This document shows positions 1 to 64,000 of a DNA stretch of 64,000 nucleotides, in pieces. The stretch is taken from the IMG/VR virus record IMGVR_UViG_3300006735_000023, positions 1-64,000 of that record. One strand, written 5' to 3'. Origin of the DNA: a virus. Made by a program: the position numbers and the translations under genes. Numbering within the stretch: position 1 is the first letter of the stretch; each line of letters begins with the position of its first letter. A model generated the notes under the pieces. That model searched no databases, was not told where the DNA came from, and was given only the letters and a program-made list of their open reading frames with translations.

Positions 1-1
1 A

Positions 2-2188
2 AAACTTAAATCATTTTATCTAGAAATAGATAAAGGAGTTAGGTTAACCACAGAATCCTTAGGTTTATCGGCAGGTTCTTCAGACATTCTTAGACAAAAT
101 TTATTAGATGCTTCACAATACGCGGCTAGATTTGGTGTTACCGTTGCTGAAATGGCTAAAGTACAAAAAGATATTGCTAGAGTAACAGGAAGAAATTTAT
201 TAGCTTCTAGAAAGAATTTTGAAGCAATATCAGGTATGGTAAAATTAATACCAGATATTGGTGATATTATAGGTGAATTAAATAAATTTGGTTATAACAT
301 GGAAGACTCCATGAAATTAGTTGAAGAAGTTTATAACTACGCTGGTAAGATAGGGTTAAATGCCGAAGAATTTAGTAAAAACTTTAGAAAAAACTACCAA
401 CTAGCGTCTAGATTTAGATTCAAAAATGGTATCGCTGACCTTAAGAAAATAACTGGGGAAGCCCAAAGGTTAATGACAAATATGGAATCTATTGCTGGAT
501 TCGCAGATAAAGTTTTTAGACCAGAGGGGGCAATTGAGGCAGCTGCTCAATTACAAGTATTAGGGGGTCAATTTGGGAAACTAGGAGACCCTTTCAAACT
601 AATGCATATGGCCAGAAATGATATGGCAGGTTTTGTTGATGAAGTAATGAATGCAACCAAATTTACAGCATTTTTTAATAAACAAACAGGAGAATTTGAT
701 TTGGCGGCCTCAGATTTAGATCGACTAAGAGAATTGGCTAAAATTACCGGTGAGGACTTCAAAACTTTAGCAGATAGGGCACTTCTACAATCCCAGTTCG
801 GAATGATTGACCAACAAATACGAGCAAGAGTTAGTGCTGAAGATAGGTTAATGATACAAAATATGGCTAAGGTTGGTAAAGATGGTAGATTTACAATGGA
901 GATTAAAGATGCATACGGACACGTACAAAAAGTAGTAGACGTTTCTAAACTAACTCCAGAAATGATTAAAGAAATGAGAGAAAATCAAAAAGCTCTAGAG
1001 GCCCGTTCTAAAGATTTAATGACATTCCAAGAAAACTTTGACGCAGTTGCTAATATGTTAAGATTAACACTTTTACCAGTAATGGAACTTCTTGGTGGTC
1101 TTGCACGTGATTTATCAGAATGGTTGGCAAATCTTAGCGATAGGATGAAAACAGTAATTTCTGTTGGTGTTATAGCATTGGGTGCTTTTTTCGCCTATAA
1201 ATCTATGACAATTGCTGGAGGAATTTTTGGAGCCGCAGCTGGAAGAGCGATGGCAATGACTGGAGGAATGGCAGGTGGTGCGGGAATGGCGAGTGGTTCT
1301 CAAATGTTAGGTGCTGGTAAGATGCAAAAAGCTAGATTACTTGGTACTGCTGCGGTTATCGCAGCCATTGGGGCGGCGGTTATGATGGTAGGTGCTGGTG
1401 TTAATTTTGCAACTAAAGGATTTGCTAGATTGGCCGAGAGTATGGCTTCATTACCAGTTACACACTTACAAGCTTTTAGTGATATAGTTAGTACTATTAT
1501 GTGGTCAATGACCGCAATGATTGGAATATTAGCTTTAACCGCTGCTGGTTTAATGGCGTTTGGTGCGATGGCTACAACTCCAGTAATGTGGGCGGCTGTT
1601 GGAGTGTTACTTGCAATAGGAGGTGCCGCGTTAATGTTAGGAGGTGGTATTGCTTTGGCGAGTTATGGTATGTCTCTTCTAGTCGCAGAAATGGCTAAAT
1701 TGGGAGATTTTGCTGGAATAGGAATGGAAATGTTATTAATGTCCGCAGCAATAGCGACTTTAGGTTTATCTTTGGCGGCGTTAGGTTATACTTTAATGAA
1801 CCCATTCGGTGCTGTTGGTGCAGTTGCTGGAATGGGAATATTATGGGCGTTTAGTGAAATGGGACCAAACCTACAAAAAGCAGGTGAAGGGGCAAAACTA
1901 TTAACTACAAATTTATATAAATTAGGTGGTGCAGTATCATCTTTAGGAGATGATAATATGGGAGGGGCTCTAGGAAAACTAGAAAGAATTTCAAATTTAG
2001 TACAGAACACCAAAACAAACCCTATAAGAGTACTAGTTGAAGGAGATTTAGGAGGTAAGTTAGATCTAGATGTTGTTGGAGATTCAGGACTAAGAAAAAT
2101 ATTATTAAATGATGGTAGATTCCTAAGAGACCTAACAGAAGAAATAGAAGAAAGATTAAATCTTGACGCTAAAATAAGTGGAAAATAA
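2..2188 (+). CDS. Tail tape measure protein, C-terminal part (partial at left edge)
   Basis: The frame is open from base 2, so the gene begins upstream and the first visible Met (152) is probably internal. About 729 codons are visible. The N-terminal half is helical and charged. The C-terminal half has long Ala/Gly/Met-rich hydrophobic stretches, roughly 330-480 and 500-620 residues after that Met, broken by short polar loops; these look like membrane-spanning or membrane-inserting helices. Tape measure proteins set tail length inside the tube and often carry such segments for DNA delivery across the inner membrane. Its position just before tube-initiator, gp53-like and hub genes matches T4 order (29, 48, 54, 53). 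No peptidase or lysozyme motif is visible in this part. The family call is inferred from composition and synteny. Confidence 0.7.
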   Translation, partial: KLKSFYLEIDKGVRLTTESLGLSAGSSDILRQNLLDASQYAARFGVTVAEMAKVQKDIARVTGRNLLASRKNFEAISGMVKLIPDIGDIIGELNKFGYNMEDSMKLVEEVYNYAGKIGLNAEEFSKNFRKNYQLASRFRFKNGIADLKKITGEAQRLMTNMESIAGFADKVFRPEGAIEAAAQLQVLGGQFGKLGDPFKLMHMARNDMAGFVDEVMNATKFTAFFNKQTGEFDLAASDLDRLRELAKITGEDFKTLADRALLQSQFGMIDQQIRARVSAEDRLMIQNMAKVGKDGRFTMEIKDAYGHVQKVVDVSKLTPEMIKEMRENQKALEARSKDLMTFQENFDAVANMLRLTLLPVMELLGGLARDLSEWLANLSDRMKTVISVGVIALGAFFAYKSMTIAGGIFGAAAGRAMAMTGGMAGGAGMASGSQMLGAGKMQKARLLGTAAVIAAIGAAVMMVGAGVNFATKGFARLAESMASLPVTHLQAFSDIVSTIMWSMTAMIGILALTAAGLMAFGAMATTPVMWAAVGVLLAIGGAALMLGGGIALASYGMSLLVAEMAKLGDFAGIGMEMLLMSAAIATLGLSLAALGYTLMNPFGAVGAVAGMGILWAFSEMGPNLQKAGEGAKLLTTNLYKLGGAVSSLGDDNMGGALGKLERISNLVQNTKTNPIRVLVEGDLGGKLDLDVVGDSGLRKILLNDGRFLRDLTEEIEERLNLDAKISGK

Positions 2189-2238
2189 TTTTATGAAATC
2201 ATTTGATTCAAAAATTCTCCATAAAAGTTAATTAAAAA

Positions 2239-2251
2239 TATTTATTCTAAA
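2239..2251 (+). promoter_or_regulatory. TATTTATNNTAAA motif upstream of the 2259 gene
   Basis: TATTTATTCTAAA begins 20 bases before the ATG in the 70-base gap after the tape measure gene, and is followed by AAGGG. Leftmost of the seven sites. Confidence 0.4.
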
Positions 2252-2258
2252 AGGGATT

Positions 2259-5200
2259 ATGCCAACAAATATAGATAATGTATTAATTCAAGGAGTACCT
2301 ACAGTTACAACCACAGAGGAACTAAGAGAGTGGTTACTTAATAGGAACCTCCCAAATGTAATCACAGAAGACGGATTCCAACAAAACATTGAAATGTTTG
2401 AAGAATCTTCTCTCTTGTTTGAGGAGTCAAACAATGCTCTTTTCCAAAGTAGTATTGTTTCAAATACTTTTTTCCAAACAGGATTTTATTATGATGCGGG
2501 TGTAAATTTAGGGGCTAATTCAGGACCTATCTATTCTGACACAAACTTAGGTGAACTCAACATAGACACAGTAACTAATGTCGTTGGTGACCAAATGCCA
2601 CACATTGAATGTGAATTACCACCGTATATATTTCCTATTGTAGCTAGTAGTTTATGTGAAATAAATTTATTTAGTAGTGAACAAGAATATACGGCTAATG
2701 GTCAAGATTATTATAATGTACCTACTTCAGATGGTACTCCAGTTTCGGATATGTATAACCCAGATAATTTTACAAAATTACCACCATCACAGGCACGAAA
2801 TACATACAATAACTTTACGGCATTAAATCAGTATGGTTTTAATTCGCTCGATATCATCACTAGAACTCAAGCACAAAATCCTGCAGATAACCCTTATTCA
2901 TGGTTTATGAATAACCCAACAATGTATGACTTGTTTATCTCTCCAGATTTTGATGGTAACTTTATGAGATTTGATGCTACAGCTTTGGAGTTGACCAGAT
3001 TAGATCAACATTTTTATGGTCTAAAGATAGACCAACGTGGTTTTGAGTTTAATAATGCTTCTGCTCCTGACGGTTCAGGTATAAAAACTTTTTACACACC
3101 ACTACAACCATATAATCAAGGTAGTTCAGAGGCACCATCAACCCTTATTCAAAATACAAGAATTTTAGAACAGTTTATATTAGGGTCTTACGGTAGTAGA
3201 ATTACAAGAGACGCTCTTTTATTAAGAAATAAATTTGCTTCAGATAATATGTATCTTTCTAATAGGTTTGGTGTAGGAGGGATAGATTCTATTGAAGGTG
3301 CTGTTTCCTTAAATAATGATTATTTAAGTTTAGCCTGGGTACAATCCGGTCCACGTAAACCAAAATCAAATACGAATTATTTTGTTGCTCAATTAAATTT
3401 AGCTAACTTAGACCCAACAAGATTAGCGGGTTCACTTTCAGATCCAGTAATTGATCCTAACTTTGGACAAGATAGGGCACTTGTACAAGAGTTTGATATT
3501 TCTGATAGATATAAAAATATAGAAAGTGCTGAAACATGGGTACCAGACCAATTTAGAGAACCAGGTTCCTACCCTCAAGATATAGGAAATCAGGGGTTAT
3601 TAAATTACACACAACGAATTGTAAACCTATCATCTTCAGGTACAACAGCTACAAACACTAATGTTGGTGATAGTATTAGGCAAGATACATCATATCTTAA
3701 AACCGCTAGAGGTACTGTTAGTAGAGGTTCAGGAATAGATAGTTACAGTAACGATAGTAATCGACCATATGCTAGAAGTTGGGTTAGAACAGATAAGTAT
3801 GGGGCTAAAAGAGGGGAAAGACCAAGAAACTATTCACGTTACGATGCTCTTTTGAGACACCAGAGATTAATTAAAGAAAGTACTGGTTGGAGTAAAGGTG
3901 CGAGTGTTATAAGTGATGTAGGAGGGGCTCATATGGCACCTAATGATAGGACGGACACAAAAAACTTTATGTTTTCCATAGAAAATTTAGCTTGGAAAGA
4001 CCACGCATTAGAAAACTTAGCTTCTCATGAAATAGGACCTAATGGTGGTAGATTGATGTGGTTTCCACCTTATATAGAAAGTTGGACAGAAAACAGTAGT
4101 GCAAATTGGACACAGACTGATTTCTTAGGAAGAATGGAACCTATATTCACATATAAAAATTCTTTTAGACAAGCAAACTTAAACTTTATGATGGTGACTG
4201 ATTATCCGGAAGTTTTAGATAATATTGTTCCTGATTTTGAAGGTAGAAACGCCGATATGCAAGCTGCACAATTTTTTGGTGGTGAAGATTTTGATGCAAA
4301 ATACAGAGATATTATTTTAGAGGGTAAACCTTGGGTTGGTAATACAGAGTTTGAGGGACAAATGAATGAAGTTATAAACGCAGGAGAAAAAGATGCTTCG
4401 GAATTTCTTCCTGAAATAACAGAGGCGGTACCAGGCAATTATGATACTATACCTACAACACTATACTATTTTAGTGGTTGTACGGAAATAGGGTCTAGAA
4501 CTTTTTGGAATTGGCCTTATTCACCCGACCAAGAATTTTCTTTTGAGTGTTCGAATTGTGGTTATTTATGGGAAGGACAATATCAGGCAGTCACTGAAGA
4601 TACGGCATTTAAGTCAAGAGGAGGAACAGCAAAAATTGGGGCAAAAACAAGAGTAAATGAAATGGCTCAATTTTTAGCAACTGACCATGGAAAAAGATAC
4701 AAAGTAGTTTTTACATATTATAAAGCTCCAGTAAGGGACTATATGTCAATGCAAATACAAGACTACCAAGCAAATAATGGACAATGGTTTACCGAGTCAT
4801 TACCTACAGAGACACCACTTTCAGAAGAAGCTATTGAGTTGGTTAATAAAGATTACCAAACCTGTGGTCCTATAAGGGCGGCTAGATTATTACAAGGATT
4901 TAACCCGTTGGTAGTTGCTGCAGAAAGTGCGACCACAACAACAGAAACTTGGTACTCTGATGAAGACCCACCAGAAGGTAGATATGAAATAAAATTTGGT
5001 GGAGACTCTAGTTATGATGATATATTATTAGAAAAACTAGTAACTTCTGGTAGTACAGTTTATCCAGGACACATACACGCTATTCCTGTCACAATTCATT
5101 TAGAATTAAATAACGAATTAGTGTCTACAGAAGCTGTGGAAGCAGCCACTGCGGAATTTGAACAAAGAAAAACTACAGTAAGGGATAATTATACAGATGC

Positions 5201-6539
5201 TGGTAACTATAGGATACCAGACGGTACTTTTTTTGAGGCTTTAGAACAACAAGATTTATTCGCTTATAATAATTATAAAGACAATATAAAAAACTTTCAT
5301 CCTGCGTTTCACTCCATTCACCCTTGTGCTTTTAACTCAAGAATGACATTCCTAAATCAATGTCTTAGGGCGGGACCATCTTTAGAGGGTACTGTTGGAC
5401 CAAATAACATGTCATTTGGTAGACCACCAATATGTGTTTTAAGGTTAGGAGATTTTTATCATTGTAAAGTTGTTATTAATAATATAGATTTTAGTTATGA
5501 ACAACCTTTCTGGGATCTTAATCCTGAGGGTATTGGAGCACAACCATGGATAGTAAGAGTCTCGATGCAATTTTTTATAGTGGGAGGTATGAGTTTAGCT
5601 GGTCCACTTTCACAATTACAAAACGCAGTTTCATTCAACTATTTTGCAAATACTGAATTATGTGAAATGGATAGGTCAAATCCAAATATTGGTAAAGAGA
5701 AAGAAGAGGAAATTGTGATAGAAGAACAACCTACTGGTTGTCCTTGTGATGGTACAATAGACGGACATCCGGCTGGTACAACAAATGACGCATGTTGTGT
5801 TGAGGACGTTGAGGAATTTGATAGTACTGGTGGAGATCAATTTGATAGCACAGGTGGAGATCAATTTGATAGCACAGGTGGAGATCAATTTGATAGTACT
5901 GGTGGGGATGAATTTGATAGTACTGGGGCAGACGATATTGAGTATGGTTTGGTTTGGGAAGGTGCAATAGGTAGTGTAAAACTAACAGGAATGTATGATA
6001 ACGGCCCACAAGACGGGTACTTTACAGATAATTCGAATATCCAAGCTGGTAAGCAGTTCTGGATGGCCATTGGACTTGCTAGACTTGAAAATAATACTTG
6101 GAAATTAGTATATGGTTTTGAAGGTGGTGGTTCTATAGCAAGAGGACAAAATGGGGTAACAGTTTCACCTGCGGCGATGCCTCCTCGAGAAATGTTTGAG
6201 ATAGTAATAAATTCAGATGGTAACGAATGTTTAGAAGCACAAACTGCTGGTTGTACAGCGTTAAATGATGCGATTACATACGCTATACAACATAATGAAA
6301 GTATAATTAGTGGATGGTTTAATGACCAAGCACAAACCTATTTTGCTAAATCTGGTTGTGATAATACAGGTGGTAATGAGTGTCCTAGAGTCGTGGTAGA
6401 TTATTGTGTTGATATGTATACGGGAGAGCCTTATAATAATAGTACTTTTGAACAATGTCTGACCAATCCAAACGGTACAAATTACACTGAAAGTGATAAT
6501 AATGGAGGTAGAGAAATCTATTCACTAACAGGGAATTAA
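2259..6539 (+). CDS. Putative inner baseplate / tail-tube initiator protein with tandem FDSTGGDQ repeat
   Basis: This 1426-residue virion protein lies between the tape measure gene and the gp53-like gene, where T4 places tube-initiator genes 48/54. A segment around residues 570-650 has Trp-rich text, then GRMEPIFTYKNSFRQANLNF, which resembles the conserved region of baseplate tube-initiator proteins; that link is inference. The rest is beta-rich with little recognisable. One CxxC (ECSNCG) lies near residue 766, and a Cys cluster (GCPCDG, ACCVED) near 1160-1180. Residues 1187-1226 are five copies of an eight-residue acidic unit, followed by a C-terminal domain of about 200 residues with more Cys. 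The start is ATG at 2259, preceded by AAGGG and by a TATTTAT-type motif at 2239. The size is far above T4 gp48 or gp54, so it may be a fusion or an unrelated structural protein. Confidence 0.5.
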   Translation: MPTNIDNVLIQGVPTVTTTEELREWLLNRNLPNVITEDGFQQNIEMFEESSLLFEESNNALFQSSIVSNTFFQTGFYYDAGVNLGANSGPIYSDTNLGELNIDTVTNVVGDQMPHIECELPPYIFPIVASSLCEINLFSSEQEYTANGQDYYNVPTSDGTPVSDMYNPDNFTKLPPSQARNTYNNFTALNQYGFNSLDIITRTQAQNPADNPYSWFMNNPTMYDLFISPDFDGNFMRFDATALELTRLDQHFYGLKIDQRGFEFNNASAPDGSGIKTFYTPLQPYNQGSSEAPSTLIQNTRILEQFILGSYGSRITRDALLLRNKFASDNMYLSNRFGVGGIDSIEGAVSLNNDYLSLAWVQSGPRKPKSNTNYFVAQLNLANLDPTRLAGSLSDPVIDPNFGQDRALVQEFDISDRYKNIESAETWVPDQFREPGSYPQDIGNQGLLNYTQRIVNLSSSGTTATNTNVGDSIRQDTSYLKTARGTVSRGSGIDSYSNDSNRPYARSWVRTDKYGAKRGERPRNYSRYDALLRHQRLIKESTGWSKGASVISDVGGAHMAPNDRTDTKNFMFSIENLAWKDHALENLASHEIGPNGGRLMWFPPYIESWTENSSANWTQTDFLGRMEPIFTYKNSFRQANLNFMMVTDYPEVLDNIVPDFEGRNADMQAAQFFGGEDFDAKYRDIILEGKPWVGNTEFEGQMNEVINAGEKDASEFLPEITEAVPGNYDTIPTTLYYFSGCTEIGSRTFWNWPYSPDQEFSFECSNCGYLWEGQYQAVTEDTAFKSRGGTAKIGAKTRVNEMAQFLATDHGKRYKVVFTYYKAPVRDYMSMQIQDYQANNGQWFTESLPTETPLSEEAIELVNKDYQTCGPIRAARLLQGFNPLVVAAESATTTTETWYSDEDPPEGRYEIKFGGDSSYDDILLEKLVTSGSTVYPGHIHAIPVTIHLELNNELVSTEAVEAATAEFEQRKTTVRDNYTDAGNYRIPDGTFFEALEQQDLFAYNNYKDNIKNFHPAFHSIHPCAFNSRMTFLNQCLRAGPSLEGTVGPNNMSFGRPPICVLRLGDFYHCKVVINNIDFSYEQPFWDLNPEGIGAQPWIVRVSMQFFIVGGMSLAGPLSQLQNAVSFNYFANTELCEMDRSNPNIGKEKEEEIVIEEQPTGCPCDGTIDGHPAGTTNDACCVEDVEEFDSTGGDQFDSTGGDQFDSTGGDQFDSTGGDEFDSTGADDIEYGLVWEGAIGSVKLTGMYDNGPQDGYFTDNSNIQAGKQFWMAIGLARLENNTWKLVYGFEGGGSIARGQNGVTVSPAAMPPREMFEIVINSDGNECLEAQTAGCTALNDAITYAIQHNESIISGWFNDQAQTYFAKSGCDNTGGNECPRVVVDYCVDMYTGEPYNNSTFEQCLTNPNGTNYTESDNNGGREIYSLTGN
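5817..5936 (+). repeat. In-frame tandem repeat, 5 x 24 bases (FDSTGGDQ)
   Basis: Five head-to-tail 24-base units encode FDSTGGDQ three times, then FDSTGGDE and FDSTGADD. Units 2 and 3 are identical; the others differ at a few third positions and in the last codons. It sits at residues 1187-1226, between a Cys cluster and a C-terminal domain, so it is probably a flexible acidic linker. The number of copies could vary by slippage. Confidence 0.95.
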
Positions 6540-6550
6540 AATAAAATAAT

Positions 6551-6871
6551 ATGAGTTTATATTACAATAGATATTACAAAATGACAGGACCAGGAGGTAA
6601 GTCTAAACCTATGCCATTCATAAAACTACAGATAAAACCAACAGATAAATATGAAACATATAAAATAGGTGTAACTAGATTTGATAAACTGAGTCAAAAA
6701 TATTATGGAAATTCTCTACACGGATGGTTAATAATGTTAGCAAATGGAGAAAAAGGTGGATTAGAATTTACTATAAAAGACGGAGATGTGATAAGAATCC
6801 CTTTTCCCTTCAAAGAAACTTTACAAGAATACGAAGATGCAGTAAATAGGTACATTAAACTAAATGGTTAG
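6551..6871 (+). CDS. 53: gp53-like baseplate wedge protein (LysM-like)
   Basis: This 106-residue protein has the LysM-like pattern of phage gp53 wedge subunits: a Tyr-Lys-Ile-Gly strand, RFDKLSQKYYGNSLHGWLIM, and then a final DGDVIRIPFPF strand. In T4, gp53 clamps the gp6-gp7 wedge core and holds neighbouring wedges together in the inner baseplate; its C-terminal part carries the LysM fold. The protein here is shorter than T4 gp53 (about 196 residues), consistent with keeping mainly that part. It lies 11 bases after the previous gene and 2 bases before the hub gene, as expected for co-translated baseplate parts. The LysM here is structural rather than a free peptidoglycan-binding enzyme. Confidence 0.75.
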   Translation: MSLYYNRYYKMTGPGGKSKPMPFIKLQIKPTDKYETYKIGVTRFDKLSQKYYGNSLHGWLIMLANGEKGGLEFTIKDGDVIRIPFPFKETLQEYEDAVNRYIKLNG

Positions 6872-6873
6872 AA

Positions 6874-9800
6874 ATGGGAATACAATTAATAGATCCTAAT
6901 GAGGAAATAAGAAAATACATTAAAGGACAGGCTAATCTACCATATCCTACCGATATTAACAAGGGGCCCGTTATAGTTCCGCCTGAAGATTTAGTTATGT
7001 ATGTGGATTTAGAGGTAATACTTCCGGGGAGAAGTGTTATTGTTGATGATTCTGCTTCACAAAATCAAAAAAGATCACATATTGGATTTGTAGTACCAAA
7101 AAAAGGACAACTCCCTGGTAGAGACGAAACAGAAAGAAATCAAAAACCTTATAGTCCAGATGATAACTATGGAGGATTAGGAACCTCTTGGACAAACATT
7201 GGTGGACTTTCAGGATTTATGAAAAATAAAGACAATAGTTATGTAAATCAGGACGAATTTGGGAGTTTTCAAAAATCAGGAGATTGGAACGAAACCTTTG
7301 GAATAACAGATATTTCTATAAAGTTAAATGCTTCTTTTGAACCACAAGTTTTTATAAATTTTGTGGACATTAGAGGGGCTACTTTAATGGAACCAGGACT
7401 TAATTCTCCTTACGCCGCATTTTTTCATATGCCATACCCTTTATTTACTTTAACAGTTAAAGGATTTTACGGTCAAGGTATTTCATACAAATTACACCTT
7501 ATGAAGTTTAATTCTAAATTTGATGCAGAAACTGGTAATTTTAATATATCTTGTGAATTTATTGGTTTCACCTTTACCTATTTAGCTGATATACCAGCAA
7601 TTTATGCAGATGTCGGTCCTGATATGATGGTACATTATCATGGAGTAGGAGGAGGGAAAGACCCAGCTAAGCCATGGCCCGAAGGTTCTATGACTCTAGG
7701 TACTTACATTTCCAATATTGCAGATATGGCAACTAAAATGGATGCTTATGCTGAAGACGCAGAAACCATAGAGTATAATGATATGAATTTTGCTCTAGAC
7801 TCTCTTAGAGTAATTAGAGGACACTGGAGTTTAGTAATATCAGATTTATTAGAAAGTGGAGGAGAAAAAACATATACCTATAGTGAAGAAGAAAAAAAGA
7901 TAACAGTTTCCGCTTGTGTAGTGGAACCAAGCTCAACAGATCCAACTAAAGACGTTAATGGTGACCCAATACCAACCGGAGAACACCCCGATCTTTTAAT
8001 TACCTCTGGTACTAAACGTGCAGAAAATGCAAATGATGCGTATAGAAAATTATATATAGCTTTTGAAGGACATGACCAAAAAGTACAAGACAATGCAAGA
8101 GTTCAAGAGTTAAATGGTACAAACGCAATGAAAGTCTACGCAACCGATGTGTTTGATGAAATTGCTGAAACAACAGCAATTAGTAAATTACAAGATAAAA
8201 ATTACCCAAGTATTAATGACATAAGCACTTCTGCTTATGCTGGTTCACTACCTTGTGATAAAAATTTAGATGGTACGATCGCAGACGATGAAAAAACATC
8301 TTGTTGGGGATGTGTACAAGTAGACGGTAAAAAATTCTTATTAGACTTAGATAAAACTATTAAAAAAGCAGAACTTTTACTTGCACAATTAAAAAAGAAA
8401 AAATTAGAATCAGAAAATGATATAAAATTAGGGGCTTTAGTTATGCCACCTACACTTGAAAATATATTTAAGATGTTATGTAACGGTGTCGGAGGATTTA
8501 ATTGGTCACTAAATAACGTATCCGAGTTAGCAGATACACAACATCAAGAAGATCCATATCTAAAAGATCTTTTACTTAAAAATCCTACTACCGGTTCAGA
8601 TATAAAAGAAAATGCTGAAAGAATTTTTTCTTGGCCTTTAGTTTATAAAACAAAAGAAGATAGAGTAGATAAAGAGGTTAACACAGGTATTATTAAAAAA
8701 CAAAATGTAACCAGGTTTGAAAAAGTTTTTCCAGGGGCTAAAATAAGTCAAGACATATATGAATATCCTGAATATACTACAGATCCTTATTTTTGGCCCG
8801 AAATAGGATTTATAGAACTACTAATTAATACAATCATTAAAAAAACTAAATTATTGAATGTGGAGTGGAATCCAGACGATAATGAATTTAGTTCACAAGG
8901 TGAATCTTACATTCCCGCAATAATTGAAGAAACACCAGGGGTGACTAATCCTTATAAAGGTTTAGAGGATGTAAAACTACAAATTATTCCCTTAATGGCT
9001 TTAAGAACTCTTCTTAGATTAGGACATAGTAATCATTTTATGATGGAAGATGAGGAGAAAATATCGATACTAGGAGATACACTAGCTTCTTCGATTGAAA
9101 TCTATGGTCCAAAATTTACTAAAACAAAAAGAGATGAGGCGATAAAAATATTAGGAGAGGCGGAGGCAGAGGCTTTAATTGTCGGAGTACAAGATTCTAA
9201 TGAAACTAAAGAAAGATTACGAGAATTATTTACAGTTTTAACTGGAGAATTAAGAGAAAGTAATGATGGTTCGGCAAAGGTAGCTAGGAAAAAAGCAATG
9301 GAATTATTAAAAAAAGCCGGTTATAAAACAGGTGAGGTTACCGGTGAAAAAGTTTACTATACTAGAGGAGGGAGTAACGACGATATAGTACAAAATGAGG
9401 ATGGTACAGTTGAGAAAGGAACTTATAGTTTTTATGGAACACAAGGTAAACTTAGTGGTAAGCAAATTACAAGAGATGGAGGATACTACTTACCAAATGT
9501 ATTGGAAGAACTAAGTACAAACATATTTTTTCATCCTTGTGGAACAGAGGCAGGAGCCAATACTAATATGACAACATGTCCTGGTTTTTTTATAAGTGAT
9601 GTTAGTTCATATGAAATTAATGCTAGTGTTATAAGTCCCGAACAAGAAAAAACACTTGAAAAAGAAAAGTCTGCGATGGAAGATTACTATGAAAGTGGAT
9701 ATGGGGTTTCTGAATACTCACCTTCTATAAAGTTATATGTGGGTCCACAAGGTACTTTAGATTATGATTGGAAAAAATGGTTAGGTTGGGATTTTTACTC

Positions 9801-12800
9801 ATTTTGGTCAGCCGATAACTATAAGGAAGAAGTTAAAAACGGAAGAAATAATAATGATACCACTGGGAAAAACCACATAACCCCAGACCAATGGATTAGT
9901 TTAAGTGTAATATACAGTGATCCTACTAAAATTATGAATATTGGAGGTGGGGGAGACTATTTACAAACACCATCTGGCCCAACATTCAAAAATTGTTATA
10001 ATTCCGATTCACAAGTATTATTAATGGAAGATTCCCTATTCATTAAAAATGACGTTGACTCCAATAATCCAAATTATAATTATGATGCAATTGCCCCATA
10101 TAGTACTGCCGCAGATACAGACGGATACCTTAAGGCTAAGGTAGGTAATGGTAGTGGAGTGGTGGATAAAAAGAAAGCTAGTAATTTAGCTTTAGGATAC
10201 CTATTCATTAATTCTGTAGGAAAATACTACTCGACAAGACCAATGTACCATTTTAGTGATAACCATTACGCAGATATGTGGAACATATTAAAAATGTTCA
10301 ATCAAGTATCTGGGTACGTTACATTACCACAATCAGTTATATTACAAATGGGTTCTTGGATTTATAGATATGAAGAAACAGAAGATATCATTAAATGGCC
10401 AAACTACTTTAGTGCTGAAGGAACTAAAACCACAACAGGTATCAACTACTATAAAATACCAACAAAAGGGGAAAGACCTATGCCAGAATCTTCATTTTAT
10501 GCTGAAGGTGATGTAGGTGGTAATATTTGGGCAGGAACAAAATGGGCACAGAATGGGACCAACGCAGGAAGACAATCATGTCGAGAAGTCAAACATAAAT
10601 ACATAAATAACTGGCATTTAACTAATAAATTACATTTTATCCACAAACCTAAGGGATGGAGTCATGACACAGGAGGATCAAGTACTACGGCAGGTACTGT
10701 AAAATATGATGATATAACCAAAGCTATAGGTAATCTACCAGAATACATAAAAAGCCAACTAAAAGAATTTTTTATACAATGGGCTTTAGGAGAGACCATT
10801 ATGGAAAATGATGTATATAGTCTTGAACCTTCATTCCCTACAATAAAAGAATCTTTATTAGAAGAAACTGTAATTGAAAATTTACATGGTAAAACAGGTA
10901 AGTGTGCAGTACAAGGTTTTCCTACTTATGGTACTTTAGCTTCTAATAATGATGCACAACCTCTAGGACAAATTTTTCCTACTAACTTATTACCATCAAC
11001 CAGGTTATGGACAAGTTATTGTGCGAATAATACATTAACAGGTTATGGTAAAAGTGATCATGAAACTTTAGGGGGTCACGGAATACAATTTAATAGAGGT
11101 ATTTGTCCTCTTTATCATGAGGCCCCAGCCATGTATGGACAAGCTCAAGCTTGGTTACCTGGTAGTGAAAATATAAATGGAAATGGTGTGGTTACTTTTG
11201 TTACAAGAGAGTTAACCGAAGAGTACAAAGATAATAAGGGACGTTATGTTGTTAAACCATTTGCTCTTGCAAATACCTGGACTCAGCCACTTTTATTTAA
11301 CGGTTACACAAACTGGCAAATAAATCACCAAGCTGAACAAACTAAGGTTCAAAAATTTTTTAGAAGAGGATTCGGATGGATGGATAGCATTTTTGGTACT
11401 GGAGAATTACTTACAATTGTCGACTATGATACCGCTATAAACTACTATTCAAAAATACAACATGAAGACGAAAATGATGACCCAGTTTTAGTAAAAACAT
11501 TATATGATTATGCTATGGGATTACAAAAATACTATTTTGTAAGAAAAGTTAGTCACACAAATGATGTAATAGCATTTGCCTCAAGGGCACCATATAAATC
11601 TCAAACAAGAAATGGGGTTACAACCATTAATAATGCAGTTGATGGTTTTCCTTTAGGTGGAAGTTCTGTTTATAAGAATATACAATATATGAATCCTATA
11701 TCGGCACAATGGGGTCCAGATAAAAAAGAAGATGAAGTTTATGCGATTGCAAATTTATACGACTTAGGAGACGGGTTTTGGAATTGGTTTGAACCAGAAG
11801 TAACAGCAAAACCAACATTTTATGTTCCAAAATATTTCCAAGATGCAAATAGTACAGATAAAACAAATGAAGTAATAGAAAATGAACTATGGTTAAATTT
11901 AAGAACCATGATGTCAAATAACGTCGTTGTTAAAAACCCAACTTGGAGAAATTGGATGGGAATGGATGAAAATGCAATGAATGGGGCGGGAGATACCGCT
12001 CGTGATCTTGTCTATACAAATGAGGAATTATTAGATGTTTTTTATGGTGCTTTAATTAAAAGAATAGAAACATACGTAAATGAAGGAGGTTTAGCACAAA
12101 CAATTACTGCTAAGGCAAAAATGGAAGATATTCTTAATGATAACGATATTAAATTAGATACTTACCTTACAGTTAAAAATTTACACGATAAATGGATGAC
12201 TCCGAGTGCAAGTGCGATGAAGACCAATAATTTATCTTATAGTGGAGAAGATGCCACCAAAATAGATTGGTTATTTAGTCAGTTTAGTTTTGTTGATAGA
12301 GCGTATAATTGGATAGGACAAAAATACATCGACCCAACGCCACTACTTAACTTAAAAAATAACCCTAAAATAAGTTTATATACCTTAATATATGATTTAA
12401 TAAGTCATAATTCCTTTGAATTTTTCCCGTTACCTTCTAATATTGAATTTGCGGACGATAATGCTTTTAGTAAAATGTTTACACCTCATTTAACAGTTGA
12501 TGGGGACGCCGTTAGTAAAAACCCAAGATTCTACATTATGTATATGGGGGGATTCTCAGATAGTTTAGATATTGATTCACCAGATTATCAATTTAATAAT
12601 GATGGATTTGATATAGATGATGAGTGTATTGATTGTCCACCTGATTATTTTGGTGCAAAACAAAGAGTTGCTCATTTAGGTGCATTATCTTCTGGAGTTT
12701 TATTAGTTTCAGGACAAGCTAAAAGTGTGGGAGGTACAGGATACCAACCAGGGGTAATGATAGATGCCCCAGTTATTATTCCACAAGCTGGCACTTGGGA

Positions 12801-14748
12801 ATGTCACAACCCAGCTGGTGGAACGTGTGAAATACGACAACAAGAAGTTAGGGCGTTTAAGGTTGCGTTTGGACAAGAAAATCAAAACTTTTTCAAATCA
12901 ATCAATGTAGACCAAGCTGAGTTTCAAGAAACACAAGAATCATTATTATTAATAGATGCTTTATCAAAAGAAGAGTCAACAACTAAAGACCCAAGATTAA
13001 AAGGGCAAAATCTATATAATGTGTATCAAAAAAGAAGTTACAGTTGTAGCGTTGAGGCGTTAGGTATGATGAACATTTTACCACTACAATATTTTCAATT
13101 AGACCACGTACCAATGTTCCACGGAGCGTATATAATAACTAATGTAGAACATAGTATCTCACCAGGAGAGATAAATACAACATTCAAAGGAACTAGAATA
13201 TCTCGTTCAGTTATTCCATATGTTTCTTCTTTCTTAGCTAAAACATCAGATTACGAAAGTGGAACATCTAGTGGTGGGGTTAATTTTGAATATGACCCTG
13301 ATAGTACGACGGTTTTAAGTGGAGATGTGGAAAGAATTGGTGTTTGGATGGATAAATCCGTTGGTGATACACAAGTAAAAACATTACAAAATTATGGTAT
13401 GAATTCTATAGTTTTTGAATTAAATGCAAGTTGGCCTGAGGGTAAGTCAAATGAAAAAGACAGATGGAAAGGAGCTGAGTGGAGATGGCAACCAGTAAAA
13501 TCAGCAAGTAGTCCTAAAACCCACACACCAAACGCTAAATATACCTTAGCAGGATTACAAGAAGCTTGTAAAAAGGCCTACGATGCAAATCAAAGAATAA
13601 CATGGATGTTATACTTTGTACCAACGAAGGCATACATGGAACCAATGGTAGATGGCACAGGAGTTGAAACATATGATAGTAAAACAGATTGGTATGACTG
13701 GGCAGGAGAAGGATTGGATAAACCACCAACACTTCCAGAATTAGTACAAAAAGTTAATACATACTGTGGTGGGGTATGTGTACACGCAGTAGAATTTGAT
13801 TTAGAAGGACACTATAGAAAGACACATTGGTCAACAACCAAAAGTAAGTATGTATCAGGACCATATCTACTGGGTTATACAAATAATATAAAGAAAAAAG
13901 ATTTAGCTAGAAAATTAATAGATAAGTTAAGGGAACAATTTAAGACAAGAGCAGGTAGTACTGAAATTGGAACAACGCCGTATGTTGGTACATCTTATTC
14001 TCTTAAAGATACTTCATCAGATACTAAGACAGCAAAAGGACAATATTGGCAAGATCCTGCTCATCCTGAATTTGGGGCCATTGTTGACTACATGGCAGTA
14101 CAATCATATTCTCATCCTAAATTTTTACTTGATTATAGAAAAAAAGTTAATGGTAAGGATAATCCAAGATATAAATTAGTTAGACATTGTGAAAATCATT
14201 CAGATTGTCCTTACAAAGGTGACGGTGGCGGAAAACAATACTTCTGTCAAGGAGGAGATGACCCAACAGGAGGTGTTTATGCAGGTGAACCTAGACCAGG
14301 TGAGTGGATTACCGTAAAATGTTGTCAAAGTATAACATACGCTTGGCCTCAACCAGGATATACCGGAGGGGACTTAACAGGGTATCAAGGAAAACCTAGA
14401 GACCATGGATATGCTGGACCAGGTGCGAGGGCTAAATATAGTGGAAAAACAGTAAAAGGAGTTGCAGAATCTGGATTTAATGGAGGTACTGGAACAGGGA
14501 AAGACCCTTACTATATTTGTGGGGCCGCTGGGTATGACCAGAAATTTAATTACCATACAATACAAGAAGCACTAACTGCGTCTTGGAATGGATGTTTACA
14601 ACCTATTACTGGTAATTCATATAAACCTAAAGAAATAAGATACTGGTCTTATCAGAACGTTTTTGGAAGGAGAGGTTTCTATAAAAATGGTGAAGGACCA
14701 ATCGCTACCTTTATAAAAGATCAGGCCTCAAAAAAGAAAGCAAGTTAG
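6874..14748 (+). CDS. Giant baseplate hub / spike protein with C-terminal GH18-like TIM-barrel domain
   Basis: At 2624 residues this is the longest gene here. Residues about 148-235 (FVDIRGATLMEP, SPYAAFFHMPYPLFTLTVKG) match the style of large-phage hub proteins. Residues about 2010-2110 (FKVAFGQENQNFF through VEHSISPGEINTTFKGTRIS) resemble the gp27/gpD hub fold. Between them lie long insertions, including a perfect EF-hand-type loop at residues 462-473. From about 2150 a TIM-barrel-like domain follows: strand RIGVWMDK, strand RITWMLYF, then HAVEFDLEG with E2307, D2309 and E2311, and VDYMAVQSYS at 2405-2413. These last two match beta-4 (DxxDxDxE) and beta-6 of GH18 glycosidases. The inferred job is a baseplate hub plus a glycan- or peptidoglycan-cutting tip, comparable to the lysozyme domain of T4 gp5. 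A Cys-rich loop (about 2440-2485) interrupts the barrel after beta-6. Confidence 0.7.
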   Translation: MGIQLIDPNEEIRKYIKGQANLPYPTDINKGPVIVPPEDLVMYVDLEVILPGRSVIVDDSASQNQKRSHIGFVVPKKGQLPGRDETERNQKPYSPDDNYGGLGTSWTNIGGLSGFMKNKDNSYVNQDEFGSFQKSGDWNETFGITDISIKLNASFEPQVFINFVDIRGATLMEPGLNSPYAAFFHMPYPLFTLTVKGFYGQGISYKLHLMKFNSKFDAETGNFNISCEFIGFTFTYLADIPAIYADVGPDMMVHYHGVGGGKDPAKPWPEGSMTLGTYISNIADMATKMDAYAEDAETIEYNDMNFALDSLRVIRGHWSLVISDLLESGGEKTYTYSEEEKKITVSACVVEPSSTDPTKDVNGDPIPTGEHPDLLITSGTKRAENANDAYRKLYIAFEGHDQKVQDNARVQELNGTNAMKVYATDVFDEIAETTAISKLQDKNYPSINDISTSAYAGSLPCDKNLDGTIADDEKTSCWGCVQVDGKKFLLDLDKTIKKAELLLAQLKKKKLESENDIKLGALVMPPTLENIFKMLCNGVGGFNWSLNNVSELADTQHQEDPYLKDLLLKNPTTGSDIKENAERIFSWPLVYKTKEDRVDKEVNTGIIKKQNVTRFEKVFPGAKISQDIYEYPEYTTDPYFWPEIGFIELLINTIIKKTKLLNVEWNPDDNEFSSQGESYIPAIIEETPGVTNPYKGLEDVKLQIIPLMALRTLLRLGHSNHFMMEDEEKISILGDTLASSIEIYGPKFTKTKRDEAIKILGEAEAEALIVGVQDSNETKERLRELFTVLTGELRESNDGSAKVARKKAMELLKKAGYKTGEVTGEKVYYTRGGSNDDIVQNEDGTVEKGTYSFYGTQGKLSGKQITRDGGYYLPNVLEELSTNIFFHPCGTEAGANTNMTTCPGFFISDVSSYEINASVISPEQEKTLEKEKSAMEDYYESGYGVSEYSPSIKLYVGPQGTLDYDWKKWLGWDFYSFWSADNYKEEVKNGRNNNDTTGKNHITPDQWISLSVIYSDPTKIMNIGGGGDYLQTPSGPTFKNCYNSDSQVLLMEDSLFIKNDVDSNNPNYNYDAIAPYSTAADTDGYLKAKVGNGSGVVDKKKASNLALGYLFINSVGKYYSTRPMYHFSDNHYADMWNILKMFNQVSGYVTLPQSVILQMGSWIYRYEETEDIIKWPNYFSAEGTKTTTGINYYKIPTKGERPMPESSFYAEGDVGGNIWAGTKWAQNGTNAGRQSCREVKHKYINNWHLTNKLHFIHKPKGWSHDTGGSSTTAGTVKYDDITKAIGNLPEYIKSQLKEFFIQWALGETIMENDVYSLEPSFPTIKESLLEETVIENLHGKTGKCAVQGFPTYGTLASNNDAQPLGQIFPTNLLPSTRLWTSYCANNTLTGYGKSDHETLGGHGIQFNRGICPLYHEAPAMYGQAQAWLPGSENINGNGVVTFVTRELTEEYKDNKGRYVVKPFALANTWTQPLLFNGYTNWQINHQAEQTKVQKFFRRGFGWMDSIFGTGELLTIVDYDTAINYYSKIQHEDENDDPVLVKTLYDYAMGLQKYYFVRKVSHTNDVIAFASRAPYKSQTRNGVTTINNAVDGFPLGGSSVYKNIQYMNPISAQWGPDKKEDEVYAIANLYDLGDGFWNWFEPEVTAKPTFYVPKYFQDANSTDKTNEVIENELWLNLRTMMSNNVVVKNPTWRNWMGMDENAMNGAGDTARDLVYTNEELLDVFYGALIKRIETYVNEGGLAQTITAKAKMEDILNDNDIKLDTYLTVKNLHDKWMTPSASAMKTNNLSYSGEDATKIDWLFSQFSFVDRAYNWIGQKYIDPTPLLNLKNNPKISLYTLIYDLISHNSFEFFPLPSNIEFADDNAFSKMFTPHLTVDGDAVSKNPRFYIMYMGGFSDSLDIDSPDYQFNNDGFDIDDECIDCPPDYFGAKQRVAHLGALSSGVLLVSGQAKSVGGTGYQPGVMIDAPVIIPQAGTWECHNPAGGTCEIRQQEVRAFKVAFGQENQNFFKSINVDQAEFQETQESLLLIDALSKEESTTKDPRLKGQNLYNVYQKRSYSCSVEALGMMNILPLQYFQLDHVPMFHGAYIITNVEHSISPGEINTTFKGTRISRSVIPYVSSFLAKTSDYESGTSSGGVNFEYDPDSTTVLSGDVERIGVWMDKSVGDTQVKTLQNYGMNSIVFELNASWPEGKSNEKDRWKGAEWRWQPVKSASSPKTHTPNAKYTLAGLQEACKKAYDANQRITWMLYFVPTKAYMEPMVDGTGVETYDSKTDWYDWAGEGLDKPPTLPELVQKVNTYCGGVCVHAVEFDLEGHYRKTHWSTTKSKYVSGPYLLGYTNNIKKKDLARKLIDKLREQFKTRAGSTEIGTTPYVGTSYSLKDTSSDTKTAKGQYWQDPAHPEFGAIVDYMAVQSYSHPKFLLDYRKKVNGKDNPRYKLVRHCENHSDCPYKGDGGGKQYFCQGGDDPTGGVYAGEPRPGEWITVKCCQSITYAWPQPGYTGGDLTGYQGKPRDHGYAGPGARAKYSGKTVKGVAESGFNGGTGTGKDPYYICGAAGYDQKFNYHTIQEALTASWNGCLQPITGNSYKPKEIRYWSYQNVFGRRGFYKNGEGPIATFIKDQASKKKAS
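8257..8292 (+). other. EF-hand-type calcium-binding loop inside the hub gene
   Basis: The codons encode DKNLDGTIADDE, residues 462-473 of the hub protein. This fits DxNxDGxIxxxE exactly, with acidic or Asn ligands at positions 1, 3, 5 and 12, Gly at 6 and Ile at 8. It is flanked by Cys461 and a CWGC further on. Calcium binding is inferred from the motif only. Confidence 0.6.
13321..14680 (+). other. Region encoding GH18-like TIM-barrel domain of the hub protein
   Basis: Residues about 2150-2602 of the hub protein. Predicted strands occur in barrel order: RIGVWMDK, SIVFELN, RITWMLYFVP, VHAVEFDLEG, EIGTTPYVGT, VDYMAVQSYS. Aligned with the GH18 signature DxxDxDxE the protein reads HAVEFDLE, keeping the last Asp (D2309) and the catalytic-position Glu (E2311), with the first Asp replaced by His and the second by Glu (E2307). 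The beta-6 sequence resembles the GH18 VDxxxVMxYD strand with Gln and Ser substitutions. Activity is not proven by sequence. Confidence 0.55.
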
Positions 14749-14776
14749 TAAAATTAACTTTGTGCTAATACCGATC

Positions 14777-14789
14777 TATTTATAGTAAA
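14777..14789 (+). promoter_or_regulatory. TATTTATNNTAAA motif upstream of the 14796 gene
   Basis: TATTTATAGTAAA begins 19 bases before the ATG. It is one of seven such sites lying just upstream of genes; it may be a phage promoter -10-like box or part of the start region. Confidence 0.4.
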
Positions 14790-14795
14790 AGAAAA

Positions 14796-15227
14796 ATGGA
14801 CAATAAAAGCATTAAAAAAAGCTATTTACTAGGTACTTTTGTAATTAAAAATGAATTAAAAAAAGTATTTAATCTACTAGAAAGAGGTTTTGAGGTGGAT
14901 AAAAACGGTATATTTGTGCATCAAACTAATGAAGAAGATAAATTATTTATCACATATAAAGTTAAAATAACTAATAGTGAAAAAAAAGATTTTAGAAAAA
15001 GAATAAAAAATTCACTACCAATACACAAAAAAGGTAGTTGTTTTTTTACAATAAATGGCTTAAATAAATTAATTGAAAAGGTTTATGATCTTACCCCAGG
15101 GAATATTAAACACAGCGAATATCAAATAAAATGGTCCGATTATAAAGATAAATTCATTATGATAAAAGAAAATGAACTACATATAATACCATTAAATAGA
15201 GTTTTCTTAGATAATGAATATTTATAA
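14796..15227 (+). CDS. Hypothetical protein (143 aa)
   Basis: I do not recognise this protein. It is basic, with Lys-rich helices in the first 40 residues, then alternating beta-like segments (GIFVHQTNEE, LFITYKVKIT), a KKGSCFFTINGLNKLIEK stretch and a hydrophobic C-terminus (ELHIIPLNRVFLD). It has one Cys, and no signal peptide or membrane helix is apparent. It begins 47 bases after the hub gene, behind a TATTTATAGTAAA motif, and starts a three-gene group ending at the 16622 terminator. Size and charge would suit a small cytoplasmic nucleic-acid-binding or regulatory protein, but nothing specific supports that. Confidence 0.6.
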   Translation: MDNKSIKKSYLLGTFVIKNELKKVFNLLERGFEVDKNGIFVHQTNEEDKLFITYKVKITNSEKKDFRKRIKNSLPIHKKGSCFFTINGLNKLIEKVYDLTPGNIKHSEYQIKWSDYKDKFIMIKENELHIIPLNRVFLDNEYL

Positions 15228-15231
15228 TAAA
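15219..15231 (+). promoter_or_regulatory. TATTTATNNTAAA motif overlapping the end of the 14796 gene
   Basis: TATTTATAATAAA lies across the last codons and stop of the preceding gene and begins 25 bases before ATG 15244. It supports 15244 rather than 15214 as the start of the next gene, because an ATG at 15214 would lie upstream of the motif. Confidence 0.4.
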
Positions 15232-15243
15232 AGAAACAATATT

Positions 15244-15462
15244 ATGAAAAAAGAACTTAAACAAACAAATGATGCACTAAATGAGTTTTTAGGTGATAGA
15301 GGGTCAATTAAAAATAACCCAATCATAGACGATTGTGTGGATCAAGAGTGTAAATTAAAGTCAAAAGACGGTTTAATTGAATCGACTAAAGTTATAAATA
15401 AAAAAGTCATAGTAGAAGACGGAAGAGAATTACTTAGAGAAGTAACATTTAAGCACGAATAA
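15244..15462 (+). CDS. Hypothetical small protein (72 aa)
   Basis: The reading frame is open from an ATG at 15214 (82 residues), but I prefer ATG 15244. The earlier ATG would overlap the previous gene by 14 bases and precede the TATTTATAATAAA motif, while 15244 follows it and begins with a typical MKKELKQT N-terminus. The protein is highly charged, with an acidic middle containing IDDCVDQECKLKSKDG (two Cys) and a beta-like C-terminus (KVIVEDGRELLREVTFKHE). It ends one base before the ATG of the next gene. No family recognised; it may act with the Pro-rich protein that follows. Confidence 0.6.
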   Translation: MKKELKQTNDALNEFLGDRGSIKNNPIIDDCVDQECKLKSKDGLIESTKVINKKVIVEDGRELLREVTFKHE

Positions 15463-15463
15463 A

Positions 15464-16588
15464 ATGAAAAAAAGATCACAGTTGAGTGAAGAACTTAAAA
15501 GACACCTAGAAATAGTAAATTATACTGATAGTATAGGGAATCAGTTAAATGAAGCATTAAAGGTAACTTTTCAGGAACAAGAACCTGAAGAGGATGAAAA
15601 TGTAGATATAGTTGATACTGAAGAAGAACCAACTTCACCACAACCAGAACCAACTCCAGGGGCGGCAAAACCTCCCACACCACCTACACCTCCTACACCA
15701 GGAGCAACACCTCCAACACCAGCAGGAGCTACACCACCAAAACCAGGTGCAACACCTCCTACACCACCAACTGCGACACCACCAAAACCAGGGGCAACTC
15801 CTACACCACCTACTCCACCACCACCACCGGCAGAAGTAGAAGATGAGGTAGAAGAAGTAGATGTAACTGATTTAGTTAATAATCAAGAAGAAGTAGGAGA
15901 TTCTGTAAATAAATTCGCATCACAATTATCAGATATTGAGTCAAAATTCTCTGAATTATCAGATAGACTTGGAAAGATGGATATGATATTCCAAAAGATA
16001 GATGCTATGGAAGATGAAATACAAAAAATGGCACCTGTAACACCAGTAGAAAAATTAGAACTTAGGTCTTTAGATAGTTTTCCTTATAACCAAAGATTAG
16101 ATAATTACTTTGAAGATAAAAAAGCGGAGTATAAAAAATTAAGAGGTATAGACCTAGAACCACAATCAAAAGAGAAAGAGTATACTTTAACCGCTGGTGA
16201 GGCAGAAGAATGGGATGATAATGAAATAGGAAATTCATTTAATCCTAACTATAACAATCTAAATGAAGCGGTAAGTGAAGGTAAATTAGTACAAGCTTGG
16301 GGTGGTTCACCACAAGGGGGTTGTGTTTGTGTTTACGCCATGGAAGATGGTTCCTATGACCATGTAACAAATCATAATCCTTGTGAATGTACTATGACAG
16401 GTAACTGTTGTTCATCATCAAACGCACCAGTAGGGGGAGAACTTGTAGGAGTCCAACCTTCAAAAGGAAAAGGAGACTTTATGGATATGGCAGCTATGGA
16501 TTTTACAAATAGTAATACACTTAAAGGAAAAAATCTTAAAGGTATGGCTCGAAAAGGAATGAGAGTTAAACCAAGAATGATGAGATAG
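15464..16588 (+). CDS. Hypothetical protein with Pro/Thr-rich linker, coiled coil and Cys-rich segment
   Basis: This 374-residue protein is modular. Residues 1-60 are acidic. Residues about 65-124 are a Pro/Thr/Ala low-complexity linker built from PPTPP and PPKPGATPP units. Residues about 140-190 form a heptad-like coiled coil (FASQLSDIESKFSELSDRLG). A region near 205-245 precedes a Cys cluster at about 284-325 (GGCVCVYAM, NPCECTMTGNCCSSS). The C-terminus is basic (LKGMARKGMRVKPRMMR). A long flexible linker, oligomerising helix and basic tail suggest a virion-associated or scaffolding-type protein, but no family is recognised. It is the last gene before the terminator at 16622. Confidence 0.65.
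   Translation: MKKRSQLSEELKRHLEIVNYTDSIGNQLNEALKVTFQEQEPEEDENVDIVDTEEEPTSPQPEPTPGAAKPPTPPTPPTPGATPPTPAGATPPKPGATPPTPPTATPPKPGATPTPPTPPPPPAEVEDEVEEVDVTDLVNNQEEVGDSVNKFASQLSDIESKFSELSDRLGKMDMIFQKIDAMEDEIQKMAPVTPVEKLELRSLDSFPYNQRLDNYFEDKKAEYKKLRGIDLEPQSKEKEYTLTAGEAEEWDDNEIGNSFNPNYNNLNEAVSEGKLVQAWGGSPQGGCVCVYAMEDGSYDHVTNHNPCECTMTGNCCSSSNAPVGGELVGVQPSKGKGDFMDMAAMDFTNSNTLKGKNLKGMARKGMRVKPRMMR
15655..15835 (+). repeat. Pro/Thr-rich low-complexity repeat region
   Basis: Imperfect tandem codons for PPTPP, PPKPGATPP and PTPAGATPP with strong CCA/CCT-ACA bias encode about 60 residues of a flexible linker inside the 15464 gene. Like the FDSTGGDQ tract it is a slippage-prone sequence; the number of units may differ between related phages. 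Confidence 0.85.
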
Positions 16589-16621
16589 AGTTTGACACTT
16601 AAAATAAATAATTATAATATT

Positions 16622-16649
16622 AACCCAACCCGAATAGAGTTGGGTTTTT
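16622..16649 (+). terminator. Rho-independent terminator
   Basis: The stem AACCCAAC (16622-16629) pairs perfectly with GTTGGGTT (16639-16646) across a nine-base loop, and a T run (16645-16649) follows. It lies 33 bases after the Pro-rich gene and 95 bases before the SSB start, so it separates the first tail module from the replication genes. It is the only clear hairpin terminator I found in the window. Confidence 0.8.
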
Positions 16650-16664
16650 GTTTATATAAACATG

Positions 16665-16695
16665 TTTACTTTGCCGTAAATGTTTTATATATTTA
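16665..16695 (+). promoter_or_regulatory. Possible Bacteroidota-type promoter upstream of SSB
   Basis: TATATTTA at 16688-16695 resembles the Bacteroidota -7 box TAnnTTTG with one mismatch. TTTA at 16665-16668, 19 bases upstream, is a one-mismatch match to the -33 TTTG. A true TTTG at 16670 is too close (14 bases). Placement directly after the terminator and before the replication operon makes a promoter likely here even though the match is imperfect. Confidence 0.4.
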
Positions 16696-16741
16696 ATAAG
16701 TAAAAAAAATATTAATTAACTAGTTAAAAAAAAAATTAAAA

Positions 16742-17560
16742 ATGAGTAACATATTAGATTCAATTCTTAAACAGTATGAGTCCAACAAGTCTGGAACAGG
16801 GACCGAAAAAAAGAAGACAGACCTTAGAAAATATTTCGCACCTTTTTTACCAAAAGGAGAAACAAGCGGAGAAAGAACAGTTAGAATTTTACCTCCTAAA
16901 GATGGAGCATCACCATTCCAAGAAGCTTGGTTCCATGAGGTACAAATTGATGGTAAATGGCAAAAATTATATGACCCAGGTAAAAATGATAATGAAAGAA
17001 GTCCTATTACTGAAGTAAATGAGGCTTTACTAATGACTGGTGACCCAGAAGATAAAGTTCTTGCTAGACAATATAGACCAAGAAAGTTTTATGTTGTGAG
17101 AGTTATTGATAGAGATAATGAAGCGGATGGAGTAAAGTTCTGGAGATTCAAACACAACTTCAAAGGAGACGGCATTATGGATAAATTAATACCATTATTC
17201 CAAAAGAAAGGAGATATTACGGACCCTAGAGAAGGTAGAGACATTAACTTAATTCTAAAAGCAGTTAAATTACCAAGTGGTAATGGTACCTACACAACAG
17301 TATCTACAATTATGACAGAAGACCCTTCTATGTTAACTACAGACGCAGAAAAAGCTAAAAATTGGATGGCAAATACAGAGACATTTAGAGATGTATATGT
17401 TAAAAAAGATGCAGATTTTCTTGAAAAAGTAGCAAAAGGAGAAAATCCATATGAGAGAAAAGAAGAAGAAACGCCAAAGGCAACTTCATCTGTTAGTAAT
17501 ACTACTATTTCAGAATTAGATAAAGGAACAGAGATTAACATGGATGATATGCCATTTTAA
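16742..17560 (+). CDS. 32: gp32-like single-stranded DNA-binding protein
   Basis: This 272-residue protein would coat single-stranded DNA during replication and recombination. Features that fit T4 gp32: a basic N-terminal segment (KKKTDLRKYFAPFLPKGE), an aromatic-rich core with RTVRILPPKDG, FHEVQIDGKW and KFWRFKHNFKG, a Ser/Thr-rich linker, and an acidic C-terminal tail ending NMDDMPF. That tip resembles the bacterial SSB tip DDDIPF used for partner recruitment. No Cys is present, so the structural zinc site of T4 gp32 is missing. The gene lies 12 bases upstream of the UvsX-like gene; in T4 these proteins act together with UvsY during filament loading. Placement and tail give good support. 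Confidence 0.8.
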   Translation: MSNILDSILKQYESNKSGTGTEKKKTDLRKYFAPFLPKGETSGERTVRILPPKDGASPFQEAWFHEVQIDGKWQKLYDPGKNDNERSPITEVNEALLMTGDPEDKVLARQYRPRKFYVVRVIDRDNEADGVKFWRFKHNFKGDGIMDKLIPLFQKKGDITDPREGRDINLILKAVKLPSGNGTYTTVSTIMTEDPSMLTTDAEKAKNWMANTETFRDVYVKKDADFLEKVAKGENPYERKEEETPKATSSVSNTTISELDKGTEINMDDMPF

Positions 17561-17572
17561 TAATTAAAGACT

Positions 17573-18568
17573 ATGGCAAAAATTAAGAAAAAAACATTCT
17601 CATTAGAAGACTTACAAGGTAAGTATAGTACAAAAGCCAAGTATAAAGAAGATAGTTTCTTTGATGTTGGTGAAGCATTTTACAAAGCTTGTGGTATCCC
17701 AGGACCTGCAGAAGGACATATAAATGTATTTTTAGGTCATTCTGATACTGGAAAAACCACGGCTTTAGTAAAAGCGGCGGTGGACGCTCAAAAAAAGGGT
17801 AAGTTACCAGTTTTTATAATTACTGAACAAAAATGGGACTTTGAACACGCTAAATTAATGGGATTTGATTGTGACTTAAATGAGAATGGAGAATGGAGTG
17901 GAACCTTTTTATTTAATGATGGTTTTTCTTATATTGAACAAATCACAGATTATATAAATGAACTTATAGATGAACAACAAAAAGGTAATATCCCATATGA
18001 TTTAGTTTTCTTTTGGGATTCAGTTGGTTCAGTACCCTGTAAAATGACTTTTGAGGGTAAAGGAGGTAAGATGCATAATGCAAGTACTTTAGCGGACAAA
18101 ATAGGAATGGGAATAAACCAAAGAATTACAGGATCAAGAAAAGAAGATTCTAAATTTACCAACACTCTTATTATTGTTAACCAACCATGGGTGGAATTAC
18201 CAGATAACCCATTTAGTCAACCAAGAATTAAGATGAAAGGAGGAGAAGCAATCTTTCTAAATTCAACACTAGTTTTTTTATTTGGAAATCAGAAGAACAG
18301 TGGAACATCAAAAATCAATGCAACTAAAAATGGAAGGAAAGTATCTTTTGCAACACGTACAAAAGTATCAATACTTAAAAATCATGTTAATGGTATTGGT
18401 TTTTCAGATGGAAGGGTAATTGTAACCCCACATAATTTCATAGGGGATGACGCCAATGAAATTAAAAAATACAAAGAATCACACTCAAGTTATTGGGTTG
18501 AACAATTTGAAAAAGCTGGAGAAAAAGTAGAAGACGACGGCTTTGAGTTAATAGAAGAAAATGTTTAA
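17573..18568 (+). CDS. uvsX: UvsX/RecA-like strand-exchange recombinase
   Basis: This 331-residue protein belongs to the RecA/UvsX ATPase family. Walker A is GHSDTGKTT at residues 55-63, a better match to canonical P-loops than T4 UvsX. Walker B is the hydrophobic strand ending at Asp149 (LVFFWDSVGS). A segment with TLIIVNQPWVELPDNP and the MKGGEAIFLNSTLVF stretch matches the core after the L1/L2 region. The acidic C-terminus (EKVEDDGFELIEENV) resembles regulatory tails of recombinases. It would form filaments on SSB-coated DNA for recombination-dependent replication and repair. Next gene: RNase H/FEN, in the same frame right after the UvsX stop. Confidence 0.88.
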   Translation: MAKIKKKTFSLEDLQGKYSTKAKYKEDSFFDVGEAFYKACGIPGPAEGHINVFLGHSDTGKTTALVKAAVDAQKKGKLPVFIITEQKWDFEHAKLMGFDCDLNENGEWSGTFLFNDGFSYIEQITDYINELIDEQQKGNIPYDLVFFWDSVGSVPCKMTFEGKGGKMHNASTLADKIGMGINQRITGSRKEDSKFTNTLIIVNQPWVELPDNPFSQPRIKMKGGEAIFLNSTLVFLFGNQKNSGTSKINATKNGRKVSFATRTKVSILKNHVNGIGFSDGRVIVTPHNFIGDDANEIKKYKESHSSYWVEQFEKAGEKVEDDGFELIEENV

Positions 18569-18586
18569 CCTTTTAATTATGATGAG

Positions 18587-19618
18587 TTGAGACCAAGAAA
18601 TAAACAAAAAAAATTCGAAACCCTAGTAGTTGATGGAGATGCTCTATTAAAAAGAGCTTTCTTCGGAGCTAAAAACGTTTTTAATGACAAAAAAGAACAT
18701 ATAGGGGGAATATTCCAATTTCTTAATATACTAAGACGAACATTATCTCAAAAACATTACAATAAAGTAGTAGTTTTTTGGGATGGTAGATATGGTAATA
18801 GAGCTCGTCGAAAAATCTATCCTAACTATAAAACTAAACGTAGAAAATCTTCTAGTTATGACGCAGAGTCGTTTCTTAAACAGAAACTAAGGGCTCAACA
18901 ATATTTAGAAGAGTTATATGTAAGACAATACGTACAGGAAAATATGGAGGCAGACGATTTAATTGCACATTATTGTATAAAAAAGAATGGTAATGAAATA
19001 ATTACTATCTACACCTCAGATAGGGATATTGTACAATTAGTTAATGAGAAAGTTAGAGTATATCTTTTAGATAAGAAAGAATTAATAAAAGAAGATTCAG
19101 TTCTAGTCACCAGAGAATTGGAGTATCTTCCTAAAAATGTATGTTTAATTAAAATGTTAATCGGAGATCCCTCAGATAATATTTTAGGAATTAAAGGATT
19201 ATCACCTAAAAGATTAGGTGAGTTAGTACCAGAGTTAAAGACTAGAAAAGTTTCTCTAGAAGAAGTTAAATCACTAGAATATGAGGGGGACAACTGGAGA
19301 ATAACCAAAGTACTTAATAACATCAAAACAGGAACCAGTAATGGAGGAGTTTTTGGTGACGAATTATATGAAATAAATAAAAAAATAATTAACTTAAAGG
19401 AGCCTTTTATGGATGAAGGGGCTAGGAAAAATGTAGAAGATTTAGTAAACTTGGAACTAGATCCATCTGGAAGAGATTACAAAAATGTAATTAAAATGAT
19501 GATAGAGGATGGAATAGTAAATGTAATACCAGCGTCTTATGAAGATCAGTCTGAATTTTTAATACCTTTTATAACACTAAAAAAAAATGAAACAAAAAAT
19601 GGAAAAAAAAGTAAGTAA
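18587..19618 (+). CDS. rnh: RNase H / FEN-family 5'-3' exonuclease (TTG start)
   Basis: A flap/5' nuclease like T4 RNase H or the Pol I N-terminal domain, which removes RNA primers and flaps. Metal-binding motifs occur in order: VDGDALL, VVFWDGRYGNRARRKIYPNY, ENMEADDLIAHY, YTSDRDIVQLV, then the helix-hairpin-helix segment IGDPSDNILGIKGLSPKRLG. The listed start is TTG at 18587 because no in-frame ATG lies between the UvsX stop (18566-18568) and VDGDALL. A four-codon mini-ORF (ATG ATG AGT TGA, 18579-18590) overlaps this TTG in another frame. Length (343) is close to T4 RNase H (305). The C-terminus is Lys-rich. Confidence 0.85.
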   Translation: MRPRNKQKKFETLVVDGDALLKRAFFGAKNVFNDKKEHIGGIFQFLNILRRTLSQKHYNKVVVFWDGRYGNRARRKIYPNYKTKRRKSSSYDAESFLKQKLRAQQYLEELYVRQYVQENMEADDLIAHYCIKKNGNEIITIYTSDRDIVQLVNEKVRVYLLDKKELIKEDSVLVTRELEYLPKNVCLIKMLIGDPSDNILGIKGLSPKRLGELVPELKTRKVSLEEVKSLEYEGDNWRITKVLNNIKTGTSNGGVFGDELYEINKKIINLKEPFMDEGARKNVEDLVNLELDPSGRDYKNVIKMMIEDGIVNVIPASYEDQSEFLIPFITLKKNETKNGKKSK

Positions 19619-20054
19619 ATATAGCGATAAATTTGAGTTTATTTTAAGAATTAATGAAAACATAGTTTGCCAAAGATATTTTAACATAAGGGGGTATAAC
19701 AATAATGCGAAAAATTCATTAGAACTTAGATGGGAATTAGACGACATTACACAAACAATACAAAGTTATTTGAAGGGACTTAGCGAAGATTTTCTTTGGG
19801 CTAATTACAATCCCTTCTCTAATAAAAACTCCGTAGTTAACGATAACCAAAAAGAGGGTGAAGACTACTTTACCTTTGAAATACGTGTAGATGGTAAGAT
19901 AATAATAATCGAAAGATTCACAGCAATGGACTTCCCACCTAAAGTAAGGTACTCAGTCAATATAAAATCTTTGATACCGAGTATAATTTCAAAGATTCAA
20001 AGGTGTTTGAGTAAGAAAAGATACAACAGTGTGGAAAAACATTATGGGTATTAA
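19587..20054 (+). CDS. Hypothetical protein (155 aa) in the replication block
   Basis: No family recognised. The ATG at 19587 overlaps the end of the exonuclease gene by 32 bases; a second ATG at 19602 would shorten the overlap to 17 bases and give MEKKVSKYS. The protein alternates beta-like strands (FEFILRINENIVCQRYF, YFTFEIRVDGKIIIIERF) with a Trp-containing middle (LELRWELDD, DFLWANYNPF) and a basic C-terminal helix (IQRCLSKKRYN). The two similar strand blocks suggest a small duplicated fold. Its position between exonuclease and helicase suggests a replication accessory role, by context only. Confidence 0.6.
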   Translation: MKQKMEKKVSKYSDKFEFILRINENIVCQRYFNIRGYNNNAKNSLELRWELDDITQTIQSYLKGLSEDFLWANYNPFSNKNSVVNDNQKEGEDYFTFEIRVDGKIIIIERFTAMDFPPKVRYSVNIKSLIPSIISKIQRCLSKKRYNSVEKHYGY

Positions 20055-20080
20055 AACCAGTAAGATTAAGATAGAGAATA

Positions 20081-20094
20081 TATTTATAGATAAA
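20081..20094 (+). promoter_or_regulatory. TATTTAT-type motif upstream of helicase
   Basis: TATTTATAGATAAA starts 28 bases before the helicase ATG. It matches the TATTTATNNTAAA pattern with one extra base before TAAA. Confidence 0.35.
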
Positions 20095-20108
20095 TCAATT
20101 ATAAAAGA

Positions 20109-21482
20109 ATGACAGATAGAAATTTCGGATATTTAGGGGATAAATTCCAATTAAAATTACATTCATTATTAATCGTAGATACCAAATTCGCAGATAATAT
20201 TGTTGACGCAATAGAACCTACTTATTTTGACGACCAATATTGTAGATTATTAATGCAATTAATAAAGGAATATTATGGAAAGTATGAGGCAGTACCAACT
20301 TATGATGCGTTAGACCAACTCATTAGAATAGAGGTATCAAATGAAACGGCGAAAGATGTCTTAAAAGACACATTAAAAAAATTAAAAGAACAGGATTTTT
20401 CAGACGCCGATTTTACACAACAAACAGCGTTAAAATTTTGTAAACAACAGGAAATTAAAAAGGCGATAAGTAATTCTGAAAAAATTATGTCTAGTGGTAA
20501 TTTTGAAGATTATGATAAAATTGAAGAATTATTTAGAAAGGCACTTAGTGTAGGAAATGATAAAGAAGATGGGATTGATGTCTTTAGTGCACTTGAAGAG
20601 GTTTTAGCAGATGATTTTAGACACCCAGTTGCCACAGGTATAAGTGGAATAGATAATATAACAGACGGGGGATTGTCTAAAGGAGAATTAGGAGTAGTTT
20701 TAGCACCTTTTGGTGTTGGTAAGTCAACAGTACTTACAAAGTTCGCAAATACCGCCTATAATCTTGGACATAATGTAGTACAAATAATTTTTGAAGATAA
20801 CCCAAAGGTTATACAAAGAAAACATATATCATGTTGGACAGGAATTGAATTAAATCAGTTATCTGAAAGAAAAGAAGAAGTAAAAGAAAAATTACAAGGT
20901 TTCAAAACAGATAGAGGTAAACTTATAATTAAGAAGATGGCTTCAGATGGTACTACAGTTAATAAGATAAAACATTACATTAGAAAGTTGATAACTCGAG
21001 GAGTAAAACCTGATGTTTTATTATTAGATTATATTGATTGTGTTGTACCTAGTCGACAGTTTACTGATGAATATGCAGGTGAAGGGAATGTAATGAGGGA
21101 ATTTGAGACCTTAGTTCATGAATTTGATATGGTAGGTTGGACAGCAGTACAAGGTAATAGAAGCTCAATAGGAGCGGATGTTGTAGAAGCACATCAAATT
21201 GGTGGATCAATTAAAAAAGGACAAATAGGACATTTTATTATGTCTATAGCAAAAACTTTAGAACAAAAAGAAAGTGGTAGAGCAACAATTGCGGTATTAA
21301 AATCAAGATTTGGTAAGGATGGTGTAATATTTGAAGATTGTGTATTCGATAATGGAAAAGTTCATATCGACACAGATGACCAAGTATCATTCTTAGGATT
21401 TGAAGACGTTAAAAAAGAGAAGAAAGCCAACAGAGTTTTGGATGCCATTAAAAAAAGGCAAGAAAAGTTAAATAATAATTAA
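20109..21482 (+). CDS. 41: gp41-like replicative DNA helicase (DnaB/RecA fold)
   Basis: At 457 residues it is close to T4 gp41 (475). The N-terminal helical domain (about 1-150) is followed by a RecA-fold motor: Walker A APFGVGKST at 199-207 with Lys205, and a Walker B strand ending at Asp307 (DVLLLDYIDC). Further conserved segments are GWTAVQGNRSS and the C-terminal FIMSIAKTLEQKESGRATIAVLKSRFG, which carries helicase motif H4-type residues and an arginine-finger candidate. It would form the hexamer that unwinds the fork on the lagging strand and works with the primase encoded at 58219. Primase and helicase genes are far apart here, unlike the adjacent 41 and 61 genes of T4. Confidence 0.87.
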   Translation: MTDRNFGYLGDKFQLKLHSLLIVDTKFADNIVDAIEPTYFDDQYCRLLMQLIKEYYGKYEAVPTYDALDQLIRIEVSNETAKDVLKDTLKKLKEQDFSDADFTQQTALKFCKQQEIKKAISNSEKIMSSGNFEDYDKIEELFRKALSVGNDKEDGIDVFSALEEVLADDFRHPVATGISGIDNITDGGLSKGELGVVLAPFGVGKSTVLTKFANTAYNLGHNVVQIIFEDNPKVIQRKHISCWTGIELNQLSERKEEVKEKLQGFKTDRGKLIIKKMASDGTTVNKIKHYIRKLITRGVKPDVLLLDYIDCVVPSRQFTDEYAGEGNVMREFETLVHEFDMVGWTAVQGNRSSIGADVVEAHQIGGSIKKGQIGHFIMSIAKTLEQKESGRATIAVLKSRFGKDGVIFEDCVFDNGKVHIDTDDQVSFLGFEDVKKEKKANRVLDAIKKRQEKLNNN

Positions 21483-21499
21483 TAAAAATTTAGTAAAAA

Positions 21500-23410
21500 A
21501 TGGATGTATCAAATAGAATTTTGTCGGATATTACTGTGTATATGAAATATGCCAAATATATTCCGGAATTAAACAGAAGAGAAACATGGGACGAATTAGT
21601 TACCAGAAATAAAAATATGCATATTAAACACTATCCTCATTTGAAGGAAGAAATTGAAGACAAGTACAAGTTTGTATATGATAAAAAAGTTTTACCATCA
21701 ATGAGAAGTATGCAATTTGGAGGGAAACCAATTGAAATATCTCCTAATAGAATTTATAATTGTGCTTATATGCCAATTGATAATATAGATTCTTTTAGTG
21801 AGTGTATGTTTTTATTATTAGGTGGGACAGGTGTAGGATATTCGGTACAAAGACATCACGTAGCAAAACTACCAATTATACAAAAACCTTACCCTAAAAA
21901 GAAAAGAAGATTCTTAATTGGAGATTCTATTGAAGGTTGGGCAGATTCTATTAAAGTTCTAATGAAATCATATATGAATGGTGGTGGGAGTAGAGTAGAA
22001 TTTGATTTTTCTGACATTAGACCAAAAGGAGCTAGATTAATAACATCAGGTGGTAAAGCACCAGGACCTCAACCACTAAAAGAATGTTTGGTTAAGATAG
22101 AAGGTCTATTAAATCAAAAAGAAAATGGAGAACAACTTACAACAATTGAAGTACACGATATTGTCTGTCATATTGCGGACGCAGTCTTGGCCGGTGGTAT
22201 TCGTAGAGCTGCTCTTATTAGTCTGTTTAGTGCTGACGACGACGCAATGATCGGATGTAAAGCCGGTAACTGGTGGGAAGTAAACCCACAACGTGGTAGA
22301 GCTAATAACTCAGCTGTTTTAATGAGACACAAAATTACAAAAGACTTTTTTATGGACTTATGGAAACGTGTAGAATTATCAGGAGCAGGAGAACCTGGTA
22401 TATATCTTAATAATGACAAAGACTGGGGAACTAATCCTTGTTGTGAGATAGCATTAAGACCTTATCAGTTTTGTAACCTTTGTGAGGTTAACGTTTCAAA
22501 CATAGAATCACAAGAAGACTTAAATGAAAGAGTGAAAGTCGCATCATTTATAGGAACATTACAAGCAGGATACACTTCATTTCATTATTTAAGGGATGTC
22601 TGGAGAGAAACTACAGAAAAAGATGCTCTTATAGGAGTGTCAATGACAGGTATCGGTTCTGGTAAAGTACTTAAATACGACATGTCTAAGGCAGCTAGTT
22701 TAGTGAAAAGAGAAAACACTAGAGTATCTAAATTATTAGGGATTAACCCAGCGGCTAGAACAACTACAGTTAAACCAGCTGGAACGACATCATTAACATT
22801 AGGAACATCTTCTGGTATCCATGCATGGCATAATGATTATTACATTAGAAGAATTAGAGTTGGTAAAAATGAAGCTATATACACATATTTAACAATTAAT
22901 CACCCAGAATTGGTGGAAGATGAATACTTTAGACCACATGACACGGCAGTAATTAGTATACCACAAAAATCACCAGAAGGTTCCATCCTAAGAACAGAAT
23001 CACCATTCCAACTACTAGAAAGAGTAAAAAAAGTTGCAACTGAATGGGTAAATGCTGGACATAGAAAAGGTTCAAATAGTCATAATGTATCGGCAACTAT
23101 ATCATTAAGAGAACATGAATGGGATCCAGCAGGTGAATGGATGTGGGAGAATAGAAAGTTCTACAATGGTTTATCAGTATTACCTTATAATGGAGGTACT
23201 TACAAACAAGCACCATTCGAAGACATTACAAAAGAAAAATATGAGGAAATGTTAGAATCTCTAACCAATGTTGATCTATCTAATGTTGTTGAATTGGACG
23301 ACAATACTGATTTATCGGGTGAATTAGCATGTGCAGGAGGAAATTGTGAGATCGATGTTGATATGAAATCTATAGAAGAGAAGAAAGAGGTAGAATTAAA
23401 TGACGCATAA
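21500..23410 (+). CDS. nrdJ: Adenosylcobalamin-dependent (class II) ribonucleotide reductase
   Basis: This 636-residue enzyme makes deoxynucleotides using coenzyme B12 rather than an iron-tyrosyl subunit. The N-terminal part (SMRSMQFGGKPIEISPNRIYN then CAYMPID) and SECMFLLLGGTGVGYSVQ match monomeric RTPR-type enzymes such as the Lactobacillus leichmannii one. The active-site loop NPCCEIALRPYQFCNLCEVN and the barrel motif KPAGTTSLTLGTSSG are present. The C-terminal ACAGGNC (Cys611 and Cys616) is the mobile redox pair that re-reduces the active site. It is about 100 residues shorter than the Lactobacillus enzyme. T4 uses class I NrdA/NrdB instead, so this phage depends on host cobalamin and on a host or phage reductant. 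Confidence 0.9.
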   Translation: MDVSNRILSDITVYMKYAKYIPELNRRETWDELVTRNKNMHIKHYPHLKEEIEDKYKFVYDKKVLPSMRSMQFGGKPIEISPNRIYNCAYMPIDNIDSFSECMFLLLGGTGVGYSVQRHHVAKLPIIQKPYPKKKRRFLIGDSIEGWADSIKVLMKSYMNGGGSRVEFDFSDIRPKGARLITSGGKAPGPQPLKECLVKIEGLLNQKENGEQLTTIEVHDIVCHIADAVLAGGIRRAALISLFSADDDAMIGCKAGNWWEVNPQRGRANNSAVLMRHKITKDFFMDLWKRVELSGAGEPGIYLNNDKDWGTNPCCEIALRPYQFCNLCEVNVSNIESQEDLNERVKVASFIGTLQAGYTSFHYLRDVWRETTEKDALIGVSMTGIGSGKVLKYDMSKAASLVKRENTRVSKLLGINPAARTTTVKPAGTTSLTLGTSSGIHAWHNDYYIRRIRVGKNEAIYTYLTINHPELVEDEYFRPHDTAVISIPQKSPEGSILRTESPFQLLERVKKVATEWVNAGHRKGSNSHNVSATISLREHEWDPAGEWMWENRKFYNGLSVLPYNGGTYKQAPFEDITKEKYEEMLESLTNVDLSNVVELDDNTDLSGELACAGGNCEIDVDMKSIEEKKEVELNDA

Positions 23411-23594
23411 ATTTAGTAAGGAAATACTGTATCATTTTAATTGTGGTAAATGTAATAAATGGTGGTCAATTGCTGACTACCATTTGTTTTCTAATAATGT
23501 ACCAGAAAATGAAAAAAAGGTACCTATGTTAATAACATGTCCCCACTGTGGACATAATGAAGAAATAAAAGAAGTGAAAAATGAGGAGAAGTGA
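23400..23594 (+). CDS. Small zinc-ribbon protein
   Basis: This 64-residue protein overlaps the reductase gene by 11 bases. It has two CxxC knuckles, CGKCNKWWS near residue 15 and CPHCGHNEE near residue 48, about 30 residues apart, which is the layout of a single zinc ribbon. The short acidic C-terminus overlaps the next gene. Such mini-ribbons in phages bind nucleic acids or polymerase subunits; no specific role is shown. Tight coupling to nrdJ and the next Cys-rich gene suggests co-translation. Confidence 0.7.
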   Translation: MTHKFSKEILYHFNCGKCNKWWSIADYHLFSNNVPENEKKVPMLITCPHCGHNEEIKEVKNEEK

Positions 23595-23799
23595 TGATTG
23601 GATTAGTGAACTACACTATAAAGAATTTATTAAACCTAAATTACAACCCCAAGACTTTTATTGGGATAAGGGTAATATGGTAATGACAGAAGAGTATCAT
23701 AAAAAAAGAGGAACTTGTTGCGGTAGTGGGTGTAGACACTGTCCTTTTTCACCACCACACATTAAAATGAATAGAATACTTAGAGACGATATTATATAA
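23581..23799 (+). CDS. DUF5522-like Cys-rich small protein
   Basis: This 72-residue protein overlaps the zinc-ribbon gene by 14 bases. Its C-terminal half, FYWDKGNMVMTEEYHKKRGT followed by CCGSGCRHCPF, fits the DUF5522 signature (FTxxYHxxRGxCCGxGCRHCPY) as I remember it, with four Cys and a His that could bind metal. The family is small, widespread in Bacteroidota and of unknown function, so this looks like a gene taken from the host lineage. The N-terminal half is short and charged. The ATG at 23581 is preceded by AAAA, as is typical here. Confidence 0.7.
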   Translation: MRRSDDWISELHYKEFIKPKLQPQDFYWDKGNMVMTEEYHKKRGTCCGSGCRHCPFSPPHIKMNRILRDDII

Positions 23800-23826
23800 C
23801 AAGTCTTTACAAATTGAATAGAATGA

Positions 23827-23839
23827 TATTTATAATAAA
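23827..23839 (+). promoter_or_regulatory. TATTTATNNTAAA motif upstream of gp25-like gene
   Basis: TATTTATAATAAA begins 22 bases before the ATG at 23849 in a 49-base gap. It marks the switch from replication genes back to structural genes. Confidence 0.45.
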
Positions 23840-23848
23840 GAATTATAT

Positions 23849-24229
23849 ATGGCAGTTAAAACTATTAATATTGACTTTCCTTTTCAAAAATCACCAATTG
23901 GTAATTTTTTGAGACTTAATCGTACTTCACAACGTGCGATAAAGTCAGATTTAATACATTTACTCTTAACAAAAAAAGGGGATAGACTTTATAATAACGA
24001 ATTCGGATCAGGACTCTATAATTTTCTTTTTGAACAAATAGATGAAAAAACAACCTCCGATATTAAATTAGAGTTAAACACTTCCATAGGTAGGTATATA
24101 CCAAATTTAACTATAAATGAATTAATAATAACTGCAAATGATGACGCTAATCATATTAAAGTAAATATAGATTACACCGTTGTAGAAGCTTCTTTTGAGC
24201 AAAGTGATAGTATCGAAATTATATTATAA
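23849..24229 (+). CDS. 25: gp25-like baseplate wedge protein
   Basis: This 126-residue protein has the gp25/GpW fold pattern: an N-terminal segment ending in NRTSQRAIKSDLIHLLLTKKG, the conserved turn YNNEFGSGLYNFLFEQID, and a two-strand C-terminus (NELIITANDDANHIKVNIDY). In contractile tails gp25 sits in the inner wedge and contacts the first sheath ring, linking baseplate change to sheath contraction. It lies two bases before the gp6-like gene, the same pair order as in T4. Older annotations call this family lysozyme, but no catalytic site is expected. Confidence 0.85.
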   Translation: MAVKTINIDFPFQKSPIGNFLRLNRTSQRAIKSDLIHLLLTKKGDRLYNNEFGSGLYNFLFEQIDEKTTSDIKLELNTSIGRYIPNLTINELIITANDDANHIKVNIDYTVVEASFEQSDSIEIIL

Positions 24230-24231
24230 AA

Positions 24232-26049
24232 ATGTCAAAAAATAATAGTATTAATTATAATGCCCGTACATTCGTTGAAATACGAACAGAATTAATAAAT
24301 TTTGTTAAACAATATTATCCAGATTTATTTAGTGATTTTAATGATGCTTCTGTAGGACAAATGTTGTTAGAATTAAATGCTGCAGTTGCGGATATGTTAT
24401 CATTTAATACCGATAGAACTTTCCAAGAGACACAAATAGAGTATGCTCAGGAAAGGTCATCAATATTATCTATGGGTAGAACATTAGGGTTAAAAATACC
24501 TGGTGTAAGACCAAGTATGTGTCTAGTCGATTTTAGAGTTACCGTCCCTCCACAAGGAGATTCTTTTAATAATGGTTATGCGCCAACATTAAGGTATGGA
24601 TCGGAAGTTGAAGGAGGAGGACAAATATTTCAAGTAGAACAAGATATTGATTTTTCTTCTCCACTTTCTGCAGGAGGGGTACCAAATAGATTAGTAATAC
24701 CAAATAAAGATAGTAACGATCTTATAATTTCATACGATTTAGTAAAACGAGAGGCTGTAGTTAATGGTAAAACCAAAATACTAAAACGTAATATTAGACC
24801 ACAAGACTTAAACCCTTTTATGGAGATAATTCTACCGGAGACTAATGTTATAAGTGTAGAACAGGTAAAAATGGTGATAGGTATAAACGGAGCAGAACCA
24901 ACACTAAATGAATTTCTTGAGTTTGAAAATCGTTTTTACGAGGTAGATTCGTTGGCAGAATCCCAAGTCTTTATTGAAGATAAAGTTAGAAGTTCCGATA
25001 ACTCGTCAATTAAACCAGGAAAATGGGTAGAGGTTACAAAAAGATTTGTTGCAGACTATACCGACAGAGGTTTTTGTAGATTAACTTTTGGTAGTGGTAC
25101 CGCTAACGCAGAACCAATTAACGATTATATTAGTAACGCTTTCTCAAGGTCACAAGTCCAAACTCTAATTAATAATACAAGTTTAGGTGAATTACCGACA
25201 GCTAATTCAACACTCTATGTTAGATATACAGTGGGAGGGGGACAACAATCTAATATAGGTCCTAATGTCTTACAAAATAAAGGATTGATTAATATGTTAG
25301 TGACTGGTACTGATGCCACTAATAATGCTTTAGTTGAAACTTCTTTAAGAATAAATAATGTAACTCCAGCTATTGGGGGGACCGACGCCCCTTCTGTAGA
25401 AGAACTAAGAAATTTAATTAAATATAATTTTGCATCACAAAATAGAGCAGTAACAGTAAGAGATTATTTAGCTTTAATTAAAAAAATGAGTAGTAAATTT
25501 GGAGTTCCTTTCAAAACAAATGTGGGTGAAAGACAAAATAAAATTGAAATATCTACATTAAGTCTAGGACCAAATAGAAAATTAACCACAACGTCTACTC
25601 AGACCTTACGAGAAAATATGTCTAGGTATTTAGCAAATTATAGGATGATTAATGATTATGTGACTATCACTAATGGGGTTATAATTAATTTAGCTGTTGA
25701 GGTAATGTGTTATATTAATAAAGATTATAATAAATCATTGGTAATAACTGAAATAATAACAAAAGTTAGGGAATATTTTGATGTTACCTCCCAAACCATG
25801 GGACAAAATATATATTTATCAGATTTATCTAAGGAATTAAATTTAATTGATGGGGTATTAAACATCATTGAAATGAAAATTTATAATCGTGTGGGTGGAC
25901 AATATGGATTAGGTCAAGTAACACAACCATATGTAGACGATGAGACTTATGAAATTGACACAAGTGGGAACCTTACACTTTTCGGAAACTTCAATACAAT
26001 GTTTGAAATAAAATACCCAAACACCGACATCCAAGTAATAGTTAATTAA
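24232..26049 (+). CDS. 6: gp6/gpJ-like baseplate wedge protein
   Basis: At 605 residues it is close to T4 gp6 (660). The N-terminus (FVEIRTELINFVKQYYPDLF, then FNDASVGQMLLELNAAVADM) and the motif QETQIEYAQERSSILSMGRT match the gpJ/gp6 wedge family. The middle beta domain and the C-terminal helix-strand part (RDYLALIKKMSSKFG, then MGQNIYLSDLSKELNLIDGV) also fit. Two gp6 chains wrap around one gp7-like chain to make the wedge core that transmits the signal for contraction. The partner is probably the gpI/gp7-like protein at 44261. Translated directly after gp25. Confidence 0.85.
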   Translation: MSKNNSINYNARTFVEIRTELINFVKQYYPDLFSDFNDASVGQMLLELNAAVADMLSFNTDRTFQETQIEYAQERSSILSMGRTLGLKIPGVRPSMCLVDFRVTVPPQGDSFNNGYAPTLRYGSEVEGGGQIFQVEQDIDFSSPLSAGGVPNRLVIPNKDSNDLIISYDLVKREAVVNGKTKILKRNIRPQDLNPFMEIILPETNVISVEQVKMVIGINGAEPTLNEFLEFENRFYEVDSLAESQVFIEDKVRSSDNSSIKPGKWVEVTKRFVADYTDRGFCRLTFGSGTANAEPINDYISNAFSRSQVQTLINNTSLGELPTANSTLYVRYTVGGGQQSNIGPNVLQNKGLINMLVTGTDATNNALVETSLRINNVTPAIGGTDAPSVEELRNLIKYNFASQNRAVTVRDYLALIKKMSSKFGVPFKTNVGERQNKIEISTLSLGPNRKLTTTSTQTLRENMSRYLANYRMINDYVTITNGVIINLAVEVMCYINKDYNKSLVITEIITKVREYFDVTSQTMGQNIYLSDLSKELNLIDGVLNIIEMKIYNRVGGQYGLGQVTQPYVDDETYEIDTSGNLTLFGNFNTMFEIKYPNTDIQVIVN

Positions 26050-26084
26050 ACTCGTTTACTTTTCACAAATAATTGATAAAATAA

Positions 26085-26098
26085 TATTTATTTATAAA
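26085..26098 (+). promoter_or_regulatory. TATTTAT-type motif upstream of the 26106 gene
   Basis: TATTTATTTATAAA starts 21 bases before ATG 26106, with one extra base relative to TATTTATNNTAAA. A nine-codon mini-ORF (ATG 26098) overlaps the real start in another frame. Confidence 0.35.
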
Positions 26099-26105
26099 TG
26101 AATCA

Positions 26106-29100
26106 ATGGGAGAAAATCGAGTAATACGTATAACACCAAAACCAGGGGAACAAAAAGTCAATCTAAACCTAGAACAAGATTTTGATTTTTTAGAAATTTT
26201 GAGCCTAAAAATAACTCAAGCAGAAACATATAGAATATTCTGTTCTAATTATGGTGTTGTTGTAGGTAAGGTAACTTCTAACGGTGGATTTCCCATAAAA
26301 AACGCAAAATTATCGATTTTTATTCCCATAGATAATGAAGACGCAAAAAACTCTTTAGTCACATCTTTATATCCTTTTAGTTCTCCTCATGATATGTTAG
26401 TATCTGGTAAAAGGTATAATTTATTACCACGAGATAAACAAATTAATACTCCTGGTGACCATACACCTGTTGGTACATTTCCCTCAAAATATGATATAAT
26501 GTCAAATAAGACATTAAAGTATATACACGAAAAATATTACAAATATACAACAACAACTAATGAAAATGGTGATTATATGTTTTTTGGAATTCCAGGAGGT
26601 ACTCATATTATTCATATGGATGTTGATTTAAGTGATATTGGTAGTAATTCTGTAATCCCACAAGACTTAATAAACATGGGTTACTCAGAAACGCTATTTG
26701 AGGGTCCAGACAAGTTTAGAGATTCTAATGATTTAGATCAATTAGCACAAATAGTTGGTATAAATAAAACAGTCTTTATAAGACCTTTTTGGGGAGACGC
26801 TGATGAATGTGAGTTTGGTATCACTAGACTCGATTTTGATACCGCTCGTTTTGTTTCACCTAAAGCTTTTTTAATAGGTAGTTTTTTTACTGATGGTGAC
26901 ACTGACACAGTAGACGCCGCATTTATTCCTAGATCCTGTCAAGGTAATGATATCTATAATAATTTTCCTGGTGGTAATAAAGCTGGTGTTTCTAGAATGG
27001 TTAGTGCAAAAGATTTACGTACACCTGGAGAAGTGGCAAATTCAGGAGCAAAAGTTGGTGGTAGGGGAGTAATTGAGGCAGTTAGAATTACAGAATTTAA
27101 TGAAAACGTTGAATACGTAGGAAAATGGTTTAGTAGACCAGACGGAACTTTCCAAGTGGCACTACCCCTGAATAAAGGTAAAAAAAGTTGGGATGAGAAT
27201 GAACAAGCATTCGTAGATGACGAAGATGGGTTTCCAACCTATGCTGACTACCGTTTTATGTTTTATTTTGAAGGACAAGGGCCAGATGATTTTGAGGATG
27301 ACTCAATACTAGGAATACAAAGTGAATTGGTTGCTTCGGCTCATGGGTATGAAGGAAATGGAACAAATTTTGCATGGGGTGACCCAGGAGCCATATGGTC
27401 GCCATTAAATGGTGCTTATACTGATGATTATTTTGTTGACAAATACACTTATAAAGGTAAAAAAGAAGCAAAAGAAAATAGAGGAGTTATTTTTGCACCT
27501 AATCCTGTAATACCAGGAGATAATATAGATAATGAAGTTGAAAATAATAGGTATACATTTTGGGCAGCGCCAGAATTAGAATGGAATACAGATATACCCG
27601 CTTTTAATATGGATGACCAATTTGGTAATAACGCCACTTATTATCGAAATTATTCTAGGATTAGACTAAGTGGATATTATACCACTTCACAAATTTTTAA
27701 CTTAATTGGGGATTATGATATTGCAGTAAGTGGTAAACAACCAGAAGGTTTTGATGGTGCTGGTGTTAATGGAGAATGGTGGAATGGAGATGGAGACTTA
27801 ACTTATCCAGATAATACTTCACCTCCAGATTGGTTTGGTAAGAGTATTGGTACAAACCCATGGATAATTTCTAGAGCAAAAATAGCACCAACAAATACAG
27901 AAAGAAGACAATTCCCAGCAAATTATATATTTGATAGATACTATAGAAAAGACCCAAGACAAAGAGGAAGATTTACTGATGGTTCCGAAGAAGTGGTAGG
28001 TAATGTATTAAGTAAAGGAGGATTTGTATCAAATTATTATATGGTTCATACGGGTGTTTTGGCCGAATGGAACGCTACAATACCAATGCCACTTCAAGAT
28101 GAATTTGGGGGTTGTGCAGATGCGGTTAATGGATATGACCCATCCACTGGTTACGATTGGAATGTTATAGCTAATGTAACAAAAACTGGTCTAAGAGATA
28201 CACCAGTACCACAATCGGCATCAAATAGTTATGTTGGTGACAACTGTGAATGTAGTGGTTTCCCTAATGGAACTAATGGTAATTGTCATCATATGAAAAT
28301 ATGCGGCACAAGACCTTATTACTACAATGGACAAGGTGATGGTCTTTCAACCAATTCAGGGGAGAATACAATTGGTTGTAATTACATGCAACTGGGTAGT
28401 GCTGGTACAGGAAGTTATACTCCATATACAGGTTGTGAATTTGGAGTGTATGGACAATCTTGGGGAGATACAGCTTGTTGGGGATATAATCATTTTAATA
28501 GAGTAGGAACAGAATTTGGAGGTACTGCTAGACCATTAGACGGTTGTAAAGGATGTATTAATTTCTCAGGTATGCAAACAGATCTTTCAGGATATGTCGG
28601 AAGAAATAGGGCAGCTAATATTTTTAATCAAAACGCAACTCCATACGGATTTTCCCAAGATTGGAGTATTATAAATGGTGGGTCACTACCAGAAAATAAT
28701 TATGGGTATGGTCTTGGAAATATCCAAGTACCAGATACAGCCAACCAAGGAGCAAACAGAACTACAATAGCGGCTGGAAACAACTGTATATTAGGTAACT
28801 CTATGAAAGGAGGATTTATAGCACCAACTTGGGGAAATTATAAATTTAAGGCAAGATTAAATTATATTGGCGCTGCTGGTGTGTGGTGGGTTGGGGCAGG
28901 AATACACTACTGTGATACTACACAAGATGATTGTGACAGTGATGCTAATTGGAAATATTCGGCAGCAACAACGAATTTTGGATATACCCCGAGAGCTCGA
29001 GAATCTGCAGGTCAGGTCGCTTGGGCGGGTAAAGGAGGAGATGTAGGGGCTTACGATTTTACCTACTCAACTAATTTCTGTCCGGATGAGTTTACAACCG

Positions 29101-30530
29101 CTGAAGAAATCGAAAGTCATTGTTTACAGCTTGATAAAAATGCTCTTTTATGGGGAAATGGTCCAATAATGGGTATCGCACAACATGATTGGGATAGTGG
29201 TGGAGGTTGGCTTTCTTGGAATTTAGAACTTAAAGAAGGGATGGCGGTTAGGTTAGGTATGGTACCAGCTAATGACTGTACTTCTGGTACGTTTCCAACA
29301 AATACTTGTACAACTACTCCTTGTGGTAATACAGGTGATATTGGTATTTGTGCTTATTGTCACGAAACGGATACTTATGCAAATGACTGGGGTGGAGAAA
29401 GAATAGCCCAATTTTTTATTTATAGTTTCACACCTAGACCAATTAAAGTAATCGATAATAGTAGAGAACTAGGTACACATGGAGGAGAAGGATTACACGG
29501 AGGATTATACTTTCCACAATTCTTTATTGGTCGTGACGAAAGTGATTGTTGTAGTAGGTCTAATAAGGATTGGGAGGCATATGCGATAACTTCTCAATCA
29601 GAGGTACATAAAGCAAGACTCTGGGAAAGATACTCTTTAATATTTGCGGGGCAATACCAAGAAGCAGATGGAGAAGTAAAGTTCCAAACATATACAGCGG
29701 GATATGGTGACCCAAAAGGTGGTACAATAATAAATAATGGACGTTATTATAATACTAGAACAATTGGAGGAACGTCAATTGTTGATATAACCAAAAATTA
29801 TCCAGAGTTTAGAGGAGGACCAAACCAATGGGCAACAATAGATATGAATCTTCCCAACTCTTCTGTTAATACAGATGCTAACTTTTCGTATGAATATACA
29901 CTAGCTAAATTTGACTATGGAAGGGCATCATTCCAAAATCCGTCAGCCATAGATGATGGAACAGGAGGTTTAGAATTTTTACAAAACAAATATTTTGCAT
30001 TATATGATAATTTAGAGTTCAGAACAAACCAACAATATCCTAGAGAAACATTAGGTAATGATTATAATGGGTTTTTTCCAAATACAAGTAATTATATCAA
30101 TAGTTGGGACTGGACTTCTTCAAACTGGACTTGGTATGGATGGAGTTACCCAATGACTGCTCAATTATTGACTACTTCGGTACCTGGAAATCCAGTAGAG
30201 TCTAGATATCATATTTATAGAAGAGATAACGGTCCAAATAATTACGCTTATCCTAGGTGGTTAGCTTGGGAAAGAGGAGTACCAATTAAATGGTATAATG
30301 ATAATACTTTTTGGTGGAGAGATGTTATTCCAGAATCACATCCCGATCCGGCATCACCCGGAAACAGTACAAACCCATGGCTTACTACACCTTATAACCC
30401 CGATATGTCCACAAGTGACAATACAGTCTTAAATGCTTACCCAATAAGAAAGTATTACTTTTTTGGAATGGATAAATCTCAACCTACAGCGTTAGATAGA
30501 TTAAAATTAACAATACCAACAATTGAGTAA
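26106..30530 (+). CDS. Large tail/baseplate structural protein with a carboxypeptidase-regulatory-like domain
   Basis: This 1474-residue protein follows gp25- and gp6-like genes, where T4 encodes outer wedge and pin proteins. Residues about 50-185 have the layout of a CarboxypepD-regulatory or Ig-like beta sandwich (VVVGKVTSNGGFPIKNAKLS, later NENGDYMFFGIPGGTH). A WGDADECEFGITRLDFDTAR segment follows. The middle and C-terminus are rich in Trp, Tyr, Asn and Gly, with many Cys (CECSGFPNG, DGCKGCINFSG, CDTTQDDCDSD), as in beta-rich fibre or adhesin parts. It may be an outer wedge protein that carries tail fibres. Function is inferred from position and composition. It is two bases from the next gene. 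Confidence 0.6.
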   Translation: MGENRVIRITPKPGEQKVNLNLEQDFDFLEILSLKITQAETYRIFCSNYGVVVGKVTSNGGFPIKNAKLSIFIPIDNEDAKNSLVTSLYPFSSPHDMLVSGKRYNLLPRDKQINTPGDHTPVGTFPSKYDIMSNKTLKYIHEKYYKYTTTTNENGDYMFFGIPGGTHIIHMDVDLSDIGSNSVIPQDLINMGYSETLFEGPDKFRDSNDLDQLAQIVGINKTVFIRPFWGDADECEFGITRLDFDTARFVSPKAFLIGSFFTDGDTDTVDAAFIPRSCQGNDIYNNFPGGNKAGVSRMVSAKDLRTPGEVANSGAKVGGRGVIEAVRITEFNENVEYVGKWFSRPDGTFQVALPLNKGKKSWDENEQAFVDDEDGFPTYADYRFMFYFEGQGPDDFEDDSILGIQSELVASAHGYEGNGTNFAWGDPGAIWSPLNGAYTDDYFVDKYTYKGKKEAKENRGVIFAPNPVIPGDNIDNEVENNRYTFWAAPELEWNTDIPAFNMDDQFGNNATYYRNYSRIRLSGYYTTSQIFNLIGDYDIAVSGKQPEGFDGAGVNGEWWNGDGDLTYPDNTSPPDWFGKSIGTNPWIISRAKIAPTNTERRQFPANYIFDRYYRKDPRQRGRFTDGSEEVVGNVLSKGGFVSNYYMVHTGVLAEWNATIPMPLQDEFGGCADAVNGYDPSTGYDWNVIANVTKTGLRDTPVPQSASNSYVGDNCECSGFPNGTNGNCHHMKICGTRPYYYNGQGDGLSTNSGENTIGCNYMQLGSAGTGSYTPYTGCEFGVYGQSWGDTACWGYNHFNRVGTEFGGTARPLDGCKGCINFSGMQTDLSGYVGRNRAANIFNQNATPYGFSQDWSIINGGSLPENNYGYGLGNIQVPDTANQGANRTTIAAGNNCILGNSMKGGFIAPTWGNYKFKARLNYIGAAGVWWVGAGIHYCDTTQDDCDSDANWKYSAATTNFGYTPRARESAGQVAWAGKGGDVGAYDFTYSTNFCPDEFTTAEEIESHCLQLDKNALLWGNGPIMGIAQHDWDSGGGWLSWNLELKEGMAVRLGMVPANDCTSGTFPTNTCTTTPCGNTGDIGICAYCHETDTYANDWGGERIAQFFIYSFTPRPIKVIDNSRELGTHGGEGLHGGLYFPQFFIGRDESDCCSRSNKDWEAYAITSQSEVHKARLWERYSLIFAGQYQEADGEVKFQTYTAGYGDPKGGTIINNGRYYNTRTIGGTSIVDITKNYPEFRGGPNQWATIDMNLPNSSVNTDANFSYEYTLAKFDYGRASFQNPSAIDDGTGGLEFLQNKYFALYDNLEFRTNQQYPRETLGNDYNGFFPNTSNYINSWDWTSSNWTWYGWSYPMTAQLLTTSVPGNPVESRYHIYRRDNGPNNYAYPRWLAWERGVPIKWYNDNTFWWRDVIPESHPDPASPGNSTNPWLTTPYNPDMSTSDNTVLNAYPIRKYYFFGMDKSQPTALDRLKLTIPTIE

Positions 30531-30532
30531 AA

Positions 30533-33500
30533 ATGGGAATGGATAGAAAAAAAATAATAAGAACAGAAGATCGTAAAGCTGACGCTATAGGAATAGGATA
30601 TAATGTTAATGTTACCACTAATAACAGTAATAAACCTTTACCTACTGGTGAAGTTATAAAAGTAGTTGGTGCGGAAGAACAATTTCAAAAAGAAAGAAAA
30701 GAATCCACCAATTATAGATTAACAGCAACGATAAATACCACTATGTATTATCCACAGGATTATCATTGGATAGGAACATGGAATAGTTCATATGAATTAC
30801 AAGAAGATGTTGATGAAACCTTTGAAACAGATATCTTCAAAGACTGGAACTACCTTTTACCTAATATTCTTAGTCCAGACTCAATTAATCCTACAGAAGA
30901 AGATTTTAGAATTGATAAAATAATTAATTGGGTAGGACATGTTGTTTATCCATATGAAAATGACTATCTTAAATTATATGAATTACCCTCATTTAGTGTT
31001 AATGTTGATTTCTTACCAAGTAATGAAGACGGAGTTTTAAGTATAGACACTGGTATAACTAATATACTATATAATGACATTCTTATTTATTTAGATGAAT
31101 ATGTAACAATATGGCCTGGTGTTAATGTGGGTAACACACCAATAGAAAACTATTTTGACCCATCTAAACCAGTAATCGCTCCTTTAATGACAGATGCGTC
31201 AACAACACTAAAGATTTCAAATAAAGAAATTAAGGGATATACCCAAGACGGAGTGCCATTTTTATTTACAGTACCAGTACCAACAGAAAATGGTTGGAAA
31301 ACAGCATTATATGTTCCATTCAAACATAATTTTGAGGAAGGGGATTATATATTTATAAAACCTATAGCTTCTGATGAAGTTGGAGACGAATATAGTAATT
31401 GTGACCCTACACTTTATGGTTTCAAAAGAGTATTGGAAACTTCCTGGCGTGCTTTAAGTGAAGCCACTTCCCTTAATTATATAATAATTGACCATAAAAC
31501 AGAATATCATTGGGATTGGACAACTCTAGTACAAGGGGAAAATACAGAGGGAGAAGATTATCCTTGGACAGTAACTTCTTCACAAGGATTTATTAAAAGA
31601 GTCGTCAATTATTCAGACTCTAGTACATTACCAATTACTATTGAAGACTTAAATAACGGACATTTTTCCCCATCCGTAAATGACCCACTAAATGCAATAA
31701 CGGTAACTCTATTAGTACCACATAACTTAAAGGTAAATGATTTTACTTTAATTACTGTTTCAGAAGATGCTTTAGGAACAGACTTTAATAATGATAAAAA
31801 ACCAACCCTTTTTAATTTAAGTGGGATATACACAGTAATAGATGTGTTAGACAACTATTCATTTGATATAAGGGCCAAGTCACAACAAGACTTAATTGCT
31901 TTTTTTAATGGAGCTTATACCGATTCACAATTAGTAGCAAGTCCAACCAATTATTATATAGAATGTTATAAGTTATTAAGTGTTCCCTCTGAATATTATT
32001 TACGAAAAGGTAAAATTATTAATTCTATAAATAATTTTGATGTGAGCGACTTACCGATGAGTAATAGTATTTTTATGGATAAAAATTATAATGCTGTTAT
32101 AGACGAAGATATAAACACAAAAGGTTTAGTAGATAATTGGGGATTACCAATTACACAGTTATATGTTTTATTAACAAAAAGAGCGGGTCAACTACCTTAC
32201 GACTTTACGGATGTTGAGACTTTTTTTAGTTGGAAATTTAATTATAGAGTTTTATTGTCTAAAACAGGTGATGGTTTAGATGTAGTTTCTAGAAGAAGTA
32301 ATACTGATAACAGAGGAGGGTATGTAAAAGATTCGGGTGGTGGATACATGGATGAATTTGATGAATATTTAGGTGACTGGTACTATATAGATTTTAGTGA
32401 ATTTAATAATAATCTTTTATTAGAAAAACAAGTAACCACATTATCAAATCGATTTAATGGGGCGCAACGTGAATGTGGTGGATTGGGAGATTGTAACTAT
32501 GAGGTATATGCTAATGATTTTGATGGAATTATGTATAACGCTTGGTCAATCTATACAAGTTATAATACTAGTAATTTAACGGTTTCACAAGTTGCAGGTA
32601 AGGCAAAATTAGTTTCAACCACTTCTTGGGTTTCACCTAATGCTCAAGCTAACTACGGAGGTAATTACATTAGAACAACATTTATGGTTACTCCGGATCT
32701 AGTAGGTGAAACACTGGTCTTAAAAGTTAATTATGAACAAGAATCATCAACAGGAATGATAAGAATATTTAACCCAGGAGGTAATCAAATGATATTAGGT
32801 AATGGGTCTTATGGAAAACCGGTTGGTAACGCGGCTAATTTAACCGTACCTTCAACAAACTCTGCTAATGATTATACAGTTTCTTTTATACCTACAGTAG
32901 TTGGAAATCATACAATTGCTTTAGGTTTAATGAATTATGTGGGCGGTTTAGTTGGTTACGGTGACTTTATTGGGTATTATGATAATTTAGAAATAATAAA
33001 ATATTATGGTACTCCACAATATGCTGGTTGGGTTTACGATCCTCTAACAGAATATCAATTACAAGTGTGGTCTAGTTATATAGAAACGGCAGACCCTAAT
33101 GTATTGGGGATACCTTATTGGGCTAAATACATTGATGGGTTGTATTTTTGGAGAGATTTATTAAGTGTTGGTTATTTTGAGGATGTTGACCAAACAATTG
33201 GAGTGGATTATCCATTTTTGAATGGAAGTCATTATATAAATAAAGATAAAAATTTAATGGTTTCTTTAAGCCCTTATAAGTTAAACGAGTCTGGTACATC
33301 ACAAATTATATTCGGATGTATGGATATTAACGCAACAAATTACAATACTGTGGCAACTTATGCTTGTGGAAATATTGTGGACCAAGGGGGACCTTGTGTT
33401 GTAGATGCTTTAGGAATTTTACAAACTGATACACCAGGAGTAGGGAATTATAACGCAAATGGGTGTTGTTGTCAATATGATGGAGGTAACGCTGTTGTTA

Positions 33501-35719
33501 ATGTTTTAACTGAAGGGGATAAATTTGTGGCACGTACAAAAAAAATACAGAATAGTTATAATAATGTTTCAGGGCCAACTCCAGCATATGATGTTGGTGA
33601 CCAAATGATAGGGTGGAATATTTGTAGAGGTATTTATCCTTTTTGGAAAGACGCAACCTATTGGGGTACTGGTTTTGCCGATTATATTCCTTCAGAAACT
33701 TATCCTACCGTTAAATTACCTACATTAACAAAACTTGCGGGAGTTATGGTAGGGGAGGACAATCCAGCATTTAATGTATCTATAATTAATGGTAGTGCTA
33801 CCTATGATGTATTTAGATATGAGAATTACACAGCCGACCCAAACTTTAGTTATCTCTATGGAGATTTAGGAGATGGGACAGGATCACCACTATTTACTGC
33901 AGAAACAGGGAGATACCAAGAGTTATTTGATTTAGGTCAAGGAAGTTATGGGTTAGCAGACGTACCACCCTCAGGAAATTGGACAACACAATACGATAAT
34001 GGATTATCCACTTGGAATACTACCATAACTGATACAAATGGAGACTCTATTTCACCAGAATACTTTTCTCATAATTTATTTGAATTTTATAAGTTCGATA
34101 CCAGTCAGTGTAAAACATGTTTTAATCAAGGATCAACACTTTCTACAGGTGACTATTTGGCACCTAGACATGGATGGCCAGTTGATGTAAACTCAGACAA
34201 TATCCCAACAGCAACCGATATAAACGGAAACGGAATACCACATTTTCAAACATTACCCTTACCAGGTAATCAAATTGCGAGATCAACAGGAACTGGTAGT
34301 GATTTAGAAGGTTACGCCGGGATAGTTTCAAATACAGTAGTTGGTTCTGAAACAGTAAATATTGCGGCACATAGAATACCTTCCGATCCTAATAACTGGA
34401 GAATGTTTTATGGTACATGTGTATCTACTTGGGCGTGTATGGTGGATGCAGAAAAAGGAATATGGCCTACAGGTAGTTCCTATCCGACTTGTGCAGACCC
34501 TTCTTGTACAAATGAGGCAGATTGTATAAGTCCATTGGGCTGTAATTCAACATGGGGACCATTACCAACACAAACTTGGACAACTGACGAATTAATTAAT
34601 AATTGTAAAGGTGGTACAAATTGTCAAAGACAATGTAGTTGTGTAAATCCGGCGGGTGGTTCACTTTTTGAAAATTATTATGGTACTTCTTCTTCGGCTA
34701 TAGGAGGACCGATATTGCCTTTAGAACAACCTACACAATTTTTTCCTAACGTACCCCCTAATATGGTTAATAATTATGAATTTAGAGGAAGAGTTAATAT
34801 TGAAATGGGTATTAATTACGATGGTTATGAAAAATATTATAATGCTGGTTCTTTAGACCAGGGATGGGCAGTTGCGGGACCAAATACTGGGGGCCCACCC
34901 ATCACATATAATAACCCTTGGATGGATTTAGGTTTTTCTTGTGCAGACCCCACATGTTTAACAGAGGCAGACTGTGTAGGGACTGGTGCTGGACAATGTA
35001 GTTCTACATGGTCAGCAACCTTACCAAGTACAACAACTTCAAGTATTTCACAAACTTTAGCAGCTTCTATGGCTGTTACAGATGGATATAAAAAATACAC
35101 AAGACTTTACTCCGGATTTTGGATTGGTATTGTTTCTGAAAAATGTGGTGTGGCGGGTCCTGGAAGTGGAACTGAAAAATGTACCTATATTTATGACCCA
35201 GATGATGGTACTGAAGGCGGTGGTGCGGGAGCCCCAATATACCAATCAGATGGATGGGGAGGTGCATTTACAAATGTTAAATGGAATCACGGATGTGGTG
35301 GATGGAAAATGGATGGAATTACTGAAGCAGTTAATAAAATGGCATATTCACCTTGTAGAGACAATAGTAATGGTTACGCTGATTGTAATGTTGGAGACCC
35401 AACAGCAACAAATTATGATGTTATCAATTACCAAAGTCCTACATATCTACCTAGTTGTGGTGAAAATGGATCAACATCTTCCAAATCAGATTTCCAAAAA
35501 ATATGGTCACAAAGTTTTAAGTCAGAATCCATTCCAATGCATGAAGGAGATAAGGCATTTATATTTATTCGTTCTGTAGGTGGGGCACTTAGACCGAATA
35601 ACAGCGCAGTCGATGCTTATGGTTCACAAAATGTAACAATAAACGGTTCATCAGTTCAGGTAGAAACTTACCTACCTACTTATTGGGGAGCGAGACTAAT
35701 TAATAGTGAAGTAGCTTAA
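30533..35719 (+). CDS. Very large Cys-rich tail/adhesin-like structural protein
   Basis: This 1728-residue protein is beta-rich and probably lies on the outer baseplate or a fibre. Residues about 661-826 look like a jelly-roll carbohydrate-binding module, ending with YYDNLEIIKYYG. Near residue 930 is a GCMDINATNYN unit of the repeat family seen in the next genes, and a degenerate copy (GDPTATNYD) lies near 1623. Two copies of a CADPxCxxEADC Cys module occur at about 1320 and 1470. A segment from 1520 onward is rich in Gly, Cys and Trp. No enzyme motif was seen. It shares Cys modules with the 41616 protein, suggesting both belong to the same organelle. Host recognition is inference. Confidence 0.6.
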   Translation: MGMDRKKIIRTEDRKADAIGIGYNVNVTTNNSNKPLPTGEVIKVVGAEEQFQKERKESTNYRLTATINTTMYYPQDYHWIGTWNSSYELQEDVDETFETDIFKDWNYLLPNILSPDSINPTEEDFRIDKIINWVGHVVYPYENDYLKLYELPSFSVNVDFLPSNEDGVLSIDTGITNILYNDILIYLDEYVTIWPGVNVGNTPIENYFDPSKPVIAPLMTDASTTLKISNKEIKGYTQDGVPFLFTVPVPTENGWKTALYVPFKHNFEEGDYIFIKPIASDEVGDEYSNCDPTLYGFKRVLETSWRALSEATSLNYIIIDHKTEYHWDWTTLVQGENTEGEDYPWTVTSSQGFIKRVVNYSDSSTLPITIEDLNNGHFSPSVNDPLNAITVTLLVPHNLKVNDFTLITVSEDALGTDFNNDKKPTLFNLSGIYTVIDVLDNYSFDIRAKSQQDLIAFFNGAYTDSQLVASPTNYYIECYKLLSVPSEYYLRKGKIINSINNFDVSDLPMSNSIFMDKNYNAVIDEDINTKGLVDNWGLPITQLYVLLTKRAGQLPYDFTDVETFFSWKFNYRVLLSKTGDGLDVVSRRSNTDNRGGYVKDSGGGYMDEFDEYLGDWYYIDFSEFNNNLLLEKQVTTLSNRFNGAQRECGGLGDCNYEVYANDFDGIMYNAWSIYTSYNTSNLTVSQVAGKAKLVSTTSWVSPNAQANYGGNYIRTTFMVTPDLVGETLVLKVNYEQESSTGMIRIFNPGGNQMILGNGSYGKPVGNAANLTVPSTNSANDYTVSFIPTVVGNHTIALGLMNYVGGLVGYGDFIGYYDNLEIIKYYGTPQYAGWVYDPLTEYQLQVWSSYIETADPNVLGIPYWAKYIDGLYFWRDLLSVGYFEDVDQTIGVDYPFLNGSHYINKDKNLMVSLSPYKLNESGTSQIIFGCMDINATNYNTVATYACGNIVDQGGPCVVDALGILQTDTPGVGNYNANGCCCQYDGGNAVVNVLTEGDKFVARTKKIQNSYNNVSGPTPAYDVGDQMIGWNICRGIYPFWKDATYWGTGFADYIPSETYPTVKLPTLTKLAGVMVGEDNPAFNVSIINGSATYDVFRYENYTADPNFSYLYGDLGDGTGSPLFTAETGRYQELFDLGQGSYGLADVPPSGNWTTQYDNGLSTWNTTITDTNGDSISPEYFSHNLFEFYKFDTSQCKTCFNQGSTLSTGDYLAPRHGWPVDVNSDNIPTATDINGNGIPHFQTLPLPGNQIARSTGTGSDLEGYAGIVSNTVVGSETVNIAAHRIPSDPNNWRMFYGTCVSTWACMVDAEKGIWPTGSSYPTCADPSCTNEADCISPLGCNSTWGPLPTQTWTTDELINNCKGGTNCQRQCSCVNPAGGSLFENYYGTSSSAIGGPILPLEQPTQFFPNVPPNMVNNYEFRGRVNIEMGINYDGYEKYYNAGSLDQGWAVAGPNTGGPPITYNNPWMDLGFSCADPTCLTEADCVGTGAGQCSSTWSATLPSTTTSSISQTLAASMAVTDGYKKYTRLYSGFWIGIVSEKCGVAGPGSGTEKCTYIYDPDDGTEGGGAGAPIYQSDGWGGAFTNVKWNHGCGGWKMDGITEAVNKMAYSPCRDNSNGYADCNVGDPTATNYDVINYQSPTYLPSCGENGSTSSKSDFQKIWSQSFKSESIPMHEGDKAFIFIRSVGGALRPNNSAVDAYGSQNVTINGSSVQVETYLPTYWGARLINSEVA
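34490..34555 (+). repeat. CADPSCTNEADC Cys module, copy 1
   Basis: Encodes CADPSCTNEADC, then a spacer, Cys and Trp. It shares long identical stretches with copies at 34940 and 42822, including TGTGCAGACCC and GAGGCAGA/GAGGTGGA. Confidence 0.8.
34940..35011 (+). repeat. CADPTCLTEADC Cys module, copy 2
   Basis: Encodes CADPTCLTEADC, then VGTGAGQCSSTW. Same Cys spacing (C-x4-C-x5-C, a variable spacer, C-x3-W) as the other copies. Confidence 0.8.
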
Positions 35720-35720
35720 T

Positions 35721-36572
35721 ATGGAAGAAAATAACAAATATTATTTCACACCTTCTCCAACACAAAGAGAGATTATAGTCCCAATTACAGAAGACATCTT
35801 TCCGGTTGATAATACAGAATTGGTGGATAAAAGAGCCGACCAAAAAGCACAATTAGCAATAAATAATATAGATGATTGGGAAAAATCAAGATATAAATTA
35901 GCTTGTAACTCTACACAACAAAATGAAAATAGTTGTTTTGATATCTATTTACATTTTTTTAAGTTTTCACCACCAGCAGGACAAACAATAAATTGGGTTG
36001 ATGCAGAAATGTTTACTGAACAAGATATATATCTAAAAACAAACAGATTTGTTGGTAGTTTTATAAGAATATCATACTATACTACACCACATAGAGAAAC
36101 ACAAAAACTAATAGGGTATAGTAGTTTACAACTAGAGGAAACACCAATATCAAAAATATCCATTTGTCCAAATCAACCAGGTAGTTTTTTATATCATTGG
36201 AAATCAAAGAAAAAATTAAATATTACAAATAATAAATTATATATGAAAGTTGAATTTTTTAATTCGGCTAATGGTAAAGTTTATGTTTTGGGTAGTGCAT
36301 TACCTGTATGGTCATATGCCCCAGAATATTATATCGATTTTTGGAATGAAGAAATGGATTACACAGTAATTTCCTTAAATGACAATACAAGAACTTTTAC
36401 ACCACAACCTCAAACTTGGGATTTTGAGGCAATGGATTGGTACATGGAGTTTTTGGCTGGAAATAATCCAGTCGCAGAAAACTTTGTAAAGATTAGAAAT
36501 TACGATGTGGGATGTGAGATGGATTTGTATTATAAAGAATTAATAACATGTCCAGCTCCGTTCTGTACTTAA
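35721..36572 (+). CDS. Hypothetical structural protein (283 aa)
   Basis: Unrecognised. The ATG follows the previous stop after one base. The N-terminus (PTQREIIVPITEDIFPVDN) is followed by beta-rich sequence with aromatic residues (FDIYLHFFKFSPPAG, YISYYTTPHRE-like text) and a Trp-rich C-terminal third (TWDFEAMDWYMEFLAGNNP). It ends with CPAPFCT, a small Cys pair. It sits inside the run of tail genes with one- to thirteen-base gaps and is likely a virion component, perhaps a connector between the large proteins on either side. No catalytic motif was seen. Confidence 0.6.
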   Translation: MEENNKYYFTPSPTQREIIVPITEDIFPVDNTELVDKRADQKAQLAINNIDDWEKSRYKLACNSTQQNENSCFDIYLHFFKFSPPAGQTINWVDAEMFTEQDIYLKTNRFVGSFIRISYYTTPHRETQKLIGYSSLQLEETPISKISICPNQPGSFLYHWKSKKKLNITNNKLYMKVEFFNSANGKVYVLGSALPVWSYAPEYYIDFWNEEMDYTVISLNDNTRTFTPQPQTWDFEAMDWYMEFLAGNNPVAENFVKIRNYDVGCEMDLYYKELITCPAPFCT

Positions 36573-36585
36573 AAATAAAATAATT

Positions 36586-36846
36586 ATGGTAAACACAGGA
36601 ACAACAAAAAATTATCAAGTACCACCTTTCCCAAGGTTACAAGCGGCGAGAGTTTTAGAAATAGAACCACAACCTCAAGACGCTAAAATACCCGCTGATT
36701 ATTTTAGTGAGGGTGTAAGAATGAGTATAGAAAGAACAAGAAGGATAAGACCTAAATATTTAGGTAAAAATGAATTTGTAAAACAATATACAGGTGGTGT
36801 TATAAACGAATTACCAGATACACCAATAATTAGTGGAAGAACATAA
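36586..36846 (+). CDS. Hypothetical small structural protein (86 aa)
   Basis: Unrecognised. It has Pro-rich N-terminal text (NYQVPPFPRLQAARVLEIEP), then a basic segment (RMSIERTRRIRPKYLGKNE) and a short tail (GGVINELPDTPIISGRT). No Cys and no predicted long helix. It lies two bases before the next large tail gene. Its small size, compactness and location suggest a linker or adaptor peptide of the baseplate or fibre, which is inference only. Confidence 0.55.
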   Translation: MVNTGTTKNYQVPPFPRLQAARVLEIEPQPQDAKIPADYFSEGVRMSIERTRRIRPKYLGKNEFVKQYTGGVINELPDTPIISGRT

Positions 36847-36848
36847 AA

Positions 36849-39800
36849 ATGGAAAAGATAATTAGAAAAATATCAAGAGAAAATTTATTAGGTGATAAAC
36901 TTAATTTAACACCTCCTGCGTTAAATCCTGAACCATTATTTCTTAATAATATTAATCCGTATCAGTGCACAGATCCAGATATGTCTTTTGAAGATTGTGA
37001 AACTACAATACTCGATCCACTCTTTATTATGGATGGTATCGATGGAATGATAGCCCAAGAGTATACCAATTTTATTTCTAAAGTATTCATAGATAACTTC
37101 CAACTAGGGACTTTTAATTGGGAACATTTTAGTAGTGAGTTTACTACAGGGATGTATTGGGATACTACACCACCTTGGGTAGAAAGTGCTGGTGACTATA
37201 GTATGAGAATACAACTTACAGACGCTTTCCAACCAACAGGATTTGTTTATGTGGGAACAAAAGGAAAAACAGTACTTGAGGCAGGTGCTAATTATAGAGT
37301 TTCTTTTACTCTTAGTACCGATGTACAATACATTAAAGACCAAATAACAGCAAGTATAAGTTCTACTTCAGTAATGTTATGGATAGAGAATCCAGAGTCT
37401 AATCTATTCTCTCTCTTGACCTGGTCAACTTTAGAAACTCCAGTATTTCCAGAACGTGATATATTAACCACAACTTTTACAGCCCCTGATGGGGGTGCTT
37501 ACGACTTTACCTTTTGGTTATACACAGGATGGTCAGTTTTAGGTTCTCAGGCACAAACTGGAGATTTTTGGTTATTTGATGATATTACCATATCTCTAGA
37601 AGATACCCAGTCTACTGAAAATAGTTTTACTAGTGTAAAAAGAGATGTCTTCGGCTTTTTTAAGTCATTCAATATTGAAGCAACCGAATATAATTTAAGA
37701 TTATATGAAAATAATATAAATAATTACCTTTTTATTGAACCTTTAGATGTTGATGAATTGGCTCTTGGTGCATACGGCAATCAACAAATAGATGAAGATA
37801 CAGGATTACAAACAGGTGTCTATACTCTTTCATCTCCACCTGAAGGAGTGGTACCTTTTTACTATCTAAGTTATAATTTATATGGTGCTTTGGTAACTAA
37901 TGTACAGGGTACAACAACAACTAACGATGGGTTTTTATATTGCCAAGCTCCTGATTTAGGACCATGGGATCCTAATGAAACATATTCACTAGGAGATGTA
38001 GTAGAGGATAGTGACGGTAAGATATGGTATTGTTCAGACATACCACAAAATAGTTGTGACCTTGATCCTCTTGACCCATCTTGTAGTTTAGGACAATGTG
38101 GTTGGATATCATGTCTTAATATAGTTTCATATAAAACAAGAAATATAAACCTGACTTTTCCTTTATACCAAGACATTAAAGATATGGGTATTTATACAGA
38201 TTTAATTTATCCAGGAATTGCGGAAGAGTGTAGTGGGTCAACAGAAACTTTAACTAAAGATTATAAATGTCCAGTACCTTATTTTATTAGTGATGGAGGT
38301 GAAGTTATTTTTTATGACAATCAAACAACTAGTGAAGTAAGAGTAGAAAGAAAATGTTGTGAAGATTATAGTGAATATGGGTTTGTGTGGTTTGAAGGTA
38401 AGTGCTATAAAGATTACGGATTACCAGGGGTCGGAGTAGGACTAGAACTATTCAATTTTACATACCCAACTTTATTTATAGGAAGAGGTGATAACCAACA
38501 ACTATTTGATGATGGACCCGTCCAAGTTATGGATGAAATCAGCTTAAATACTAGTAATTTAGGTACTATACTTAATTACGTAGGGGGGAGAAACTTAATA
38601 TACACTCCATTAGTTAGTGGACTAATCAATGGGGAAAAATATGTTATGAAGGCTAACCTAATAATGGATTATTATGATAATTCTACTTTAGCTGTTATAA
38701 AGTTAAGTGCAACAGGACAACTAGACCCTAATTGGGGATATGTTTGGTATCAAAATTTTGATTTAGGTAGTTCAGATATTTTACCACCTGTTACAGAAGG
38801 TCCACCTTGTATTGGAGGTAATGTGACACAGACAGTGCAGTACCTTTCTGCAAACAATCCAAATGGAGTTTTATTTACAACCACAACCAACTGTAACTCC
38901 GCAAATATGTCTAAATATGTCCAATTAGACCAAGGAGTAGAATATAGAATTCGTTTTGGATATATAGGATTAACTAACGGAAGTTCACCAGTCAGTGTCG
39001 CTAATCAATTAGGTAATAATGATATGTTTTTTGAAATAGAAGATATTGCTAATTCTACCTCTATGTTATTTGATACTTTTGGAGGTCCAGGATTTTATGA
39101 TAAAGAGTATCTATTTACCCCAATAGCTAGTGGAACCTATGCACTACAAATCGGTGTAACCAACCCAATGCCACCAGGAAATGGTCCTTTCGGTGATTAT
39201 GGTTTTGGTTTAGATTATTGGGCTTTAGACGAAAGACCATTTAGTTACACACAAGAAGAAAATGTAATTGTAGATGCGGTAAAAACATGGTCTAGTAATT
39301 CTGGAGACGTTGCAGACGGTACAACATCTATTCAGTTAGAAAGTATATTTACCCTAACCAACGCGTCTAATTTAAGTTTAAGATTAGTTTGTGATGTAAA
39401 AGAAGCTATAATAACAAATCCTTTATCTTTTGGTTTAACTATATCTGACATAAGTCTTAAAAAATATACAACACCTAATTTTTTAGGTTGTGAAAAAACT
39501 AACTTTCTTAATGAAGTTTCCAAAAACCTAGTTCTTACCGGTCAAACCATGTTTGACCCAGACGGTAATCCAAATACTCTTAATAGTTATTTGGCTGATA
39601 TACAATTTGACCAAGGTCAAGAAATCATAACTACTTCAGTTCCGTATGTTACAACAGTTAGTAATACAGATACTAGAATTTTTCCAGCCGCTGGTGCAGA
39701 AACTAGTGCTTTATGTGAACCTTCACAACTTGTAGTAGGGTGGCATTGTGTTCCCGAATATCCTTACCTAACTGGAGGAGTGGTACAAGTAGGTAATCCA

Positions 39801-40625
39801 GTAGCGGCTTGTGTGGCTTCAACGGTTATAATACCAGGTGTTACAATGTATGCTTCGGCACAACAATGTCTAAATAATAGTACTTGTAATTGGACCGCAG
39901 GGTGTACAGACTCAATAGCATATAATTATAATGAAGACGCTAATACTCCGTGTGTAGACCAAACATTACCAGGATATCCATTAACTTCAGTTCACAATGT
40001 AGAGGGAGATTGTTGTATATACCCAATATTTGGTTGTATGAATCCTTCTTCCTTACAATATGACCCTTTAGCAAATGAAGAAACAGGACAATCTTCTTGG
40101 TATCTAGGACAACAAATATTTAATGAGTTCGGTATGTTTGGAACATGTTCTTTCCCTGCAGGATGTTCAGATCCTATGGCTGATAATTACTCTCAACCAT
40201 CGGGAGCCCCAGACTTTGGTTGTGCACCATCTCTTGGTGTAAACGGTAATGTTGTGACTTGTACAGATTGTTTAGGAAATCCACCTTCATCATTATTTGG
40301 ACATCCACTTTATCCAGAAGCTATTTTACCAGGTACTATGGGTGATGTAAGTTGCTGTGAATATGATACTAGTGGAGACTTAGTTGCGGGTTGTACAGAC
40401 TTTACTGCCGTAAACTATGATCCATTAGCCCAACTAGATGATGGTAGTTGTAGTTATAGCACAACATGGACTGTTTGGTGTTGCGACTTTTTTGTAGTAG
40501 GACCATGTTGTTATGATGTTACCGTTACTACACAAGTAACATATCAAAGTATGATAGATTCATTTATGTGTTTTGATGACCTTGCTGATTGTAATGGTGG
40601 AGCATTTACTCCGTGTAATTGTTAA
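36849..40625 (+). CDS. Large Cys-repeat tail protein with jelly-roll-like domains
   Basis: 1258 residues. Residues about 80-252 form a probable jelly-roll carbohydrate-binding-type domain, ending LFDDITISLED. A second similar region (about 690-800, with YRIRFGYIGLTNGSSP) follows. The C-terminal 250 residues hold four GC-x-D/N type repeats: AGCTDSIAYNYNEDAN, FGCMNPSSLQYDPLAN, AGCSDPMADNYSQ and AGCTDFTAVNYDPLAQLDDG. The last matches the flavobacterial-type consensus best. The end (WCCDFFVVGPCCYD) adds more Cys. Such proteins need an oxidising environment or stabilise by metal or disulfides after release. The likely role is a tail fibre or adhesin; no enzyme motif was seen. Confidence 0.6.
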   Translation: MEKIIRKISRENLLGDKLNLTPPALNPEPLFLNNINPYQCTDPDMSFEDCETTILDPLFIMDGIDGMIAQEYTNFISKVFIDNFQLGTFNWEHFSSEFTTGMYWDTTPPWVESAGDYSMRIQLTDAFQPTGFVYVGTKGKTVLEAGANYRVSFTLSTDVQYIKDQITASISSTSVMLWIENPESNLFSLLTWSTLETPVFPERDILTTTFTAPDGGAYDFTFWLYTGWSVLGSQAQTGDFWLFDDITISLEDTQSTENSFTSVKRDVFGFFKSFNIEATEYNLRLYENNINNYLFIEPLDVDELALGAYGNQQIDEDTGLQTGVYTLSSPPEGVVPFYYLSYNLYGALVTNVQGTTTTNDGFLYCQAPDLGPWDPNETYSLGDVVEDSDGKIWYCSDIPQNSCDLDPLDPSCSLGQCGWISCLNIVSYKTRNINLTFPLYQDIKDMGIYTDLIYPGIAEECSGSTETLTKDYKCPVPYFISDGGEVIFYDNQTTSEVRVERKCCEDYSEYGFVWFEGKCYKDYGLPGVGVGLELFNFTYPTLFIGRGDNQQLFDDGPVQVMDEISLNTSNLGTILNYVGGRNLIYTPLVSGLINGEKYVMKANLIMDYYDNSTLAVIKLSATGQLDPNWGYVWYQNFDLGSSDILPPVTEGPPCIGGNVTQTVQYLSANNPNGVLFTTTTNCNSANMSKYVQLDQGVEYRIRFGYIGLTNGSSPVSVANQLGNNDMFFEIEDIANSTSMLFDTFGGPGFYDKEYLFTPIASGTYALQIGVTNPMPPGNGPFGDYGFGLDYWALDERPFSYTQEENVIVDAVKTWSSNSGDVADGTTSIQLESIFTLTNASNLSLRLVCDVKEAIITNPLSFGLTISDISLKKYTTPNFLGCEKTNFLNEVSKNLVLTGQTMFDPDGNPNTLNSYLADIQFDQGQEIITTSVPYVTTVSNTDTRIFPAAGAETSALCEPSQLVVGWHCVPEYPYLTGGVVQVGNPVAACVASTVIIPGVTMYASAQQCLNNSTCNWTAGCTDSIAYNYNEDANTPCVDQTLPGYPLTSVHNVEGDCCIYPIFGCMNPSSLQYDPLANEETGQSSWYLGQQIFNEFGMFGTCSFPAGCSDPMADNYSQPSGAPDFGCAPSLGVNGNVVTCTDCLGNPPSSLFGHPLYPEAILPGTMGDVSCCEYDTSGDLVAGCTDFTAVNYDPLAQLDDGSCSYSTTWTVWCCDFFVVGPCCYDVTVTTQVTYQSMIDSFMCFDDLADCNGGAFTPCNC

Positions 40626-40636
40626 AAAAATGAAAT

Positions 40637-41611
40637 ATGAAAATTGAAAAAAATAAAATAGGGTGTTTAGATAGTGAATCGTCAAATTACGATCCAACTT
40701 GTGGTATTGCTTGTGAAAGGTGTTGTATTAATGACGAGATGGATAAGGAGATTACTAAATTAATTAACCTTAAACGATATAGATATCAAGATGTTGAAAA
40801 TATAGATTACTCATTATATGCAGTAAAACATCTAGATAACCAACCTTTATTTAGGCTTAAAACTCAAGCAGAAGATTATGGATTACAAGTTGATTGTTTA
40901 GGGTACCATGTTCATAAAATTGATGAAATAAATTATTATATGGCTTGTAGTAGTCACGAAGAAGCAACAGAAGAAGCTGGGACCAAACCAACAGTCGAAG
41001 ATTTTATTGAAGAGGTGAATAACCAAGGAGTAATAGAATGGAAGAAGATGATTAATTATAAAAGACAAAGACAATACTGTGAAGAAAAACAAAAAGACGG
41101 ATATTTTTGGAATTTAAGAGAAAAGAAGTGTATGATAGAACCTCAAAAAAATGAAAGTTTAATCGGAAACTATCAAATACTTGGATATGTCGAAAATGTA
41201 CCAGTTTTTTACACATCTGGTGCGGCTTTATCATATGGACACTTAATAAAATGTGAAGGATATAATACATATAATATGAACGGGACTTTAGGTTATTTAC
41301 CGTGTAAAGAACAAAGAATTGCAACAACTAATAGAGGGGATGTATATTGTTTAGACGTACAGGAAAGAATAAATGAACAAATTCTATTTACCGCTTTGAG
41401 TCCAACAAATATAAAAACTTATGGTGAAATGTGTTGTATGGAGTGGAATCATAAGGGATATAATTGGAATGGTAGTGGGTGTATTAAAAACGAAAAACCT
41501 TTAACCTGGTCTTGCGTAGAAGAATTAACAACTCAAATCTATAATGGAACTGGAGAATATAAAACTTTTGAGGAATGTTATAATTCCTGTGAGGTAAATA
41601 AAATAAAATAA
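40637..41611 (+). CDS. Hypothetical Cys-rich protein with a single GC-D repeat
   Basis: 324 residues. The N-terminus reads KIGCLDSESSNYDPTCGIAC, a GC-x-D...NYDP unit close to the repeats in the neighbouring genes, followed by ERCC. Later segments are Lys- and Tyr-rich with scattered Cys (CMIEPQKNESL, KCEGYNTYNMNG), and the end is CVEELTTQIYNGTGEYKTFE then CYNSCEVNKIK. The start is ATG 40637; a six-codon mini-ORF (ATG 40630 to TGA 40647) overlaps it in another frame. It may be a cap or spacer in the same disulfide-rich fibre. No family recognised. Confidence 0.55.
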   Translation: MKIEKNKIGCLDSESSNYDPTCGIACERCCINDEMDKEITKLINLKRYRYQDVENIDYSLYAVKHLDNQPLFRLKTQAEDYGLQVDCLGYHVHKIDEINYYMACSSHEEATEEAGTKPTVEDFIEEVNNQGVIEWKKMINYKRQRQYCEEKQKDGYFWNLREKKCMIEPQKNESLIGNYQILGYVENVPVFYTSGAALSYGHLIKCEGYNTYNMNGTLGYLPCKEQRIATTNRGDVYCLDVQERINEQILFTALSPTNIKTYGEMCCMEWNHKGYNWNGSGCIKNEKPLTWSCVEELTTQIYNGTGEYKTFEECYNSCEVNKIK

Positions 41612-41615
41612 TAAC

Positions 41616-43352
41616 ATGGCACAAGCAGGATGTACTGAACTTTCACTTTCTTTTGATTTCGCCAATCTATTATCGACGGTGCAAACTAATGCAGGAGGTA
41701 ATGGGACTAGTATATGGGTTGATTATTCAGTACAATCAGCTTTTTGGGGAAATTGGGGAACTTATACAGACGGTGTATGGAATTTCTTTAGTGCGTTATA
41801 TATGCAAAACGTTACTACTTACATGCAACTTTATAATGGTCCTATTTTAGAAGATGATGTTAAACATATTGACCAGAATGGAGGTGTGAATAATTACAAT
41901 TATGAGTTATATTATTTTGATTCTGGTGTGTTAACTCCCTTTCATCCATTTAATAATGGTACGTTATTGGCCCCACAAACATATCTTATAAGAATAACCA
42001 GTACTCAAAATACAGGAGATAATGGAAACGCGTGTGTTTATAATTACTCTTTTGTAATTAATAATAGTCAAACCTTTATCCCTCTTACCTTAGGTAATGA
42101 TACTTGGGCAAATTCTTGGGGATGTATTGACCCAAGTGCTACAAATTACCTTTCTTCTTTTAACGCAGATAATAATGGTTGTGATTATGATGTAGTGGAT
42201 GATATTCCTGGATGTACCACTAATACTGCTTGTAATTTTAACATTGATGCTAATATAGATGATGGTAGTTGTGATTATACATGTTATGGATGTACAGACA
42301 GTAACGCCACCAATTTTAGTACCAGTGCAACAATACCATGTAACGGTACATTTAGTTTCTGCCTTAACATAAATCAACCCAACTGTTGTTGTGTATACGG
42401 AAATAATGAAGTTTTTGGATGTACAGACCAGTATGCCGCAAATTTTAACTCCTTAGCTACAATTGAAGATGGAACCTGTAGTTATCCAACTATTGGTTGT
42501 ACCAATCCAGAGGCAGACAACTTTAATCCTTTATACACTGAAGATGATGGTTCATGTAGTATAGGTGGATGTATGGATGGATTAGCTTCAAATTTTAATC
42601 CTAATGCTACTTTTGATAACGGTACTTGTATATATGATGATTGTGTATATGGTTGTACAGAACCAACAGCCTCAAACTATAAACCTTCAGCCACTTGTGA
42701 TGATGGTTCGTGTTATGGGGGTTGTTGTGGGACAGACTCTACGGGGGCGTATCTTATAACAGGTTTTACACAAAGTAAGATTAATAATATTAAATTCGCT
42801 GGTAAAGCATATTCTGAAACTTGTGCAGACCCTAGTTGTACAAATGAGGTGGATTGTATAGGAAATGGAGCTGGACAATGTAACTCTGTATGGGGGTTTA
42901 ATAATATTACGGTAGCAACTACAGATCCTGATATAACTGCTAAGTATGGTGTAAATCCTTATTATCCATTACAAATGAGGGTGCCTTCTTTAGGTATAAC
43001 AGATGGTTGGACACAAATAACACCGGGAATAGTAACAGCTTATACAATAAATAATATATTTTATTGGGACTATTCTAGTGATACAGGTCTTAATAAATAC
43101 GGAAATAATCAAGTAACTCCCGTTTTTACTAGGTTTGCCGTTAGAATGAAAAATTGTTGTCCAGGATGTTTATATCCAGATATCAAAGAAGAGTGGACAA
43201 TGGGACACGTTTTCCCTCCACAAATAGAAAATAATGTATTTATAGATAGAGGAATTGCTTCTGTGTTTGAAGAACATTATAGAATAACAGAAATTAATAG
43301 ATTAGAAGATTTTGACTTTTATCAAGGAGGGTATTTTAATCTTATTAACTAA
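41616..43352 (+). CDS. Tail protein with seven tandem GCTD-NYNP-DDGSC repeats
   Basis: 578 residues. Residues 1-165 are beta-rich and may mediate attachment to the tail. Residues 169-367 are seven consecutive Cys/Asp repeats such as FGCTDQYAANFNSLATIEDG and GGCMDGLASNFNPNATFDNG, each about 25-38 residues with a Cys at each end and acidic residues between. After these comes one CADPSCTNEVDC module (about 403-426), then a C-terminal domain (about 430-578) ending near YYRITEINRLEDFDFYQGGY-type text. The repeats resemble those of secreted adhesins of marine Bacteroidota, and with the adjacent proteins they probably build the distal cell-binding part. The receptor is unknown. Confidence 0.65.
   Translation: MAQAGCTELSLSFDFANLLSTVQTNAGGNGTSIWVDYSVQSAFWGNWGTYTDGVWNFFSALYMQNVTTYMQLYNGPILEDDVKHIDQNGGVNNYNYELYYFDSGVLTPFHPFNNGTLLAPQTYLIRITSTQNTGDNGNACVYNYSFVINNSQTFIPLTLGNDTWANSWGCIDPSATNYLSSFNADNNGCDYDVVDDIPGCTTNTACNFNIDANIDDGSCDYTCYGCTDSNATNFSTSATIPCNGTFSFCLNINQPNCCCVYGNNEVFGCTDQYAANFNSLATIEDGTCSYPTIGCTNPEADNFNPLYTEDDGSCSIGGCMDGLASNFNPNATFDNGTCIYDDCVYGCTEPTASNYKPSATCDDGSCYGGCCGTDSTGAYLITGFTQSKINNIKFAGKAYSETCADPSCTNEVDCIGNGAGQCNSVWGFNNITVATTDPDITAKYGVNPYYPLQMRVPSLGITDGWTQITPGIVTAYTINNIFYWDYSSDTGLNKYGNNQVTPVFTRFAVRMKNCCPGCLYPDIKEEWTMGHVFPPQIENNVFIDRGIASVFEEHYRITEINRLEDFDFYQGGYFNLIN
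42117..42716 (+). repeat. Seven tandem Cys/Asp protein repeats (GCTD...NYNP...DDGSC type)
   Basis: Units begin near 42120, 42210, 42289, 42418, 42499, 42568 and 42652. The shared pattern is GC-[TIM]-[DTNE]-xx-A-x-N-[YF]-N, then D-[DN]-G-[ST]-C. The DNA copies differ by many synonymous changes, so this is an old protein-level repeat, not recent duplication. Confidence 0.85.
42822..42893 (+). repeat. CADPSCTNEVDC Cys module, copy 3
   Basis: Encodes CADPSCTNEVDC followed by IGNGAGQCNSVW. It shares the module with two copies in the 30533 gene, about 8 kb away. Confidence 0.8.
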
Positions 43353-43370
43353 AAAAAAATTAATTAATAG

Positions 43371-44261
43371 ATGGCAACAGGTAATTATGGAATAAAAAGA
43401 CCCGCAGACGTTTCCCCGTCAGACATGGAAATGTTTTTGCATTATACACCAAGTAGAGATTCTAATTTTACAGACTCTTTTACAAAATTAGATCCAGGTA
43501 CATATATAAAACAATACTCAACCCCTTCAGATGCAGGAAGTAGTGGTATTGGAATCCTCGAGGGGATGTATAATTTAAGTTTAGATCCGGCAATATTTAA
43601 CTCTAGAGGAATATATACAATTTATATTCGTCCTCGACAAATTATTAAACAAATTGTAGATTGTGGTAATTTAGCCGCATTACCTGAGGTTAAAGGTATC
43701 GTCTTAGACCAGAGTAATTTAATTGGTGAAGCCACAAATGGTGGTTTAGTTGGTTATAGAATAGAGTATTATGATAGTGCCGGTCAAAAATTAAGAAATT
43801 TCTTTAGGATTATTACCTCTTCTAATCTTTGTGAACCAGTTAATCAACAACTTTCTAACACAACACAGAAGGCAATTAGATATAATTTTAACGATGGAGG
43901 GTCATTACTATTTTTAACTTTAACACCTAGTTCTGCACCCAACGTAAAACCAAATGCTGAACCTTTCATAGGTAGTCCAGGGCAACAAATATCGATATCA
44001 AATACTTTTTTTAATCCAATCTCAATAGAAATTGAGTTAGGAGAATACGATTTCGATAGTTTAGGTACTGGATTATTCGGGAATCAAACAAAATCCATTC
44101 AAGATGGAATATACACGATTTATAACGGAGATAATGACATATATAGACAATATAATTTATATGAAATTAAAGATAACTTTAATGAGTCTTTATATGAAAT
44201 TAGAGAACAAAGAACTACGATAGATACAACTAAAAACTTTATTGATATAACTTCATTATAA
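43371..44261 (+). CDS. Hypothetical structural protein (296 aa)
   Basis: Unrecognised. An N-terminal segment (NYGIKRPADVSPSDMEMFLH) is followed by a beta-rich body with YTIYIRPRQIIKQIVDCGN and GYRIEYYDSAGQKLRNFFR, then a C-terminal TTIDTTKNFIDITSL. The stop overlaps the start of the next gene by one base (TAATG), so the two are probably translationally coupled. Gene order places it directly before the gpI/gp7-like wedge protein, where a wedge-associated or fibre-attachment protein would fit. No catalytic motif is seen. Confidence 0.6.
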   Translation: MATGNYGIKRPADVSPSDMEMFLHYTPSRDSNFTDSFTKLDPGTYIKQYSTPSDAGSSGIGILEGMYNLSLDPAIFNSRGIYTIYIRPRQIIKQIVDCGNLAALPEVKGIVLDQSNLIGEATNGGLVGYRIEYYDSAGQKLRNFFRIITSSNLCEPVNQQLSNTTQKAIRYNFNDGGSLLFLTLTPSSAPNVKPNAEPFIGSPGQQISISNTFFNPISIEIELGEYDFDSLGTGLFGNQTKSIQDGIYTIYNGDNDIYRQYNLYEIKDNFNESLYEIREQRTTIDTTKNFIDITSL

Positions 44262-47200
44262 TGGCATATAAAAAAATAATAGGAAATTACCAGTCTAACG
44301 CAGACTTTTCCCCAAATCTGATAGGATATCAGATAGTACAGGGACAGCTTACCCTATTATCTAATTTTTATACGTCGTCAACGAATACCCCTAAAACTAC
44401 ACAATACTACGCCACTGAAAATTTTAACCAACCGGTTAATCTAAATTCACTTTCTATAACTGCGTCACAATCTAAAAGATTATTAGATAATAATCTTAAA
44501 TTAGTACTTAATTTAGATAGAAGTGATCTTTTTAACTATACATTATTTGGTAGTTTAAGGGAACACATCAAAGCAAGTCTTACAAGTATAATTAAAAAAT
44601 GGCCGGCTTCATTATATATTGACAAATATGTTAGTGGTAGTACACTAAACACAGTTTTAGAATATAGATACGTTAGTGCGACGGACAGCGCATACTTCAA
44701 AATCCCAGTATCGGCAATACATAATAAATTTCAGATAAATATTAAAAATAATCCTAACACATACCAAGGTTGGAATGGAATAAAAATGATGAGTCAAGAT
44801 TTTTATAAATATAATCTTGTATATCCGATATCATCCTCAGTTAGTGCTGATGGAACGTATGTGGGTAACTCACCTGGATTTTTTAGTAACACACAAGAAC
44901 ATCAAGTTATAGCTTTTACGGGTACAACCCCACAATCACCTAATTACATACATTTCAAAGTTAAGGGTAATCCATTTACCGGTACTACTTTAGGTATTTT
45001 ATCGGATAACTTCCATATTAAACCTAAAACGTTATATAAAGAACAGTTTTATGATAAATTAGGTAGTTTAGATGGATTTTTACTTAACAGAAATGTTACA
45101 CCAATTTACACTTCAGAATTTAAGGTACCTACTGAAGGACCTACAGGTACTTTTACACTAATACCACGTAAATTTACATGGCCAACGACAGACGGATATA
45201 ATATTGATATTGATACAACTACATATGGTAGTTATGTAACTAACTTAATGAATTTGGCAGACTCTTATGACGAGTATAAAACAGATTTAGTTTCTAGATT
45301 TTTTACAACAGACGCAATTAAAGAATTTGATACAGATGATAGAAGAGTACAAAAATTATTAAGAATTTACGGTAGAGAATTTGATGAAGTTAAAAAATAC
45401 ATAGATGGTTTAGCTTATGCAAATACAGTAAGTTATAATAAGAGTAATAATATTCCAGATAGATTAGTTAAAAATTTCGCAAGAACTTTAGGATTTGAAA
45501 CAATAGATTTTGCCGACCAAAGTAAGGTAATGGAGGCCTTTTTCGGAGGTACTAATGAAACAGTATTTTCCGGTACTTCAGTGGGTATGACTCCAGTACA
45601 ATTTGATATTGAACTGTGGAGAAGAATTATAATTAATGCGGGGTACCTATATAAAGGTAAGGGAACAAGGAAGATTATTGAATTTTTCCTAAGATTCATA
45701 GGGGCACCAACATCTCTTATAGAACTCAATGAATATGTCTACACAGTAAAAGGAAAACTAGACACCAAACAAGTGGGTATTGCTTTATCACATTTATTAG
45801 GGGAGGCTCCCGAGGGTGAAGTATCACTATTTAATGGATTGGAAATTCCTATGGATACGGATGGTTATCCAGAAGTACTCCCACCATCTGACGATTACTA
45901 CTTTCAAATGAAAGGTGGTTGGTACCAAACAACAAGTTATAACGGGGCGAATAACCCTCATATGGGTCCATATGATGCTGGACAAGAATACTTTAATAGA
46001 TTTAGGTGTTTTACCGAAATAACTGGACAGACAGTAACTATACCTTCAGAGATAACGGGTACAATAGGTCCAGAGTCATTTGTGGCGGTGTTAGTTTCTA
46101 ATGAGGCAGGTCAAGACACCAACTTTCAACTGATAAAAAATGCAGGGGGGTTAGGTTATGTTAATTCTAGAGGGGATGGAGGTATAGGAGCTGGAAATAC
46201 TCCCGGAGCTTGTGACCCAACCAATCCTTTAACATTCTGTACATACAATACAGTAAGTGACGCGGTTAATTATGGAAATGCGGCAGTATTTGTTTTTGAA
46301 CACATAGGGGCAGATATTCCAGCAAATATGCAACAATTAGCAAAGGAGTTATACGATGCAGGATACGCAGTTTTAACAATAAGTAATCAGGCAACAAATT
46401 CCTTATACCCAATAAACTCTACATCAGACCATTTTGTCGGTGAAGAATGGGGATTCCTAGAGAATCCTTTATTAGATCCATTAAACCCACTCAGTCAAGG
46501 ATGGGTTAGTTATGGTTCAACTACACAACTTTATGGACAGAACATAGATTCTGTAATATCAGAGGCAACAATTTTATCTTACAACGATATACCTAATGAA
46601 ACAAATATAAACGCCGCTTATCTATATAACACTAATGGAGGAAGATGGGTACACTGTCAAAATCCGAATCTTTATCAAGCACCCGTTCTATTTGCGAACA
46701 TTATGGATTTTTTAACCATGAGAAGTGAACAATACAGGGACTACTTTAGATTTGAGTGGAGTGGTACGTATGAAGAAGAAATATATGTTTCATGTCCTGG
46801 GTTTACACTGTCTCCTCAAGTAGATAATAAAAAATCTTGGATTGTATCTTCTGGAGATACTCTAAACGTTGAAAGAGAATGGCATCTTAGTGATTCTGAT
46901 ACAACAACAACTAATGGAAGAAGAGATACCTTATATTATGTGGGGGATGACGAAAGATTGGTATTAAACACAAAAATGGTTGATGCGCATCTTAACGTGG
47001 CTAAAGGTATTGAACATGATATGTACACATATAATAAATTAAGTGGTTTTCCTATAACACTTAAGTTTGATTATCTTGACCACATTGATGAAAATTTATG
47101 GCCAGTAGTTGGTGAAAATGTGTATACCTCTCGAGGTTATAATAGACAAAATTTAGGTACTAACATATACTATGGTTCTTCTTTAAGTGCTGCAGGGTTT

Positions 47201-48433
47201 ACAGTAAGTGCAACAACTTTCGCTCAATACATAGATAATCTAAAAGAAAAATTTATTAATGTTAAAAATAGAAAAACTATTGGTGGGGGTGGTTTCGGAT
47301 TCCAACCAAACTGGCCAGCATACCCAACACTACGGAATCTTTATGAAGCCTATGCATCAGGAGGGACTTCTAGTACAATAGTGGCAGGACCTGTAGTTGA
47401 TAATATAGGTAGTAATCAATTTACATATCAAAAAATGATAGGATTTGTCGATAAAATAGAACCATATTGGACAAATTTATTGGAACAATTTATCCCATCA
47501 ACTACAATAGTAGGATTAGGTACAAAATATCGTAATACAGTATTTGATAGACAGAAATATGTTTATAAACATGGACAAAGTTCGGTGGTAGAAATAGAAA
47601 ATCTCTCAAACGACTCTATGTTAATAAATCCACAAGAAGATTCAGTAGGTGATACATTAAATAATAATACTGGTAGTCAATGGCACAATAGAACTGTATT
47701 GTATGCGGGTAGTGTGGGTCCTTGGACTAGTGCAATTACAGAACCGTTAGTACTGAGAGATTCAGATGGTGCAAACACAGCACCAGGAGTAGGTACACCA
47801 ACAACTGCCTTTATAGCCGGTAAGGAGTATTATTTTAGGATAGGTGTTAAATTTATGGCCGGTATACAAAATGCAGGTGGTACAATTATTAGTGGTCCTA
47901 ATAGTGCTAGTGTAGGTGGTTTAATTGCGGATCCGGGACAAACTTTTACTGGTTGGGTACCTGGAGTAGGATATGTAAGTAGACAAGGTAGAATATGGTT
48001 AAAAACAGCAATAAGTGGGGGAGCTACACCTAAAGATGTTGAGATTTTAGTTTTTGGTCCAGGATTCTATGATGTTAGGTTCATACCACAGGCAACAGCA
48101 AACGCAAATTTACACATTGTAACAGACATTAACGGTTTAATACTAGATAGTGTTAAATTATATAATGTGACAGACTCAGTCTATATATGTGATACAGAGG
48201 TTCGAAATGGTAATTTTACTCAGGGTATGGAATATTACGACCCATTAAATAACTTAGACCAAAATAGATTACAAAATTGGTCAGGTTTATCAGGAAGTGG
48301 AGCACCAGGAGGAACAGATAAAAAATGGCAAATAGCACCAACTCATTTCCAAGTGTGGCCAGGTTCAGATGGAACAGAGTCAGCAACAGTTATTGACTGG
48401 TATGAAAGAGGATTAATTGATGACGTACCATAA
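44261..48433 (+). CDS. gpI/gp7-like baseplate wedge protein with large insertions
   Basis: 1390 residues. Residues about 330-510 hold the recognisable core: YKTDLVSRFFTTDAIKEFD, RVQKLLRIYGREFDEVKKYI, IPDRLVKNFARTLGFETID and the gpI-like YKGKGTRKIIEFFLRFIGAP. This pattern is typical of phage tail protein I, whose fold is shared by T4 gp7, the partner of gp6 in the wedge core. Two insertions stand out: an alpha/beta segment at about 600-820 (AAVFVFEHIGADIPANMQQL then YDAGYAVLTISNQ), and a jelly-roll-like domain at about 1126-1304. The size suggests that receptor-binding modules have been added to a wedge scaffold. The exact T4 counterpart is uncertain; the gpI-type core is fairly clear. Confidence 0.65.
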   Translation: MAYKKIIGNYQSNADFSPNLIGYQIVQGQLTLLSNFYTSSTNTPKTTQYYATENFNQPVNLNSLSITASQSKRLLDNNLKLVLNLDRSDLFNYTLFGSLREHIKASLTSIIKKWPASLYIDKYVSGSTLNTVLEYRYVSATDSAYFKIPVSAIHNKFQINIKNNPNTYQGWNGIKMMSQDFYKYNLVYPISSSVSADGTYVGNSPGFFSNTQEHQVIAFTGTTPQSPNYIHFKVKGNPFTGTTLGILSDNFHIKPKTLYKEQFYDKLGSLDGFLLNRNVTPIYTSEFKVPTEGPTGTFTLIPRKFTWPTTDGYNIDIDTTTYGSYVTNLMNLADSYDEYKTDLVSRFFTTDAIKEFDTDDRRVQKLLRIYGREFDEVKKYIDGLAYANTVSYNKSNNIPDRLVKNFARTLGFETIDFADQSKVMEAFFGGTNETVFSGTSVGMTPVQFDIELWRRIIINAGYLYKGKGTRKIIEFFLRFIGAPTSLIELNEYVYTVKGKLDTKQVGIALSHLLGEAPEGEVSLFNGLEIPMDTDGYPEVLPPSDDYYFQMKGGWYQTTSYNGANNPHMGPYDAGQEYFNRFRCFTEITGQTVTIPSEITGTIGPESFVAVLVSNEAGQDTNFQLIKNAGGLGYVNSRGDGGIGAGNTPGACDPTNPLTFCTYNTVSDAVNYGNAAVFVFEHIGADIPANMQQLAKELYDAGYAVLTISNQATNSLYPINSTSDHFVGEEWGFLENPLLDPLNPLSQGWVSYGSTTQLYGQNIDSVISEATILSYNDIPNETNINAAYLYNTNGGRWVHCQNPNLYQAPVLFANIMDFLTMRSEQYRDYFRFEWSGTYEEEIYVSCPGFTLSPQVDNKKSWIVSSGDTLNVEREWHLSDSDTTTTNGRRDTLYYVGDDERLVLNTKMVDAHLNVAKGIEHDMYTYNKLSGFPITLKFDYLDHIDENLWPVVGENVYTSRGYNRQNLGTNIYYGSSLSAAGFTVSATTFAQYIDNLKEKFINVKNRKTIGGGGFGFQPNWPAYPTLRNLYEAYASGGTSSTIVAGPVVDNIGSNQFTYQKMIGFVDKIEPYWTNLLEQFIPSTTIVGLGTKYRNTVFDRQKYVYKHGQSSVVEIENLSNDSMLINPQEDSVGDTLNNNTGSQWHNRTVLYAGSVGPWTSAITEPLVLRDSDGANTAPGVGTPTTAFIAGKEYYFRIGVKFMAGIQNAGGTIISGPNSASVGGLIADPGQTFTGWVPGVGYVSRQGRIWLKTAISGGATPKDVEILVFGPGFYDVRFIPQATANANLHIVTDINGLILDSVKLYNVTDSVYICDTEVRNGNFTQGMEYYDPLNNLDQNRLQNWSGLSGSGAPGGTDKKWQIAPTHFQVWPGSDGTESATVIDWYERGLIDDVP

Positions 48434-48445
48434 AAAATATTAAAT

Positions 48446-48766
48446 ATGAAGAAAAAAGGGAATGTAAATATACTATTAGATATAACAACCAGCACAACCT
48501 CTTATGGTAATGCTCGTTCTCCAGTAGAAGAAATTTCTATAGAAAAAAGTGATGCAAGTTATAAAAGAGGGACTGGAACTCTAGACAATACACAAAATCA
48601 TGGTACATTAATACTTGCACAAAATATAGAAACAGATGGTGTAGTAAAAAGAGAAAATAAAAAATTATTTGGAAACATAAATATGGGTAATAAAATTACA
48701 AATCCTATAATTAAAACAAATACAATAAAAGGAGCGACTAATTCATCACTATACTCAAATGGATAA
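48446..48766 (+). CDS. Hypothetical small protein (106 aa)
   Basis: Unrecognised. A Lys-rich start (MKKKGNVNILLDITT) is followed by Ser/Thr/Asn-rich sequence and a basic middle (VVKRENKKLFGNINMGNK). No Cys. It overlaps the next gene by eight bases, so it is probably co-translated with it. Its beta-prone, Gly- and Asn-rich composition suits a small virion or fibre-attachment protein. Nothing more specific can be said. Confidence 0.55.
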   Translation: MKKKGNVNILLDITTSTTSYGNARSPVEEISIEKSDASYKRGTGTLDNTQNHGTLILAQNIETDGVVKRENKKLFGNINMGNKITNPIIKTNTIKGATNSSLYSNG

Positions 48767-51074
48767 ATGTAGATATAAAACATTATTAAGAGATTCGGCT
48801 AAACTGATTAGTAATTCACAATATACCAATCAAAATACCGCGTATATACCTTTAGACGTTTATACGTGTTATGACCATTTCAGTGCTCCAATATTTAATG
48901 TAAGTGGAGCATCCAAACCATCTGCTTTTTATACCTATACTTTAAGTGGTAGTCCATATTCATTAGTTAATATGACACCTACAGGTCCAACCGCTTCAAC
49001 TAATAATGCTGTGTGGAACGTAAGTAAATCAGCAGCAACGATAGAATACTATCTACCAAATAATTTTGCTAGTGGATATACAGGTAAGTTTAGAAGTAGT
49101 GTATATAAATGGGACGACAATAAAAACGGATTCGTTTATCCTCCAGTACACACTAAAACCTTCTCAACTTTTCCTAAATCAACAGATTTGGCTTGTTCAG
49201 CATCAACTACATCTTCAACATTTAGTGTTTTCTTTAGTATTTCAGGGGTAAGTTCAACAACAAATTATCTTTCAAAACCATCATTTTATTGGTGGGGTAG
49301 AGATATTACAAGATCGGATAGTGCAGGGGGTCATTTAGCACCTATTTGGGATGGGTTTTATACCGCAGGAACTTTAACTAATTACTTAAGTGATGTAAGG
49401 ATAAACACTGGAGGAACCTTTGGGTCCTCAATAAACGTTGGTTTAACCGGGGGAACCGGAGGAACATATATTTCAGGTACAAGATTTAATGAACCAGTGA
49501 AAAATGGGCATATAATACCAATTCCAAACCCAACAACAGGTGCGATTAACGTAACAAACGCAGGGGTAACAGGAAATGGAGGATATTGGTATAAAAATCA
49601 ATGCTATATGAGTGGTATGAGTTTTGATTTAACAATAGGTCACGGTATGAGTGCACTCACAGGAGGACCAACATTTGTAAGTGCCACTTCAGCTTACCAT
49701 GGTTATTGGACAGGTTTTGCAACAGGAAATGTATATGTTTACAGTGCATGTTGCCAACATAAGGTTGTCGACCAAATTCCAACAAGTCAGTTAGGTTCTA
49801 GTAGGTCAAATAGTTCAGCTAGAAGTAGTAATGATTATTTAGTTAAGGGGTCGTTTGTTTATTCTGGTGATGGAACAACAGCTTCTTGTTATTTAACATC
49901 TGGTAATACATACGACACACTTGTTGATAATCCAAGCAGTGTAGAATACCAATCCTTAAATAGTAATTTATTTAATTATAATTTATATTATTCAGGTACA
50001 GACCATACATTTATTGCCGTAACAGATCCACCTAAACCCCAAATTTATTTATCAAAAACAGAAAAGGTAGTGGATGGTACGTACCTAAATACCACAACAA
50101 CTGATGCGATAACAGAAGGGTTAGACATGGGTGATACCAAAATGGAATTAATGGTTGAAAATTTACCAATAACAACGTCAGGACAAAGTGAGTATTATTT
50201 AAGTCAAGATCCAGTTGGGGATGTGTGTCTAAGCTTAAATGGTGTTACACTAATAAAAGATATAGAATATATTGCAGACCAACGTAAAATAAGTATTAGT
50301 GTTGATAAAACAATTGCGGATAGTGTTAATATTAAGATTACTGATGAAATCGTTGCAACTTATGTAAAAGGAAATACTCTAGAGGGTTTTGTCTCTGAAA
50401 CAAATGCAGTTCCTAGTAATGTGTATTCAGGAGGCACACTTCAGGGTATAACGTATGATGTATTTAACTATAACACAGGGTCAACTTATAATTTTAATAA
50501 TGTATGGTATGAAAACGGGAGTCCAGAAGGTTTTTGGGAGTACTATACTGAACAACCTATAACAATAACAGAAGATAATCTAAGTAATATAATTGTATTA
50601 GTTAATGGGGTTAAATTAACACCAAACCAGGACTACTTTAGGTCAACAACTAATGTTTACAGAATAATATTTAATCAAAATATAAATTTAACGGTGGGAG
50701 ATATTGTTAATGTTTATTATATCACTAATTTATTAGGACAATTGAGTCAAAGTCTAAGTAGTCCTTTCAAGGATATTTTTTGGACAGTAGATCCACCACC
50801 ACAAACAAGTAATGGTATATTTGAAATACAAGTAACAAGTAGCGGAGATACAAGTTTTCTTTCTGCTACTACTGTACAGACACTTACCTACCAAGAAGGA
50901 GAAAGTAATTATCAAGCAACCATAGGACCATACACTGCTCTTAATCAAAAGTATTTATATAGAGTAAAAAATACTAGAACTTATATATCAGCTAGTGGTT
51001 CTTCATTAACTACGACAGCAACTAGTTTAACAAATAAGTTTGATACTAATAATCCAGCTATAGAAAGTTACTAG
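48759..51074 (+). CDS. Tail structural protein (771 aa), beta-rich
   Basis: The ATG at 48759 overlaps the previous gene by eight bases. The protein is rich in Ser, Thr, Gly and Tyr. Residues 1-130 contain aromatic strands (TAYIPLDVYTCYDHFSAPIF). The middle has Gly-rich loops (GGTGGTYISGTRFNEPVKNG). Residues about 430-660 contain two related blocks, VCLSLNGVTLIKDIEYIAD and IIVLVNGVKLTPNQDYFRST, each a LNGV/VNGVxLxxxxDY strand pair typical of phage fibre beta domains. The C-terminus resembles a fibronectin-like strand series. It is most likely part of a tail fibre. No enzyme motif was seen. Confidence 0.6.
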   Translation: MDKCRYKTLLRDSAKLISNSQYTNQNTAYIPLDVYTCYDHFSAPIFNVSGASKPSAFYTYTLSGSPYSLVNMTPTGPTASTNNAVWNVSKSAATIEYYLPNNFASGYTGKFRSSVYKWDDNKNGFVYPPVHTKTFSTFPKSTDLACSASTTSSTFSVFFSISGVSSTTNYLSKPSFYWWGRDITRSDSAGGHLAPIWDGFYTAGTLTNYLSDVRINTGGTFGSSINVGLTGGTGGTYISGTRFNEPVKNGHIIPIPNPTTGAINVTNAGVTGNGGYWYKNQCYMSGMSFDLTIGHGMSALTGGPTFVSATSAYHGYWTGFATGNVYVYSACCQHKVVDQIPTSQLGSSRSNSSARSSNDYLVKGSFVYSGDGTTASCYLTSGNTYDTLVDNPSSVEYQSLNSNLFNYNLYYSGTDHTFIAVTDPPKPQIYLSKTEKVVDGTYLNTTTTDAITEGLDMGDTKMELMVENLPITTSGQSEYYLSQDPVGDVCLSLNGVTLIKDIEYIADQRKISISVDKTIADSVNIKITDEIVATYVKGNTLEGFVSETNAVPSNVYSGGTLQGITYDVFNYNTGSTYNFNNVWYENGSPEGFWEYYTEQPITITEDNLSNIIVLVNGVKLTPNQDYFRSTTNVYRIIFNQNINLTVGDIVNVYYITNLLGQLSQSLSSPFKDIFWTVDPPPQTSNGIFEIQVTSSGDTSFLSATTVQTLTYQEGESNYQATIGPYTALNQKYLYRVKNTRTYISASGSSLTTTATSLTNKFDTNNPAIESY

Positions 51075-51090
51075 AATTTCTGTAGTTTGA

Positions 51091-51103
51091 TATTTATAAT
51101 AAA
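51091..51103 (+). promoter_or_regulatory. TATTTATNNTAAA motif upstream of the 51139 gene
   Basis: TATTTATAATAAA starts 48 bases before ATG 51139. A 15-codon mini-ORF (51104-51151) begins directly after it and overlaps the gene start in another frame. Confidence 0.4.
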
Positions 51104-51138
51104 ATGAAAGATAATATATTAAAAGAAAATAAAGTAAA

Positions 51139-53529
51139 ATGGGATATATAAAAAAAGATAGTGTAGCATATGTAAGTGCGAAATTAACCGATTACGGGAG
51201 AGAAAAGTTAGCTTTAGGACAGTTAAATTTTAGTTATTGGGGTTTCGGCGATTCAGAAATAGACTATGGAACGTTTAACGACGATTATTCCTGGTTAAAT
51301 AACGGAGCGGGAGGTAATGTAGACTTAGGTTTATTAAATATATTAAGACCAGCGGATAATCCACCAGGACCAAGATATCCATTATTACGAGTACCAGGTA
51401 ACAGTGGAAGTACATTCACATCAATAGCATCTCCCGAACTTAACAAAACAATTATTAATAACCAAGCAGTAACTAGAGGATTTTTTACTGGAGAAAGTAA
51501 AACAACGACTTACGGTACTAGTTATCCTGAACGTAAATATAACTATTTTCTTAGGACTGCAACAACTTATACTAAAGCAGTAGGTTCACTTAATTTAGCT
51601 AGTATTAGAAGGTCAGGGTCTAATACTATAAATGACGATGGTAGTTATGGTGGTGGTGGAAAATTTGGTGCTATAACAGATGTTAGTGGAAATGGTGTAG
51701 AACCAGTTGCAGGAGACTTCATGTTAATTAAACCTAATGAGTTTGCAATCGACCCAACAGCACTGGGAGATCCTGGAGAAGTTGGTGCGGACAATCCAAT
51801 ACCTTACTTATGGTATAGAATTGTAGAAGTAGAAGGAACAACAACTTTAGCGGCGGACAACTTATTATTAACAGTTGATAGAGCAATACCTAATTTTACT
51901 GGATCTACTTGTACACAGTATAGAAATTCTACAGTTTTCTTTTATGACGGTGGAGGTGTGAATCATAACCCTATCGACTCTTATTATGGAACAGGTACAA
52001 CAATCCCTTATTGGAATGAATTAAGTTTAACTTTTGATAGTAACTGTGATGTTTCTGTTAATGATGTTAAAATTTGGAATATGAATATTCCATGGACTGA
52101 ACCACTTTGTGGATTGACTGCAGCAACACACGGAACAGTTGCCAATCTTGGGTCTACAGCCTACACATCAACTAAAGAATATTTAGATTATACTAATCCA
52201 GTTTATTCAGAATCTTACGGAGGATGGGTAGATAACTATAGACAAAAATCGATAGCAATTTTACACTATACAAATAACTCCATATCTAATTTCTACGGAG
52301 AAGGATTTCACTGGGCAGATAATGGAGGTAACAATTTCCAAGTAACCCTCCCAGAAGTTATGTATAATTACACTGGAAATACATCAATTGGGTTGTTATT
52401 AACAGGAGAAACAAGAACTACTCCAAGAACTTTAACTTCAACATTTAATGTTAACAGTGAGGTAAATTATTATGAGTTACACACTTCAGGTGGTACGGCA
52501 GGTATTACGAACCCAAGTTACATTGCACCATCAAGTGTAGGAAAAATATTCCCTGACTTAAAAATAGCAGTTATTGATGATGAAGAAATAGTTGCGGCTT
52601 TATCCTATAAAAGTAATAGAAATTGGGTATTACCACAATTAAGTGCTAGTTATACAGCGGTTTCAGGTGGTACAGCGGCAGAAGGAGTTTCACAACCCGG
52701 AGACCAGTTCTGGATTACATATCAATTTACTACAACTAGTGGATACACAACAGGTATGTACTGTAATAAATTTACTTTTATGTCTCAGGATACAACTAAT
52801 TGTGATAATTGTGACGGAGCTAATAAAAACATTAAAGTTAGTTTCCCTTATGGTAGTTTACCATTTATGAGAAGAGGTGGAATTAGTTCAACACTTGGGA
52901 CACCGGAATCCGATACTGATGTTAATTCTAAATTTATTGGATGGGAAGCCACAGGTTTTGACATACTAATCCAAAAAGCACAAAATAACGAACCACCTTT
53001 AAGTAACGCATGGAGGAGAATTCCAGTTAACCAAGCGATGGACGGTACCTCTATATATAATAACCACAACGGTGTCTATTGGGTTGACTACGAAATTCTA
53101 TATAATAACGAATTTGTTGTCACCAAAGCAGATTATGACACAGGAACCGGAACTTATGCACCAGATGGGGGTAATTACAGTCTTAATGATTGGATTCTAA
53201 TGCCAACAGTTACAGAAATGACAGACTCTACTCCTACACCTACTTTAACTTTTGGGGACGAAAGATGGTTATGGGGTAATGTTGATACTGATATAAAGGC
53301 CACAGTTTTCCGTACTACATTTATGTTTACAGCAGGAGGAACAGAATTTAACACTTCACAGAATCCTACATGGGGAACTGGACCAGCAAACCCAGCACAT
53401 AATGTAAGGATAAGTGAGGTATCGGTATATGATAGCACATTTAATGAGGTAATAACAGGTAAAATAAGTGATCCAATTGAAAAGAAAATGGATTCGAACT
53501 TTACACTAGCAATGGGATTAGACTTTTAA
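51139..53529 (+). CDS. Virion protein of the GREKL N-terminal family (796 aa)
   Basis: The N-terminus, VSAKLTDYGREKLALGQLNF then SYWGFGDSEIDY, is shared in pattern with the proteins at 53533 and 54064, and may be a common attachment module. The central part is beta-rich with Cys pairs (NCDNCDGANKN). The C-terminal 60 residues (NPTW, then VRISEVSVYDSTFNEVITGK and a final MGLDF strand) resemble the C-terminus of the 56250 protein. The whole looks like a repeated structural element of the tail or a fibre. It is preceded by the TATTTATAATAAA motif, so it may start a transcription unit that runs to 57572. Confidence 0.6.
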   Translation: MGYIKKDSVAYVSAKLTDYGREKLALGQLNFSYWGFGDSEIDYGTFNDDYSWLNNGAGGNVDLGLLNILRPADNPPGPRYPLLRVPGNSGSTFTSIASPELNKTIINNQAVTRGFFTGESKTTTYGTSYPERKYNYFLRTATTYTKAVGSLNLASIRRSGSNTINDDGSYGGGGKFGAITDVSGNGVEPVAGDFMLIKPNEFAIDPTALGDPGEVGADNPIPYLWYRIVEVEGTTTLAADNLLLTVDRAIPNFTGSTCTQYRNSTVFFYDGGGVNHNPIDSYYGTGTTIPYWNELSLTFDSNCDVSVNDVKIWNMNIPWTEPLCGLTAATHGTVANLGSTAYTSTKEYLDYTNPVYSESYGGWVDNYRQKSIAILHYTNNSISNFYGEGFHWADNGGNNFQVTLPEVMYNYTGNTSIGLLLTGETRTTPRTLTSTFNVNSEVNYYELHTSGGTAGITNPSYIAPSSVGKIFPDLKIAVIDDEEIVAALSYKSNRNWVLPQLSASYTAVSGGTAAEGVSQPGDQFWITYQFTTTSGYTTGMYCNKFTFMSQDTTNCDNCDGANKNIKVSFPYGSLPFMRRGGISSTLGTPESDTDVNSKFIGWEATGFDILIQKAQNNEPPLSNAWRRIPVNQAMDGTSIYNNHNGVYWVDYEILYNNEFVVTKADYDTGTGTYAPDGGNYSLNDWILMPTVTEMTDSTPTPTLTFGDERWLWGNVDTDIKATVFRTTFMFTAGGTEFNTSQNPTWGTGPANPAHNVRISEVSVYDSTFNEVITGKISDPIEKKMDSNFTLAMGLDF

Positions 53530-53532
53530 GAT

Positions 53533-54042
53533 ATGGGATTCGTAGACATAAATAGTGAAAATTTTAACATTTACCTAACACCAATGGCGAGAGAAAGACT
53601 CTATACTGGTAAGGGAGGTGATTTACAAATAGAATATTTTAGTCTACATGATGGAGATATAAATTACACTAAATCTAAATCTAATGAGGCATTTGTCGAT
53701 ACCCCTGCGGGGAAATACGATAAAGTACCCAATTTAAGAGGTAATCCTAGCACCATAGGTGTTAATGGATGTCAAATATATGAATTAGAAGATTTTATAA
53801 TGAGAAATCAAGGAAGAGAAGAAAAATGTCCAGCTGGTTTCGTAAAAGATATGAATGGAGAATGTGTAGAAATAAAATATATTAGACAACAAAATAAGGA
53901 GATAACTAAAAAACTTATAAAAAGTAAAAAGGCAACAGAACCTAATGAAAGTAATATAATGGGAGGGGCGCGTATAGTTACTCCTAATAGTAATAACACA
54001 AGTACAAGTACTTCTAGCAGCGGAGGCGGTGGAGGATACTAG
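53533..54042 (+). CDS. Small GREKL-family virion protein with Gly/Ser tail (169 aa)
   Basis: Three bases after the previous gene. Residues about 10-50 (IYLTPMARERLYTGKGGDLQ then IEYFSLHDGDINY) match the shared N-terminal module of its neighbours. The middle contains CPAGFVKDMNGEC, and a Lys-rich helix follows. The end is a Ser/Thr then Gly run finishing GGGGGY, like the end of the 55660 protein. A short flexible Gly tail with a terminal Tyr may be an assembly or docking signal. Probably a virion component; no function is recognised. Confidence 0.6.
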   Translation: MGFVDINSENFNIYLTPMARERLYTGKGGDLQIEYFSLHDGDINYTKSKSNEAFVDTPAGKYDKVPNLRGNPSTIGVNGCQIYELEDFIMRNQGREEKCPAGFVKDMNGECVEIKYIRQQNKEITKKLIKSKKATEPNESNIMGGARIVTPNSNNTSTSTSSSGGGGGY

Positions 54043-54063
54043 ATAAATAAAAAATTAAATTAA

Positions 54064-55647
54064 ATGGGATTTCAACCTTCAGGAGATACAACAACACAAG
54101 TAACTTTAGATGTAAGTTTAACTAAATTAGGTAGAGAAAAGTTAGTTTATGGAACTGGTTCTAAAATTGCTTTTTTTACATTACATGATTCAGGAGTTAA
54201 TTATACTTCTACCGCAAAACCAACTAGAGGTAATGTGCCAGATGTGGCAGGAACATTAAATTCTAATAAAGGAGTATCCAACGGACAAGGATTTAAGGAT
54301 ATAATTATGAGAAACGTCCCTACTGGGATGGAAGATTTAATTGAGCAGACTGGCACAAAAAAAGTTAAATTTGGTACATCATCTAGAGGATGGGGAGATG
54401 AACTTGGTTTAACTGCTGACACAGAGAACTATAATAAATTAAATGTAACAGTTAATTTAGATTACGCCCTTAATTTTATGAAGTGGCTATCAGAACAAGT
54501 AGAAGCGGGACAAACTATAGACTATAGTATTTTTTATGATACTAATAACCATCCAGCTTCAACACTTAGAGACGGTTTTTTAGATTTTATAGATTATATA
54601 GATATAGAGACAGACGATGAATCAACCCAAAAAACACTAAACACAGAAAAGGATGAAATAGATGTTTGTTTCCTTAACTCTAACACTAGAGTACTTAATA
54701 AAAGTACGGACAAATACTCTTCTGACATACAGAAGTATATGTTTATGTCAAAAGAGTTTTTATATGATAATGGTGGTATGCCAGTCAATGCTAGTTATGA
54801 AGAAAATGCGATAGATAGTCCATTCAAGTTTGCTTTTTCATCAGGAAGAGAAAATACAGTTTCACAATCTATTAGTAGACTTACAGATAATCCACCTCAA
54901 AAGAAAGAATTTGGAAAATTATATGGAGGAGCAGGAAAATGGGGTATTACACTAGGAATGACAGATTATGTTTATGGAATAAGAAGAAGTGATTGGAAGA
55001 GAGATGGTATAAATGGTAATTTTGAAAGTGGTATAATTGCTGGTAGTGGATCTAGATTCACTAAAGTGTCCTACTTTGATATGGTTAATTATAATGATGG
55101 TAAAAACGCATTAAACACGGATTTAGATTTTATTACAATCGATCCAACAGATTATGAAGGTAGACCATTACCAACCAGTATAACTAATCAAGGAGTTACC
55201 GTTCCTTTATATTTGGGACAATCGATAGAAGTTTCTAAAAATAAAGGGTTTTACCCTAGGACTCATTTAGGGGGTTATCCTTTTGCTATTCCTCTTTTAG
55301 AAATGTGTTCTTTTGGGTCACAATCAATTGCAGTACAAAATGATATTATTGAATCGTTTTTTAGAAGAACGAGTCTAACACCATATTCTTTTACAAATAA
55401 CGATGGGAGTGATAACTATAGAACTACTTTAAGTTTTGTTGCAAAACCAAGAACAATGAAATCAACTAGATCTAACCCTATTAAAGACGGTCTTTTAACA
55501 ATAACATTTAAGTATAATAAATCAGTTGCTGAGGGTTCAACTATAGATTGGAGTAAAACAGGAGACTGGTCAAGTAGTTATAATTATAATAATTTCGTGG
55601 TTAGAGAGAAAAAGGACTACGGATTGACATATCAACCAGCACTATAA
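54064..55647 (+). CDS. GREKL-family virion protein (527 aa)
   Basis: The N-terminus reads LDVSLTKLGREKLVYGTGSK then IAFFTLHDSGVNY, the third consecutive copy of the shared module. It also shares a following element, GQGFKDIIMRN, with the FIMRN text of the 53533 protein, so the two share about 90 residues of layout. The body has acidic segments (IDYIDIETDDESTQK), then Gly-rich beta text (GKWGITLGMTDYVYGIRRSD) and a C-terminal aromatic strand (DYGLTYQPAL). No Cys cluster or enzyme motif. The inferred role is a tail or fibre structural subunit. Confidence 0.6.
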   Translation: MGFQPSGDTTTQVTLDVSLTKLGREKLVYGTGSKIAFFTLHDSGVNYTSTAKPTRGNVPDVAGTLNSNKGVSNGQGFKDIIMRNVPTGMEDLIEQTGTKKVKFGTSSRGWGDELGLTADTENYNKLNVTVNLDYALNFMKWLSEQVEAGQTIDYSIFYDTNNHPASTLRDGFLDFIDYIDIETDDESTQKTLNTEKDEIDVCFLNSNTRVLNKSTDKYSSDIQKYMFMSKEFLYDNGGMPVNASYEENAIDSPFKFAFSSGRENTVSQSISRLTDNPPQKKEFGKLYGGAGKWGITLGMTDYVYGIRRSDWKRDGINGNFESGIIAGSGSRFTKVSYFDMVNYNDGKNALNTDLDFITIDPTDYEGRPLPTSITNQGVTVPLYLGQSIEVSKNKGFYPRTHLGGYPFAIPLLEMCSFGSQSIAVQNDIIESFFRRTSLTPYSFTNNDGSDNYRTTLSFVAKPRTMKSTRSNPIKDGLLTITFKYNKSVAEGSTIDWSKTGDWSSSYNYNNFVVREKKDYGLTYQPAL

Positions 55648-55659
55648 AATAAATTAATT

Positions 55660-56235
55660 ATGCCTTTAATAAATAAAATACCAACCATATCATCAGGAGA
55701 TTATAAAAATTATAATGCATATTTTGATGAAACACCAGGAAGGGCGGCGGTACAATATGTATTAAAACCTAAAATGGTAATAAGTGACACAGAAGGAGTT
55801 TTTAGAACAATGTTAGGAGATTTAAGTAGAGATGAACCTTATGCGGATTTCACATCTGTTTATGTAAACACTTTTATTGATTATACATTTAAGAAAAATC
55901 CAGCTTATAATACAAAACAAGGAAATATTAAAGTAAAAAATGGAGGTACAATGATAATTCAAACACCACAAGGTGAGAATAACCCGATGTACAAGTCCCA
56001 ACCTACTTTTTTAATGGCTTTTCCAGGTAGAGATACGTTAGCATTAAATCCTCATACTAAAATGTTAACTAATACTAAAGTAGTTACACAGGGAGGGTTA
56101 GCGGTAGATAAGACAGCAAATAACGCACCAAATAACACACCAACACCAACACCATCACCAAGTTCCACTAGTATGGGAAGTTCTTCATCTATGGGAGTAG
56201 GTGGAGGAATGGGATCAGTAGGTGGAGGATATTAA
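55660..56235 (+). CDS. Virion protein with Pro/Thr linker and Gly/Ser tail (191 aa)
   Basis: Residues 1-140 look folded (YFDETPGRAAVQYVLKPKMV, then MYKSQPTFLMAFPGRDTLAL). The rest is low complexity: a TPTPTPSPSS linker followed by Ser/Met/Gly text ending GSVGGGY. The end resembles the Gly tail of the 53533 protein. No Cys and no enzyme motif. It sits between two larger structural genes with short gaps (12 and 14 bases). Likely a minor virion protein. Confidence 0.6.
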   Translation: MPLINKIPTISSGDYKNYNAYFDETPGRAAVQYVLKPKMVISDTEGVFRTMLGDLSRDEPYADFTSVYVNTFIDYTFKKNPAYNTKQGNIKVKNGGTMIIQTPQGENNPMYKSQPTFLMAFPGRDTLALNPHTKMLTNTKVVTQGGLAVDKTANNAPNNTPTPTPSPSSTSMGSSSSMGVGGGMGSVGGGY

Positions 56236-56249
56236 ATAAAGAAAATAAA

Positions 56250-57572
56250 ATGGCAGTAAATCAAGGATTTTTTAAGAAAGTTGAGGAGGGGTCCTCAAAA
56301 ATTAAACCAATAACTGTTTTTACCGACAGTGTAACATTAAGTGGTAAATCAGCAAAATATTACGCAGCTGATCGTAGAAATCTTACGAATCAACAGAATA
56401 ATATTTTTATGACAATGAACTTACCACTAACACCAACACAACAAACAGTGTTTCAAGGTAATTTTGCTACAGGAACAAGTTACAATTTTTCAGGTACAAG
56501 TGGATTCAACCAAAATGTGATAATTTATAGTCCAATTACAGGAACAAGTTATGGTGAATTAGTTGTAGGACACTCAATACACATGAAAGTACCAATCCAA
56601 ACTGCCGATACAACATTTGGTGCTTATTGTGGAGTTATTCCATGTGTACAAACAATTGATATATACGGTTCTTACCAATACCAGGGAGGGTATCAAGACA
56701 CATTTGATATCTTAACTTCTGAAAGTAGTGCAAATGCGGTAGAATTTGGACAACCAATGTATAATATAAATGGGGATTTAGTTAACTATGACCCATATAA
56801 AAGTAATATTGTATTTTTATTTTCTGATTTTGTTAGAAGACCTAATAATGACTCGGCTAAGTCTTGGGCAACTCAGTCAGCAAACGCTTTAATAAACACT
56901 AATAAAGTTTATAAAGATGGTAAAGATCCTTTTAATTACGAATCAATCAATATAAGTGGTAGAGATATAATTGATGTACCAGTAGGGTTATGTAGATTAG
57001 ATTCAGGATTTTGTGCAATTACTCATCCTTTTATTGTTAACGCTTTTGCCTTAACGGCTGGAACAGTAACAGGTGCTGGATGGGTAACACCATCTGATGG
57101 TAGTTATGCAGGTCCAGGTACAGTACAATCGGGTACAGACTCAGTAGGTGCAGAATGGGCACAAGCTAACAGTGCTTCCAACTACGGAGACACTAACTTT
57201 AATGCAGGTTGGTTAAATCAAGGGGATAGTGGTTCACCATTTACCGCATTATACTATACAGGAGGTACAGATAATGGTGGAACCGCAGGACAAACAACCG
57301 CAATTTCTGCATCAACATCATTTAGAACAGTAAGTACAGATTATGTACAAAGTATTACTTGTGTTGCTGAAGCAGGATCATGGACTACCTCAACAAATCC
57401 AACTTGGGTGGAACAATATGGAGACCAAGGACCTAACAATTCAGGGGTATATGTAACGAAGATAGGTTTATGGGATGCTAATCAAAATTTATTAGGGGTG
57501 GCAGTTCCAGACACACCAATATTAAAAACTGGTACACAATTTATGACTGCAACTCTTAACTTAAAGAGATAA
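56250..57572 (+). CDS. Virion/fibre protein (440 aa) with shared C-terminal domain
   Basis: An N-terminal segment (GFFKKVEEGSSKIKPITVFT) is followed by beta-rich sequence with a Cys pair (AYCGVIPCVQTID) and a LCRLDSGFCAIT element. The C-terminus from about residue 385 (NPTWVEQYGD, then VYVTKIGLWDANQNLLGVAV and a final TATLNLKR) parallels the C-terminus of the 51139 protein. This type of ending (strand, IGLxD turn, hydrophobic strand) is seen in fibre proteins of Bacteroidota phages as far as I recall. It is the last gene of the structural block; a replication block follows 20 bases later. Confidence 0.6.
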   Translation: MAVNQGFFKKVEEGSSKIKPITVFTDSVTLSGKSAKYYAADRRNLTNQQNNIFMTMNLPLTPTQQTVFQGNFATGTSYNFSGTSGFNQNVIIYSPITGTSYGELVVGHSIHMKVPIQTADTTFGAYCGVIPCVQTIDIYGSYQYQGGYQDTFDILTSESSANAVEFGQPMYNINGDLVNYDPYKSNIVFLFSDFVRRPNNDSAKSWATQSANALINTNKVYKDGKDPFNYESINISGRDIIDVPVGLCRLDSGFCAITHPFIVNAFALTAGTVTGAGWVTPSDGSYAGPGTVQSGTDSVGAEWAQANSASNYGDTNFNAGWLNQGDSGSPFTALYYTGGTDNGGTAGQTTAISASTSFRTVSTDYVQSITCVAEAGSWTTSTNPTWVEQYGDQGPNNSGVYVTKIGLWDANQNLLGVAVPDTPILKTGTQFMTATLNLKR

Positions 57573-57578
57573 CAGGCT

Positions 57579-57586
57579 TATATTTT
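57579..57586 (+). promoter_or_regulatory. Possible -7 box (TATATTTT) before RuvC-like gene
   Basis: TATATTTT is one base off TAnnTTTG and lies seven bases before the ATG. No convincing -33 element is 19-21 bases upstream (TTAA is found), so this is weak. A promoter here would match the change from structural to replication genes. Confidence 0.2.
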
Positions 57587-57592
57587 CCTCAT

Positions 57593-58183
57593 ATGGAAAA
57601 AAAAGGTACTATATTAGGATTAGATGTCTCAACAAAAACAATAGGAATTGCTTTGTTCAATTTGGATGGTAAGTTATTAGAATTAACACATATCACACCA
57701 AGACCAAAACCAAAACCAGAAACAAAGGTAGGTGAGTTAATTAAAAAGGCTAACATTTTTAAGGAGTTTATACAAAAATATAAAAAATTAAACGTCGTAA
57801 AAGTAATTATCGAAGAACCGTTATTAAGAAGTAATAATGTTAATACTGTGGGTACTCTTTTAAGATATAATGGTATGATATCTAAAATATGTTACGATGA
57901 TTTAGAAATTTTACCAGAGTATATTTCCACATATAACTCTAGAAAATTTGCATTCCCAGATTTAATGAAAGCTAGAAAAGAGGGACTTAAACCAGTTTTA
58001 TTTGGTGGATATGACACAAAAATAGATAAAAAAATGGTTATTTGGGAAAAAGTATCCCTTTTAGAACCACAAATAGTCTGGCTTTATACTAGAAATCAAA
58101 CACTCAAAAAAGAATCCTTTGATATGACAGATGCGTACACATGTGTCTTGGGTCATATGAAAGAAAAAGGTATTTGGTCTTAA
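57593..58183 (+). CDS. RuvC-like Holliday junction resolvase
   Basis: 196 residues with the RNase H-fold pattern of RuvC: strand ILGLDVSTKTIGIALF with Asp11, a second acidic strand KVIIEEPLL with Glu74/75, and a C-terminal DMTDAYTC with Asp177/180 as the third metal ligand. It would cut four-way junctions produced by recombination before packaging. T4 uses the unrelated endonuclease VII (gp49) for this step, so this is a replacement by a RuvC-type enzyme. It starts the second replication block and is followed by the primase gene after 35 bases. Confidence 0.8.
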   Translation: MEKKGTILGLDVSTKTIGIALFNLDGKLLELTHITPRPKPKPETKVGELIKKANIFKEFIQKYKKLNVVKVIIEEPLLRSNNVNTVGTLLRYNGMISKICYDDLEILPEYISTYNSRKFAFPDLMKARKEGLKPVLFGGYDTKIDKKMVIWEKVSLLEPQIVWLYTRNQTLKKESFDMTDAYTCVLGHMKEKGIWS

Positions 58184-58214
58184 TTGACATCCTCCCCATA
58201 TATTCGTATTTTTA
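58184..58214 (+). promoter_or_regulatory. Possible promoter before primase
   Basis: TTG at 58184-58186 and TATTTTTA at 58207-58214 are 20 bases apart, roughly matching the Bacteroidota TTTG/TAnnTTTG arrangement with one mismatch in each box. It lies in the 35-base gap before the primase gene. Confidence 0.3.
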
Positions 58215-58218
58215 ACAC

Positions 58219-59175
58219 ATGGCGAATGAATTTATACTTGATATTTTAGACGAAATCCTAGGAGAAAGACAAAAATCTAACGAAGGTAAACAACAGGTAA
58301 GTTATGACTGCCCTGTTTGTTCTTATGATATAAAAGGTTTACAAGATGGCGACGGTAAAGGAAATTTTGAGGTTAATTATCGTTTAGGTGTTTATAAGTG
58401 TTGGGCTTGTAGTGAAACACATGGAACTCATGGTAGTTTACGTAAATTAATTAATGTCTATGCACCAAAAAAAATAAAAGAAAGATATTTTTCTCTGGTA
58501 GACGGAAGTAATTTTGAATATTCAGAAGCCAATATAGTAACAGAAAAAATTGGATTACCTAAAGAATACATTCCCTTAATTAATAACACAAAAGAAGATT
58601 ATCATACAATAAGAGTTATGAGATATCTAAAAAGTAGGGCGATTACAAAAGATATTATAAATAAAAATAAAATTGGTTTTTGTAAAAGTGGAAAATATTC
58701 AGGTAGAGTAATAATACCTTCCTACGATAAATACGGTGAATTGAATTACTTTATTAGTAGAAGTTATGTAAATCATAAAATGAAATACCTTAATCCTCTT
58801 ACCTCGAAGGAAGATATAATTTTTAATGAGGATAAAATAGAATGGGATAAGAATTTATTTTTAGTTGAAGGAGTCTTCGATTCATTATTCATACCCAACT
58901 CAATACCCATGTTAGGTAAAGTTATGGGGGATAAATTATGGGAAGTAATTTATAAAAAATTAACGAAAAAAATATTTATAGTATTAGATTCTGATGCTTG
59001 GAGTGATGCAATAAAATTATATAAAAAACTAGATGGTGGGAAACTAAAAGGGCGCGTTTTTATAACAAAAATACCAGATAATACAGACGTTGCCGACATA
59101 GTTAAAGACCATGGTTTAGAAGAATTAAAAAAAATATTATTATCATCTGGTAGATTAAAAGAAAGTACATTATAA
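58219..59175 (+). CDS. 61: DNA primase (zinc finger plus TOPRIM)
   Basis: 318 residues, close to T4 gp61 (342). An N-terminal zinc ribbon uses Cys31, Cys34, Cys61 and Cys64 (CPVC and CWAC). The TOPRIM part follows: strand LFLVEGVFDSLF with Glu217, and the DxD strand FIVLDSDAW with Asp257 and Asp259. Between them, GRVIIPSYDKYGELNYFISR matches the DnaG-type core. It would lay primers for the lagging strand together with the gp41-like helicase encoded at 20109. The stop shares a base with the start of the next gene (TAATG). Confidence 0.87.
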   Translation: MANEFILDILDEILGERQKSNEGKQQVSYDCPVCSYDIKGLQDGDGKGNFEVNYRLGVYKCWACSETHGTHGSLRKLINVYAPKKIKERYFSLVDGSNFEYSEANIVTEKIGLPKEYIPLINNTKEDYHTIRVMRYLKSRAITKDIINKNKIGFCKSGKYSGRVIIPSYDKYGELNYFISRSYVNHKMKYLNPLTSKEDIIFNEDKIEWDKNLFLVEGVFDSLFIPNSIPMLGKVMGDKLWEVIYKKLTKKIFIVLDSDAWSDAIKLYKKLDGGKLKGRVFITKIPDNTDVADIVKDHGLEELKKILLSSGRLKESTL

Positions 59176-59942
59176 TGGAAACAATAAGAGAATTAGCAAA
59201 ATTTAATCATATTAAGTATTATGATAAACCACACAAATATTATATCGATGGAGAAGAAATGATTTCAGCGACAACCTTTATTGGTAAATTTAAGGAAAAG
59301 TTTGAGGAGGATTATTGGTCTAAAAGAAAGGCAAAAGAGAGAGGAATAACACAAAAAGAAATATTGGCAGAATGGAAACATAAGGCATTAACATCAACAG
59401 AAAAAGGTACAGCCTTTCATGAATATGCGGAAAACTACCTTACTAACAGAATTTTTCCTTACCCTGAAAAAAGAATTAATTCTGTTCTAGGAGAAGGAAA
59501 TGATGTTAAAGAAAGATTTGATAAATTGGTTAAGTTATTTGACAAATTCTATGAAGATTCGTACGGTAGACTAATCCCAATTAGGGCTGAACTTGTTGTA
59601 GGAGATAAAGAATTAGGTATTTGTGGTATGGTCGATCAGTTATTCTTTAATGAAAAAAGTAATAAGTTGGAAATATGGGATTGGAAAACAAATAAAAAGA
59701 TTGATAAAAGTAATAGATGGCAGAATTTCAAAGAACCGGTTTCACATCTAGATGTTTGTGAACTTAATACATATTCTTTACAATTATCACTATACAAATA
59801 CATCATAGGTAGAAACACGAACATTGAACTTGGAGACTGCTATATTGTCTGGTTTAATGAAAAAAATGATAAATATTTTCCAATAAAATGTCATGACTAC
59901 ACAGAGGAAATAAAATTAATGATAGAATCGTACTCAAAATGA
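59175..59942 (+). CDS. PD-(D/E)XK (RecB-like) nuclease
   Basis: 255 residues with motifs of the RecB/exonuclease superfamily: TAFHEYAENYL (motif I His/Glu helix), ICGMVDQLFF with the acidic Asp, LEIWDWKTNKK with the Asp-x-Lys pair, and a Q-containing helix (NTYSLQLSLYKYII). Four scattered Cys do not form a Cas4-type iron-sulfur cluster. It overlaps the primase stop by one base and the gp47 gene by four. The context with gp47/gp46 suggests DNA end processing or host DNA degradation. It is not part of the T4 46/47 operon, so it is an added enzyme. Confidence 0.75.
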   Translation: METIRELAKFNHIKYYDKPHKYYIDGEEMISATTFIGKFKEKFEEDYWSKRKAKERGITQKEILAEWKHKALTSTEKGTAFHEYAENYLTNRIFPYPEKRINSVLGEGNDVKERFDKLVKLFDKFYEDSYGRLIPIRAELVVGDKELGICGMVDQLFFNEKSNKLEIWDWKTNKKIDKSNRWQNFKEPVSHLDVCELNTYSLQLSLYKYIIGRNTNIELGDCYIVWFNEKNDKYFPIKCHDYTEEIKLMIESYSK

Positions 59943-60748
59943 TAAAAGTAATATATCACATAGCGGATATCCACATAAGATTATTTAAGAGACATGAAGA
60001 ATACCAAAGTGTCCTTAATAAGTTCTATAAAATGGTAAAAAAAGACATTGGAAAAAGAGGTTTGTCCAGAGATGAAGTAAGAATCGCCATAGCGGGAGAT
60101 CTAGTACACTCCAAAAACCAAATGACACCAGAATTAGTTAGTTTTGTTATAAAAATGCTTAATGATTGTACCAGCATTTGTAAAACTGTAATAATTTTAG
60201 GTAATCATGATTTTCTCGCAAACAATTTAGATAGGTTAGATGCGTTATCACCACTTATTGAATCATTAAAAAATGAAGACATATTATTTTATAAAGATAC
60301 TGGATGTTATGAAGACGATAATGTAGTATGGTGTGTTTATTCACAAGTAACAGGGTCTGATAGACCTAATATAGAAGAAAAAAAGGAAGAATTACCTGAA
60401 AAAAAATACATTGGATTATACCATGATCCAATAATGGGATTAAAGACTGATGTGGGTTACGAGTTTGAAGATGGTCAAGAAGTAACTATATTTGAAGGTT
60501 TAGATTGGACACTTTGTGGGGACATACATAAACGAGAAGTATTAATTATTGATAAAAGACCAGTAATAATGGTGGGGTCATTAATACAACAAAATTTTGG
60601 TGAAGGAATAAATAAACATGGGTTTTGTATAGTTGATATAGAAAAAGATAAGTACGAATTCAAGGACATAAAAAATGAATATGGATTCTATACTTTTAAG
60701 ATAAAATCTATAGACGATATAGAAATGGAAAAAGAAATATTATTATGA
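59939..60748 (+). CDS. 47: gp47-like recombination nuclease (SbcD/Mre11 family)
   Basis: 269 residues with the metallophosphatase motifs in order: HIADIHIR (Asp10, His12), IAIAGDLVHS (Asp54), VIILGNHDF (Asn89, His90, Asp91), then LYHDPIMG and WTLCGDIHKRE. T4 gp47 (339) pairs with gp46 to resect DNA ends for recombination-dependent replication. The protein here is shorter, so the C-terminal capping part may be reduced. Start ATGA overlaps the upstream stop. The gp46 partner is separated by one small coiled-coil gene. Confidence 0.85.
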   Translation: MIKVIYHIADIHIRLFKRHEEYQSVLNKFYKMVKKDIGKRGLSRDEVRIAIAGDLVHSKNQMTPELVSFVIKMLNDCTSICKTVIILGNHDFLANNLDRLDALSPLIESLKNEDILFYKDTGCYEDDNVVWCVYSQVTGSDRPNIEEKKEELPEKKYIGLYHDPIMGLKTDVGYEFEDGQEVTIFEGLDWTLCGDIHKREVLIIDKRPVIMVGSLIQQNFGEGINKHGFCIVDIEKDKYEFKDIKNEYGFYTFKIKSIDDIEMEKEILL

Positions 60749-61215
60749 AAATAAAAGTTTTAGAAGAATTGGAAGATGAATTTAGAAAATTCTGTAAATT
60801 AAATGAAATAGAAGACATAAATAAAGAAGCTTATAACTGTTTCATTTCAGGTTTTAATGTTAGAAAATACGGACCAACACCAATAGGCCAAAAAGAGGTG
60901 GTGGAAAAAGTTGTTGAGGTGGAAAAAATTATTGAAAAAATTATTGAGAAAGAAGTACCAATAACCGATGATGTAAAAATACAAGAATTTATAAAAGAAA
61001 TAGAAAACTTAAAAAATAACTATAATGATTTACAAGGTCTAACTAATGAAAAAGACAATCAAATAAAGGCTTTAAGTTCACAAACTCAATTTTATAAAAC
61101 ACAAATATCTGGACTACAAAAGGAGATGGAAAAACGTACAGGGCCTTTACAAAGATTAATGAGAGGTGATTTCCTAAGAGGCTCTAAACTAAATAATAAC
61201 TTATACGATGACTAA
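60745..61215 (+). CDS. Coiled-coil protein between gp47 and gp46
   Basis: 156 residues. Residues about 45-75 form a Val/Ile/Glu/Lys heptad run (VEKVVEVEKIIEKIIEKEVP), and residues 80-130 form a second long helix (EIENLKNNYNDLQGLTNEKD). The C-terminus is basic (LQRLMRGDFLRGSK). The N-terminal 40 residues look like a small helical domain with FCKLNEIEDINKEAYNC. It overlaps gp47 by four bases and gp46 by eight, so it is made with them. T4 has the small unrelated gene 46.1/46.2 region there; a role as a third subunit of the 46/47 complex is plausible but unproven. Confidence 0.65.
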   Translation: MKIKVLEELEDEFRKFCKLNEIEDINKEAYNCFISGFNVRKYGPTPIGQKEVVEKVVEVEKIIEKIIEKEVPITDDVKIQEFIKEIENLKNNYNDLQGLTNEKDNQIKALSSQTQFYKTQISGLQKEMEKRTGPLQRLMRGDFLRGSKLNNNLYDD

Positions 61216-63553
61216 AATAAAAGTACCACCTAAGGCAAATCTTAGAATTTTTTGGGAAGACAAAGCGGAAAACTACACCCAACAACGAAGAAAAAAAGTT
61301 GAGTCATACTTTAGAAACAAATACGGAGTAAAAAAAGTTAACCTAATTTTCAAACCAACAAAAATTAATGAAAAAACAGGAAAAGTAGAAATAGACATTA
61401 GTGAGAATATAATGGATGATAATTACCAAAAAAAGTTATTTGCATCCTGGTTAAGTTTAACAAATCATGAAGTTGAGTGGGAAAGATTACTAGCTCTAAA
61501 CACTAAAGTCCAAGAAAAATTAGAACAAGAAAGAGATATTGATTATAGACATCGTACTTGGAAAATTAAAAAAATAGAATTTGATAATTTTTTATCTTTT
61601 GGTGAGGGCAATGTTGTTGATTATTCTAAATTAAATGGAATTAGTGTTGTTTCATCATCTCCTCCTAATTTTGGAGGTAAAACTATTTTTTGTTTAGATC
61701 TTCTACTATTCCTATTGTTTAATACCACAACCAGAACCTCAAAAACTATAGAAATTTTTAATAAATATTCAAATCAAGATAGAGTAAGGGTTAAAGGGTA
61801 TCTGATTATTGATAATGAAGAGTATAGTATTGAAAGAGGTATTATACGTAGAAAAACTAAAAAAGGAGATTGGGCGGTAAAGACAGAACTAAGATTTCAA
61901 AAAATAATGGAGGATGGGTCGGTATTGAATTTAGAAGGAGAACAAAGAAGAGAAACAGATGAACTTATAAAGAAAAGTATAGGAACATATGACGATTTTA
62001 TGGCAACAATAATTTCTACCGCTTCCAACCTAGAAAACCTAATTGAAACTAAACCAACGGAAAGAGGTAAAACACTCTCTAAATTCATAGGATTAGAAAT
62101 ATTAGAAAATAAAGAAAAAATAGCCAAAGAAATGTATTCCAACTGGAATAAAACATTAAAGATGAATCTTTATAATACCGAAGAGTTAAAAAATGATAAT
62201 AAAATTCTTAAAGAAGATATAGAAGAAGATGAAAAATTAAAAGTTGGAGAAAACGCGTTATTAAAACAACTTGAAAATAATATTGGAGATATTGATAATG
62301 AAAAAGAGTTTTACCTTTCCCAAAAAACAAAGATTGATGATAACTTAACCAAGGTTAAACCCAATGAGATACAAGAAGAAATACAAAAGATTGAAAAAAA
62401 GATAACCGATGCAGATAAACTCTACGAAGAAAGAGAAAAAGAAATAACTAATATTGGGAATACAAATTACGATATTGAAATATACACCTCACTTACACAA
62501 GAAGAAAAGGATGTAGAAATACTCATAGTAAAAAAGAATTCTGAAATTAATGTAAAACAAAATCAAGTTAAAAACTTAGAGAATAGTGAATTTTGTCCAG
62601 TTTGTAAAAGAGCTATGGAAGAAGTGGATCATAGTAAAGAAATAACAGAAGTTAAAAAACAAATTGAAAAATTTGAGGACGAAAAGGTTAAGGAACAAAA
62701 GAGATTAAAAAAAATCCAGGATAAATTAGAAAAACAAAAACAACGTAAAAGTAATTTTGATGAGGTAGAAAAAATTAAAATAACACTTAGTAGGATAGAA
62801 ATTGATAGGGAGAGGTGGGAGTTAGAAATAGAGAGAAAAAAAGAAGTAATAAACAAATACAACACCAATCTTAAAGCAATTGAAAATAATATAGAGATAG
62901 AGAAAAAAATTGTTGATGCTAATTACAGAAAGAGTAAAAAATCTTTAGAAAGAGATAACTCATTAAATAAAATTACAAGTATGTCATCAAGAATTGCGGT
63001 AAATCAAAAAACTCTAACTAATAATGAAAAGATTATTGAAGTTATAAAAAAAGAGGAAGAGATAGATAATGTCTTTAGAGTATTCATTCAAATGGTAGGA
63101 AAAAACGGTATCGGTAAAATTGTTATGAATAATATAATTCCTTCGATTAATAATGAGTTAGAAAGATTGCTAAGTGACACAACTGAGTTTGATGTTAAGT
63201 TAGAACTTAATGAAAGAAAAGAGATAGAATTTCACATGATGGATAGGAAGACTCAAATATCCAAACCTCTAGTCGCTGGTAGTGGATTCGAAAAAACTTT
63301 AGCCTCGTTAGCTCTAAGATGTGTTCTTACTAGAATTAGTTGTTTACCAAAACCTAACATAATTGTTTTAGATGAAATACTAGGTAAGGTATCAAATGAA
63401 AATCTTGAAAGAGTCTCTCAATTCTTTGATAAGGTAAAAGAATATTTCCCTATTGTTATGTTAATCACACATAATGAAATGGTTAAAGACTGGTCTGAAA
63501 AAATATTAACAATAACAAAAAAAGATAACATTAGTTCTATTTGTAGAGTCTAA
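61208..63553 (+). CDS. 46: gp46-like recombination ATPase (SbcC/Rad50 family) with N-terminal extension
   Basis: 781 residues; T4 gp46 has 560. The SMC-type head starts at about residue 117 (WKIKKIEFDNFLSFGEGNVV), after an N-terminal extension of about 115 residues that T4 lacks. Walker A is PPNFGGKT at 152-159; its first Gly is replaced by Pro. A long coiled coil (about 300-640) contains the zinc hook Cys463-Pro-Val-Cys466. The signature AGSGFEKTLASLALR (about 690), Walker B strand IIVLDE (Asp722, Glu723) and switch MLITHNEM follow. It pairs with gp47 for DNA end processing. Overlaps the coiled-coil gene by eight bases. Confidence 0.87.
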   Translation: MTKIKVPPKANLRIFWEDKAENYTQQRRKKVESYFRNKYGVKKVNLIFKPTKINEKTGKVEIDISENIMDDNYQKKLFASWLSLTNHEVEWERLLALNTKVQEKLEQERDIDYRHRTWKIKKIEFDNFLSFGEGNVVDYSKLNGISVVSSSPPNFGGKTIFCLDLLLFLLFNTTTRTSKTIEIFNKYSNQDRVRVKGYLIIDNEEYSIERGIIRRKTKKGDWAVKTELRFQKIMEDGSVLNLEGEQRRETDELIKKSIGTYDDFMATIISTASNLENLIETKPTERGKTLSKFIGLEILENKEKIAKEMYSNWNKTLKMNLYNTEELKNDNKILKEDIEEDEKLKVGENALLKQLENNIGDIDNEKEFYLSQKTKIDDNLTKVKPNEIQEEIQKIEKKITDADKLYEEREKEITNIGNTNYDIEIYTSLTQEEKDVEILIVKKNSEINVKQNQVKNLENSEFCPVCKRAMEEVDHSKEITEVKKQIEKFEDEKVKEQKRLKKIQDKLEKQKQRKSNFDEVEKIKITLSRIEIDRERWELEIERKKEVINKYNTNLKAIENNIEIEKKIVDANYRKSKKSLERDNSLNKITSMSSRIAVNQKTLTNNEKIIEVIKKEEEIDNVFRVFIQMVGKNGIGKIVMNNIIPSINNELERLLSDTTEFDVKLELNERKEIEFHMMDRKTQISKPLVAGSGFEKTLASLALRCVLTRISCLPKPNIIVLDEILGKVSNENLERVSQFFDKVKEYFPIVMLITHNEMVKDWSEKILTITKKDNISSICRV

Positions 63554-63570
63554 TTTTATTTGTATATTTG
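63540..63570 (+). promoter_or_regulatory. Bacteroidota-type promoter TTTG-N19-TATATTTG
   Basis: TTTG at 63540-63543 and TATATTTG at 63563-63570 are 19 bases apart, matching the Bacteroidota vegetative consensus (-33 TTTG, -7 TAnnTTTG) exactly. It overlaps the end of the gp46 gene and lies 23 bases before the ATG of the last gene. This is the best host-type promoter in the window. Confidence 0.65.
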
Positions 63571-63593
63571 TAACATATAAAATCATATATAAA

Positions 63594-64000
63594 ATGAAAA
63601 AATACATATTATTTATTTTTGGTTATGCAAATGAAGAGTTTGTTTTAGAAACATTAGCTGATTTAGAAAAGATAAGCGATGATATAAGATTTATGACTGG
63701 TGATGGGTATGGTATCTATCATTTTGAAAGTAAAGAAACAGCTAAAGAAATTAAGGATATACTTTTTGATTATCTTGACGGAACTATACAGACCTTGTTT
63801 TTATTTTCCTTAGATAGTGAACATTCTATCGAGATGGATAAAGACCTTAAAGATGCATTTTTAGATGCTAAATTTAGTCAGGATGATTTTGAAAAAAAAT
63901 TAAAAAATATAGAAAACAAATATTTAGGTATTGTTGAAAACGAGGAAGAAAGGGTTGGTTTAACTCCCCTTAAAGAGTTATTAAAAATGCATCTAGATAA
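63594..64000 (+). CDS. Hypothetical protein, partial at right edge
   Basis: 135 codons are visible and the frame stays open at the edge. The N-terminus (MKKYILFIFGYANEEFVLET) is a hydrophobic strand followed by an alternating alpha/beta pattern; a GDGYGIYHFESKETAKEI segment and a negatively charged IEMDKDLKDAFLDAKFSQDD follow. The fold resembles a small ferredoxin-like or RRM-type domain by pattern, which is a guess. No Cys is visible. It has its own host-type promoter, so it may be expressed early, and may be a small regulator or anti-host factor; family unrecognised. Confidence 0.6.
   Translation, partial: MKKYILFIFGYANEEFVLETLADLEKISDDIRFMTGDGYGIYHFESKETAKEIKDILFDYLDGTIQTLFLFSLDSEHSIEMDKDLKDAFLDAKFSQDDFEKKLKNIENKYLGIVENEEERVGLTPLKELLKMHLD

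Follow-up and report, generated by a model that had tools for sequence, protein, structure and literature searches.

A phage gp47-gp46 pair cut between the nuclease and a proposed capping domain, with a proline-substituted Walker A motif fixed in the sampled clade

The gp47 and gp46 genes in the window, by which we mean the whole stretch of 64,000 nucleotides analysed here (positions 1 to 64,000 of virus record IMGVR_UViG_3300006735_000023, which has 79,143 bases), very probably encode a phage Mre11-Rad50 complex whose two chains are divided at a shifted point, with the capping domain and the Rad50-binding helix-loop-helix now at the N-terminus of gp46, probably by the split of a fused ancestor. 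Most likely, this ancestor had the order nuclease, cap, helix-loop-helix and Rad50 and broke in the linker that joined the nuclease to the cap, the place where a coiled-coil gene is now found. Cap and helix-loop-helix would remain covalently on the ATPase and follow its movements, the nuclease dimer would dock on the cap non-covalently, and nuclease engagement would be a contact between subunits and not a hinge within one chain. Nucleotide would be bound via an altered, conserved P-loop, with the catalytic Lys, the Ser/Thr, Walker B and the signature kept, and the complex is expected to serve DNA end processing for recombination-dependent replication.

The gp47 and gp46 chains and their conserved motifs

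The nuclease partner gp47 (59939-60748, plus strand, 269 aa) is a Mre11/SbcD-like metallophosphoesterase consisting of the nuclease core only. It matches phrog_100 and the calcineurin-like phosphoesterase core of PF00149 (E 5.9e-8, 33.8 bits at a cut-off of 21.5), and its family profile aligns to solved SbcD and Mre11 over the nuclease part alone, up to residue 251 in 7dog or 233 in 1ii7. In the gp47 alignment (77 of 78 rows, L005 left out, ORFs pre-selected at 241-299 aa stop to stop), D10, H12, D54, N89, H90, H162 and H197 are invariant in all 77 sequences. The GHxH motif reads GDIH in the window protein (Asp195) and likewise in the fused relatives L003, L004, L005 and PTm1, its counterparts being SGHFH in T4 gp47 and LGHIH in SbcD. 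The capping domain and the Rad50-binding helices are not in the gp47 chain, the nuclease ORFs of the split loci being at most 294 aa long from stop to stop, and the 16 standalone canonical phage gp47 that we compared measure 331-374 aa and retain the C-terminal part.

The gp46 ORF (61208-63553, plus strand) encodes 781 aa from an ATG start. In its AlphaFold2 model (88 aligned sequences, mean pLDDT 84.5, pTM 0.60), an ABC head fold is interrupted by a long coiled coil, with long helices from 324-371 to 555-630, and VIA aligns residues 1..1004 of the Rad50 head 3av0_B to model residues 116..781 (Z 30.3, rmsd 3.5, 352 aligned). Since the first residues of solved Rad50 heads correspond to model residues 116-118, about 116 residues lie ahead of the head, which agrees well with the N-terminal extension of about 115 residues described in an earlier note on this DNA. 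The ABC-ATPase proper with its coiled coil (Rad50/SbcC-like; phrog_77, E 1.1e-45) thus spans residues 118-781 (61559-63553, plus strand), and residues 1-116 (61208-61555, plus strand) form the segment which we propose, from profile and blastp matches, to be a relocated capping domain with the Rad50-binding helix-loop-helix. A start near residue 110, also considered for this gene, was rejected, as ATG, GTG or TTG occur within the first 135 codons at codons 1 and 69 only. Compared with the two relatives L001 and L002, the extension shows few amino-acid changes (pN 0.10 and 0.07), for which no pN/pS ratio is given because pS, at about 0.75, is saturated. A search of the window's own genome with the Pfam family AAA_23 gave no match, though the family profile detects gp46 there.

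The Pro-substituted Walker A described for this protein was confirmed as S150-S-P152-P-N-F-G-G157-K158-T159 (SSPPNFGGKT, residues 150-159, 61655-61684, plus strand). Column counts were taken over 88 non-redundant gp46 proteins of the clade, left from 141 loci with 123 distinct gp46 sequences after an 85% identity filter. All 88 follow the pattern S-x-P-x-N-[FQT]-[GS]-G-K-[ST], the first Gly being Pro throughout and the canonical GxxxxGK[ST] absent, and alignments show the loop to be two residues longer than that of Rad50, with the insertion before the first-Gly position. Lys158 and Thr159, described as kept, are indeed conserved, the former in 88/88 and the latter as T (67) or S (21). That all other motifs are intact was found true, with 88/88 each, for the zinc hook CPVC (C463 and C466; 62594-62605), the ABC signature S-G-F-E (residues 692-695, with S692, G693 and E695 counted; 63281-63292) and the Walker B residues D722-E723 (63371-63376), all on the plus strand, but not for the Q-loop, whose Gln is replaced by Ala272 in the window protein and by A, G, E, S or L, never Q, across the 88, at a position set by alignments in which L004 and L005 have Gln. 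H755 is kept in 84/88.

As the Lys, the Ser/Thr, the signature and Walker B are kept, we expect the protein to be active and, most likely, to work as a gp46/Rad50 ATPase. The replaced first Gly, the longer loop and the missing Q-loop Gln would also suit an ATPase that binds ATP without hydrolysing it, or that no longer needs it, which we nevertheless regard as unlikely given that the motifs just named are conserved throughout and that the first-Gly position varies elsewhere too. The Gly is present in the gp46 of T4 and KVP40 and in SbcC; among 31 fused relatives, the position holds Ala (19), Gly (11) or Phe (1), and the gp46 of Staphylococcus 812 and Listeria LP-083-2 have His or Lys there, preceded by an insertion that is longer and of another kind. 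Altered in both fused relatives and SPO1-like gp46, the position evidently tolerates change, and since the SPO1-like proteins also depart at Walker A, a non-canonical Walker A alone does not exclude membership of the Rad50/SbcC/gp46 group. From these alignments, Pro appears as one of several departures at this position among phage gp46, but one that is fixed in the sampled clade. A further point against loss of hydrolysis comes from five relative loci in which an apparent split intein interrupts the P-loop between K158 and T159, with a long ORF between the halves in four of them; inteins use conserved active-site spots of this kind. The window gp46 has no such split intein, and an Rfam search of L005, L126 and L098 gave no match.

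Extension and Pro are both shared by 88/88 clade proteins and are therefore not peculiar to the window phage. The wider idea that they might be common to all gp46 homologues holds within this clade only, since the gp46 of T4 and KVP40 and SbcC start with the head strand and have the first Gly; the head strand likewise stands at the N-terminus in the gp46 of Staphylococcus 812 and Listeria LP-083-2 (the SbcC here being that of E. coli).

Identity of the N-terminal extension

An indication of what the extension is comes from relatives in which nuclease and ATPase share one chain. The protein of L003, a single ORF of 1202 aa in the 735-kb phage record LR756501, is co-linear with the window pair: by blastp, gp47 residues 1-255 match its residues 1-250 (E 1e-34) and gp46 residues 12-414 match its residues 272-672 (E 3.8e-27). 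Of 31 single-ORF fused proteins (25 distinct), 29 are matched, in the part that links nuclease to Rad50 head, by a profile built from the 88 split extensions alone and searched with Z set to 1000 and filters off. Matches to L003-type rows are consistently good (11/11, E 7.5e-7 to 2.5e-11), those to the L004 type are weaker (5.8e-7 to 0.0074, with the helix part only in several), and the fused proteins of L190 and L195 gave none. The nuclease profile from 77 split-type gp47 stops at residue 253-282 of the fused proteins, immediately before this stretch. It is at that position that Mre11 carries the capping domain and the helix-loop-helix binding the base of the Rad50 coiled coil, and most of the Mre11/Rad50 fusions studied by Yoshida et al. 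2011 (PMC3175470) reportedly retain a stretch of that length.

The predicted structure is consistent with this assignment. AlphaFold2 models place a beta-alpha-beta unit (E11-18, H25-39, E43-50; 61238-61357, plus strand), the proposed cap domain, ahead of two helices (H71-85, H91-108; 61418-61531, plus strand), the proposed Rad50-binding helix-loop-helix, and both length and order fit, although the extension modelled alone reaches a pTM of 0.40 only. We therefore propose, from co-linearity and predicted secondary structure, that the extension is the cap and Rad50-binding region of Mre11, which would fold and bind as these elements do in the canonical protein.

The earlier note had suggested an added protein-binding domain, a reading that gives way to the correspondence of the extension with the part that joins nuclease to ATPase in relatives having Mre11 and Rad50 on one chain. 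In its full form, an unrelated domain would have been newly acquired by an ordinary gp46 and gp47 would merely have lost its C-terminus. Direct comparisons leave some room for this, as the extension by itself has no significant match to canonical gp47 C-termini: hhalign against those of SPO1-like gp47, T4-like gp47 and E. coli SbcD gave probabilities below 1%, for C-termini that are mutually very divergent, and the extension profile returned chance-level rows only from canonical gp47 (E 0.51 and 1.1). Against the Tenacibaculum fusions, hhalign reached 63% (E 7e-5) with fused and split rows together and 3% with fused rows only. The best E-value against PDB sequences was 0.067, with no Mre11. 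Every Foldseek match had an E-value above 0.1; E. coli SbcD (7yzp_A) ranked 2 of 334 in the PDB at E 0.64, and rows 1, 3, 5, 7, 8, 10 and 11 from BFVD carry names fitting gp47 or fused repair nucleases (best E 0.11). The top VIA rows were other folds, led by tautomerases at Z 4.6, with no Mre11 among the best 50 rows listed. Profiles joining nuclease and extension did align significantly to SPO1-like, T4-like and Tenacibaculum gp47, the SPO1-like alignment ending at template residue 307 of 348 when split rows were included and that to E. coli SbcD ending where the nuclease ends; because the nuclease anchors these alignments, they add no independent proof of what the extension is. Nevertheless, the acquisition of an unrelated domain is improbable, as it would have to account for a homologous stretch lying exactly between nuclease and Rad50 in the fused relatives, for a gp47 that stops where the extension begins, and for a predicted length and element order that fit cap and helix-loop-helix.

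Distribution and history of the shifted split

The shifted arrangement recurs in related loci. We compared 167 sources, the window and L001-L166, which were fetched by similarity as the best 80 per scan, so that the following counts are not a prevalence. The split with the extension on gp46 was found in 140/167; the remainder comprised 2 fused cases, 4 with gp46 broken near Walker A and 20 incomplete ones, and L005, first scored as the 141st split, was removed as a fused type interrupted by an ORF. Within the same sampling, the extension was found on gp47 in 0 of 147 sufficiently complete sources. As several loci share one contig, the counts are of loci and not of genomes. In 146 loci, counting the window, gp47 and gp46 are encoded by ORFs of their own, and none of these loci has both activities in one ORF. 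Two short patterns scanned against prokaryote genomes gave one relative (L208), on a Prochlorococcus single-cell contig. Each of 12 large phage records contains one gp47 limited to the nuclease together with one extended gp46, a second complete gp47 being found in none of them; weak second phosphoesterase matches in G008 and G010 cover nuclease-profile positions 37-91 only (or phrog_100 positions 62-118 and 1-120).

For the origin of this arrangement, we calculated trees with 47 taxa (23 of 82 split pairs, 7/7 distinct L003-type rows, 10 of 18 other distinct fused proteins, 2 Tenacibaculum fusions and 5 canonical pairs). The split clade is monophyletic, with UFBoot values of 100 for the concatenated data, 100 for the heads and 72 for the nuclease, and split and all fused proteins are together separated from the canonical ones (100, 99 and 96, in the same order). 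Between these levels, the L003-type and Tenacibaculum fusions join the split clade (76, 60 and 90), with the L004 type outside; in the tree of the nuclease, the L003-type rows are not a clade by themselves, the Tenacibaculum pair falling inside. As the trees nest the split clade among fused proteins, a fused ancestor split at a new place would be the best and simplest history, which we consider moderately supported.

Between the two genes lies a coiled-coil gene of 156 aa (60745-61215, plus strand), overlapping both gp47 and gp46 by a few bases. Its product has a short N-terminal region with GFxxxKYG, a VEK-rich, coiled-coil middle and a conserved tail. An ORF matching a three-sequence profile of this gene is found between gp47 and gp46 in 140/146 loci, directly after the nuclease in 113, where part of the matches may rest on the coiled coil; the profile gave no match in L003-L006 or within about 3 kb of the fused genes of L178-L207. 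Given its presence beside the split genes and the lack of a detected copy beside the fused ones, the gene may have been the wedge that broke the fused gene. It is also conceivable, if doubtful, that the three genes form an Mre11-Rad50 machine of three parts, with a dissociable nuclease and with the 156-aa protein as an adaptor tethering the nuclease core to the cap-Rad50 chain, and that nuclease recruitment is regulated apart from an ATP-driven head closure by the re-shaped P-loop.

That the split is only apparent, with frameshifting, RNA splicing or protein trans-splicing joining gp47 and gp46 into a normal fused protein, is highly improbable in spite of the fused relatives and of the split intein in the gp46 family (which sits at the P-loop), as a further gene usually lies between the two, with 193 to 4301 bases (median 1305, 146 loci) separating the gp47 ORF end from the stop upstream of the gp46 ORF, and as the two genes of G009 are on opposite strands with about 9 kb between them, so that their proteins cannot arise from one reading.

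Setting and comparison with known systems

Proteins near gp46 and gp47 match DnaG-type primase, PD-(D/E)XK exonuclease and RuvC-like resolvase, and of ten further window proteins that were scanned, five gave matches, namely to DnaB helicase, a UvsX-like recombinase, single-strand binding protein, ribonucleotide reductase and baseplate wedge. The primase, recombinase, helicase, baseplate-wedge and related matches fit a contractile-tailed phage with T4-like recombination-dependent replication. A jumbo-phage overview (PMC7824862), in the part available, calls SbcC and SbcD nearly universal, and PMC7090010 has no mention of gp46, Rad50 or SbcC. Single-chain Mre11/Rad50 fusions as such are already published, as the available part of Yoshida et al. 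2011 (PMC3175470) documents; for the shifted split between nuclease and cap, we found no report in the open-access literature, subscription papers lying outside the search.

The way in which ATP binding by Rad50 switches the Mre11 nuclease, via the cap and the helices that bind Rad50, has long been studied. With nuclease and cap naturally on separate chains, and cap and helix-loop-helix fixed to the ATPase, the pair would lend itself directly to testing which contacts transmit the signal. Dassa et al. reportedly described fractured genes with split inteins in 2009; the gp46 of five relatives is similarly broken, at the P-loop, and that of the window is not. Gp46 as a split-intein host was absent among the matches listed in the intein literature.

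In its overall composition, the pair resembles Mre11-Rad50, SbcD-SbcC and T4 gp47-gp46, which likewise combine a phosphoesterase with an ABC-ATPase carrying a zinc-hook coiled coil, with the gene order 47-46. One or more small genes between 47 and 46 also occur in T4, KVP40, a cyanophage and Staphylococcus 812, and none in SE14 and D507. However, the 16 canonical gp47 compared keep their C-terminal part, and the four canonical phage gp46 and SbcC examined begin with the head strand, and neither is true of the window pair. Close counterparts are also the single-chain fusions (Mimivirus R555 and others, as given in the excerpts of PMC3175470), which have the same order of nuclease, a stretch of cap and helix-loop-helix length, and Rad50; compared with the fusions described there, the chain in the window is cut between the nuclease and the proposed cap and is encoded by two genes.

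Intein-like interruption of gp46

Among the relatives compared with the window, we observed five in which gp46 is broken within Walker A, at the point between the residues corresponding to K158 and T159 (L079, 3950-7851; L091, 8344-12274; L098, 7000-9903; L102, 8486-12424; L126, 7442-11781). The interrupting element looks like a split intein: in all five its N-part is short, about 30 aa, with Cys as first residue, while the C-part ends in VSHN and is followed by Thr, which is replaced by Val in L079. Scans for intein families, which covered two of the five broken loci (L098 and L126), gave matches to PF14890 at E-values of 3.1e-6 and 2.3e-5, respectively, both under the Pfam cut-off, and in L126 additionally a match to TIGR01443 at 25.2 bits, above the cut-off of 15.6. 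In four of the five loci an ORF of 336-349 aa separates the gp46 halves, for which in L126 only weak HTH/DUF559 matches were obtained; in L098 no ORF lies between the halves. No instance of gp46 as an intein host was found in the literature searched.

An ORF insertion was also observed in the fused-type Mre11-Rad50 gene of the 484-kb phage LR756508 (L005, 1255-5480), where a 305-aa ORF with a match to TnsA-like endonucleases (PF08722, 27.2 bits, cut-off 26.5) breaks the nuclease domain. An Rfam search of this locus returned no match.

Nuclease motif and intervening gene

In gp47, D195-I-H197 (60521-60529) belongs to a GDIH motif shared by the split clade and by fused relatives, at the position where Mre11/SbcD usually carries the metal motif GHxH, and both D195 and H197 are unchanged across 77 sequences. 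The product of the gene between gp47 and gp46 (60745-61215 in the window) is possibly a third subunit or adaptor. With all three motifs picked after viewing the sequences, a GFxxxKYG-type motif is found in 100 of 119 distinct intervening proteins versus 9 of 2074 control ORFs, [GS]S[NKRD][LI] within the final 25 residues in 60 versus 9, and a hydrophobic-Tyr-acid terminus in 59 versus 111.

Gene placement

In the 401-kb phage record G009 the nuclease gene (161034-161855, minus strand) and the extended gp46 gene (170834-173191, plus strand) are unlinked. The sole match in the scan of prokaryote genomes (L208) comes from single-cell sequencing of Prochlorococcus and is 83.8 kb long, probably a phage contig; it displays the gene order of the split clade and a putative sigma-70-like ORF, assigned by reading the sequence.

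P-loop lengthening in SPO1-like gp46

SPO1-like gp46 proteins (L217, 423-2342; L219, 225-2108) likewise feature an insertion before the P-loop, which is GENKSNESFHSNGSGKS in phage 812. Since this insertion is longer than and unlike that of the split clade, more than one form of P-loop lengthening exists in phage gp46.
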